A stretch of DNA of 40,271 bases from the NCBI GenBank assembly GCA_947041225.1, contig CAMRDM010000012.1:1-40271 (forward strand). Direction: 5' to 3'. Source of the DNA: an uncultured Deferribacteraceae bacterium. GTDB lineage: Bacteria; Chrysiogenota; Deferribacteres; Deferribacterales; Mucispirillaceae. Positions 1 to 40,271 of the stretch are shown in pieces. Position 1 is the stretch's first letter, and every line of letters begins with the position of its first letter. Position numbers and translations under genes: made by a program. The notes under the pieces were generated by a model that ran no database searches, was not told where the DNA came from, and saw nothing but the letters and a program-made list of their open reading frames with translations.

Positions 1-252
1 TTATATGATGCAGGTGCTACAGCTGGAACAGGTGGTATTGATAAAGCCGTAGGTAAAAATGATACAAATGGCATGGTTACATTAACAGGAAGTAATGCAC
101 TTGATATTACAGAGTTTAAAGATACAACTACTGTTTCTACTAATTTTACAGGTTGGGATTTTACTCAAGATACTGGTATTTGGATAATGGGTGCTGATTA
201 TCCTACACTTATCAATTCGCCAACAGTTACACCACGCGTGGTTACACCGTAA
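1..252 (+). CDS. GLUG-repeat surface protein, C-terminal fragment (5' end outside window)
   Basis: Frame 1 is open from the first base to TAA at 250-252 and gives the last 83 residues of a protein of the same family as the next gene. It starts inside the conserved YWLYD region and carries the family cap: a DITEFKDTT stretch, GWDFTQDTGIWIMG and YPTL. The tail is longer than in most family members and ends PTVTPRVVTP. The first 55 or so bases are identical to 1801-1855 in the neighbouring gene, so the two ends are recent copies or have been homogenised. The N-terminus, signal peptide and repeats lie upstream of the window. Family membership is secure; the function (surface-exposed repeat protein) is inferred from the complete paralogues. 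Confidence 0.85.
   Translation, partial: LYDAGATAGTGGIDKAVGKNDTNGMVTLTGSNALDITEFKDTTTVSTNFTGWDFTQDTGIWIMGADYPTLINSPTVTPRVVTP
231..242. repeat. 12 bp palindrome ACCACGCGTGGT, copy 1
   Basis: A perfect palindrome inside the last codons of the partial GLUG gene (encoding PRVV). An identical copy is at 4474-4485, after the DUF2310-like gene. The bases after both copies are also related (GTGGTTAC and an AAGTAA-rich trailer). Confidence 0.7.
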
Positions 253-330
253 CCGTAAAGTATTGAGTGTAAAAAAGTAAGCAAAGTATATAGATGTAAT
301 ATGAAAGTATTACGCTAGAAATAAATAATT

Positions 331-360
331 ACCCCATAGTTTTAACGCTATGGGGTTTTA
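331..360 (+). terminator. Hairpin terminator, loop orientation B
   Basis: A 9 bp perfect stem (ACCCCATAG with CTATGGGGT), extendable by a G-U pair, with a TTTTAACG-type loop, followed by TTTTATATT. It lies about 80 bases after the stop of the partial GLUG gene. It belongs to a family of seven related hairpins in the window. Confidence 0.75.
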
Positions 361-428
361 TATTATATTGATGAAAAAATAATATATGTAATCTAACATA
401 TATTTATTATTTAACACTATTAATAATG

Positions 429-457
429 TTGACAATCATCTGTATAGCAATTAGACT
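429..457 (+). promoter_or_regulatory. Promoter of the first complete GLUG gene
   Basis: TTGACA at 429-434, exactly 17 bases, then TAGACT at 452-457. It gives a 5' UTR of about 65 bases before the ATG at 528. The same -35/17/-10 layout precedes four other GLUG genes. The -35 box overlaps the first in-frame ATG (426), which argues against that ATG as the start. Confidence 0.65.
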
Positions 458-527
458 TAAGTTAATATGTATAGATATCAAATTATTAGTTATGAACATA
501 AAAGATCGTAATTTTTGGAGAGAAAAT

Positions 528-2018
528 ATGTTTAAAAAGTTGAAAAGTTTATTAGTTATTTCGATGTTAGTTTTTGTTGGTGGATGCTACGATTTTAGAG
601 ATTCAGGAGGTGGAAGTGGAGGTTCTAATCTCAATCCAGATATTCCTGAAACGGAGATAATTCCTGATGTTAGTGGTGTTTATAAGATATATAACATGGG
701 TCATCTTGTATGGGTAGCAAATAAATCAGTAACAGATAATTTTGCTGGAAAAATTGTAAGATTTATGGCTGACATAGATATGGAGAGTAAGCAATTTACA
801 GGTATACAAAAGTTTGCAGGCAGATTAGAGGGTAATGATAAAACTATAAGTAATTTAAAAATCAGTCAAAACTTAGGTCCTTCTATCGGCTTAATTAATG
901 TATTAGAAGATGGTGGACATATAGAAAATCTCACAATAGTAAGTGGTACGATTACAGGTGATACTTATGTAGGCGTATTCGTAGGTTCAGCTAGTGGAAC
1001 AACAACTATTACTGGTGTTACAAATAATGTTGATATTAATGGTATTACTTATATCGGCGGTATTGTCGGATGTAATAAGGGTCATCTAATAATTAGTAAT
1101 AGTGTTAACACGGGTACAGTAACAGCAGAAGAACCATATCACGGAACATTAGAACCATCAAGAATTGGTGGGCTTGTTGGTGGAACGGGTTCTAAGAGTA
1201 GTTCAACCTTAACAATTAAGAATAGTTCAAACAGTGGCGATATAGTAGGTAATGATAATCATCATTCATTCTCAGGTATCGGTGGACTTATTGGAAGTAG
1301 CAATGACAGTAGTTTAATAATTATAAATAGTTCAAACAGTGGAACGCTTAGTGGTCAAGAGAGAATAGGTGGTCTTGTTGGGAGTAGTCAAGGAAGTGAT
1401 TTAACTATCAGTAATAGTTTAAACAGCGGTAATATATCTAGTGATAATCAACTAGGAGGTATTGTTGGAGTTTATACTCACGGTACATTGCATATAGATA
1501 ATAGTTCAAACATCGGAAACATCATAGCAGAAGGTAGTTTGTTAGGTGGTTTTGTTGGAAATGGTTATAAGAGCGTAATAAGGGTTGAGAATAGTTTTAA
1601 TAGTGGAGATTTATCTGGTTCTGGAAATATAGGTGGAGTGATTGGACTCTGTGAGAAAAATACTACAACTTTAATAAATATCCATAGCTACTCTAAAAGT
1701 ATAAAAGTATTAGATGAGTCTACGATAGGTGCTTCTGAGATAGGTGGTATTATCGGTCGTTTGAAGGAAGGAACAGTTACAGCAACAAATAGTTATTGGT
1801 TATATGATGCAGGTGCTACAGCTGGAACAGGTGGTATTGATAAAGCCGTAGGTACAGGTACTTTAACAGGAACATCTGCACTTGATATTGCAGAGTTTAA
1901 AGATACAACTAATATTGGTACTAATTTCGTTGGTTGGGATTTTACAGCAGACACTGGTATTTGGATAATGGGTGCTAATTATCCAACCCTTAGAAATCTA
2001 CCAGTGGTTACGCCGTAA
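528..2018 (+). CDS. GLUG-repeat surface lipoprotein
   Basis: A 496-residue lipoprotein. I chose ATG 528 over the in-frame ATG at 426 because it has a GGAGAG ribosome site seven bases upstream, lies downstream of the promoter and gives a clean signal peptide ending in the lipobox VGGC (Cys20). A Gly/Ser linker follows, then the entry domain (VYKIYNMGHLVWVA, DMESKQFTGI, FAGRLEGN), then about eight or nine GLUG-type repeats (GGLVG... NSSNSG... pattern) and the cap (SYWLYD, GWDF, IWIMG, YPTLR). GLUG motifs are known from bacterial surface proteins and IgA-protease-like proteins; their exact role is unsettled. It lacks the FTIAS-like module found in the next gene. Likely location is the outer membrane surface. 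Promoter and hairpin suggest a single-gene unit. Confidence 0.85.
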   Translation: MFKKLKSLLVISMLVFVGGCYDFRDSGGGSGGSNLNPDIPETEIIPDVSGVYKIYNMGHLVWVANKSVTDNFAGKIVRFMADIDMESKQFTGIQKFAGRLEGNDKTISNLKISQNLGPSIGLINVLEDGGHIENLTIVSGTITGDTYVGVFVGSASGTTTITGVTNNVDINGITYIGGIVGCNKGHLIISNSVNTGTVTAEEPYHGTLEPSRIGGLVGGTGSKSSSTLTIKNSSNSGDIVGNDNHHSFSGIGGLIGSSNDSSLIIINSSNSGTLSGQERIGGLVGSSQGSDLTISNSLNSGNISSDNQLGGIVGVYTHGTLHIDNSSNIGNIIAEGSLLGGFVGNGYKSVIRVENSFNSGDLSGSGNIGGVIGLCEKNTTTLINIHSYSKSIKVLDESTIGASEIGGIIGRLKEGTVTATNSYWLYDAGATAGTGGIDKAVGTGTLTGTSALDIAEFKDTTNIGTNFVGWDFTADTGIWIMGANYPTLRNLPVVTP

Positions 2019-2048
2019 TTAATAAGTAATAAAATCACATAAAATAAA

Positions 2049-2080
2049 ACCCTTACGGCGTAAAACTGTAGGGGTATTTT
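2049..2080 (+). terminator. Hairpin terminator, loop orientation A
   Basis: The stem ACCCTTAC pairs with GTAGGGGT (one G-U pair) around a GGCGTAAAACT loop, followed by ATTTTATATT. It lies 31 bases after the stop of the first complete GLUG gene. Same family as the hairpins at 4584, 23365 and 35050. Confidence 0.75.
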
Positions 2081-2155
2081 ATATTGGACTTAATTAATAA
2101 TTAAAGTAAAAACTAATCAGAGAGTTAATTGAACCTTACACTATATTTAATAATG

Positions 2156-2184
2156 TTGACAACTACCTCCTTACTATTTACAAT
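2156..2184 (+). promoter_or_regulatory. Promoter of the second complete GLUG gene
   Basis: TTGACA at 2156-2161, a 17-base spacer and TACAAT at 2179-2184. The bases before it (TAATAATG) match those before the promoter at 429. The 45 bases before both start codons are also alike, so promoter and leader were duplicated with the gene. Confidence 0.7.
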
Positions 2185-2252
2185 ATAAATGTTATATATA
2201 GATATATTTATTAGTTAGAAACATAAAAAACAGTAATTCTTAGAGAGGAAAT

Positions 2253-3683
2253 ATGTTAAATCAGTTTAAAAAGTTATTATTAGGCTCTATATTAATATTA
2301 ATGGTAGTTGTTCTTGGTGCGTGTTCAGAAGAGGAGTCAGTTTTTTTGCCTAATTTCTATTTAGGTAAAGATTTTACGATTGCAAGTTTAGGTGATGGTA
2401 AAACGTTTACACAAACTTATTATGGGAAATTAAAATATTCAGCAACCGAGATAAATCCTATAGGTAAAAAAGCAATTGATTTTACAACTCAACTTCAATC
2501 TGATATCAAAACTAAACTAGAGAAAATGAATACAGGCTTAACTGTTGATGTAGAAGAAGCAGTTATATTAAGTGGAGAGGTAGAGGGAAATCAAACGTTA
2601 GTTGTTACAGTTGAAGTAACAATCACAGATAGGACTTCTCCAGATAAGACACAAACAGAAAGTTATGTTTTCACAATCCATTTTGGCACAGGGTTAGATA
2701 AATGGGACGGCATAACAGCAACAAAAATAACTCCAACTGGTAATGTTTATGATATACATAACGGTTCACACCTTGCATGGATAGCAGAACAATCTGAGAA
2801 CAATAATTTTGCAGACAAAACAGTAAGGTTCATGCAAGATGTTGATATGGATAATAAAACATTCACAGGTATCGGAGAATTTGCAGGTAGATTAGAGGGT
2901 AATCATAAGACAATCTATGGTTTAATGATTGATAAACAGGGAGCAAGGAACGTAGGTTTAGTTTCTGTTTTAGGTATAGAGAGTTCGGTTGGTGGTTCTA
3001 TAGATAATCTTACAATCGCAAGCGGACAGATCAAAGGGAAAAGTTTTATTGGTGCATTTGTAGGGCGTGTTGCAACAGGTGCAACAGTTACGATCAAAGG
3101 CGTTACAAATCATGCAACAGTAACAGGAACAGGTAATTATGTTGGTGGGCTTGTTGGAGATAGTAATGGTACTCTAACAATAGATAACAGTTCAAACACA
3201 GGCAACGTAAATGGTTTTCAAAATGTCGGAGGGTTTATGGGATCGAGTGGCCCTTATGCTTTAACAGTTACAGATAGTTCAAACAGAGGTAACATAATAA
3301 GTAGAGCTAACCCAATTGGTGGGCTTGTTGGAGATAGTGCTGGAAATGTAACTCTTACGAATGTTTATAGTTACGCTAAAAGTTTAACCGGTAAGATAAG
3401 TAGGGGTGGTATCGTAGGTCTGATTAGTAAGCAGAGTAGTACTACATTTACAATGAATAATGTTTATTGGTTGTATGATACAGCAGATTCAGTAGTAGGT
3501 ATTGAAAGCTCATATGGAACTGCTGGGTATGAAACAGGCGTTCCAGTGCTTAATAATTCTAATGCACTTGATATTGCAGAGTTTAAAGATACAACTAATA
3601 TTGGTACTAATTTTATAGGTTGGGATTTTACTCAAGATACTGGTATTTGGATAATGGGTACAGAGTATCCATTGCTAAGATAA
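2253..3683 (+). CDS. GLUG-repeat surface lipoprotein with one N-terminal FTIAS-like module
   Basis: A 476-residue lipoprotein with an AGAGGA ribosome site before ATG 2253 and lipobox LGAC (Cys24). Residues about 35-145 form a module that starts YLGKDFTIASLGDGK and ends YVFTIHFG; the same module occurs once in the gene at 30740 and twice in the gene at 27529. The entry domain (KWDG, HLAWIAEQ, VRFMQDVDMDNK, FAGRLEGNHK, GVTNHATV) follows, then four or five GLUG repeats and the cap. The protein ends right after YPLLR, short of the usual NLPV... tail; the bases after the stop still read LQAVAL and a second stop, so the stop may be a recent nonsense change. No hairpin separates it from the gene at 3745, so the two may share a transcript. 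Confidence 0.85.
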   Translation: MLNQFKKLLLGSILILMVVVLGACSEEESVFLPNFYLGKDFTIASLGDGKTFTQTYYGKLKYSATEINPIGKKAIDFTTQLQSDIKTKLEKMNTGLTVDVEEAVILSGEVEGNQTLVVTVEVTITDRTSPDKTQTESYVFTIHFGTGLDKWDGITATKITPTGNVYDIHNGSHLAWIAEQSENNNFADKTVRFMQDVDMDNKTFTGIGEFAGRLEGNHKTIYGLMIDKQGARNVGLVSVLGIESSVGGSIDNLTIASGQIKGKSFIGAFVGRVATGATVTIKGVTNHATVTGTGNYVGGLVGDSNGTLTIDNSSNTGNVNGFQNVGGFMGSSGPYALTVTDSSNRGNIISRANPIGGLVGDSAGNVTLTNVYSYAKSLTGKISRGGIVGLISKQSSTTFTMNNVYWLYDTADSVVGIESSYGTAGYETGVPVLNNSNALDIAEFKDTTNIGTNFIGWDFTQDTGIWIMGTEYPLLR

Positions 3684-3744
3684 CTACAAGCAGTTGCATT
3701 GTAAATTTTAGTATGAACTTATAGATCGAGATAGGAGGGTAGGA

Positions 3745-4455
3745 TTGAGTATTTTTAAAAAGGTACATTTTTCTACAAGAGAGATATCTGATGATATTAA
3801 AGAAGAGTTAGTTTGGTTTTTATCAGCTCTCTATAAAAACGGACAAATTTATTATGATTACCAGCTGATAAAAGAAGAAAAAGAATATGTTGCTTACGTT
3901 ACAACAGCAGAAGAAGATTCACTTGATAGTAAATATATGAACAGCTATTTGTTGAATTATTTAGAAAATATTTCATTTTCGATAGAAAACATGGGAGAAA
4001 ATATAGATATTGATGAGTGCTGTAATTGTGCAGATGTAACAACATTTTTTCTTAAGAGTAGTTATATAGATAATGCAAGCCCGATAAAATGTGGTAAATG
4101 TAGTAAAGGTATTCCTTTATATAAAATACCTTATATATTGAGTGAGAGTGAGCATATTTCAATTTTATCATGGCAAAGAAACTATAAAGCTATTGATCGC
4201 TTATGGATGCAAAGTTTAGCTGATAGATTTACAAAGCGACAATTAGAATCTCCACGCTCGATGTTATTTATCACTGCTATGGAGATACGAAATGAATTAG
4301 ATCGTGTGTTGCAACGCCCTGTTTATTACTATATATCTTTTCAAGATAAAGTTCCAACGCACTGTCCAATATGTTCACAGATATGGCAGGAAATAAATAA
4401 TTGTGGTTGTGCTGATCTTTTATGTAATCAGTGCCATATAGCCACTTGCAAATAG
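3745..4455 (+). CDS. DUF2310-like zinc-ribbon protein
   Basis: A 236-residue cytoplasmic protein with no signal peptide. The start is TTG 3745, chosen because a strong AGGAGG lies six bases upstream at 3733-3738 and no better ATG exists. Cysteines are paired: C92/C93/C95, C116-x2-C119, C207-x2-C210 (CPIC), C220/C222 and C227-x2-C230 with C235. The overall pattern, with a central helical part around SWQRNYKAIDRLWMQS and C-terminal CPIC...W, resembles the DUF2310 family of zinc-ribbon, possibly nucleic-acid-binding proteins. I know of no established function. It lies between the end of a GLUG gene and what looks like a leftover GLUG tail (4468-4494), so it may have been inserted there. The gene is sure; the family call is moderate. 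Confidence 0.6.
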   Translation: MSIFKKVHFSTREISDDIKEELVWFLSALYKNGQIYYDYQLIKEEKEYVAYVTTAEEDSLDSKYMNSYLLNYLENISFSIENMGENIDIDECCNCADVTTFFLKSSYIDNASPIKCGKCSKGIPLYKIPYILSESEHISILSWQRNYKAIDRLWMQSLADRFTKRQLESPRSMLFITAMEIRNELDRVLQRPVYYYISFQDKVPTHCPICSQIWQEINNCGCADLLCNQCHIATCK

Positions 4456-4473
4456 TAATTATAGAGTTATTGC

Positions 4474-4485
4474 ACCACGCGTGGT
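4474..4485. repeat. 12 bp palindrome ACCACGCGTGGT, copy 2, in a leftover GLUG tail
   Basis: Identical to 231-242. Read in frame, 4468-4494 gives VIAPRVVTL and a stop, very close to the PTVTPRVVTP end of the partial GLUG gene, although no GLUG gene runs into it here. Confidence 0.65.
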
Positions 4486-4583
4486 TACGCTATAAGTGTA
4501 GAACAAAGTAACAAGTTAATAATTATCAAGTACTAAGTTGACAAAATTATTATAAACAAAAAGTAAGTAAATAAATAAAAAAC

Positions 4584-4617
4584 ACCCCTACGGCGTAAAA
4601 ACTGTAGGGGTTTTATT
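4584..4617 (+). terminator. Hairpin terminator, loop orientation A
   Basis: ACCCCTAC pairs with GTAGGGGT around the loop GGCGTAAAAACT, then TTTTATTTAT. Near-identical to 23365 and 35050. It ends the unit made of the second complete GLUG gene and the DUF2310-like gene. Confidence 0.8.
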
Positions 4618-4659
4618 TATGCTTAAAATCTCATCTTTCACAGATATTTAAAATTGTCT

Positions 4660-5550
4660 TTATCTGCTCTTAAAAATATTAATCAAAATTGATGGTGTAA
4701 AATATAATATCGGTGGTATACCTGCTCTATATCCGTTTATAAAATTTATCGCTGTATCTCTAATAGGTTGATCGCTTATATGTTTATAAAATCTTCTTAT
4801 ATCTAATCTACCCATAAATATCCCACCGTGTAAAATAATCTTTATCGTTGGAATAAGTGAAACTGCATCATCAAATAAACTTGATCTATAAAATAGTAAA
4901 ATATTTTTACCTCTTAAATTTTTATACTCTATACGATCATCTTTATAATTATATCTAAAATCATTTATCAAAATCACTGAGTTATATTCAGCTGATAAAC
5001 TCTTCATATCTATAACTTCATACTCTTTCCTCTCTAACTTCAACTGTGATCGTAACACTTTAATAATTACTTCATCTCTTGCAACATCGCCACTTATTAC
5101 AGCGATTTTTTCAGCCGTTTTCACATCTCTTGGAATAAGTAAAAAATTTATTATCATATTTAATAAAGCGTATGTGATTAATATTATATCCACAAGATTT
5201 AATCCGTAAAGAAATGAAAAGTAAATAAATATCAGTACGATTAACGTCGATATTATAACTATATATTTTCTGTTAACATAGTAACCGAGAATTATTGTAG
5301 ATATCGCAAATAACGATGAATTATATGAAAAATAATTATCAGTGAGGAGTGTTGATAAATTTATAATAATTAATGTCGGTGCTAACTCTATTAATAGATC
5401 AGAATTTAACGCCGATTTATGAATGATTATAAGTAATAATATCGTTGTTATAATGAACGGTAGATACATACCAAATAACGCAGTTGGGCTTATGAATATA
5501 AATAGTAACACCATGATTGTGTAAAGTTTTGAATGATAAGATTTTGTCAT
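4660..5550 (-). CDS. Membrane protein of unknown function with a soluble C-terminal half
   Basis: 296 residues. The first 140 or so are highly hydrophobic and can hold five or six membrane segments (around residues 9-27, 29-46, 55-68, 80-92, 95-115, 118-140). From residue 147 on (KIAVISGDVARDEVIIKVL) the protein is soluble, with alternating beta strands and helices that could form a Rossmann or flavodoxin-like fold, ending in a hydrophobic IPPILYFTPSILINIF stretch. I do not recognise the family. It is divergent from the anti-sigma-type ATPase gene at 5651 with about 100 bases between them, so the two might be co-regulated. No signal for its substrate or partner is visible. Confidence 0.75.
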   Translation of the reverse strand: MTKSYHSKLYTIMVLLFIFISPTALFGMYLPFIITTILLLIIIHKSALNSDLLIELAPTLIIINLSTLLTDNYFSYNSSLFAISTIILGYYVNRKYIVIISTLIVLIFIYFSFLYGLNLVDIILITYALLNMIINFLLIPRDVKTAEKIAVISGDVARDEVIIKVLRSQLKLERKEYEVIDMKSLSAEYNSVILINDFRYNYKDDRIEYKNLRGKNILLFYRSSLFDDAVSLIPTIKIILHGGIFMGRLDIRRFYKHISDQPIRDTAINFINGYRAGIPPILYFTPSILINIFKSR

Positions 5551-5650
5551 TTATAATAATAACATTAAATATCTCTCTGATACAAGTATTGTGTGAAGAT
5601 GTTAGAAAAATTTTACTTTAAATTATTGCTTTTCTCTGTTAGGATACAGT

Positions 5651-6487
5651 ATGAAAAAGGTATTGGCTATATTAAACCATAATATTTATCTTGAACGAAT
5701 TCAACGTTTTTGCGATGAAGAACATTATTCTCTATATTTAGTAGATAATTTTGAAGATATCGATGTTAATCAGTATCTGTTTTGTATTACTGATATTAAA
5801 GCAGTAGTAACAAGATATGTTGATACGCCTACATTTATCTGTTATATCACAAGTGCAAATATCGAAAATAATAGAGTGTTTTATCTGAAACCAGATTTTA
5901 AACCATCACATATAAGATTTCTTGTTGATGTGCTTTATCATGGACAGATTGTAAATAATTATCTTTCATCTGTCGATATACGATGTATCACAAAAGAGTA
6001 TGAGCTAAGTAATGATTACTTTAATGTCGATAGAATTGTCTGTGCGATAACCTATGAACTGGTTACCTACTTTACATTCTCAGATTTAGAGAAATTGCGT
6101 CTAGGTTTAGCAGAACTCTTAACTAACGCTATCGAACATGGAAATCTTGGCATAACTTATCAAGAGAAAAATGAGTCAACAGAAAGTGGAAATTTTCATA
6201 AACTGATAGAGAAAAGATTGTCGCAAGAGAGAATGGAGTTCCTTAACACAAATGTAAAACTTTCTTTAACAAAAGAGAAATTAGAGTTTGTTGTAACAGA
6301 CTCAGGAAATGGATTTGATTATTATAAGTTAGATGGGAGAGATAATGAAATAGTAAACATAGAGGATATTCTTAAACTTCATGGCAGAGGGATAAGAATG
6401 GCGAAAATGTATTACGACTCTATCGTATATAGTGGCAAAGGGAACATCGTTACGTTGACAAAATATATTAAACCTAGTGCTGTATAA
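5651..6487 (+). CDS. Anti-sigma-factor-type serine kinase/ATPase with degenerate receiver-like N-terminus
   Basis: 278 residues. The C-terminal half is a GHKL/HATPase_c domain of the RsbW/SpoIIAB kind: N box ELLTNAIEHGN at 155-165, G1 box DSGNG at 217-221, LHGRGI at 243-248 and GKGN at 262-265. There is no histidine phospho-acceptor domain, as expected for serine kinases or anti-sigma factors that act on an anti-sigma antagonist. Residues 1-110 look like a receiver fold (KVLAILNHN start, YLKP near 78-81) but the usual acidic pocket and phospho-Asp are not obvious, so this half is probably not phosphorylated. A 35-residue insertion (170-205) splits the ATPase domain between the N and G1 boxes. 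No partner STAS or PP2C gene lies in the window. Role in a partner-switching pathway is inferred. Confidence 0.75.
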   Translation: MKKVLAILNHNIYLERIQRFCDEEHYSLYLVDNFEDIDVNQYLFCITDIKAVVTRYVDTPTFICYITSANIENNRVFYLKPDFKPSHIRFLVDVLYHGQIVNNYLSSVDIRCITKEYELSNDYFNVDRIVCAITYELVTYFTFSDLEKLRLGLAELLTNAIEHGNLGITYQEKNESTESGNFHKLIEKRLSQERMEFLNTNVKLSLTKEKLEFVVTDSGNGFDYYKLDGRDNEIVNIEDILKLHGRGIRMAKMYYDSIVYSGKGNIVTLTKYIKPSAV

Positions 6488-6603
6488 ATGCGTTGATATT
6501 GTGTAAATGGATATGTTCTAAAGTCGAGCAGTATCTTGTCGTATAACTGTTGCAACGGTAGACGTTATATAATCTGATATTGACAATACTCTATTTATGC
6601 CGA

Positions 6604-7539
6604 TTAATTTTTCGGACAATTCTCTCTAAATTCTAAAGGCTCGTTAGCGATATCAGAAAACCTAAACCTACATTCATTTCCAGAATATTTAAAAGTTATA
6701 TAAGTTTCATCATCTTTAATTTTAGAGGTTATACTAGATATGTTAGACGTTACATATCCGAATGTTGGATGATAAAATGTAAGTACTCTATTTTGACTAC
6801 TTCCAGTATAGTTTAGATCAAATCTACCAACCTCACCATCTATGTTTAGATCAAGCCCTAATCTATATTGATTATTAGTTCCGTTGAGTGCAGACTTTCT
6901 ATCTATAATTCCAAATAAATTATATACGCCACCGAACCCACTAAAATCATCTACTATAGTTGCTTTTAGATTACTTGCATTTTCATCAAACCGCATATAG
7001 AAAACTAATGTATTATTATCAGCTGTGCTTCTGCTTTCAACAGGGTAACCGTTAAGAGTTGCTTTTTGTTCTACAGCACCTACGTTTATAGCATTTTGTC
7101 TACAGTAGTTAGTGTATTTTATCTGATCGTTTTCTAGAAACTTATCTTGAACTTTATTTATGTCAAACTCAGGATACTCTCTGTAAGTTGTGTTGTCTGT
7201 GATTGTAGTACTTCCGTTAATAAGACAGGTGCTATTATCTCTCACATCTATCCCATAAACATTACTAATATTATCAAATAGTATCGCAGGAGTTAATGAG
7301 TACGTAAGGTTTAACGAGATTGCGTTAGCAGTATTTATAACATCTCTGATAGTTGTTGCAATGATTTCAAGATCGGCTTGAGTAGGTAGTTGAGCTTCGT
7401 TGATCGCACCTGTATAATCAGAGTAATATCCGAACTTTTCATAAGCATCAGTTACATTATCAAGGTCAAAATTTCCTTCACAGTTCATAAGTGTAATTGA
7501 TAGCAGTATGGTAATAATATAAGATAGTTTTTTATTCAT
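6604..7539 (-). CDS. Lipoprotein of unknown function, last gene of the Mla-like operon
   Basis: 311 residues with a short signal peptide and lipobox LMNC (Cys20). The rest is polar and rich in beta-strand-like stretches, with no repeats or motifs that I recognise. The start overlaps the end of the preceding lipoprotein gene by eight bases (7532-7539), so they are translationally coupled and share the minus-strand operon with the MCE and permease genes. A role as an envelope partner of the lipid transporter follows only from position. Confidence 0.75.
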   Translation of the reverse strand: MNKKLSYIITILLSITLMNCEGNFDLDNVTDAYEKFGYYSDYTGAINEAQLPTQADLEIIATTIRDVINTANAISLNLTYSLTPAILFDNISNVYGIDVRDNSTCLINGSTTITDNTTYREYPEFDINKVQDKFLENDQIKYTNYCRQNAINVGAVEQKATLNGYPVESRSTADNNTLVFYMRFDENASNLKATIVDDFSGFGGVYNLFGIIDRKSALNGTNNQYRLGLDLNIDGEVGRFDLNYTGSSQNRVLTFYHPTFGYVTSNISSITSKIKDDETYITFKYSGNECRFRFSDIANEPLEFRENCPKN

Positions 7540-8281
7540 TTATATCCTTTATTACAGTAATTTTCTCTGTTAAGATATCTATTTTTTTTATCTGTATCTT
7601 TGTATCTGTTTTTTTTATTTGCATCAATTTTAATTTTAGTTTCTCATCGTATAACATATTTTTCAACCAACTATTTGATTGATCTATTTTCAAAGCATTT
7701 TCAATCATCGAGTTTGCAAGTGCTAAAGAATTTTCACTTTTACTATTAATGTAGTACTCAGCAAGCTTTCTGTAAAGAACAGATTTCAATCTATTAGATG
7801 TATATTTTTGATCGATGAGCACTTTAATTGGTTCAATAGATTTATTGTGATACGCTTCTGCGAAAGATAAAAACGGTTCATCAAGAGTTACATAATCTTC
7901 TACGTTAATAGTTCTGTTATCGTTAATATTAGTCAGTAAGTTTATGATTAACAACTCATTTCTACAGTTACCAAGATTAGAGTAATTTTCAGCATCTTTT
8001 AGAAAGTGTATATTTTCAGAGACAGGTTCAGCAGTATATAAAAAAACACCAGCTTTAGCAGCGTTACAGAAATCATTAACTCTAATAAATATATCAACAG
8101 ATCTATTATAGCTATTCATCGCAGCAGGATTGTTTCCTTTTAGTAGATAGTTTAAAGATGTATCAAGATTTTTCAATCCTCTATAATTTTCATAAGACAC
8201 ATCGTTACTTTTAGATCCACAGGCAGATATAACGGTAGTGATCACTATTATAATAAAGAGGGTATATATTTTTTTTATCAT
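7532..8281 (-). CDS. TPR-like lipoprotein of the Mla-like operon
   Basis: 249 residues, with signal peptide and lipobox ISAC (Cys21). The mature part is mostly helical and TPR-like (LDTSLNYLLKGNNPAAMNSYNRSV; LYRKLAEYYINSKSENSLALANSMIENALKIDQSNSWLK). It overlaps the MCE gene by four bases (ATGA, 8278-8281). In many MCE operons a lipoprotein follows the MCE gene, for example as an outer-membrane or periplasmic accessory; this one has no visible MlaC or ABC-auxiliary lipoprotein motif, so it is a candidate lineage-specific partner. Function inferred from context only. Confidence 0.75.
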   Translation of the reverse strand: MIKKIYTLFIIIVITTVISACGSKSNDVSYENYRGLKNLDTSLNYLLKGNNPAAMNSYNRSVDIFIRVNDFCNAAKAGVFLYTAEPVSENIHFLKDAENYSNLGNCRNELLIINLLTNINDNRTINVEDYVTLDEPFLSFAEAYHNKSIEPIKVLIDQKYTSNRLKSVLYRKLAEYYINSKSENSLALANSMIENALKIDQSNSWLKNMLYDEKLKLKLMQIKKTDTKIQIKKIDILTEKITVIKDINE

Positions 8282-9072
8282 TTAAGATTTACACCTCCAT
8301 TTTGATTAGTAGGTCCGTTACCTCTAAGAGGCCATGTATCTTGAAGTTTCAATATAAGTATATTTAGGTTATCAATAGTTGATCTAAGTTCTTCAGCGAT
8401 CTCTGTAGATCCTTTAGTTGCAGGAGTAACATTTCCTAAAATATTTTTAAAATTTGTAATAGCAAGCATCGTCTCACTGATTATTGTATCACCGTTCACT
8501 TGTAGACTTTGTCCAAGCACACCAGCAGCTTTCATCAACATATTAAAATCACTATTTTCAAGTGCGAAGTTTTTGATAATAATATTTGCTGATGCAATGA
8601 TCTCTTTCAGATCGTTAACTATAGGTAGAGCAGCTTCAACAACTTCAGTAATTCTTGTGTCTCTTGTGAGATAGAATTCATCACCATCTTTAACAAGTGG
8701 AGAAACTCTTGCAAGATCGGTAGATACGTTTATCACAGGAGAACTTAAAATATTTAATGTACCTAGTCTAAAATCAGATGTTGTTTTAATCCATCTATTA
8801 TACGTTTCAGGTATTTTAATAATCATTTGTACCCTTCCATCATCAAGTAGTTGAATATCATCAACTCTCGATATCTGAAATCCAGCGTAATGTACGGGCA
8901 TACCTTGATTTATACCTTCACCAGTATTAGAGTAAACATACACACTTATTTTAGCTGTAAAAATTCCTTTATCTATCCCAACAGTTACCACTAATGTAGT
9001 AACAGAAACTATCGCAAACAGTATAAAGAATCCTACTTTAAGTTCAAGATTTTTGTAACGTGGGTCAGCCAT
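8278..9072 (-). CDS. mlaD: MCE-domain (MlaD-like) periplasmic lipid-binding subunit
   Basis: 264 residues. An N-terminal membrane anchor (about 13-33, LKVGFFILFAIVSVTTLVV) is followed by a typical single MCE domain at about 40-118: VYSNTGEGINQGMPVHYAGFQ, VDDIQLLDDGRVQMIIKIP and the turn to SDFRLGTLNILSSP. A helical tail (about 140-250) with coiled-coil character could form the tunnel helices. MlaD-family proteins form hexameric rings on the periplasmic side of an MlaE permease and carry phospholipids between the membranes. The gene overlaps the upstream ABC-like gene by 40 bases and the downstream lipoprotein gene by four, so the operon is tightly coupled. Confidence 0.85.
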   Translation of the reverse strand: MADPRYKNLELKVGFFILFAIVSVTTLVVTVGIDKGIFTAKISVYVYSNTGEGINQGMPVHYAGFQISRVDDIQLLDDGRVQMIIKIPETYNRWIKTTSDFRLGTLNILSSPVINVSTDLARVSPLVKDGDEFYLTRDTRITEVVEAALPIVNDLKEIIASANIIIKNFALENSDFNMLMKAAGVLGQSLQVNGDTIISETMLAITNFKNILGNVTPATKGSTEIAEELRSTIDNLNILILKLQDTWPLRGNGPTNQNGGVNLK

Positions 9073-9572
9073 TCATTTATTCCTACTTTATTAATATCGA
9101 GATCATCGTATAAGTTAGAAAATCTATCATTCTCTATCAGCATAATATTACTAAGATCTGTGTTGCTTTCTTTTAATATATCGACAAATAAGTTAAAGTT
9201 CTCAATACCTAGATAATCTACAGGCATATTGATAACGATTATTTCAGGGTTATGTATTGTTGCTCTAGCAAGTTTAGCAATAAACTGTTGATACTTATTT
9301 AATTGTCCTTTATGTAAGTATATAATATTTGGTTCATTATATCTATTTAAAAACTCAAGTACTTCATTTTCTACTTTAGAGATGTACAATCTTTTAGCGT
9401 AGCATTTATATAGTACGATATTATCAAGCACAGTTAATGCACTGATAAGAGGAATTTCTTCGGATACAACAGCTACTTTTCCCCAACTGTATTGATCGAT
9501 CAGATCGTTGATAATATTTTTAGCATTATGAGGATTATTTATAAATGTTGTGATCGCTTTATTTTTCATCAT
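9033..9572 (-). CDS. Degenerate ABC ATPase-like subunit in the MlaF position
   Basis: 179 residues, well short of the 240-270 usual for MlaF. It aligns with the ABC fold: SALTVLDNIVLY matches the region after the Q loop, QLNKYQQFIAKLARATIHNPEIIVINMP matches signature-to-Walker-B, and IMLIEND sits at the H loop. Every nucleotide site is altered: the Walker A equivalent reads NNPHNAKN with no glycines, LSGGQ is LNKYQ, the Walker B aspartate and glutamate are replaced (IVINMP), the Q-loop glutamine is Glu, and the H-loop histidine is absent. The frame is intact, starts on the ATGA overlap with the permease gene and is conserved in length with its neighbours, so this is not an obvious pseudogene but probably a non-catalytic ABC subunit. 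Confidence 0.7.
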   Translation of the reverse strand: MMKNKAITTFINNPHNAKNIINDLIDQYSWGKVAVVSEEIPLISALTVLDNIVLYKCYAKRLYISKVENEVLEFLNRYNEPNIIYLHKGQLNKYQQFIAKLARATIHNPEIIVINMPVDYLGIENFNLFVDILKESNTDLSNIMLIENDRFSNLYDDLDINKVGINEWLTHVTKILNLK

Positions 9573-10360
9573 ATTAATTGTCCTATAAAAACTATTAAGA
9601 TAAACATATAGAACAATCTTAACATACTTTTATTCATTGATACAATAATCCAAAGTTGTGATCTTTTCTGTTCCATTGCAGTGTACATAGGTATGATTGC
9701 AACGATTAATCCGATAAAAAATACCTGAAAGATAAATGATACAACATCACTTATTTGTAGAGCAGATATAACTTGTTGCCCTACAACAGACAGTGTAGTA
9801 TTTAGTTGAAAAGAAAGAAGTGTAAAGCTACCTATAATAGATAGCAGAATAAAGTAGCTTGATAGGATAAACATAGATATAATAGATGCAATAACTCTTG
9901 GAAAGAATACCATTTGATATTCATCTATGTCCATAGATTTGAGTGCTTTAAAATCGTTATTATTTTTCATGAGTGCGATGTCAATAAATATAGCACTTGC
10001 TGCTCTGAAAATAAATAGTAGTCCTGTTATAAAAGGCGCTGCAATTTTCACAAGCACTCCCGTTAGTACAACGCCTATAGATGTTGTAGCACCGAAATTT
10101 ATTAATATGTTACTGAGCGTTCCAACGATTGCAAGCCCTAAGACCATAGCGACAATAGTAGTCGTTTTGATTAATTCAACACCGATAAAATTTATTTGTC
10201 TCAAAATAAAAGTTACCGATACGGGATTTAAGAAAGCTTTAGAGAATAATCCAGCTATAAATATTTTTATAGTAAAAAATGTTATTCCAGTAAAAAAGAG
10301 GATAGTACTAATCGTCCATCTACCAAGATTTTCAACTAATTTAATAAAGTGCATAAACAT
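9569..10360 (-). CDS. mlaE: MlaE-family ABC permease
   Basis: 263 residues, normal family length, with five or six membrane segments. Family features include the amphipathic N-terminus (ENLGRWTISTILFFTGITFF), RQINFIGVELIKTTTIVAMVLGLAIVGTL, and the cytoplasmic coupling loop ALKSMDIDEYQMVFFPRVIASIISM, which is the most conserved MlaE stretch. It is the first gene of the minus-strand operon permease, ABC-like, MCE, lipoprotein, lipoprotein. MlaE dimers move phospholipid between the inner membrane and the MCE ring. Divergent from nifJ, with 330 bases between. I could not find a convincing minus-strand promoter. The start used is ATG 10360; M3 at 10354 is an equal alternative. Confidence 0.85.
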   Translation of the reverse strand: MFMHFIKLVENLGRWTISTILFFTGITFFTIKIFIAGLFSKAFLNPVSVTFILRQINFIGVELIKTTTIVAMVLGLAIVGTLSNILINFGATTSIGVVLTGVLVKIAAPFITGLLFIFRAASAIFIDIALMKNNNDFKALKSMDIDEYQMVFFPRVIASIISMFILSSYFILLSIIGSFTLLSFQLNTTLSVVGQQVISALQISDVVSFIFQVFFIGLIVAIIPMYTAMEQKRSQLWIIVSMNKSMLRLFYMFILIVFIGQLI

Positions 10361-10453
10361 TTCATCATTTTATCATAACGATCATATATTATCAATTTTA
10401 AATTAAGAATATATTAATTTACTTTTAATAAGTAATATTTTATCTATTTATTT

Positions 10454-10481
10454 TATTGTATAATTAATTGTTTATACAATA
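10454..10481. promoter_or_regulatory. Inverted repeat, candidate operator upstream of nifJ
   Basis: TATTGTATAA and its exact complement TTATACAATA are separated by eight bases. A second, weaker repeat (AACAGA and TCTGTT, eight bases apart) lies at 10497-10516. Both sit directly upstream of the nifJ -35 box, where a regulator could act on nifJ and on the divergent mlaE operon. The regulator is unknown. Confidence 0.45.
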
Positions 10482-10525
10482 TAACATGAGTTCTATAACA
10501 GAAAAAATAATCTGTTCTATTTTGT

Positions 10526-10554
10526 TTGACTAACGGTGTATAAAGAGATATAAT
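10526..10554 (+). promoter_or_regulatory. nifJ promoter
   Basis: TTGACT at 10526-10531, a 17-base spacer and a perfect TATAAT at 10549-10554. The expected leader is about 130 bases, ending in AGGAG eight bases before the ATG. Confidence 0.75.
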
Positions 10555-10690
10555 CGGTGTGATAGATTAGGTGAAATATTTTACTATCTAATACATTTTA
10601 ATTAACTATATTGTTTTAGTTTAAAGAGTATATATAAGTTTTATTTTACGAATATCAAGTTATAAATTAAGAAAATAAGGAGAGTTTCCA

Positions 10691-13600
10691 ATGGCACGAG
10701 TAAAAAGTATAATGGATGGTAGTATGGCAGCTACTCATGTTGCGCATGCGACGAATGAAGTAATAGCTATATATCCTATAACACCTTCTTCTGCGATGGG
10801 CGAGATAGCTGACGAAAAGACAACTCGAATGGAGAAAAATATATGGGGTTCAGTACCTGATGTAATGATGCTTCAGTCAGAGGCAGGAGCGGTTGGTACT
10901 GTTCATGGAGCATTAGCAACAGGAGCAATGACTACAACATTTACAGCATCACAAGGTTTATTATTAATGATACCTACTATGTTTAAGATAGCTGGTGAGT
11001 TAATCCCTACGGTATTCCACGTTAGTGCAAGAGCTATTGCATCGCAAGGATTATCTATATTTGGCGATCATTCAGATGTTATGTCAGTAAGAACAACAGG
11101 TTGGAGTTTCTTATGTTCTAACAATCCACAAGAGGTTATGGATTTTGCTCTTATATCTCAAGCTGTTACGCTTAGAACGAGAGTTCCAGTAATGCATTTC
11201 TTTGATGGATTTAGAACATCACATGAATTGAATGTTGTTGAAGAGTTAACATTTGATGATATGCGACATATGATAGATAACGATCTTATTCGTGAACATA
11301 GACAGAGAAGTTTATCACCAGATCACCCATCTATGCGTGGAACGGCTCAAAACCCTGATGTATATTTTCAAGGTAGAGAGACAGTTAATTCATATTTTGA
11401 CAAAATTATTCCTACACTCAAAGCAGAGTTCAAGAAATTTGAAGAGTTAACTGGTAGACATTACGATACTATGGAGTATGTTGGAGATCCTAATGCAGAG
11501 CAGGTAATAGTCGTATTATGTTCAGCAGGAGATATCTCCGAGGAAACATCAGTAGTACTAAATAAATCTGGTTACAAAACAGGTGTGATAAAAGTTAGAC
11601 TATTCCAACCGTTTGATATAGAAACGTTTGCAAAAATTCTACCTAAAACGGTTAAAGGTATCGCAGTTCTTGATCGAACTAAAGAACCGGGAGCAATAGG
11701 CGAGCCGTTATATTTAACTATTAGAACAGCAGTTGGCGAGATCATGTGTAAGAAGATGGTAGAGTTCAAAGATTATCCACTTATAGTTGGTGGTAGATAC
11801 GGACTTGGATCTAAAGATTTCACTCCTGCTATGGTTAAAGCTGTATACGATAATTTATTATCTAAAGATGTTAAGAACTCATTTACAGTTGGTATAATAG
11901 ATGATGTTACAAATCTTTCATTAGAAGTTGATAAATCATGGCATATATCAACTCCAGAAACATTTGAAGCAGTGTTTATTGGTTTAGGATCAGATGGAAC
12001 GGTTGGAGCTAATAAGAACACAGCTAAAATTATTAATACAGAAGCTGGTAAAGAAGTTCAAGCATATTTCGTATATGATTCTAAGAAAGCAGGATCGGTT
12101 ACAACATCGCATTTACGTTTTGGAGATAAAGCGATTAAAAGCTCATACTTAGTAGAACATGCAGATTTCTTAGCGTGTCATAACTTCTTTTTCCTTGAAA
12201 GGTTTGATGTTATCGGTCCTTTAAATAAGGGTGGAAGTTTCTTATTAAACAGTCCATACTCTGCAACAGAGGTTTGGGATAACTTACCTACTTATATAAG
12301 AGAGCAGATCGTTGCAAGAGAAGCAAGATTTTATGTAATAGATGCAATAGCTATAGCTAGAGAGTTAGGATTAGGTAGCAGATATAACGTTATATTACAA
12401 ACAGCGTTCTTTGCTATATCTAATATTATCCCAGTTGATAAAGTTTTAGAAGCTATTAAGAAAGCTAATAAGAAATCATACGGTAAATACGGAGATAACG
12501 TAGTTACTATGAATAATAATGCAGCTGAATATGGTGCTACTAAATTTGAAGAAGTTATGTATCCGGGTAGAGTTGAGTCTCCATCTAAAGATGGGCATGT
12601 ACCTTATATTCAATTAGACTTAATTAACGGTTGTTTAGATCCATCAGCACCTAGCTTTGTACAAGAAGTTACAGCAATGTTAGTTGCAGATAGAGGTGAA
12701 GAGATCACTGTATCGCAGATGCCAGTTGACGGTACATGGCCTATTGCAACAACACAGTATGAGAAGAGAAATCTTGCTGTTGAGATCCCAGTATGGGAAT
12801 CAGATATTTGTATTCAATGTGGATTATGTGCATTTCATTGTCCACACTCAGCTATACGAGTTGCATCGTATCCTAAGAGCGAGTTAGATAAAGCACCTTC
12901 AACATTTAAACATGTTCAAGCTAAAGGTAAAGGGTTTGAGGATTACGCTTTCACAGTTCAAGTTGCACCTGAAGATTGTGTTGATTGTTCTGTATGCGTA
13001 ATCAACTGTCCAGCAGTTAGTAAAACAGATCCTAATTTAAAAGCTATTAATATGCGTCCACAGATGCCTATTAGAGATAGTGAAGTAGAAAATTATAAAT
13101 TCTTCCTAGATCTTCCAGAGCTAGCACCAGATCAATATAATAAAGCAACTATTAAAGGGCTTCAGTTTGCTCCATACGGTTTTGAATATTCGGGTGCATG
13201 TGCAGGTTGTGGAGAGACTCCATATATTAAGGTATTAACTCAACTATTTGGAGATAGATTATATCTAGCAAATGCGACAGGTTGTTCATCTATTTATGGT
13301 GGTAACCTTCCGACAACTCCATACTGCGATAGATCAGATGGATTAGGACCAGCTTGGGGTAACTCATTATTTGAGAATAACGCTGAGTACGGTTACGGAA
13401 TGAAGATGACGGTAAATTATTTTACTAGTAAAGCGAACGATTACCTTGAGAAGTTTAAAGGTGAAATAGGTGATCTATACGGTAAGATAAGTGAAGCTCC
13501 TTCAAAAACTCAAAATGAGATAGAACTTAAACGTGTATTAGTTAAAGAGTTAAAAACTAAACTTGAAGGTATTAAAACAGAAGAGGCTAAAGATTTCTTA

Positions 13601-14281
13601 TCTATGGCAGATTTCTTACTTCCAAAATCTACATGGATGATGGGAGGAGATGGTTGGGCTTACGATATAGGTTACGGTGGATTAGATCACGTACTTGCAT
13701 CAGGAGAGAACCTTAATATTTTAGTATTAGATACAGAAGTATACTCTAATACTGGTGGACAAGCGTCAAAATCTACACCACTTGGTGCAACGGCTAAGTT
13801 TGCAACATCTGGTAAAATGCAAGAGAAGAAAGATCTAGCGATGATCGCAATGACATACGGATCGATATATGTTGCAAGAGTTTCATTAGCGAACCCTGCA
13901 CAATGTTTAAAAGCGTTTATTGAGGCAGAAGCGTATAATGGACCTTCGTTAATAATTGCATACTCACATTGTATCGCACAAGGTTTAGATATGACATACG
14001 GTGTTGATCATCAGAAGAAAGCTATTGAAGCAGGTTACTGGCAGTTAATCAGATATAACCCTGATTTAGTAAGTGAAGGTAAAAACCCACTTATTATTGA
14101 TAGTAAAGATGCGACTATAGAGCTTTCTGAGTTTATGTCTATGGAGAACAGATTTAAGATTACTAAGAAAGCAGATCCAGATAAGTTTGCTGAAATAGTA
14201 GAAGAGGCTTCGTTGAAACTGAAACGTAGAAACGATTATACTAAACAGTTAGCAGAAAAAATTGATTTTGTTGTAGAGTAA
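10691..14281 (+). CDS. nifJ: Pyruvate:ferredoxin (flavodoxin) oxidoreductase, single chain
   Basis: A 1196-residue enzyme that oxidises pyruvate with CoA to acetyl-CoA and CO2 and reduces ferredoxin or flavodoxin; central to anaerobic carbon metabolism. All domains of the homodimeric type are present. The N-terminus has YPITPSS with Thr31, Glu64 and Arg114 at the positions of the active-site residues of the Desulfovibrio africanus enzyme. DRTKEPGA is in the middle domain. Two 4Fe-4S clusters are bound by CIQCGLCAFHCP (from C707) and CVDCSVCVINCP (from C763). The C-terminal TPP domain has the proximal-cluster CAGC (C837, C840), GDGWAYDIG (986-994) and SNTGGQ with Asn1020. AGGAG lies eight bases before ATG 10691. 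Own promoter and terminator, so monocistronic. Confidence 0.97.
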   Translation: MARVKSIMDGSMAATHVAHATNEVIAIYPITPSSAMGEIADEKTTRMEKNIWGSVPDVMMLQSEAGAVGTVHGALATGAMTTTFTASQGLLLMIPTMFKIAGELIPTVFHVSARAIASQGLSIFGDHSDVMSVRTTGWSFLCSNNPQEVMDFALISQAVTLRTRVPVMHFFDGFRTSHELNVVEELTFDDMRHMIDNDLIREHRQRSLSPDHPSMRGTAQNPDVYFQGRETVNSYFDKIIPTLKAEFKKFEELTGRHYDTMEYVGDPNAEQVIVVLCSAGDISEETSVVLNKSGYKTGVIKVRLFQPFDIETFAKILPKTVKGIAVLDRTKEPGAIGEPLYLTIRTAVGEIMCKKMVEFKDYPLIVGGRYGLGSKDFTPAMVKAVYDNLLSKDVKNSFTVGIIDDVTNLSLEVDKSWHISTPETFEAVFIGLGSDGTVGANKNTAKIINTEAGKEVQAYFVYDSKKAGSVTTSHLRFGDKAIKSSYLVEHADFLACHNFFFLERFDVIGPLNKGGSFLLNSPYSATEVWDNLPTYIREQIVAREARFYVIDAIAIARELGLGSRYNVILQTAFFAISNIIPVDKVLEAIKKANKKSYGKYGDNVVTMNNNAAEYGATKFEEVMYPGRVESPSKDGHVPYIQLDLINGCLDPSAPSFVQEVTAMLVADRGEEITVSQMPVDGTWPIATTQYEKRNLAVEIPVWESDICIQCGLCAFHCPHSAIRVASYPKSELDKAPSTFKHVQAKGKGFEDYAFTVQVAPEDCVDCSVCVINCPAVSKTDPNLKAINMRPQMPIRDSEVENYKFFLDLPELAPDQYNKATIKGLQFAPYGFEYSGACAGCGETPYIKVLTQLFGDRLYLANATGCSSIYGGNLPTTPYCDRSDGLGPAWGNSLFENNAEYGYGMKMTVNYFTSKANDYLEKFKGEIGDLYGKISEAPSKTQNEIELKRVLVKELKTKLEGIKTEEAKDFLSMADFLLPKSTWMMGGDGWAYDIGYGGLDHVLASGENLNILVLDTEVYSNTGGQASKSTPLGATAKFATSGKMQEKKDLAMIAMTYGSIYVARVSLANPAQCLKAFIEAEAYNGPSLIIAYSHCIAQGLDMTYGVDHQKKAIEAGYWQLIRYNPDLVSEGKNPLIIDSKDATIELSEFMSMENRFKITKKADPDKFAEIVEEASLKLKRRNDYTKQLAEKIDFVVE

Positions 14282-14319
14282 TATTTTTAAGATATTAAAT
14301 TATTAGATTTCATATAATT

Positions 14320-14354
14320 AAGCCGATGTATATAAATGTACGTCGGCTTTTTTT
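14320..14354 (+). terminator. nifJ rho-independent terminator
   Basis: An 11 bp stem (AAGCCGATGTA with TACGTCGGCTT, one G-U pair) with an eight-base loop and a run of seven T, starting 38 bases after the nifJ stop. Confidence 0.85.
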
Positions 14355-14518
14355 ATGTTTATGGATAGGGTTGGTTAGTTGATTAAGTTGATCTTTACCA
14401 ACTATATCTATATTAATGGTAGCGATATAGAGTAACCTTAGCAAGATAATAAAATGGTTATTTTGTGTTATAGCAACTGGAACTCTATTTGTCGGCAAAT
14501 ATAAGTTAAGTAGCCATA

Positions 14519-14911
14519 TTATGGAAGATTTCCTTCACAATAGTCTTCATACATATTAAAGGCATCTTTCAAATCATTATGTAACAAAGAGTAAAAACAT
14601 TCAGAAATCCAATAATACCAACATTCAATGGTTTTGAATTGCTCTTTTGTTAAAGCACTTTGCAAGCGTGCATTTTCATACAGAACCCAATTTTGCAAAA
14701 AGTATAACATAAAATAAATATCAATAACTAAGTACCTATCTATCAAATCTTTACCTAATTCGTCTGCTAAACACCTTAGGCACATTATTATCTCGTGGAA
14801 TTTTTCCCCTATTTGATGAGAATATCTTCCTCTGAAATTATCGAAACATCTTCCTTTCCATTTTTCATTATTAATATCAGCATGGCTGTAATACGATGCA
14901 ATAGTGTTTCC
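14519..14911 (-). pseudogene. Remnant of an unknown gene, 5' end broken by frameshift
   Basis: The frame is open from 14911 down to the stop at 14519. From ATG 14785 it codes 88 residues (MCLRCLADELGKDL...), but protein-like sequence continues upstream without a start codon (SYYSHADINNEKWKGR, then FDNFRGRYSHQIGEKFHEII). Further upstream another frame reads DEARETLLHRI up to about 14890, which fits as the displaced N-terminal part. The likely history is one gene with a frameshift near 14890-14911 and a lost start. The product is acidic/aromatic and helical; I do not recognise the family. The setting among immunity genes suggests another immunity protein. The 88-residue form could still be translated. 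Confidence 0.5.
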
Positions 14912-15017
14912 CTAGCTTCATCTTTATTTATAAGATCATCCTTTACCTAATTGTTATTTTACTTACATCATATGTATATTTTGAAATGCTAAAGCAATAT
15001 TGTGTTCATCAACCTTT

Positions 15018-15273
15018 TTAATACACTTTAATCCAAAATCTCGCTGTAAGGTCGCTCATTTCACCGCTTATTGGAATATTAAAGCAATGTATATCCCCAA
15101 CAACAGAGGCATAATATTTAACTCCAACTCCAAGTTTCCCCCTTTTTTATCTGTAATAGTGAAGAAACGGATATCTATACTTTCAATGACGCAAAAAAGC
15201 ACCTACCGATTTTTAGTGGATAAGTGCTTGTGTTGTGCGTATTTAGTTGTTTGGATAAGTTGTATTTTACTTG
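15018..15273 (-). pseudogene. Small decayed gene with at least one frameshift
   Basis: No long frame exists on the minus strand, but protein-like stretches follow each other in different frames: KLGVGVKYYASVVGDIHCFN and then IPISGEMSDLTARFWIKVY with a stop at 15018; before it, SIDIRFFTITDKKGG in another frame up to about 15183; and before that CFFASLKV in a third. The shift between the first two is in a G5A6 tract (plus-strand 15138-15148), a typical slippage site. Family unknown; position suggests another immunity-type gene. This is an inference from reading, with no homology search. Confidence 0.4.
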
Positions 15274-15307
15274 GTCGCTAGGGAATAGGGGTACTTACAT
15301 GCAATGG

Positions 15308-15739
15308 TTATAATCTGTAGTGGTAAACTTTTTTTTCAATCATAGTTTTATTTTCCCAACTACTATCGACTTCAATATAAAATGAGGGATTATAACATGA
15401 TTTATATTCACTACTATTAACATAATCATGTATCAAATATTTTTTCATTTCTAAAATTGAGTCAAATTTCCAAAATTCAGACATATTAATTTCTGAATAG
15501 TATCCATCTTTTGTTTTAGGACCACCATGCCCACATGGCTCATGCGATCCATCATCACACACAAAGCACCACCAGTTAAAACCACATATTTTGATATTAA
15601 GATTATTAATTTCATCTAAAAAATTTTCTATATTCTTAAAAGGGCAAATGCATTCAAGATAACCTGAACCCATCATTGTAATATTATATTTATCAATTAT
15701 TGTATCTAATTTTTCCTTTAATTGTAAATTAAGTTGCAT
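15308..15739 (-). CDS. Hypothetical protein with conserved-looking Cys/Trp core
   Basis: 143 residues. I start it at ATG 15739 because GGAG lies eight bases upstream of that codon; the in-frame ATG at 15775 has no ribosome site. The core reads FNWWCFVCDDGSHEPCGHGG, with cysteines that could bind a metal, then YYSEINMSEFWKFDSILEMK. No signal peptide. I do not recognise the family; size, single-gene layout and location between decayed genes and an Imm42-like gene fit an immunity protein without proving it. Confidence 0.6.
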   Translation of the reverse strand: MQLNLQLKEKLDTIIDKYNITMMGSGYLECICPFKNIENFLDEINNLNIKICGFNWWCFVCDDGSHEPCGHGGPKTKDGYYSEINMSEFWKFDSILEMKKYLIHDYVNSSEYKSCYNPSFYIEVDSSWENKTMIEKKVYHYRL

Positions 15740-15775
15740 ATATAATCTCCAATCATATGAGTTTTGAGTGCACAA

Positions 15776-16158
15776 AAAATATTATTTTTACAATATTATA
15801 CCACATTCATTATTTTTCGTTATTATCAAAATAACCTGTACCATGTATCGTATAGTAATCACCTTTATAATTCAAGCCAAAATATGTGAATTTTATATTT
15901 CTGCTTGCTTATTTATGGTTTTCATACTCTGCTCTGCTGTTATCAACTCTCGTCGCTCATTGCTCGTCGCTTATTGTTTATTACTCATTACTCATATCAA
16001 GATATTATTTAATCGAAGTTCTATCAAAGCCTCCTTCATCATTAAACTCCTTTCGGTAATAAACTTATTAATGGATATTATCACGTTTCTTTCCTATTGG
16101 ATTTTTGTTTATACGCTTTATAAGAAATATTTTATAAATCAAGCATGATGTATTAAAT
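15776..16158. other. Gene-poor spacer with short tandem repeats
   Basis: 383 bases without a credible gene. 15949-15976 holds two copies of a 14-base unit (CTCGTCGCTCATTG and CTCGTCGCTTATTG), followed by TTATTACTCATTACTCAT. On the minus strand an AAAGGAG site precedes a 16-codon frame (MMKEALIELRL...), too short to call. Probably decayed sequence. Confidence 0.5.
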
Positions 16159-16662
16159 TTATTTATTTTTAATCATATACTTAAAAGTTTTAGCAATTTT
16201 TATAATCATTTCGTTAATTGTTTTTTGATCTACTATAACTTCATCAAGATATTTATGTTTAAAAGTTTCATTACAATATTCACCTATTATTAGTTTTACT
16301 TGATCTATAAATCTCACCATAAATAAAATATATCCAGCATCTTCAAATTCAGTTAATTGTACTCTATATGTATAATCGTTACCTATATCTGAGTTTTCTG
16401 GAAAAGTTATATCTTGTATTTTTTCAAATGCTATTTTAGGATTATCTTTAAATAAAGTTTCATTTTCAGGTAGAGTTATAAGTGGAGATTTTTCTGAAAG
16501 AATTTCAGAGAGAACTATATTGAGCGTACTACATCTCACATCATTTGGATAAAGATTGCTATCAATAGAGATCGCAAAATAACCGTTATGAAAAGGCAGA
16601 GAACTCCACTCATCAACAATATCAATAAAGAAAGCAAATTCAAACGGATTTCCAAAGATCAT
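16159..16662 (-). CDS. Imm42-like immunity protein
   Basis: 167 residues, cytoplasmic. The start MIFGNPFEFAFFIDIVDEWS, the following NGYFAISIDSNLYP, the STLN motif and the middle ITFPENSDIGNDYTYRV stretch match my memory of the Imm42 family of immunity proteins from polymorphic-toxin loci. Such proteins protect the cell by binding a cognate toxin delivered by kin or rivals. No toxin gene or toxin C-terminus is in the window, so this is an orphan immunity gene. It is divergent from the SUKH-type gene at 16861, with a strong inverted repeat between them. Confidence 0.65.
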   Translation of the reverse strand: MIFGNPFEFAFFIDIVDEWSSLPFHNGYFAISIDSNLYPNDVRCSTLNIVLSEILSEKSPLITLPENETLFKDNPKIAFEKIQDITFPENSDIGNDYTYRVQLTEFEDAGYILFMVRFIDQVKLIIGEYCNETFKHKYLDEVIVDQKTINEMIIKIAKTFKYMIKNK

Positions 16663-16736
16663 AAATTAACATCCTCTTGAAAGATTTTATTTTCACAACT
16701 AATATATAATATGTATCTTAGGTGATTATATTTGAA

Positions 16737-16775
16737 GTTGAGTTTATTATACTTCTAGAATATAATAAACTCAAC
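16737..16775. promoter_or_regulatory. Perfect 15 bp inverted repeat between divergent immunity genes
   Basis: Arms 16737-16751 and 16761-16775 are exact complements around a nine-base loop whose centre, TTCTAGAA, is itself palindromic. It lies 75 bases from the Imm42-like start and 86 from the SUKH start. Between two diverging genes it is not needed as a terminator, so a shared operator or a cruciform or leader hairpin is more likely. Confidence 0.6.
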
Positions 16776-16860
16776 AATTTCTACCGATATATATGTAAAG
16801 TTAGTGATATAGAGTAGTTCCTAGCAACACAATGAAATAGATACAACAAGAGGGATAGTA

Positions 16861-17802
16861 ATGGAGAGTTTTAAATCTATCGACACGCTATTAAAAATCG
16901 GAATTAAAGTAAATGGTGAAGAGGGTAACAGTTATACTCCTCCTGAAAGCGAAAAAGATTTATTAAGTTTTGAAGAGAAACGAGGCTTTAAAATCCCTAA
17001 AAATATTAGATATTTGATGAAGAATTACGGAGTTATCAATTGGACTTGCGATCCTATACAGTGGACTTTGAAAGAGGTTGATAGAGATTACGATTACTTT
17101 ATAGAGGTATTTGAAGAGTGTAAACCTGAGTTTGCGATCGATGATAAAATTGTTCCATTTCCATTTGCGAGCTTGACGGATAGCGGTACACTTTATATAG
17201 ATACTGTAACGGATGAAATTTATATATTTCTTGATGAGGCGTTCTCGGATTATAAAGGTGGCGAAGATGAAATCACGATGAAATATTACGATTATTTAGG
17301 TGCAGTTTTTGGTAGTACAGAAGATTTGGATTTTATCGGTTTCGTAAAAAGTCAGGTTCTTCATATGATGGATGTTTTTGACTCAATGGGAACATATCGT
17401 AATGTTCCAACAAAACTTTGTGATATAAAATCTGATGATAAAAGTTTAAGTATCACTTTTTCAAACGGTGATCAGAAAGATAGTAAATATGTTATACTTA
17501 AAAAATCTATCAATTTTGATGATAGTGATGTTGAGGCAGGTACGGACGGCGAGTATATAGAGATAAATAATCAGAAAACATCGGCATATAAGTCGGTAGA
17601 GTCGGCTGTGCTATATGAAGGTAGTCTGCTAATAAAGTTAAACGATAATTTTATTAGCCTGTGTAACCCTACGGGTAAATATCAATCAGATCTTGAGTTT
17701 GTAGAGGTTGATTTAAGCGATATAGCTGTAACGGTAGAGTTGAAAACTATGCTAGGAGATATTTTAGGAGAAAGGTTTACTATAGATAAAATAGCTGATT
17801 GA
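16861..17802 (+). CDS. SUKH (SMI1/KNR4) immunity protein fused to an Imm10-like domain
   Basis: 313 residues, cytoplasmic. Residues 25-170 form a SUKH domain: PPESEKDLLSFEEKRGFKIP (27-46) followed by NIRYLMKNYGVINW is its hallmark first helix and strand, and DSGTLYIDTVTDEIYIF its later strands. Residues 185-313 resemble Imm10: YVILKKS, DVEAGTDGEYIEINNQ (223-238), then a repeated beta pattern (VESAVLYEGSLLIKL). SUKH and Imm10 proteins are known antitoxins for nuclease and other polymorphic toxins; fused arrays are called polyimmunity proteins. GAGGGAT lies before ATG 16861. No cognate toxin is nearby. SUKH call firm, Imm10 call tentative. Confidence 0.75.
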   Translation: MESFKSIDTLLKIGIKVNGEEGNSYTPPESEKDLLSFEEKRGFKIPKNIRYLMKNYGVINWTCDPIQWTLKEVDRDYDYFIEVFEECKPEFAIDDKIVPFPFASLTDSGTLYIDTVTDEIYIFLDEAFSDYKGGEDEITMKYYDYLGAVFGSTEDLDFIGFVKSQVLHMMDVFDSMGTYRNVPTKLCDIKSDDKSLSITFSNGDQKDSKYVILKKSINFDDSDVEAGTDGEYIEINNQKTSAYKSVESAVLYEGSLLIKLNDNFISLCNPTGKYQSDLEFVEVDLSDIAVTVELKTMLGDILGERFTIDKIAD

Positions 17803-18561
17803 TTTAATAGTTGGTTAATATAATTTCTGTTTGATTTAATTATTAATCAATTAATGTGTAGCTTTTATATTAATATTGAACGGTTTACTATCTGGATACG
17901 GTGAGCGATTTTATCTATTGTCAATCAACTATCAGTATCACAAGCACATTTTTGCTCTACTCACAGCTCTCATCTCATCGGTATTTTGCACCGTAAATGC
18001 GTACTATTCTCGATCTCACACTTTTTTTCATATCAAATCCGTACTGTAATCTCACTTTTTATAAGTATAACATCTGGTATAGAATATCACATTTCTCTAA
18101 TTTTAAGTCTTAAACAACTTGAATTATGCGGACTAAATTTATATAAAGTTACAGAGTTTTATCTTTTAAACCGATGAATATAATAGTTATAAATTTTATA
18201 TTTTTATCAAAAAACATAAAATCTAAATAGTTAGTTATAAAAAATTATCGATAAAAAATAATTTTATTTATTTAAAAAGAGATTTTCTATATAGATATTA
18301 TATTTACCTATGTTTTAAGTTAACATTATTTTTATATAAAACAGCCATATTTTATAAGCTTATTTTATAAGTATTATTAGTCATTTGTATCATATAAATA
18401 TAACAATTTTATATTTATATAATATTAAACTAGTTGTTATTTATAATATACTTATAAATAAACTTGTTAAACTTGTAGTATTAGTATAGAATAAATTTAT
18501 ATTTCATGAGAGATTTAAGTGTTTAAAAAATTTTATATGTTTTATAGGGGAGGAGATTAAT
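17803..18561. other. AT-rich intergenic region
   Basis: 759 bases with no credible gene; the short open frame at 17986-18177 has no ribosome site. The first 200 bases have more balanced composition and may be decayed sequence; the rest is very AT-rich leader DNA for the symporter gene, with a possible promoter at 18464-18492. Confidence 0.5.
18464..18492 (+). promoter_or_regulatory. Possible symporter promoter
   Basis: TTGTTA, 17 bases, TAGAAT. The start codon is 70 bases downstream, with GGGGAGGAG just before it. In such AT-rich DNA chance matches are likely. Confidence 0.4.
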
Positions 18562-19857
18562 ATGAATGTAGTTAAGAATGTTTTTATGTTTTATTTCAAG
18601 AGTAACCTTTTAATAAGGATATTACTTGGACTAATACTAGGTGCGATACTTGGTATTATTTTTGAAAACTCTCCATCTATGGTTGCTTTTTTCAAACCGT
18701 TTGGGGATCTATTTATTAGACTATTAAAGATGATAGTTCAACCAGTAATTATATTTACCATAGTAGTTGGAACAGCGTCGATTGCACCATCAAAGCTAGG
18801 TAAAGTTGGTATAAAGGTTTTGCTTCTTTATACATTAACATCATTATTTGCTATTATAATAGGTTTATTATTAGGTAACTTATTAGATCCGGGTGCTGGT
18901 TTAGAGTTAGCAGGTATTGGTAGTGCAGCGGCGAAAGAGTTAAATGCTCCTTCATTGATTCCTACATTGTTAGCGATTGTTCCAACCAATCCTTTTGAAG
19001 CGTTTGCTAAGGGCGAGGTTTTACCTACGATATTTTTCTCAATTTTCTTTGGTATAGCGATAGCATTTATAAGAGATAGTTCAGATAAGCGTATCAAAGA
19101 TTCAGCAGAAACTATTTTCAGATTTTTTGAAGGTGCAGCAGAGGCTATGTTTAAGGTTGTAGGTTGGGTTATGCAATATGCACCGATAGGTGTTTTTGCA
19201 TTGATATTTGTTGTATTTTCAGCACAAGGAGCGGCAGCATTTGGACCACTTGCTAAAGTTACAGGTACAGTTTATTTAGGATTTATCATTCAATTGTTCA
19301 CAATATACTTACTATTATTAACGATGTCTAAGTTGAATTTTTTCAGATTTATGAATAAGATTAAATCACCAGCGATCACGGCATTTGTTACAAGATCATC
19401 AGGTGGCACTCTTCCTATTTCTATGGATGTAGCAGAGCATTCACTTGGTATTTCAAGAGGTGTGTACGGTTTTTCACTTCCATTAGGTGCAACGATCAAT
19501 ATGGATGGTACGACTATATATTTAGGTGTTTGTACAATGTTTATTGCATCGGCAGTAGGACAACCATTATCACTTGAGCAACAGATCCCAGTTATATTAA
19601 CGGCTGTATTAGGATCGATAGGTACGGCGGCGGTTCCGGGAGCTGGAGCGATTATGTTACTTATGGTATTAGATACAGTTGGCTTAAAAGTTGAAGCAGG
19701 TTCAGCTGTTGCAGCGGCGTATGCGATTATACTAGGTATTGATGCACTGTTAGATATGGGAAGAACATCAGTTAATGTTGTTGGAGATTTAGTTGTTACA
19801 ACGATAACGGCGAAATCCGAAGGCGAGATGAATTTAGATGTTTGGAATAAAGGTTAA
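18562..19857 (+). CDS. Dicarboxylate/amino acid:cation symporter (DAACS family)
   Basis: 431 residues, the normal length of this family, with eight membrane helices and two re-entrant hairpins. The hallmark motifs are present: SSGGT (279-283, hairpin 1), NMDGT (313-317, Na+ site), AAVPGAG (356-362, hairpin 2) and the last helix GIDALLDMGRTSVNVVGD (392-409). Asp398, Arg401, Thr402 and Asn405 match the GltPh residues that bind the amino group and side-chain carboxylate of aspartate, so acidic amino acids or C4-dicarboxylates are the likely substrates, driven by Na+ or H+. The Asp/Glu racemase gene follows after a hairpin. GGGGAGGAG gives a strong ribosome site. gltP and dctA are both possible names. 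Confidence 0.93.
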   Translation: MNVVKNVFMFYFKSNLLIRILLGLILGAILGIIFENSPSMVAFFKPFGDLFIRLLKMIVQPVIIFTIVVGTASIAPSKLGKVGIKVLLLYTLTSLFAIIIGLLLGNLLDPGAGLELAGIGSAAAKELNAPSLIPTLLAIVPTNPFEAFAKGEVLPTIFFSIFFGIAIAFIRDSSDKRIKDSAETIFRFFEGAAEAMFKVVGWVMQYAPIGVFALIFVVFSAQGAAAFGPLAKVTGTVYLGFIIQLFTIYLLLLTMSKLNFFRFMNKIKSPAITAFVTRSSGGTLPISMDVAEHSLGISRGVYGFSLPLGATINMDGTTIYLGVCTMFIASAVGQPLSLEQQIPVILTAVLGSIGTAAVPGAGAIMLLMVLDTVGLKVEAGSAVAAAYAIILGIDALLDMGRTSVNVVGDLVVTTITAKSEGEMNLDVWNKG

Positions 19858-19890
19858 TTTTTAATATAGTTTTGATAGTTTTATAAATTG

Positions 19891-19929
19891 ATAACTCCAT
19901 GATTTTATTATATAATTTCATGGAGTTAT
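19891..19929. terminator. Terminator between symporter and racemase genes
   Basis: A perfect 12 bp stem (ATAACTCCATGA with TCATGGAGTTAT) and a 15-base loop, then ATTATG. The T run is short, so termination may be partial. It begins 34 bases after the symporter stop. Confidence 0.55.
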
Positions 19930-20049
19930 TATTATGTATATTTATAAATTGTATATATCTGTAAATTGTGTATATTTATAGATTATAGATACGTATAATT
20001 TGTAGGTATTTTGTTTAATATAGTTAGATTTATAGAGGGTAGTATATTT

Positions 20050-20745
20050 ATGAAAAAAATCGGTGTAATAGGTGGAATGGGATCGTTAGCGACGGTAGAC
20101 CTTTTCAGTAAGATTGTAACGAACACAGAGGCTAAGTGTGATCAAGAGCACGTTCATTTAATGATAGATAATAATTGTTGTATTCCAGATAGGACGGCGT
20201 TTATATTATCTGTTGATGGAGCAGAAGATCCTATAGATGAGTTAATAAAATCGGCTAAACGTCTAAAAGAGTCAGGAGCAGAAATTTTAGTTATGCCGTG
20301 CAATACGGCACATTATTTTATAGATAGGATTAAGGAGCAGGTTGATATTGATTTTATTAGTATGATAGAAACGACGGTAAATGTTATTAAGGATAAATAT
20401 CCTGATAGTAAAAATGTAGCTGTTGTCTCAACAACAGGCACGAAGCGAACGAATCTTTACGAGAATTATTTAGATAAGGCAGGCTATACGTCTATTATAT
20501 TTGATGAGGTGTTACAATCGGATATAATGGCGTCGATATATGATGGAGTAAAGAAAGGTAAAGTTATCGAGTACACCTATTTATTTCAGAGTGTAGTAGA
20601 TAGGATAGAGTCGTTAGGAGCTGATATAATTATTTCAGCATGCACGGAGATTCCTATATTAATGTCATCAGCAGAAACATCAATTCCAACTGTTGATCCA
20701 ACCTTAGAATTAGCACTTGCGACGATAAGATACGCTAAAGGTTGA
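20050..20745 (+). CDS. Aspartate/glutamate racemase family protein
   Basis: 231 residues from ATG 20050; I prefer this to the ATG at 20011 because the family begins MKKIGVIGGMGSLATVDLF and AGAGGG lies upstream. PLP-independent two-cysteine racemase: Cys84 in MPCNTAH and Cys198 in SACTEIP are the acid/base pair, and VSTTGTKRTNLY binds substrate in the family. It interconverts L- and D-aspartate or glutamate. It could supply D-Glu for peptidoglycan, but murI enzymes are usually longer and differ at the N-terminus, so an aspartate/glutamate racemase of the RacD/YgeA kind is more likely. It follows an acidic amino acid symporter, which suggests a shared role. Confidence 0.88.
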   Translation: MKKIGVIGGMGSLATVDLFSKIVTNTEAKCDQEHVHLMIDNNCCIPDRTAFILSVDGAEDPIDELIKSAKRLKESGAEILVMPCNTAHYFIDRIKEQVDIDFISMIETTVNVIKDKYPDSKNVAVVSTTGTKRTNLYENYLDKAGYTSIIFDEVLQSDIMASIYDGVKKGKVIEYTYLFQSVVDRIESLGADIIISACTEIPILMSSAETSIPTVDPTLELALATIRYAKG

Positions 20746-20825
20746 TAGTGTGCTTATTATTGATTATGTTTTGAGTTAAGGTATGTAGAAGTGATATAAA
20801 ACATTACGATAAATTTTATAAAAAT

Positions 20826-20861
20826 AACCCCTATAGTTTTAACGCTGTAGGGGTTTTTTTA
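20826..20861 (+). terminator. Hairpin terminator, loop orientation B
   Basis: AACCCCTATAG pairs with CTGTAGGGGTT (one G-U pair) followed by a run of seven or more T. It lies 80 bases after the racemase stop and before the next GLUG promoter, so the hairpin family is not confined to GLUG gene ends. Confidence 0.85.
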
Positions 20862-20895
20862 ATAATATATAGTTAAACTTTAAGTTGTAATTATA

Positions 20896-20924
20896 TTGAC
20901 AACTATATTGATAAACCTTACATT
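20896..20924 (+). promoter_or_regulatory. Promoter of the third complete GLUG gene
   Basis: TTGACA at 20896-20901, 17 bases, TACATT at 20919-20924. The leader is about 75 bases. Same layout as the promoters at 429, 2156, 27419 and 30546. Confidence 0.7.
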
Positions 20925-21006
20925 ATTGATATATCATATATATTTAAATAAGATGTGTAAGTATTGATTAGATATATACTAAATAACTTTATAGGAGTAA
21001 TGTTAA

Positions 21007-23235
21007 ATGGTTACACAATTGAAGAACTTACTACTTGGCTTGCTATCGGTTTTAATGGTTTTGGTTATCGTTGGAGATGCTTACTCTAAGACGATAAAGG
21101 TTGTCAAATGGGATGGTAAAACTGTGACAAAGATAAGTCCAACGGGTAATATTTTTATCATAAAGAGTGCAAGTGATCTTGCATGGATAGCACTACCTAC
21201 GACATTAGAATCAAACAATAATTTTGATAATAAAACTCTTAGAATTGTAAATAATATAGATATGAATAATAAACCATTTACAGGTATAAAGTTATTTAAA
21301 GGTAAGCTAGATGGTAATCATAAAAAGATATATGGTATAAATATAGATAAGTCTAAAGTTGATAATGTAGGTTTAATTTCTACATTAGGTGCTGGTGGAT
21401 CAATAGAGAATTTAACGATCGCAAAAGGTAGCATAATCAAGGGTAAAGGTGCTGTTGGTGCATTTGTGGGGAGTGTTGCAAATGGTGCGACAGTTACGAT
21501 AAAAGGCGTTACAAATCATGCAACAGTAACAGGAGCAGGAGCAGGTGATAATATCGGTGGGTTTATTGGATTGAGTGGTGATAACTCAACATTAACAATA
21601 GATAACAGTTCAAACACAGGCAGAGTAGAAGGTACAGGAGTAAAAACAGTAACAATACTCGCCGAAGAAATTGGCGAAACGAATTTTGACATGAATGTTG
21701 GAATGGATAATATCGGTGGTTTAGTTGGTCATAGTTCTAGTGGCTCATCTACAACAATCATGAATAGTTCAAATACAGGCGATGTAACAGGAACAGGAGA
21801 TTATATAGGTGGTCTTATTGGTAATAGTGCTACTAATTCGACTTTAGCAATTAATAGTAGTTCAAACAAAGGTTTAGTTACAGGAACGGGAACAAAAACT
21901 AAAACTTATTATGCTGGAGAGGAATACGAAAGCGTTATTGGAATGAATTGTATCGGTGGTTTAGTTGGTTATAGTTCTAATGGTTCATCTACAAAAATTA
22001 CTAGTAGTTCAAACACAGGTGCAGTTACAGGTTCTGCTTATCTAGGTGGTTTAATTGGAAGAAGTGATGCTGAGTCAATTTTAACGATTACTAGTAGTTC
22101 AAACACAGGCGATTTATCTGGTGAAGTTGATGTTGGTGGACTTGTTGGAGATAGTTCAACTTTAAGAATAGATAACGGTTCAAACACAGGCACAGTAACA
22201 GGTACAGGCAGTTATGTTGGAGGTCTTGTTGGAGATAATAGTGGAAGTTTAACGATCACCAACAGTTTAAATACAGGAGATGTAATAGGTGAAGGTCTTA
22301 GTATTGGTGGCCTTTTAGGAGGAAGTTGGTATAGTGCTTTAACAATAGATAATAGTTCAAACAGAGGTGACGTTACAGGAAAAGGAGGAACACGTGATGT
22401 AGGTGGTCTTGTTGGAAAGAGTTATTATAATACATTCACAATTAATAATAGTTCAAACACAGGTGCAGTATCAGGAAGAAATAAAGTTGGTGGTTTAGTT
22501 GGAGATAGCGATACTAGTTCACCATTAACGATAGATAATAGTTCAAACACAGGCAGAGTATCAGGAGTAGATAATGTAGGTGGACTTGTTGGCTGGGGTT
22601 ATAATAATTATATAGCGATTAGTAGTAGTTTAAATACAGGTGCAGTATTAGGAACAAATGATGTAGGTGGACTTATAGGATATAGTTATTATAGTGATTT
22701 AACAATTAATAATAGTTCAAACACAGGCAGAGTATCAGGTGCAGATAAAGTTGGTGGTTTTGTTGGAGAGAGTAATACAAGTTTAACTGTAGCAATATAT
22801 AGTAGTTCAAATACAGGCGATTTATCGGGTAAAGTTTTTGTTGGTGGAGTTCTAGGATATGGTTCTGGTTATGGTTCTGGTGCTATAACTCTTTTAAATG
22901 TTCACAGCTATGCAAAAACTGTAACAGGAACAGCAGTAGACACAGGTGAAATTTCCGTTGGTGGTATCGTAGGTTATATTTCAAATCGTATTACTGTTAC
23001 GGCGCATAATGTTTATTGGTTGCATGATAGAGTAGAGGGTATTGAAAAAGCAGTAGGCATAGGCGTGGACAAATTCACTAACACAAGTAATAAGTCTAAA
23101 GCACTTAATAAGAGAAAGTTTGCAAAACGAGGCAGTTTCAAAGGTTGGGATTTTGATACAGTTTGGGAGATTTTAGCAAACGGCAAATATCCAACACTTA
23201 GAAATCTACCAGTTGCACCAGTTACAACTAAGTAA
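21007..23235 (+). CDS. GLUG-repeat exported protein without lipobox
   Basis: 742 residues. TAGGAG lies before ATG 21007. The signal peptide (MVTQLKNLLLGLLSVLMVLV...) is like that of the lipoprotein paralogues, but where they have LGAC this one has IVGDAYSK, so there is no lipid-anchor cysteine; cleavage by signal peptidase I is likely. The entry domain (KWDG, DLAWIAL, NIDMNNKPFTGI, GVTNHATV) comes directly after. About 14-15 GLUG units follow, the longest array in the window. Two repeats (near residues 205-240 and 295-330) carry related insertions of about 20 residues. The cap reads VYWLHD, GWDFDTVWEIL, YPTLR and PVAPVTTK. Probably a secreted or differently anchored member of the family. Own promoter and terminator. 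Confidence 0.85.
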   Translation: MVTQLKNLLLGLLSVLMVLVIVGDAYSKTIKVVKWDGKTVTKISPTGNIFIIKSASDLAWIALPTTLESNNNFDNKTLRIVNNIDMNNKPFTGIKLFKGKLDGNHKKIYGINIDKSKVDNVGLISTLGAGGSIENLTIAKGSIIKGKGAVGAFVGSVANGATVTIKGVTNHATVTGAGAGDNIGGFIGLSGDNSTLTIDNSSNTGRVEGTGVKTVTILAEEIGETNFDMNVGMDNIGGLVGHSSSGSSTTIMNSSNTGDVTGTGDYIGGLIGNSATNSTLAINSSSNKGLVTGTGTKTKTYYAGEEYESVIGMNCIGGLVGYSSNGSSTKITSSSNTGAVTGSAYLGGLIGRSDAESILTITSSSNTGDLSGEVDVGGLVGDSSTLRIDNGSNTGTVTGTGSYVGGLVGDNSGSLTITNSLNTGDVIGEGLSIGGLLGGSWYSALTIDNSSNRGDVTGKGGTRDVGGLVGKSYYNTFTINNSSNTGAVSGRNKVGGLVGDSDTSSPLTIDNSSNTGRVSGVDNVGGLVGWGYNNYIAISSSLNTGAVLGTNDVGGLIGYSYYSDLTINNSSNTGRVSGADKVGGFVGESNTSLTVAIYSSSNTGDLSGKVFVGGVLGYGSGYGSGAITLLNVHSYAKTVTGTAVDTGEISVGGIVGYISNRITVTAHNVYWLHDRVEGIEKAVGIGVDKFTNTSNKSKALNKRKFAKRGSFKGWDFDTVWEILANGKYPTLRNLPVAPVTTK

Positions 23236-23314
23236 ATTAGAAGTAGCAAATAAGTAACAAGTAATAAATAAGTTACAACTAAGTAAATTAGAAGTAGCAA
23301 ATAAGTAACAAGTA
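23221..23314 (+). repeat. 51 bp tandem duplication spanning the GLUG stop codon
   Basis: The first 43 bases of 23221-23271 are repeated exactly at 23272-23314. The unit covers the last codons (VTTK and stop) of the GLUG gene. A third copy, also carrying VTTK and the stop, starts at 34924 at the end of the GLUG gene at 33382. The rest of the 23236-23557 interval holds AAGTAA-rich trailer, a hairpin and nothing else visible. Confidence 0.8.
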
Positions 23315-23364
23315 CTAATTAAGTAACAACTAATAATTTTGTACTAAAATATCATATAAAAAAC

Positions 23365-23395
23365 ACCCCTACGGCGTAAAAACTGTAGGGGTTTA
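23365..23395 (+). terminator. Hairpin terminator, loop orientation A
   Basis: ACCCCTAC with GTAGGGGT around GGCGTAAAAACT, then TTTATTGTTT. The left flank (ATATCATATAAAAAAC) is the same as at 35050 and nearly the same as at 30486. Confidence 0.75.
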
Positions 23396-23557
23396 TTGTT
23401 TATGTGTACGTTAAATATATTTCCACTCTTAACTATTATCAAAAAAATACTCTATACATCGTATGATATATAGAGCAGTATATTTTTAATGATCTAATCT
23501 CAACTAATATATTTAATCTCAATTAATTTAATTTCAACTAATCCAACCTAATATCTA

Positions 23558-24214
23558 TTAAGCATTACCTAGCACCACATAAAAAAGTATCGCTAAGTAT
23601 ATAAATACCGATCCTGCTAAAACAAACAGATGCCATATAGCATGGTTGTACGGTAGTTTCTTCCATTTATAGAAAATTACACCTGACGTGTAAAATACGC
23701 CACCTAAGATAAGTAATGTTAATCCTTCTGGATCTAAAGAGTTTATTATAGGCTTAATCGCAATAACTATTATCCAACCCATAAATATATAGATCATATT
23801 TGAAAACTTTCTTAATCTATCACCAAACTTCAATTTAAGTATAGTTCCAGTTATCGCAAGCGCCCAGACTACTCCAAAAATACTCCAACCCCATCCACCT
23901 CGTATGGTTACAAGCATAAATGGTGTGTACGATCCTGCTATAAGATAATAGATAGATATGTGATCGACTATATTTAATGTTTTTTTAGTCTTTTCGTTTT
24001 TGAACGTATGATATAAAGTCGATGCCGTATATAACACTATCATTGATGCACCGTATATAGCTGATGATGTTACTTTCCAAGCATCACCATGTGTCGCAGA
24101 TAAGACAACAAGTAAAACAAGTCCTGCAATTGCAAGCAATATCCCTATTGCATGGGTGATTATATTTGCCATCTCTTCTTTAGAGGAATATTTCTTTACT
24201 ACATGATCTGCCAT
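23558..24214 (-). CDS. Hemolysin III family (PAQR-like) membrane protein
   Basis: 218 residues with seven membrane segments. The family motifs are present: STLYHTF (65-71), DHISIYYLIAGSYTPF (84-99) and HAIWHLFVLAGS (191-202). His69, Asp84, His191 and His195 correspond to the metal site of PAQR/hemolysin III proteins, which are thought to be zinc-dependent hydrolases of lipid amides. The hemolysin name comes from expression studies of a Bacillus homologue and does not show a toxin role. Single gene, divergent from the tRNA genes. Confidence 0.9.
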   Translation of the reverse strand: MADHVVKKYSSKEEMANIITHAIGILLAIAGLVLLVVLSATHGDAWKVTSSAIYGASMIVLYTASTLYHTFKNEKTKKTLNIVDHISIYYLIAGSYTPFMLVTIRGGWGWSIFGVVWALAITGTILKLKFGDRLRKFSNMIYIFMGWIIVIAIKPIINSLDPEGLTLLILGGVFYTSGVIFYKWKKLPYNHAIWHLFVLAGSVFIYLAILFYVVLGNA

Positions 24215-24308
24215 AATATAATTTCCTCACTACTAACTTTAGTCTTGCCTTAGTATATCCGACTAATTATTGATTATCAAGTAGAAAGATTTTAATTAAT
24301 AATATTGC

Positions 24309-24337
24309 TTGACATAATATCATAATTGGTATATTTT
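24309..24337 (+). promoter_or_regulatory. tRNA-fMet promoter
   Basis: TTGACA at 24309-24314, 17 bases, TATTTT at 24332-24337, about 27 bases before the mature 5' end. Confidence 0.6.
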
Positions 24338-24364
24338 AATCTTCCTAGTTTAAGACTAGTACAT

Positions 24365-24438
24365 CGCGGGGTAGAGCAGCATGGTAGCTCATCGGGCTCA
24401 TAACCCGGAGGTCGTCGGTTCAAATCCGGCCCCCGCAA
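24365..24438 (+). tRNA. Initiator tRNA-fMet (CAT)
   Basis: A full cloverleaf: acceptor CGCGGGG with CCCCGCA, leaving the C1-A72 mismatch typical of bacterial initiators; anticodon stem CGGG/CCCG with three G-C pairs next to the loop CTCATAA; T arm GTCGG-TTCAAAT-CCGGC. The 3' CCA is not encoded, so it must be added by the nucleotidyltransferase. Confidence 0.93.
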
Positions 24439-24471
24439 TTATTTTATTTTTGTACAGACAAATCAATTAGT

Positions 24472-24505
24472 AGCTAGGTATATCTTATCTCTAGCTTCTT
24501 TTTTT
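24472..24505 (+). terminator. Possible terminator after tRNA-fMet
   Basis: AGCTAG and CTAGCT, 13 bases apart, followed by CTTCTTTTTTTG. The stem is only 6 bp. Confidence 0.4.
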
Positions 24506-24547
24506 GCAGAGGGGTTGCGACAGTAGTTTTATAATTATTGTCGTTAG

Positions 24548-24621
24548 GGCGATGTAGCTCAGTTGGTTAGAGCATGCGGCTCATATCCGCAGGGTCCGGG
24601 GTTCAATTCCCTGCATCGCCA
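24548..24621 (+). tRNA. tRNA-Met (CAT), elongator
   Basis: A full cloverleaf: acceptor GGCGATG with CATCGCC, D arm GCTCAGTTGGTTAGAGC, anticodon stem TGCGG/CCGCA with loop CTCATAT, and T loop TTCAATT. With a paired first base and this D arm it fits the elongator type; an Ile2 tRNA with lysidine at the CAT anticodon is the alternative. CCA is not encoded. Confidence 0.9.
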
Positions 24622-24749
24622 TTATATTTTACCTCTAAAAGTTGTCTATTATCTTTCTATTTCAAGTTGTCCGTTGTACTTAGCAACTATCTAATCGTTA
24701 CGTTTATCCATTATCTAATTACTTTATCAACCTATTACCTACCAACCAT

Positions 24750-25454
24750 TTATACTTTGTTTTGCGATGATGTACTATATTGATCTACCATAGATTTTGC
24801 GATATCATCAGCTGGGTTATAAGTTGATTTAGCTTGCTTCTCTTTATCTTCTTTATAGTCTTTTTCAAACTTTAAGAATGCGTCTAATGAATTAGATATT
24901 TTTATTGTTGTGGTTGCTAATTCAGGTATATTGCCATGTTCTTTATAGTGGGCTAGATCAGATTCTAGTGATGCTATGTAATCAAATCTATCATGAAGTC
25001 CCATATTTGCAGTAGGTCCTTCTCCCATATCGAGAACTGCATTGCCTGAGCTGAGTGATTCAAATTGAGAGTTTGCAATTAATGTACCTTCTGGATATTT
25101 AGCATAAATATGTGAGTTGAGTGCTTGAAGTTCGATAGCTGTTATATTTCGTGGATCAATATCATTAATATTTATAGTTATATTAAACTCATCTCCAAAA
25201 CCGTTATCTTCCCATCCTGTTGCAATTATAATAGGGTTCTCATCGGTAGAGTTTTCTGCATATTTGAGATCGTAAGATACAGTACCAGCTCCACCTCCAG
25301 CAATCGTATCTTCTGTAAACAATTTTATACGAAAACTCTGTTCTGATGTTATATCAGAAACATTATTTCTATTTTCAGTGTTACTATTTGTTTTGTTAGT
25401 TATCCCAGTTGGTTTATAAAAATTTGTTAAAGGGTTGCTTTGTTTGATATTCAT
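24750..25454 (-). CDS. Unknown protein, paralogue of the gene at 25499
   Basis: 234 residues, no signal peptide, no membrane segment. It begins MNIKQSNPLTNF and ends SMVDQYSTSSQNKV, both shared with the upstream gene. The middle has a glycine-rich turn (AGGGAGTVSYDLKYAENS), then ENPIIIATGWEDNG and ININDIDPRNITAIELQALNSH. I recall uncharacterised Firmicutes proteins with a similar 'NPI..G...I.INDINP.N....E..AL' core, but no function. About 24 residues before the C-terminus are lysine-rich (KFEKDYKEDKEKQAK). A leaderless N-terminus full of Asn/Ser/Thr would suit export by a flagellar or other type III route, but this is speculation. Confidence 0.75.
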   Translation of the reverse strand: MNIKQSNPLTNFYKPTGITNKTNSNTENRNNVSDITSEQSFRIKLFTEDTIAGGGAGTVSYDLKYAENSTDENPIIIATGWEDNGFGDEFNITININDIDPRNITAIELQALNSHIYAKYPEGTLIANSQFESLSSGNAVLDMGEGPTANMGLHDRFDYIASLESDLAHYKEHGNIPELATTTIKISNSLDAFLKFEKDYKEDKEKQAKSTYNPADDIAKSMVDQYSTSSQNKV

Positions 25455-25498
25455 CTTGTTATATCCTTATTGTAATTATTGTGTAATCGTAATATCTA

Positions 25499-26215
25499 TC
25501 AACCCTTTTTAAGTTGCGATGATTTACTATATTGATCTACCATAGATGTTGCAACCTCATCAACAGAGTTAGAGATCGTCTTAATATTATTATCACCATT
25601 TTTTCCAAACTTAGATAATTTATCAAGTAACGCTATTATACTATCTACTGAATCTTGCATATCTTGTATAGGAGATCCACTGTATATATCTTTTAGGGTT
25701 TCTAGAGATGCTATCGCATTAAACCTATCATTAAGCCCCATGTCATGAATTGGTTTGCCACTTGTTCCTTGTAACCCGTGTTCATATCCGATAGTCGAAA
25801 GAGTTAACAGTTCTGACGGATCAAGCGGTTTGCCTTGATTAGCATGTGTTAATAAAGCTTCTAGTTCGATAATTGTTAAGTTTTGTGGATCAAGATCATT
25901 AATATTTATAGTTTGATTAATCTCTTTACCGTAACCGTTATCTTCCCATACTTTTGCATTTATAATAGGATTTTCATCAGTAGAATTTTCAGCATAACTT
26001 AGCTCAAAAGCTATGTTGCCCATCCCACCTCCACCTATCCTAGTTTTTTTTTCTTTTTCTTCTTCTGTTGGCAGTCGTATCAGAACACTTTTTGTCAATT
26101 CTGTATTAAAAACACTGTTTGTGTTATCGGCATTATCAACATTACTATTTGTTTTGTTAGGTATCCCTGTTGGTCTAGAAAAATTTGTTAGAGGGTTACT
26201 TTGTTTAATATTCAT
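25499..26215 (-). CDS. Unknown protein, paralogue of the gene at 24750
   Basis: 238 residues. The same architecture as its neighbour: MNIKQSNPLTNF start, GGGGMGNIAFELSYAENSTD, ENPIINAKVWEDNG, ININDLDPQNLTIIELEALL, a GLNDRFNAIASLE stretch and a MVDQYSKSSQ end. The AAGGATATAACAAG ribosome-site region before both ATGs is identical, so the unit including its leader was duplicated. The two differ most in the middle (residues 45-60 and 130-200), which suggests selection on that part. The gap between them is 44 bases, so they are probably co-transcribed. Confidence 0.75.
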   Translation of the reverse strand: MNIKQSNPLTNFSRPTGIPNKTNSNVDNADNTNSVFNTELTKSVLIRLPTEEEKEKKTRIGGGGMGNIAFELSYAENSTDENPIINAKVWEDNGYGKEINQTININDLDPQNLTIIELEALLTHANQGKPLDPSELLTLSTIGYEHGLQGTSGKPIHDMGLNDRFNAIASLETLKDIYSGSPIQDMQDSVDSIIALLDKLSKFGKNGDNNIKTISNSVDEVATSMVDQYSKSSQLKKG

Positions 26216-26243
26216 CTTGTTATATCCTTGTTATTTTTTAATG

Positions 26244-26282
26244 TATACTCTGGCTAAGACTTAAAGCATTAACCAGAGTATA
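26244..26282. terminator. Inverted repeat between the exported-protein gene and the paralogue pair
   Basis: TATACTCTGG and CCAGAGTATA are perfect complements with 19 bases between. The plus strand continues GTTTTAATCTTT, but the genes on both sides run on the minus strand, where A residues follow. It may act as an attenuating or processing hairpin more than as a full terminator. Confidence 0.4.
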
Positions 26283-26292
26283 GTTTTAATCT

Positions 26293-26877
26293 TTAGTTGC
26301 TTGTAAATGAGAAGTCTTGATATGCCGTTTTTGTTTTATATGGATAAGTTGTACCAGTGTGTTGTGAGCTAAATCTTTTTATACCAGGGTAAGAGATTGT
26401 TCCGCAATCAAAGAGATATATAAAACCTGAAATATTGTTGTAGTTATCATAAAGATATTTCGTACCTATAATTCTTGTAGGTTGGAAAGCAAGTGTTGTT
26501 TTATCATGATCTGCCATACCAATTACTGTTACTTGAACTAATAAACGCCAATTTGTATCTTCATGATAACGATACCACGTTACTTCTGCTGATTGTAACG
26601 GTAAAGGTCTATTAAATCTTGTTGTTGCATCAAGAGGTTCTTCTGATGTAAACGTTGAAGAGTCTTCCGTATTTAAAACTATTTCGATAGCCTCTTTAGA
26701 GTTGTTGTCGCCCTCTAAACTTACATCTTCTTGATAATCACCAAAACCTGCTTGAAAATCTTCTGCTACTGGTTCTGAAGCGTTAACAGATGATAATAAA
26801 CTCATTCCTAAAAATATTGAGAATAATAACATTAAACCTATAACTTTGAAATTTAAGAAACTTTTTACTTTAAACAT
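26293..26877 (-). CDS. Small exported protein of unknown function
   Basis: 194 residues from ATG 26877, chosen because AGGAGGAC lies seven bases upstream; the in-frame ATG at 26904 has no such site. The signal peptide ends in SLLSSVNASEP, with likely cleavage after VNA, and no lipobox. An acidic, unstructured stretch (residues 35-75) follows, then a beta-rich part with VTWYRYHEDTNWRLLVQVTV and ISYPGIKRFSSQHTG. No family recognised. Likely periplasmic or secreted. Confidence 0.75.
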   Translation of the reverse strand: MFKVKSFLNFKVIGLMLLFSIFLGMSLLSSVNASEPVAEDFQAGFGDYQEDVSLEGDNNSKEAIEIVLNTEDSSTFTSEEPLDATTRFNRPLPLQSAEVTWYRYHEDTNWRLLVQVTVIGMADHDKTTLAFQPTRIIGTKYLYDNYNNISGFIYLFDCGTISYPGIKRFSSQHTGTTYPYKTKTAYQDFSFTSN

Positions 26878-27528
26878 AATGCGTCCTCCTAAGTTGACTT
26901 GCATTTACTATATTCGATAACAGTTATAAACATTTTTGCCGTACTAATTTTTAACCTGTTGCTATACTGTATCTATTTTATTTTAAAACTAATAATATTT
27001 ATCTCTAAAATTGTCTAAAAAATAGTAAAATAAATCTCTATCTATCACATAAGTGAGAAATTATTTCCTACTAAAAACTAATATATTAATATAAATATCT
27101 ATATATTAGAGATAAATCTGTTACCATTGATAATTAAAGCTTTTTAAAATCATGAGCAAGAGTATACGCCCCATTAATACTAGAAATGGTTACTGTAGCT
27201 AGACTTCGCTACATTTGTGTTTAGTATACAAGCAAATATTATGCCTAAAGGGATAAAACTGCTCTAAAAGAATTTATAGTTCAAGTAGATGATTATCTAC
27301 GACTTATTATTCGTAATCTGTAAACTACGACTAATTACTTATTAATATTCATTAAATAACCAATCCTTATCGCTATGATACTCTTCTATATCAACATATT
27401 GTGGTTACGATTAATTGTTGATAATTCATATTTATTACAATATAATGCTATTCAAATATATTTATGTTAAACTATATCATTTTTAAAATATATTGATATT
27501 AAATTGTAATTATGGGGGATAATTGTTT
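26878..27528. other. Divergent intergenic region
   Basis: About 650 AT-rich bases between the exported-protein gene and the next GLUG gene. It contains a short hairpin (TGTAGC and GCTACA near 27190-27212) and the GLUG promoter at 27419-27447. I see no other structure and no coding potential. Confidence 0.5.
27419..27447 (+). promoter_or_regulatory. Promoter of the fourth complete GLUG gene
   Basis: TTGATA at 27419-27424, 17 bases, perfect TATAAT at 27442-27447, with a leader of about 75 bases. Best -10 box of the five GLUG promoters. Confidence 0.7.
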
Positions 27529-30441
27529 ATGAATAAAGTATTACCATTCTTGGTGATGCTATCAATAATCGTAATATGTCAAGGGTGTTTGGATAATGTA
27601 GATAGAACTGCTTCGACTTATTTTTATCTTAGTGATGATTTTACTATTGCAAGTGTAGATGGTAAATATTTTCAAAGTACAGATGGCTCGTTAAATTATA
27701 AAATTGGTAGAGTAGAGATTAATGATGTAGATGCAGAAAAGAAGGAAGTTCTCACTATAACGCATGAGTTAGAGAGTGCTATAAAGACTGAGTTGACTAA
27801 AATGAGTATTGATACGAATACCAATTATATTTTAGGAGATGCGATAACAAAAAGTGGTGATGTTGGGTATGGAGAGAAGTTAATTATTGAGTTTGGTATA
27901 GAGATTGTAGAGACGGTGAGTAGCCGTACGATAGATGGTATATACTCTTTTGTAATAAGGTTTGATAACGATAGTACACCTTCTTTAGATGAAGAGCTTA
28001 CTTTTTATCTGTGTGAGGTTGTTACTATTGCGGGTATTGGCGATAAAAGTTTCATAAGTGATAGCACTTATTTAAATTATACGGTTGAAGGTGTTGATTT
28101 GCTAGGTATAGGTAGCGACACGATATCGGATCAATTAGAACATTTACTGAGAACTATGCTTGATAGAAAGAGTATCCGTGCCAATATCGACTATACTTTA
28201 GGAGAGCCTATATCAAGTGGAAGTATAGCGACTGGTGAGAGTTTAGTTATCAAGTTTGATATAGATATAAGATCTTTGGATAGTGATAAAGTAATATCGG
28301 ATACATATTCATTTACGATATTGTTTAACGATAAAGTTGGTTCTTGGAGTGGATACGATAAGATTGAGCCTGATAGAGATATTGCGGATAATTATCTTAT
28401 AAAAGTTCCTGCGAATTTAGCATGGTTAGCAGATCAGGAAGAGATTAATACGAACGTTCTATTTTTAAATAATATAGATATGGGTGGCTATCCTTTTACG
28501 GGTATAAAAAGGTTTAGTGGTATTTTTGATGGTAACGGTAAGAGTATATCGAATATAAATATAGATAGTGGTACAAGTTTTGATAGATCATCTGGGTTAA
28601 TACAGAGTATCACAGGCGAGAGTGTTATAAAGAATTTAACACTTAAAGGTGGTACGGTTCGTGGCGGTAGATATGTAGGAAGTTTTGTAGGAACGGTTGG
28701 AGTAGTAGATGATATTGTTAGAACTATTGATATCAATCGAGACAACTTCACGATAGATAATTTAACAAGTGATTTAGCGTTAGTTTTAGATGATTTAGAT
28801 AGTGCTTCGGAGTATGATGTTGCTATAGGTGGTTTTGTTGCGATGATTAATGATCGTACGGTTACGATTAGGAACTCTATTTATCGAGGAGATATATTAT
28901 CTAGTTCAAATAAGGAGTCAACAATTGGTGGTTTTATAGGTAAGATATCCAACTCTGATATCACGATGAAGAAGTTGACAAACTACAGTAATATATCTGT
29001 TGCGAGCGATATTGAGGGTATAAATATTATCGGTGGAATTCTTGGAGAGTATGTAATTACGGGAATGGATAGTTTAATAGTTTATGGATCAGAGTTAGTC
29101 AATAATGGAGATTTATCAAGCAATAGTAATAGCGAGGGTATAGTAGGTGGAATTATCGGAGTGAACAATTCTAATGATAACAGTGAGAGTACTATAAGTA
29201 TAGTATCTAGTGTAAATACAGGAAAGCTAAGTGGCGATAATATATTAGGTGGCGTGATAGGATTTAGTCGTAATGCTAAGTTAGAGGTAATAGATACGCA
29301 TAATAGTGGTTTGATCGAGGGTATTATAGATATAGACAGATTAGTTATTCTTGGTTCTGGAGGCGGAATAATAGGATCAAATGCTGGTATAGAGCCAGTA
29401 AGTATTTTGAACGTATCAAACAGTGGATCAGTACAGGGCAGTTTTATGTATAGTGGTGGTATAATAGGTAATAACAGTAGTTTAGGAACAACAGATATAA
29501 TTGGTTGTTCTAATACTGGAAATATATCAGGTAATATGTATACAGGTGGCATTATAGGAGAGAACAGTATTGATTTATCTATGACGTTGATAAACAGTTA
29601 TAACATAGGTACGATAAGTAGTAGTAACTCTAGTTATGTATATCTAGGTGGTTTAATTGGGTCTAATACTGCGTCAGACACTAAATTAAGTGGATCGTAT
29701 AATAGAGGCAACTTAACGATTAGCGAGAAGATTAATATTACTCCACTAGAGGTTTTCGTAGGAGGATTAATAGGTAGAAGTCTTAAAACTACGAGTATAG
29801 AGAAAGTGTATAATTCAGGCGATATAGATATAGTTATTTCCCCTTCTGCCGTTTCAGTTGGAGGTATAATAGGTTTCGGTTCGGCTTTAACAGTGAGTGA
29901 AAGCTATAATACGGGAGATATTTTTAGTGATAATGATATCAATGTACAATCAACAACGAGTGCAGAAAATTATGTAGGAGGCATTGTTGGATCGATTGTC
30001 AATAGTCGCACAGCAGATCGCAATTATTTGGTTAAGATAAGCGATAGTTATAATGTAGGAGATATATGGAGCAAAGGAGTTGCAGGCGGTATAATAGGCA
30101 ATAATTATTACGAGGGTAGTAATAGTAATCGGCTAGAAATTTCACACTCATTTAATTACGGCACGGTTACGGGAGGTATATTATCAGGAATGATTATAGG
30201 AAGTATATATGAGTTAATCACGACGGCGATATATACAGATAATTACTGGTACTCTCTAAGCGTTTCAGAGAGCGACAATCTTCAAATTGGAGGTGCGAGA
30301 CTTGATTTTGATGAGTTTCGTATTGCAGATAATTTTGAAGATTGGAAAGTAAATATTGATGGCAGTAAGTGGGAGATTTTAGAGGGCATAAATTATCCAA
30401 CTCTTGTGAATAATAAAGAGATAGACACACAGATTAATTAG
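27529..30441 (+). CDS. Large, divergent GLUG-repeat lipoprotein with two FTIAS-like modules
   Basis: 970 residues from ATG 27529, which I prefer to the in-frame TTG at 27523 because GGGGG at 27514-27518 is then ten bases away. The signal peptide ends in the lipobox-like ICQGC (Cys20), with unusual Cys and Gln at -3 and -2. Two tandem copies of the N-terminal module follow: one from FYLSDDFTIASVDGK to YSFVIRF and one from FYLCEVVTIAGIGDK to YSFTILF. Then come the entry domain (NLAWLADQ, NNIDMGGYPFTGI), about 15 GLUG-like units more diverged than in the paralogues (GGIIGNNSS, GGIVGSIVN, SYNTGDI) and the cap (DNYWYS, FEDWKV, WEIL, YPTL). It is the oldest-looking member and lacks the near-identical repeat blocks of the others. 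Own promoter and hairpin. Confidence 0.85.
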   Translation: MNKVLPFLVMLSIIVICQGCLDNVDRTASTYFYLSDDFTIASVDGKYFQSTDGSLNYKIGRVEINDVDAEKKEVLTITHELESAIKTELTKMSIDTNTNYILGDAITKSGDVGYGEKLIIEFGIEIVETVSSRTIDGIYSFVIRFDNDSTPSLDEELTFYLCEVVTIAGIGDKSFISDSTYLNYTVEGVDLLGIGSDTISDQLEHLLRTMLDRKSIRANIDYTLGEPISSGSIATGESLVIKFDIDIRSLDSDKVISDTYSFTILFNDKVGSWSGYDKIEPDRDIADNYLIKVPANLAWLADQEEINTNVLFLNNIDMGGYPFTGIKRFSGIFDGNGKSISNINIDSGTSFDRSSGLIQSITGESVIKNLTLKGGTVRGGRYVGSFVGTVGVVDDIVRTIDINRDNFTIDNLTSDLALVLDDLDSASEYDVAIGGFVAMINDRTVTIRNSIYRGDILSSSNKESTIGGFIGKISNSDITMKKLTNYSNISVASDIEGINIIGGILGEYVITGMDSLIVYGSELVNNGDLSSNSNSEGIVGGIIGVNNSNDNSESTISIVSSVNTGKLSGDNILGGVIGFSRNAKLEVIDTHNSGLIEGIIDIDRLVILGSGGGIIGSNAGIEPVSILNVSNSGSVQGSFMYSGGIIGNNSSLGTTDIIGCSNTGNISGNMYTGGIIGENSIDLSMTLINSYNIGTISSSNSSYVYLGGLIGSNTASDTKLSGSYNRGNLTISEKINITPLEVFVGGLIGRSLKTTSIEKVYNSGDIDIVISPSAVSVGGIIGFGSALTVSESYNTGDIFSDNDINVQSTTSAENYVGGIVGSIVNSRTADRNYLVKISDSYNVGDIWSKGVAGGIIGNNYYEGSNSNRLEISHSFNYGTVTGGILSGMIIGSIYELITTAIYTDNYWYSLSVSESDNLQIGGARLDFDEFRIADNFEDWKVNIDGSKWEILEGINYPTLVNNKEIDTQIN

Positions 30442-30485
30442 ATAGGTAATAACTTATAAAATTATTATAAAATCATATAAAAAAC

Positions 30486-30516
30486 ACCCCTATAGTTTTA
30501 ACGCTGTAGGGGGTTA
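30486..30516 (+). terminator. Hairpin terminator, loop orientation B with A-type flank
   Basis: ACCCCTATAG pairs with CTGTAGGGGGT; the loop is the B orientation, but the left flank (ATCATATAAAAAAC) is that of the A-type copies. Only a weak T run follows (GTTAATTTAT). Confidence 0.65.
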
Positions 30517-30545
30517 ATTTATGCTTAAAATCAGATGTAATACTA

Positions 30546-30574
30546 TTGACAAATATCTTATTAAGTATTAGATT
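30546..30574 (+). promoter_or_regulatory. Promoter of the fifth and sixth complete GLUG genes
   Basis: TTGACA at 30546-30551, 17 bases, TAGATT at 30569-30574. The leader is about 160 bases, twice that of the other GLUG genes. The next gene (33382) has no promoter or terminator before it, so both genes probably depend on this one. Confidence 0.65.
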
Positions 30575-30732
30575 ATTGAGATCTGTATATGTTTTATCAT
30601 AATGTATATGTATTACCATAATGTATGTGTATTACTATATACTAATTGTTTTTATTTTCCGTCCTTATTCATAGTTTTTATTTATCTGTTCTTGCTTTGT
30701 TTCATAGTAGATAAAAAAATAGCTTAGGAGTT

Positions 30733-30780
30733 AGATCACATGCTTAAAAGAATTCAGATCACATGCTTAAAAGAATTCAG
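30733..30780 (+). repeat. 23 bp tandem duplication over the start codon of a GLUG gene
   Basis: Two perfect copies, 30733-30755 and 30756-30778, then the first two bases (AG) of a third. Each copy contains an ATG (30740 and 30763). As 23 is not a multiple of three, the two ATGs are in different frames. Only the first ATG leads into the signal peptide and lipobox. Confidence 0.9.
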
Positions 30781-33313
30781 CAATTCATTCACAGTTCAAT
30801 TAAGAAAGGTTTTATTACTTTCAACGTTAATGTTAATGACGTTACTATTAGGTGCGTGTGCTGATGTTGGCAACGGTGGTGTAACTCCAGATTATTCGCC
30901 TAGTTTTGATTTAGGTGCAACATTCACAATTGCAAGTTTAGGCGATGGCAAAAACTTTATACAAGATGAAGATAATACTTCAAAATATTCTATTGAAGAT
31001 GTAAGTTCAGTTGATAAAAATAACGAAGCGATAGTAGACGAATTAAAAACAAAAATAAAAACTACATTAGAGACAAATATAACAGGCACAGCGGTAACTT
31101 TTGACGATGTAGGTATAACAGGCGATGCAGTTGCTGATGAGACATTAACTGTAACGGTTGCAACAACAATCACAGAAACAGCAACTGCTAATACAGCAAC
31201 AAACAGTTATATTTTCACAATCGGTTTTGCTAAAGAGCTTGTAAAATGGGACGGCACAGTAATTGAGATCACACCAACAACAGACGGAGTTTATGAAATC
31301 TATAACGGTTCACACCTTGCATGGATAGCACAACAAACAAGACTAGCTGGTACTCCTGATAATTTCACAACTAAAACAGTTAGGTTCATGAACTCAGTTG
31401 ATATGGATAATAAAACTGATGATACAGGTGCAACAGTTTTCACAGGTATGGGAGAATTTGCAGGCAGATTAGAGGGTAACCATAAGATGATCTACGGTTT
31501 AAATATTGATAAATCAGCTGAGAATAACGTTGGTTTAATTTCTATATTAGGTTATGGTGGCTATATAGATAATCTCACAATTGCAAGTGGACAGGTTAAA
31601 GGGGAATTATTTGTTAGTGCATTTGTAGGACAGGTTGCAGATCTTGCGGTAGTTACGATCAAAGGCGTTACAAATCATGCAACAGTAGAAGGAAGTAATT
31701 TTGTTGGTGCATTTGTAGGACAGACTAAACATCGTGCAACAGTTACGATCATAGGCGTTACAAATCATGCAACAGTAAAAGGAGATAGAAATACTGTCGG
31801 TGGGCTTGTTGGAGAGAGTGCTGGTGATTCTCTAACAATATCTAATAGTTCAAACAGAGGCAATATAACAGGAAAAGCTCTTGTCGGTGGGCTTGTTGGA
31901 GAGAGTGTTAAGGGAGATAGTTTTAGTAGTATTTTAACAATAGATAACAGTTCAAACACAGGCAGTGTGAGCGGTGTTGAGAGCGTCGGTGGGCTTGTTG
32001 GAAAGAGTACTAAGGGTACTTTAACAATAGCTAACAGTTCAAACACAGGCAATGTGAGCGGTAGAGGTGTTGTCGGTGGGCTTGTCGGAGAGAGTAATTC
32101 TTTTGGTTATACTTTAACAATAGATAACAGTTCAAACATCGGCACAGTAACAGGCACAGCAACAGGCACAGCAACAGGAGCAAATAATAAGGTAGGTGGG
32201 CTTGTTGGATCGAGTGGGGATAGTTCAACTCTAACAATATCTAATAGTTCAAACAGCAAAGATGTAACAGGAGCAAATAATGAGGTAGGTGGGCTTGTTG
32301 GATCGACTGGGAATTATTCAGATATAACAATAACAATAGATAATAGTTCAAACACAGGCAGTGTGAGCGGTGTTGAGAGCGTCGGTGGGCTTGTTGGATC
32401 GAGTGGGGATAGTTCAACTCTAACAATATCTAGTAGTTCAAACAGCAAAGATGTAACAGGTAAAGGTTATGTCGGTGGGCTTGTTGGATATAGTGGGCTT
32501 GGTGTTGGAGATAGTTATAAAGGTTCAACAACTTTAACAATATCTAAGAGTTCAAACACAGGCACTGTAAATGGCACAGGTGATAATATAGGTGGGCTTG
32601 TTGGATATAGTAAGGGTACAGGTTCAATTTTAACAATATCTAAGAGTTCAAACATCGGCACAGTAACAGGAACAGGTAATAAGATAGGTGGACTTGTTGG
32701 AGAGAGTGATACTGGTTCAACTTTAACAATAGATAATAGTTCAAACAGCAAAGATGTAACAGGCACAGGTAATACAACAGGTAATAAGATAGGTGGACTT
32801 GTTGGAGCGAGTGCTGGTAAGTTAACAACAAGTAATAGTTCAAACAGTGGCAACATTAAAGGACATACAGATATCGGTGGCTTGTATGGGTACATCACAT
32901 TGCATACTGATGAGGATCGTACTGTTAATAGTTCAAACAGTGGTAATGTTAATGGTGAAAATTCTGTAGGTGGAATTATTGGAGGTAGTTATTCAGAGCA
33001 GTATCTAGCAAATGTTTATAGCTATGCGAAAAGTATAACTTCTGCTACTTCTCAACGCGGTGGAATAGTAGGACGTCATGAACGAGGACCTACTTTTACA
33101 GTACAAAGTGTTTATTGGTTGTATGATACTACAAACGGAACAGTAGGTATTGAAGCCTATGTTGGTGGTGGTAATATTATCGTCGTTACTGGATCTAAGT
33201 TTGTAAAACGCAATATTACAGAGTTCAAAAGTAAAGATAGTTTCATTGATTGGGATTTTGAGGATGTTTGGGAGATTTTAGAGGACGTTGAATATCCAAC
33301 ACTTAGAAAGTAA
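30740..33313 (+). CDS. GLUG-repeat lipoprotein with possible phase-variable start
   Basis: 857 residues from ATG 30740, nine bases after AGGAG. The signal peptide is unusually long (40 residues to Cys40 in LLGAC) because its first part is encoded by the 23 bp duplication. One FTIAS-like module follows (FDLGATFTIASLGDGK to YIFTIGF), then the entry domain (KWDG, HLAWIAQQ, NSVDMDNK, FAGRLEGNHK) with two GVTNHATV units, about 13-14 GLUG repeats and the cap (VYWLYD, WDFEDVWEIL, YPTLR). Several repeats are near-identical at DNA level (for example around 31950, 32345 and 34060), and 32798-33044 is almost the same as 34402-34648 in the next gene. Probably a surface protein; co-transcribed with the gene at 33382. 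Confidence 0.85.
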   Translation: MLKRIQITCLKEFSNSFTVQLRKVLLLSTLMLMTLLLGACADVGNGGVTPDYSPSFDLGATFTIASLGDGKNFIQDEDNTSKYSIEDVSSVDKNNEAIVDELKTKIKTTLETNITGTAVTFDDVGITGDAVADETLTVTVATTITETATANTATNSYIFTIGFAKELVKWDGTVIEITPTTDGVYEIYNGSHLAWIAQQTRLAGTPDNFTTKTVRFMNSVDMDNKTDDTGATVFTGMGEFAGRLEGNHKMIYGLNIDKSAENNVGLISILGYGGYIDNLTIASGQVKGELFVSAFVGQVADLAVVTIKGVTNHATVEGSNFVGAFVGQTKHRATVTIIGVTNHATVKGDRNTVGGLVGESAGDSLTISNSSNRGNITGKALVGGLVGESVKGDSFSSILTIDNSSNTGSVSGVESVGGLVGKSTKGTLTIANSSNTGNVSGRGVVGGLVGESNSFGYTLTIDNSSNIGTVTGTATGTATGANNKVGGLVGSSGDSSTLTISNSSNSKDVTGANNEVGGLVGSTGNYSDITITIDNSSNTGSVSGVESVGGLVGSSGDSSTLTISSSSNSKDVTGKGYVGGLVGYSGLGVGDSYKGSTTLTISKSSNTGTVNGTGDNIGGLVGYSKGTGSILTISKSSNIGTVTGTGNKIGGLVGESDTGSTLTIDNSSNSKDVTGTGNTTGNKIGGLVGASAGKLTTSNSSNSGNIKGHTDIGGLYGYITLHTDEDRTVNSSNSGNVNGENSVGGIIGGSYSEQYLANVYSYAKSITSATSQRGGIVGRHERGPTFTVQSVYWLYDTTNGTVGIEAYVGGGNIIVVTGSKFVKRNITEFKSKDSFIDWDFEDVWEILEDVEYPTLRK
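32798..33044 (+). repeat. 247 bp block shared with the next GLUG gene (34402-34648)
   Basis: The two copies are offset by exactly 1604 bases. By eye I count about four differences in 247 bases. The block codes the last GLUG repeats before the cap, from GLVGASAGKLTT to SYAKSITS. Confidence 0.9.
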
Positions 33314-33381
33314 CAAGTTGTAACATATAAAGAGCAGAAATAAATAGTATTCAGATAATTAAAGTTTAGGAGTGATAAACA

Positions 33382-34938
33382 ATGCTTACTCAATTTAAAA
33401 ATATATTCACAAAAGTACTCACAAGTTCAATATTGGTTTTAATGTTGCTATTTATCTCTGCGTGTGCAGATGATAGTAATAGCAATAATGGAGGCACTAC
33501 TCCAGACATTCCAGATATTCCAGATATTCCAGATACTGGAATTCTGCCAGTATGGGACGGCGAAACGATCACAGAGATTATTCCAGTTAATAATGTTTAT
33601 GAGATATCGAATCCTAATCAACTTGCATGGATAGTAGATATATCTTATAAAGCTGACTACGATAATTTCACAGATAAAACTATTAAGTTCACAGATAATA
33701 TGAGTATGGATAACCACTCAATGCAGGGTATAAAATCATTTGCAGGCAGATTAGAGGGAAATAATAAACAGATACATAATATAAAATTAAGTAATGTTTC
33801 TCCTGATGAAACAGGTTTAATTAACCTATTGTTGGATGGTGGCTATATAGATAATCTCACAATTTCAACAGGGCTAATCAAAGGGCGATATGGTGTTGGT
33901 GCATTTGTAGGAGAAGTTGAGAAAAATGCAACAGTTACGATCAAAGGTGTTAAAAATAATGCAACAGTAGAAGGAACTAATTATGTTGGTGGGCTTGTTG
34001 GATCTATTGGGCGTTTGGGAGTTAGTGGTATGTATCCAACTCTAATAATAGATAACAGTTCAAACACAGGCAGTGTGAGCGGTGTTGAGAGCGTTGGTGG
34101 ACTTGTTGGAGAGAGTGGTACTGATTCAACTCTAACAATATCTAATAGTTCAAACATCGGCATAGTAAAAGGAACAGGAACAAGCCTATTTATCGGTGGG
34201 CTTGTTGGATCTAATAAGGGTACTTTAACAATAACTAATAGTTCAAACAGCAAAAATGTAACAGGAACAGGTAATAGAATAGGTGGGCTTGTTGGATATA
34301 GTAAGGGTACTTTAACAATAACTAATAGTTCAAACATCGGCACGGTAACAGGCACAGTAACAGGAATAGGTAATAATACAACAGGTAATAGGGTAGGTGG
34401 GCTTGTTGGAGCGAGTGCTGGTAAGTTAACAACAAATAATAGTTCAAACAGTGGCAACATTAAAGGACATACAGATATCGGTGGCTTGTATGGGTACATC
34501 ACATTGCATACTGATGAGGATCGTACTGTTAATAGTTCAAACAGTGGTAATGTTAATGGTGAAAATTCTGTAGGTGGAATTATTGGAGGTAGTTATTCAG
34601 ATCAGTATCTAGACAATGTTTATAGCTATGCGAAAAGTATAACTTCTGAAAATGGCGGTCAACTCGGTGGAATAGTAGGACGTCATCAAACAGGACCTAC
34701 TTTTAAAGTACAAAGTGTTTATTGGTTGCACGATGCTACAGTTGGCACTGAGAAAGTTGGTGGTGGTGGTGTGATAGCCGAGACTGGACATGGCTTTTCA
34801 AAACTCACGATTACAGAGTTTGCAGATAAGAACGCCACAGGCACTAATTTTCTAGGTTGGGATTTTGATACAGTTTGGGAGATTTTAACAAACAGTTTAT
34901 ATCCAACGCTTAGAAAGCAACCAGTTACAACTAAGTAA
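33382..34938 (+). CDS. GLUG-repeat lipoprotein
   Basis: 518 residues from ATG 33382, nine bases after AGGAG. Signal peptide with lipobox ISAC (Cys28). After the lipid anchor there is a (PDI)n linker, TPDIPDIPDIPDTG, encoded by a 9-base tandem repeat (about 33504-33537) that could change length in frame. There is no FTIAS-like module. The entry domain (VWDG, QLAWIVD, NMSMDNHSMQGI, FAGRLEGN), about 7-8 GLUG repeats and the cap (VYWLHD, GWDFDTVWEIL, YPTLR, PVTTK) follow. Much of its repeat region and its 3' trailer are close copies of the genes at 30740 and 21007. It probably shares the 30740 transcript and ends at the hairpin at 35050. Confidence 0.85.
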   Translation: MLTQFKNIFTKVLTSSILVLMLLFISACADDSNSNNGGTTPDIPDIPDIPDTGILPVWDGETITEIIPVNNVYEISNPNQLAWIVDISYKADYDNFTDKTIKFTDNMSMDNHSMQGIKSFAGRLEGNNKQIHNIKLSNVSPDETGLINLLLDGGYIDNLTISTGLIKGRYGVGAFVGEVEKNATVTIKGVKNNATVEGTNYVGGLVGSIGRLGVSGMYPTLIIDNSSNTGSVSGVESVGGLVGESGTDSTLTISNSSNIGIVKGTGTSLFIGGLVGSNKGTLTITNSSNSKNVTGTGNRIGGLVGYSKGTLTITNSSNIGTVTGTVTGIGNNTTGNRVGGLVGASAGKLTTNNSSNSGNIKGHTDIGGLYGYITLHTDEDRTVNSSNSGNVNGENSVGGIIGGSYSDQYLDNVYSYAKSITSENGGQLGGIVGRHQTGPTFKVQSVYWLHDATVGTEKVGGGGVIAETGHGFSKLTITEFADKNATGTNFLGWDFDTVWEILTNSLYPTLRKQPVTTK

Positions 34939-35049
34939 ATTAGAAGTAGCAAATAAGTAACAAGTAATAATTAAGTAATAATTAAGTTACAACTACTAAT
35001 TAAGTAATACACAAGTATTAATTAAGTACTAAAATATCATATAAAAAAC

Positions 35050-35082
35050 ACCCCTACGGCGTAAAAACTGTAGGGGTTTTAT
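35050..35082 (+). terminator. Hairpin terminator, loop orientation A
   Basis: ACCCCTAC with GTAGGGGT around GGCGTAAAAACT, then TTTTATTTAT; near-identical to 23365 including the left flank. Confidence 0.8.
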
Positions 35083-35150
35083 TTATGTGTGTTAGACTAT
35101 AAATTAAAATAAAAACATTAAAGTATAGAGTTTCTAAGCCACTGGTAATC

Positions 35151-35232
35151 TTACGTTTCAATAAAATTCTAAAACGTAAAATGTCAGTAACCATTTTGAG
35201 GAGAATAACACATGAAGCTATTAGCCAGCTAA
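35151..35232 (+). other. Inverted repeat and six-codon frame with a strong ribosome site
   Basis: TTACGTTT (35151-35158) and AAACGTAA (35172-35179) form an 8 bp inverted repeat. Then GAGGAG at 35198-35203 precedes ATG 35212 by eight bases, opening a frame MKLLAS that stops at 35232. This is either a leader or small peptide or the stump of a lost gene. The remainder of the 34939-35483 interval holds AAGTAA-rich trailer, the hairpin at 35050 and the sigma-54 sites. Confidence 0.35.
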
Positions 35233-35323
35233 CTTCAATAATAAGACAGGTAATACATTAAAAAGTTTAAAAATTATTTCAGCTATACATCGTTTGAACG
35301 TAGTATTTCAAATGTAATCTAGT

Positions 35324-35339
35324 TGGCACTTTAAATGCT
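35324..35339 (+). promoter_or_regulatory. Second sigma-54-like site upstream of flgB
   Basis: TTGGCACTTTAAATGC keeps the GG-N10-GC spacing (GG 35325-35326, GC 35337-35338) with one mismatch in the -12 part. It is 106 bases upstream of the better site. A near-repeat, TGCTACTTAAATAT and TGCTACTTCAAATAT, lies between the two sites at about 35336 and 35371. Confidence 0.4.
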
Positions 35340-35429
35340 ACTTAAATATAAATGATAATAATCTCTAAGTGCTACTTCAAATATCGTGAACAGGATACTT
35401 TTTTCAGACTATTTTATCTATCCTTATAT

Positions 35430-35445
35430 TGGCACACTATTTGCA
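35430..35445 (+). promoter_or_regulatory. Sigma-54 promoter of the flagellar operon
   Basis: TGGCAC, five bases, TTGCA: a full match to the RpoN consensus, with GG at 35431-35432 and GC at 35443-35444 ten bases apart. The predicted transcript start is about 35456, some 28 bases before the flgB ATG. Confidence 0.8.
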
Positions 35446-35483
35446 CTTAGCTTAGTAACGAAAATATAGTGAGGGCGAAAACT

Positions 35484-35897
35484 ATGTTAGGACTTTTTGA
35501 GAGAAACGGTGCAAATGATATGGCTTATGCGTTAAAAGCATTAAGCGTTAAAAACAGTACTATTTCAAGAAACATTGCAAATGTTGATACTCCTGATTAC
35601 AAATCAACAAAGTTAGAGTTTGCAGAAGTTATGGAAAATTACAATTTAGAGAAATCTAAAGAAAGAGTAGAGTTATCACTAACTAACAGTAAGCATATAC
35701 AGATCAAGGATCTTACATTAGATGCTCGTGAACACGTTAGATTTCAGAACAATCCATCTTTGCGTAACGACGGAAATGATGTGAATATTGATTATGAAAT
35801 GAGTCAACAAGCTGATACTTCAATCAGATATACTATGTATTCTGATCTAGTTGGTAAGAAACTAAGAGGTATGGTTGATCTTGCTAGAACACCTTAA
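35484..35897 (+). CDS. flgB: Flagellar basal-body rod protein FlgB
   Basis: 137 residues from ATG 35484; GAGGG lies nine bases upstream, and the in-frame GTG at 35469 would consume the ribosome site. Proximal rod protein, exported by the flagellar type III system. The family N-terminus is clear: a helix with ALKALSVKNSTISRNIANVDTPDYKS, and the C-terminal helix with VNIDYEMSQQADTSIRYTMY and LRGMVDLAR. First gene of the basal-body operon, behind a sigma-54 promoter. Confidence 0.93.
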   Translation: MLGLFERNGANDMAYALKALSVKNSTISRNIANVDTPDYKSTKLEFAEVMENYNLEKSKERVELSLTNSKHIQIKDLTLDAREHVRFQNNPSLRNDGNDVNIDYEMSQQADTSIRYTMYSDLVGKKLRGMVDLARTP

Positions 35898-35964
35898 TAT
35901 ATAACTATACGGTTACGATATTTGAGGTTGAAGGGGCTTCTTTATGTTTATGGGGAAATATTTT

Positions 35965-35982
35965 CCTATTAGAAATAATAGG
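35965..35982 (+). other. Small hairpin in the flgB-flgC spacer
   Basis: CCTATTA-GAAA-TAATAGG, a 7 bp stem closed by a GAAA tetraloop, in the 157-base gap between flgB and flgC. No T run follows, so an RNA stability or processing role is more likely than termination. Confidence 0.4.
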
Positions 35983-36054
35983 TAGGAAATTTTTGCATCA
36001 TATTGCTATCCATGAACGGTTAAGAGTAGGTTTACTATTATTGAGGTGATTAAA

Positions 36055-36462
36055 ATGAGTTTTTTTAATATATTAGATACAGCAGCAACAGGGTTATCGG
36101 CACAGAGAATAAGAATGTCGGTTTTATCAACAAACTTAGCTAACGCTAACACAACAAGAACTGAAGATGGTGGTCCATACCGTAAGAAAAACGTTATATT
36201 TAAACAAGTTTTACAAGGTATTCATAAAGGTGGCGTTCAAGTTGATAGAATTTATGAGGATACAAAACCTCCTAGATTACAGCATGATCCATCTCACCCT
36301 GATGCAAACGAAGAAGGATATGTAGCATATCCAAATATTAGTCCAGTTGAAGAGATGATTAATTTACTTGAATCAGCAAGAAGCTATGAAGCAAATATAT
36401 CAACTATCACAACGGCTAAACAGCTTGCTAATGCAGCACTTGGAATTGGTAGAGCACAGTAA
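36055..36462 (+). CDS. flgC: Flagellar basal-body rod protein FlgC
   Basis: 135 residues from ATG 36055, with GAGGTGAT just upstream; the GTG at 36046 lies within that ribosome site. Proximal rod protein. Family motifs: MSFFNILDTAATGLSAQRIR start, STNLANANTTRTEDGGPYRKK, and the C-terminal VEEMINLLESARSYEANIST helix. It follows flgB in the usual order. Confidence 0.94.
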   Translation: MSFFNILDTAATGLSAQRIRMSVLSTNLANANTTRTEDGGPYRKKNVIFKQVLQGIHKGGVQVDRIYEDTKPPRLQHDPSHPDANEEGYVAYPNISPVEEMINLLESARSYEANISTITTAKQLANAALGIGRAQ

Positions 36463-36776
36463 ACTTACTGATAATTAATAGATGTGATTGTTTATATTGC
36501 TCTGTAGATTATTATTTAGTATGATAAATTATCGGTTAAACTTTATAATAGATAAAAGCTATTCAACTTGTTGTTAAAGTAAGTTATTTTAGCTAGGTAA
36601 TAGATTTTTTTTATAGATAACTATGAGTTACATAGATTTATCGTTAAACTAAATTGTATTATTTACGATATATTATATAGTTATATAGTAACAGTTAATA
36701 TTTTATGTTCAAAAATAGATTAATAACTTGTTAAATGAAGTGAATAGGTGTATAGTGTTTTTAAGAGGAGAAGATT
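36463..36776. other. AT-rich gap between flgC and fliE
   Basis: 314 bases, unusually long for the middle of a flagellar operon, with no gene. It ends with the possible fliE promoter at 36728-36756. No terminator is visible. Confidence 0.5.
36728..36756 (+). promoter_or_regulatory. Possible internal promoter before fliE
   Basis: TTGTTA at 36728-36733, 17 bases, TATAGT at 36751-36756. The transcript would start only about 14 bases before the fliE ATG, so its GAGGAG site would lie near the 5' end. Confidence 0.4.
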
Positions 36777-37100
36777 ATGTCAGATATTAAAAACTTTGAT
36801 ATTTTGTTTCCAAATTCGGGTGTAGGTATCTCTCAAAGCGAGGGTACGTCTACTAACTCAAATAAGGCTACAGAAGGAATGAGTTTTTCTGAGATTTTAG
36901 AGTCTGCATTAACGGACGTTGATGCGCTTCAACACGATTCACGAGAATCTGTTCAAAGAGCGTTAAGCGGAGATAGTGGTGTGGATATTGCAGATACAAT
37001 GGTAGCGTTACAGAAAGCTGATGCGTCTTTAAAGATGACATTAGAGGTTCGTAACAAGTTATTAACTGCATATCAGGAACTCATTAAGACTCAAATTTAG
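36777..37100 (+). CDS. fliE: Flagellar hook-basal body adaptor FliE
   Basis: 107 residues, the usual length. GAGGAG lies six bases upstream. FliE joins the MS ring (FliF) to the proximal rod. The conserved C-terminal half is present: SFSEILESALTDVDALQHDS, then VDIADTMVALQKADASLKMT, LEVRNKLLTAYQELIKTQI. The N-terminal third is Ser/Asn-rich and likely disordered before assembly, as in other FliE proteins. Confidence 0.94.
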   Translation: MSDIKNFDILFPNSGVGISQSEGTSTNSNKATEGMSFSEILESALTDVDALQHDSRESVQRALSGDSGVDIADTMVALQKADASLKMTLEVRNKLLTAYQELIKTQI

Positions 37101-37206
37101 TGTCTCATTATCTTTTATTAATCACCTTACTATAGTCTATATATCTATGTAGTAAAGTCTTTTTAAGCCTCTCCTCTTACTGCAAAAGCGGAGGTACTAT
37201 CTACAG

Positions 37207-38883
37207 ATGGCATTAAAGGATTTTTCTAATCAGTTTCTAAATCTGTTTGAAAAACTATCACTTCTACAAAAAGTAGCATTAGGTGCTGCAACATTGACGG
37301 TTGTAATATCAACTACGGTACTTGTTCTGTGGGCTAACGCTCCGAGTTATAAAGTATTGTACAATAATATCTCTAATGAAGATTTAGAAGATGTTGTTGA
37401 ATATTTAACTAAAGATGGTATGAAATATAAGGTAATCAAGGACGGTGATGTAGGCAATGCTGTTGAAGTTCCGTTTGACGCTGTATATGATACAAGAGTG
37501 AAGTTAGCCGAAATGGGTCTTCCTAAAGAAGATACGATAGGATTTGAGTTATTTGATACAGCAAGTTTTGGTATGACAGAACAGCAGCAGAATGTTAGTT
37601 ATCAGCGAGCTCTTCAGGGAGAGTTATCGGCAACGATCGCTTCGATGAGTGAGATTGCAGAGGCTAAAGTTTTAATAACTGTTCCTAAAGATAGATTGTT
37701 TGCGGTAGAAGAAGAGGACTCAAAAGCATCGGTCGTGATTAAGTTCATGCCGAATATAACTTTTACACAAGCGCAGATCCGTGCAGTTAGTCATCTTGTA
37801 TCGGCTGCGGTTAAAGGTTTGAAACCTGAAAATGTTCAAATAGTTGATACATCAGGTAACTTATTAAGTGAGTTCTTAACTGAAGCTAATCAACCATTTC
37901 TACTCTCTCAAACCCAGCTTGAACAACAGCGTAAGGAAGAGAAGATTAAAGAGGCATCATTGAACGATATTCTATCAAGGATCGTTGGTGATGGTAAATT
38001 TGTTGCAAAAGTTAATCTAAATATGGATTTTAATAAAAGAGAGATTTTAGAAGAGATTTTCGATCAAAATCCTGTACTTAGATCTCAACAAACGTTAGAG
38101 ATTGTTTCAAAATCTTATGGACAAGGACCGTCTGGTATACCGGGAGTTGAGTCTAATCTAGCAGAACCAGATATTTTGATAGACAATATACTTTCAGAGT
38201 ATAATAAAAATGAAGAAACTCAAAACTATGAGATCAGCAAGAAAGTTGTACGTGAGGAGAAAACTGGCGGAGAAGTGAAACGTATGACAATTTCGGTTGT
38301 CTTAGATCATCAAGAGGTAGCAGGAACAGATGGTGCAATTGAACGTAAGCCGAGAGCAGAAGAAGATTTAGTGAAAATTAAAGCGAACATAGCGTCTGCG
38401 GTGGGTTTTGATCCAGCACGTGGAGATGTTATTGAAGTATCGAATATATCGTTTGACACGTCAGACGGATCAACAAGCGTAGCTAGTAAGTTAGCATCGT
38501 TGAGAGAGAAAAATATGCAATTAGTCCTATCAGGAATGAAATATTTAACAGCAGTTGTTATATTAATATTATTTTACTTTTTAGCAATCAGACCGATACT
38601 TCGTCGTCTTGATGTTGCAAGAGAGATTGATGATGATCTTTTAGGAGAGTCAGCTCTTGATGCACAGTTAGCAGGATTAGATTTAAGTATAGGTGGAGAT
38701 AGTGCAATGCCTAAATCGTTAGCTGATTTAGAGCGTGAAATTGAGTCTGAATTAGAAGATTCTGTACCGTTAGATGTTGAAGCCGTTAAGTCGAAAGTTA
38801 TGCTTAAGAAAATTGAGGAACAGGCGAATGAGGATCCAGAAGTGGTTGCTAACTTATTAAAGGCCTATATAAAGGGGAACTAG
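37207..38883 (+). CDS. fliF: Flagellar MS-ring protein FliF
   Basis: 558 residues. Two membrane helices (about 23-43 and 445-463) flank the large periplasmic part that forms the MS ring. Family stretches: YKVLYNNISNEDLEDVVEYL (48-67), GFELFDTASFGMTEQQQNVS, RALQGELSATIASM, ASVVIKFMP and NYEISK. The C-terminal cytoplasmic tail, NEDPEVVANLLKAYIKG, binds FliG. The sequence is of the proteobacterial or deferribacterial type; the diverged spirochaete pattern is absent. The only strong ribosome site, GGAGG at 37190-37194, is 12 bases before the ATG, which is long, and CCTC at 37171-37174 could pair with it. Confidence 0.95.
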   Translation: MALKDFSNQFLNLFEKLSLLQKVALGAATLTVVISTTVLVLWANAPSYKVLYNNISNEDLEDVVEYLTKDGMKYKVIKDGDVGNAVEVPFDAVYDTRVKLAEMGLPKEDTIGFELFDTASFGMTEQQQNVSYQRALQGELSATIASMSEIAEAKVLITVPKDRLFAVEEEDSKASVVIKFMPNITFTQAQIRAVSHLVSAAVKGLKPENVQIVDTSGNLLSEFLTEANQPFLLSQTQLEQQRKEEKIKEASLNDILSRIVGDGKFVAKVNLNMDFNKREILEEIFDQNPVLRSQQTLEIVSKSYGQGPSGIPGVESNLAEPDILIDNILSEYNKNEETQNYEISKKVVREEKTGGEVKRMTISVVLDHQEVAGTDGAIERKPRAEEDLVKIKANIASAVGFDPARGDVIEVSNISFDTSDGSTSVASKLASLREKNMQLVLSGMKYLTAVVILILFYFLAIRPILRRLDVAREIDDDLLGESALDAQLAGLDLSIGGDSAMPKSLADLEREIESELEDSVPLDVEAVKSKVMLKKIEEQANEDPEVVANLLKAYIKGN

Positions 38884-38887
38884 GTAG

Positions 38888-39937
38888 ATGGATGACGCTC
38901 AGTTACTAAAGCTGGCAGGACTTGGTCCGAATGCTGGCGCTTCAGGTAGTCCTAATATGCGTAAAGGTGCTATTCTTATGGTAGCATTAGGCGAGGAGTT
39001 GTCATCTAAAATAATGGTATTTTTAGATGATGCTGATGTATCGGATTTATCTAGAGAGATCGCTATTACGAAAGTTGTTCCTCCAGAGCAGATAGATGAG
39101 GTTGTAGAAGAGTTCTACAATATGCTTTTAGCTAAGAAGTTTATCTCTAAAGGTGGGTTAGAATATGCGAAAGCTATTCTTATCAAATCATTAGGTCCAG
39201 AGCGTGCAAGAAAGATAATCGATAGATTAACTAAATTGTTAGAACAGTCGACAGGTTTTGATTTTCTAACAAGGGTTGATCCGAAACAGTTAGCGAAATT
39301 TATTATGAGTGAGCATCCTCAAGCGATAGCGTTAATATTAGCGCACCTTGATCCATCACATGCGGCAGAGTCGATGGCACAGCTACCAGAGGAGCTAAAG
39401 GCGGAGGTTACCGTGCGTATAGCTAATCTACAAGATATATCACCATCTGTTGTAAAAACTCTCTCAAAGGTATTGGAAGAGAAGTTTGAGGCTTTATCAT
39501 CATATAATGTTGAAGTTGGTGGCGTTAAATCAGTTGCAGAGATCTTTAACCGTATGGATAGACAGACAAGTAGAGCAACATTAGAGAGATTAGAGAAAAA
39601 CTCTCCAGAACTAGTTGCTCGTATTAGAGATATGATGTTTGTATTTGATGATATTAGAGTATTAGGTGTTGTTGCGATACAAGAGATATTGAAAAGAGTG
39701 GACAAAAAAGTTCTTACGTTTGCGCTTAAAGGAGCAGATGAAGAGACTAAGAAAGCGTTCTTTGAGAACATGTCAAAACGTGCAGTTGAGACTATGCAAG
39801 AAGAGATGGATTTCATGGGTCCAGTTAGATTGAAAGATGTTGAAAAAGCACAGCATGAAATCGTTGGAATAGTTAGAGAGCTTGATGAAGATGGCGTTAT
39901 TTCAATTGGTGGTGGAGACGAGGAACAGTTTATATAA
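38888..39937 (+). CDS. fliG: Flagellar motor switch protein FliG
   Basis: 349 residues, slightly longer than usual because of an N-terminal Gly/Asn/Ser extension (about 1-24). It starts four bases after the fliF stop. It couples the stator to the rotor at the base of the MS ring. The middle domain has SEHPQAIALILAHLDP (the EHPQ motif). In the C-terminal domain the charged torque residues are kept: Lys281, Arg298, Glu305-Glu306 and Arg314 align with E. coli K264, R281, D288-D289 and R297. The usual LDDRSIQ stretch before them reads LGVVAIQ here. No gene follows within the window; a tandem repeat array does. Confidence 0.95.
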   Translation: MDDAQLLKLAGLGPNAGASGSPNMRKGAILMVALGEELSSKIMVFLDDADVSDLSREIAITKVVPPEQIDEVVEEFYNMLLAKKFISKGGLEYAKAILIKSLGPERARKIIDRLTKLLEQSTGFDFLTRVDPKQLAKFIMSEHPQAIALILAHLDPSHAAESMAQLPEELKAEVTVRIANLQDISPSVVKTLSKVLEEKFEALSSYNVEVGGVKSVAEIFNRMDRQTSRATLERLEKNSPELVARIRDMMFVFDDIRVLGVVAIQEILKRVDKKVLTFALKGADEETKKAFFENMSKRAVETMQEEMDFMGPVRLKDVEKAQHEIVGIVRELDEDGVISIGGGDEEQFI

Positions 39938-39957
39938 ATTACTCCTCTCCCTCAAGG

Positions 39958-40271
39958 CGAGTTCGGTGCAAGTTGTCGAGTTGGTGCAAGTTGTCGAGTT
40001 GGTGCAAGTTGTGGCGAGTTGGGTGCATAGTTGTCGAGTTCGGTGCATAGTTGTCGAGTTCTATGTATAGTCGAGTTCTGTGTATAGTTGTCGAGTTCGG
40101 TGCAAGTTGTCGAGTTCGGTGCAAGTTGTCGAGTTCGGTGCAAGTTGTCGAGTTGGGTGCAAGTTGTCGAGTTCGGTGCATAGTTGTCGAGTTCGGTGCA
40201 AGTTGTCGAGTTCGGTGCATAGTTGTCGAGTTCGGTGCAAGTTGTCGAGTTCGGTGCATAGTTGTCGAGTT
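39958..40271 (+). repeat. Minisatellite of 17-20 bp units after fliG, running off the window
   Basis: Sixteen complete units beginning CGAGTT plus the start of a seventeenth. Most are CGAGTTCGGTGCAAGTTGT (19 bases) or the 20-base form with CATAGTTGT; these two forms alternate over the last six units. Units 2-4, 6, 7 and 11 carry changes. The array begins 20 bases after the fliG stop and is clearly richer in G+C than its surroundings. A minus-strand frame reads through it as a low-complexity peptide, which I take as a by-product of the repeat. Confidence 0.95.

Follow-up and report, generated by a model that had tools for sequence, protein, structure and literature searches.

A perfect 23-bp tandem duplication lies head-to-tail over the start codon of a lipoprotein gene in a 40,271-nucleotide stretch of DNA from an uncultured Deferribacteraceae bacterium, referred to here as the window. 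The original prediction, made from this DNA, held that gain or loss of one unit may switch the gene on and off. We ask here whether the duplication is such a switch or has another origin. The window belongs to a draft genome of Deferribacteraceae type (G000; 2.19 Mb in 162 contigs), the near relatives of which are uncultured Deferribacteraceae metagenome bins; a contig scan found two sister bins only. The coordinates of the features are listed in Table 1.

The duplication over the start codon was confirmed. TRF called positions 30733 to 30780 with a period of 23, 2.1 copies, and 100% match (unit, AGATCACATGCTTAAAAGAATTC). The array is 48 bp long (2 × 23 + 2; 2.09 copies), holds exactly two copies, and shares only the 2-bp AG at its edges. 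Neither the window nor the draft genome contains the unit anywhere else, viral contigs and plasmids searched for copies or alleles of it yielded none beyond the locus, and the number of matches expected in shuffled sequence is zero. The duplication is real, and chance is ruled out. The two copies do not differ from each other, consistent with a recent event; homogenization could also explain it.

Table 1. Features at and around the duplicated start codon (positions in the window)
Feature	Position	Strand	Basis or remark
Terminator-like hairpin of the upstream paralog	30487..30512	+	Prediction
Candidate sigma-70 promoter, TTGACA-17-TAGATT	30546..30574	+	Consensus match only
19-bp imperfect repeat, ×2.9, in the 5′ leader	30584..30639	+	TRF, alignment; about one copy in homologs
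Shine-Dalgarno sequence, AGGAG	30726..30730	+	9 nt before ATG 30740; kept in three homologs
23-bp tandem duplication	30733-30755, 30756-30778, plus 2 bp (AG)	+	TRF, sequence
Usable start codon ATG, copy 1	30740..30742	+	ORF list, in silico copy-number reading
A4 run, copy 1	30746..30749	+	Site of extra base relative to homologs (alignment), which read ATGATTA[CG]AGAATTC
Second ATG, copy 2	30763..30765	+	Out of lipoprotein frame; no good Shine-Dalgarno; own reading is a 33-aa dead end
GLUG-repeat lipoprotein gene, 857 aa	30740..33313	+	ORF, Pfam Glug PF07581
Downstream GLUG lipoprotein paralog, 518 aa	33382..34938	+	ORF, Pfam

Because the duplicated unit does not include the Shine-Dalgarno sequence, the first ATG alone is preceded by one, and translation probably starts there. 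The protein has a 39-residue signal peptide followed by a lipobox (LGAC; Cys 40). It exceeds the curated cut-off of the GLUG-motif family (PF07581) with a match of 24.2 bits against 20.5 (E value, 4e-05); a search of NCBIfam found no family.

The reading frame was computed in silico for zero to five copies of the unit. Two copies give the full 857-aa lipoprotein, with the first ATG in frame with the signal peptide and lipobox as originally predicted. One copy gives 33 aa and then a stop, in agreement with a predicted stop about 34 codons on. With a single unit, the lipoprotein frame is interrupted by a TAG immediately upstream, and its only start candidates are an ATC and two ATGs within the hydrophobic core, which supports the prediction that no other suitable start exists. 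A stop in the third frame of the unit limits three, four, and five copies to 17 aa each, and with zero copies the sole remaining ATG sits within the hydrophobic core. From one to five copies, protein is made at two copies only; three to five copies are dead, so that the computed range contains a single ON state. Deletion of one unit from the window allele would kill the gene.

Three homologous genes were found in two congeneric genomes, two in G001 (contig C11, at 34 kb and 57 kb) and one in G002 (contig C157). The G002 contig is collinear with the window across 4.4 kb, including the upstream paralog, and its gene is therefore taken as the ortholog by position. The window gene and all three homologs have the leader, AGGAG, and initial codons in common, and alignment of the four starts showed that AGGAG and GAATTCAGCAAT are conserved around the site. 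Each of the three homologs has one copy only and reads in frame (MI[TR]EFSNQF..QLKKVLL), with the N-terminal stretches MITEFSNQFILQLKKVLL, MITEFSNQFTLQLKKVLL, and MIREFSNQFTLQLKKVLL. The counterpart in the window, LKEFSNSFTVQLRKVLL, is reached via the second copy only.

The comparison also revealed one extra base per unit: the window reads ATGCTTAAAAGAATTC (16 nt) where the homologs have ATGATTACAGAATTC, ATGATTA[CG]AGAATTC (15 nt). The extra base is present in both window copies, and the A4 run in which it falls recurs in copy 2 at positions 30769 to 30772. The net insertion relative to the homologs is 24 nt, or eight codons, and occurs only in the window among the four aligned starts. Placement of the offsetting base as an extra G in the downstream AAAGG was rejected, all homologs sharing AAAGGTTTTATTA. 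The one-copy homologs already have a 31-residue signal peptide (Cys 32). The predicted 40-residue signal peptide is one residue shorter, with Cys at 40, and the duplication, proposed as the cause of its length, accounts for eight residues only.

Taken together, gain of one base followed by the 23-bp duplication would constitute a compensated frameshift, or intragenic suppressor, and this is the explanation that we consider probable. Intragenic frameshift suppression involves two indels that sum to a multiple of three and restore the downstream frame, with a short stretch altered. The window shares the two indels and their sum; it differs in that the start codon lies within the second indel, a 23-bp tandem duplication. 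In this scenario, the GLUG-repeat surface lipoprotein gene would have gained one base just past its start codon, which would have put it out of frame and turned it off. A 23-bp segment with the start codon would then have been tandemly duplicated, regaining the frame and turning the gene on again, with initiation at the first ATG from a Shine-Dalgarno sequence outside the unit. The resulting 24 nt would add eight codons to the n-region of the signal peptide. Slippage or recombination that removed one unit would turn the gene off again, a by-product of the repair instead of a dedicated switch.

Several findings are consistent with a compensated frameshift. The indels relative to functional homologs sum in the alignment to a number divisible by three, and the extra base with one copy alone breaks the gene. 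The dN/dS of the first ~200 codons (Nei-Gojobori) is 0.42 relative to the G002 gene and 0.61 and 0.42 relative to the two G001 genes; the N-terminal part of the window gene contains no internal stops and aligns in frame with the homologs. These ratios and the intact frame show that constraint has acted on the gene downstream of the indels during most of its history. The extra base occurs in each of the two window copies, so that its gain before the duplication is the simplest order; the reverse, in which a 22-bp duplication came first and each copy then gained a base, is possible and needs more events. From these comparisons we infer both the order of events and selection for the repair. Two points weigh against the compensated frameshift: an insertion divisible by three arises without selection at a 1-in-3 chance, and the homolog set consists of three genes from two other species, among which the intermediate with one copy and the extra base is absent.

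The structure could instead be an assembly or sequencing artifact, with the second copy or the extra A absent from living cells. The assembly is a draft in 162 contigs, its close named relatives are metagenome bins, and at least one more of its contigs, C111, matches a different species at 97.5% identity over 2.9 kb, so that binning may be imperfect. Two independent errors would be needed, however, and the +1 and +23 changes jointly bring back an ORF of 857 codons with a proper Shine-Dalgarno sequence and signal peptide, whereas a random +23 would restore it in at most one of three cases. We consider an artifact very unlikely. It is more improbable still that the duplication was kept for a changed level of expression or export, through a longer n-region or with the extra ATG as a decoy. 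A second ATG and eight extra residues do fall within the initiation region, but the Shine-Dalgarno/ATG pair and the hydrophobic core are unchanged, the second ATG has no good Shine-Dalgarno sequence, and the paralogs inspected show nothing comparable.

The main alternative to a compensated frameshift is a phase-variable switch, as originally predicted, in which gain or loss of one unit toggles the lipoprotein within a population. The copy-number consequences computed in silico are those predicted, and both the frame arithmetic and the death of the window allele on loss of one unit stood. The repeat is also perfect, head-to-tail, and slippage-prone, surface lipoproteins are typical phase-variable genes, and tandem-repeat copy number is phase variable in other bacteria, as in Mycobacterium tuberculosis (PMC12817950). 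Two copies did not hold up as the ON state of the family, however, the homologs being ON at one copy, nor did the ON state recur at three to five copies. Two copies are moreover the minimum for a repeat, and no other credible start in the 1.16-Mb sample described below bears such a repeat. We consider this switch unlikely. Frameshift repair explains the structure better, because the extra base in each window unit is offset by the duplication.

Phase-variable simple sequence repeat (SSR) and VNTR contingency loci resemble the window in having a non-triplet tandem unit at the 5′ end of a surface protein gene, and here too the unit (23 bp) is not divisible by three and its copy number sets the frame. 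The window differs in having two units, with protein made at two copies only, and in having repeat-free homologs; further units, up to the five computed, do not regain the ON state, and no repeat of varying copy number was seen in the two sister species, all three homologs there being single copy. Many units, recurring ON states, and conservation or variation among relatives mark an evolved contingency locus, and this locus shows none of them. Slippage can delete a unit of a perfect 23-bp tandem repeat, and reversible switching is therefore possible. A two-state switch, in which one-copy (OFF) and two-copy (ON) alleles are kept in one population by frequent loss and re-formation, strikes us as quite unlikely. 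If the two alleles do coexist, they would form a simple surface-protein switch that could be counted directly in metagenome reads.

Microhomology-mediated tandem duplications (MTDs), such as the reversible ssp1 MTDs of yeast (reviewed in PMC13207564), are likewise short segments in exactly two head-to-tail copies that change the frame and are reversible in principle, and the window duplication has AG at its edges. The microhomology at the window is 2 bp only. The ssp1 MTDs break the gene and their reversion restores it, whereas the window duplication itself restores the gene. The locus is a clear instance of a gene that one base broke and that a tandem duplication, by supplying the frame, apparently repaired, and it shows that a non-triplet repeat over a start codon should be compared with homologs before it is called a switch.

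Perfect tandem repeats of 15 to 150 bp were surveyed in 1.16 of the 2.19 Mb of the genome. The survey yielded 47, most of them intergenic or triplet multiples within ORFs, and the duplication studied here is the sole one over a credible start codon. Two other rows touch a mechanical ORF start. The first, a 17-bp repeat in L138 (11293 to 11327), was rejected as intergenic, since the aminotransferase gene that follows it has its credible start further on, at ATG 11381. The second, at the right end of the window, overlaps only a mechanical ORF (39939 to 40259) built of the repeat itself. The start regions of GLUG paralogs that were inspected contain no comparable repeat. Tandem duplication is a common mutation in this genome, and start-codon duplication is no recurring theme. 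The right-end array (39958 to 40271) is a composite of 19- and 20-bp units with a 39-bp period and 8.2 copies, which runs to the contig end; units bearing GTCGAGTTG are found in L150 too.

Upstream of the homologs, TTGACAAATAT is conserved in the candidate sigma-70 promoter region. The imperfect leader repeat, which follows the candidate promoter, could change the length of the leader or the spacing. The leader RNA has no Rfam match, and a fold of the alignment showed no covariation. The terminator-like hairpin, CCCCTAYAG...CTGTAGGGG, recurs in near-identical form between GLUG genes in three genomes, including a second place in the window (35050 to 35077) and paralog leaders. Downstream, 68 nt separate the stop of the 857-aa gene from the paralog, a gap in which no promoter or terminator is predicted; the two genes are possibly cotranscribed. 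Because of this gap, polarity on the paralog upon loss of the 857-aa frame, as raised in the original prediction, is plausible.

The GLUG-repeat family is large and consists mostly of lipoprotein genes with in-frame internal repeats of 87 to 96 bp. Members lie at 1 to 3683, 21007 to 23235, and 27523 to 34938 in the window and on contigs C111, C3, C9, C74, C86, and C36 of the same genome. The 3′ parts of the 857-aa gene and its downstream paralog are 79% identical, a substrate for recombination between paralogs. The identity noted above for contig C111 covers positions 3119 to 5966 of L126 and is to L131 (G003:C2), at the DNA level and between two species; it reflects either a recent transfer or a misbinned contig. 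Finally, a G001 homolog (L119, 4070 to 4120) contains an in-frame (GGCAAC)n run that encodes GNGNGN shortly past the lipobox. G002 has a shorter run and the window almost none, which makes this a length-variable linker.
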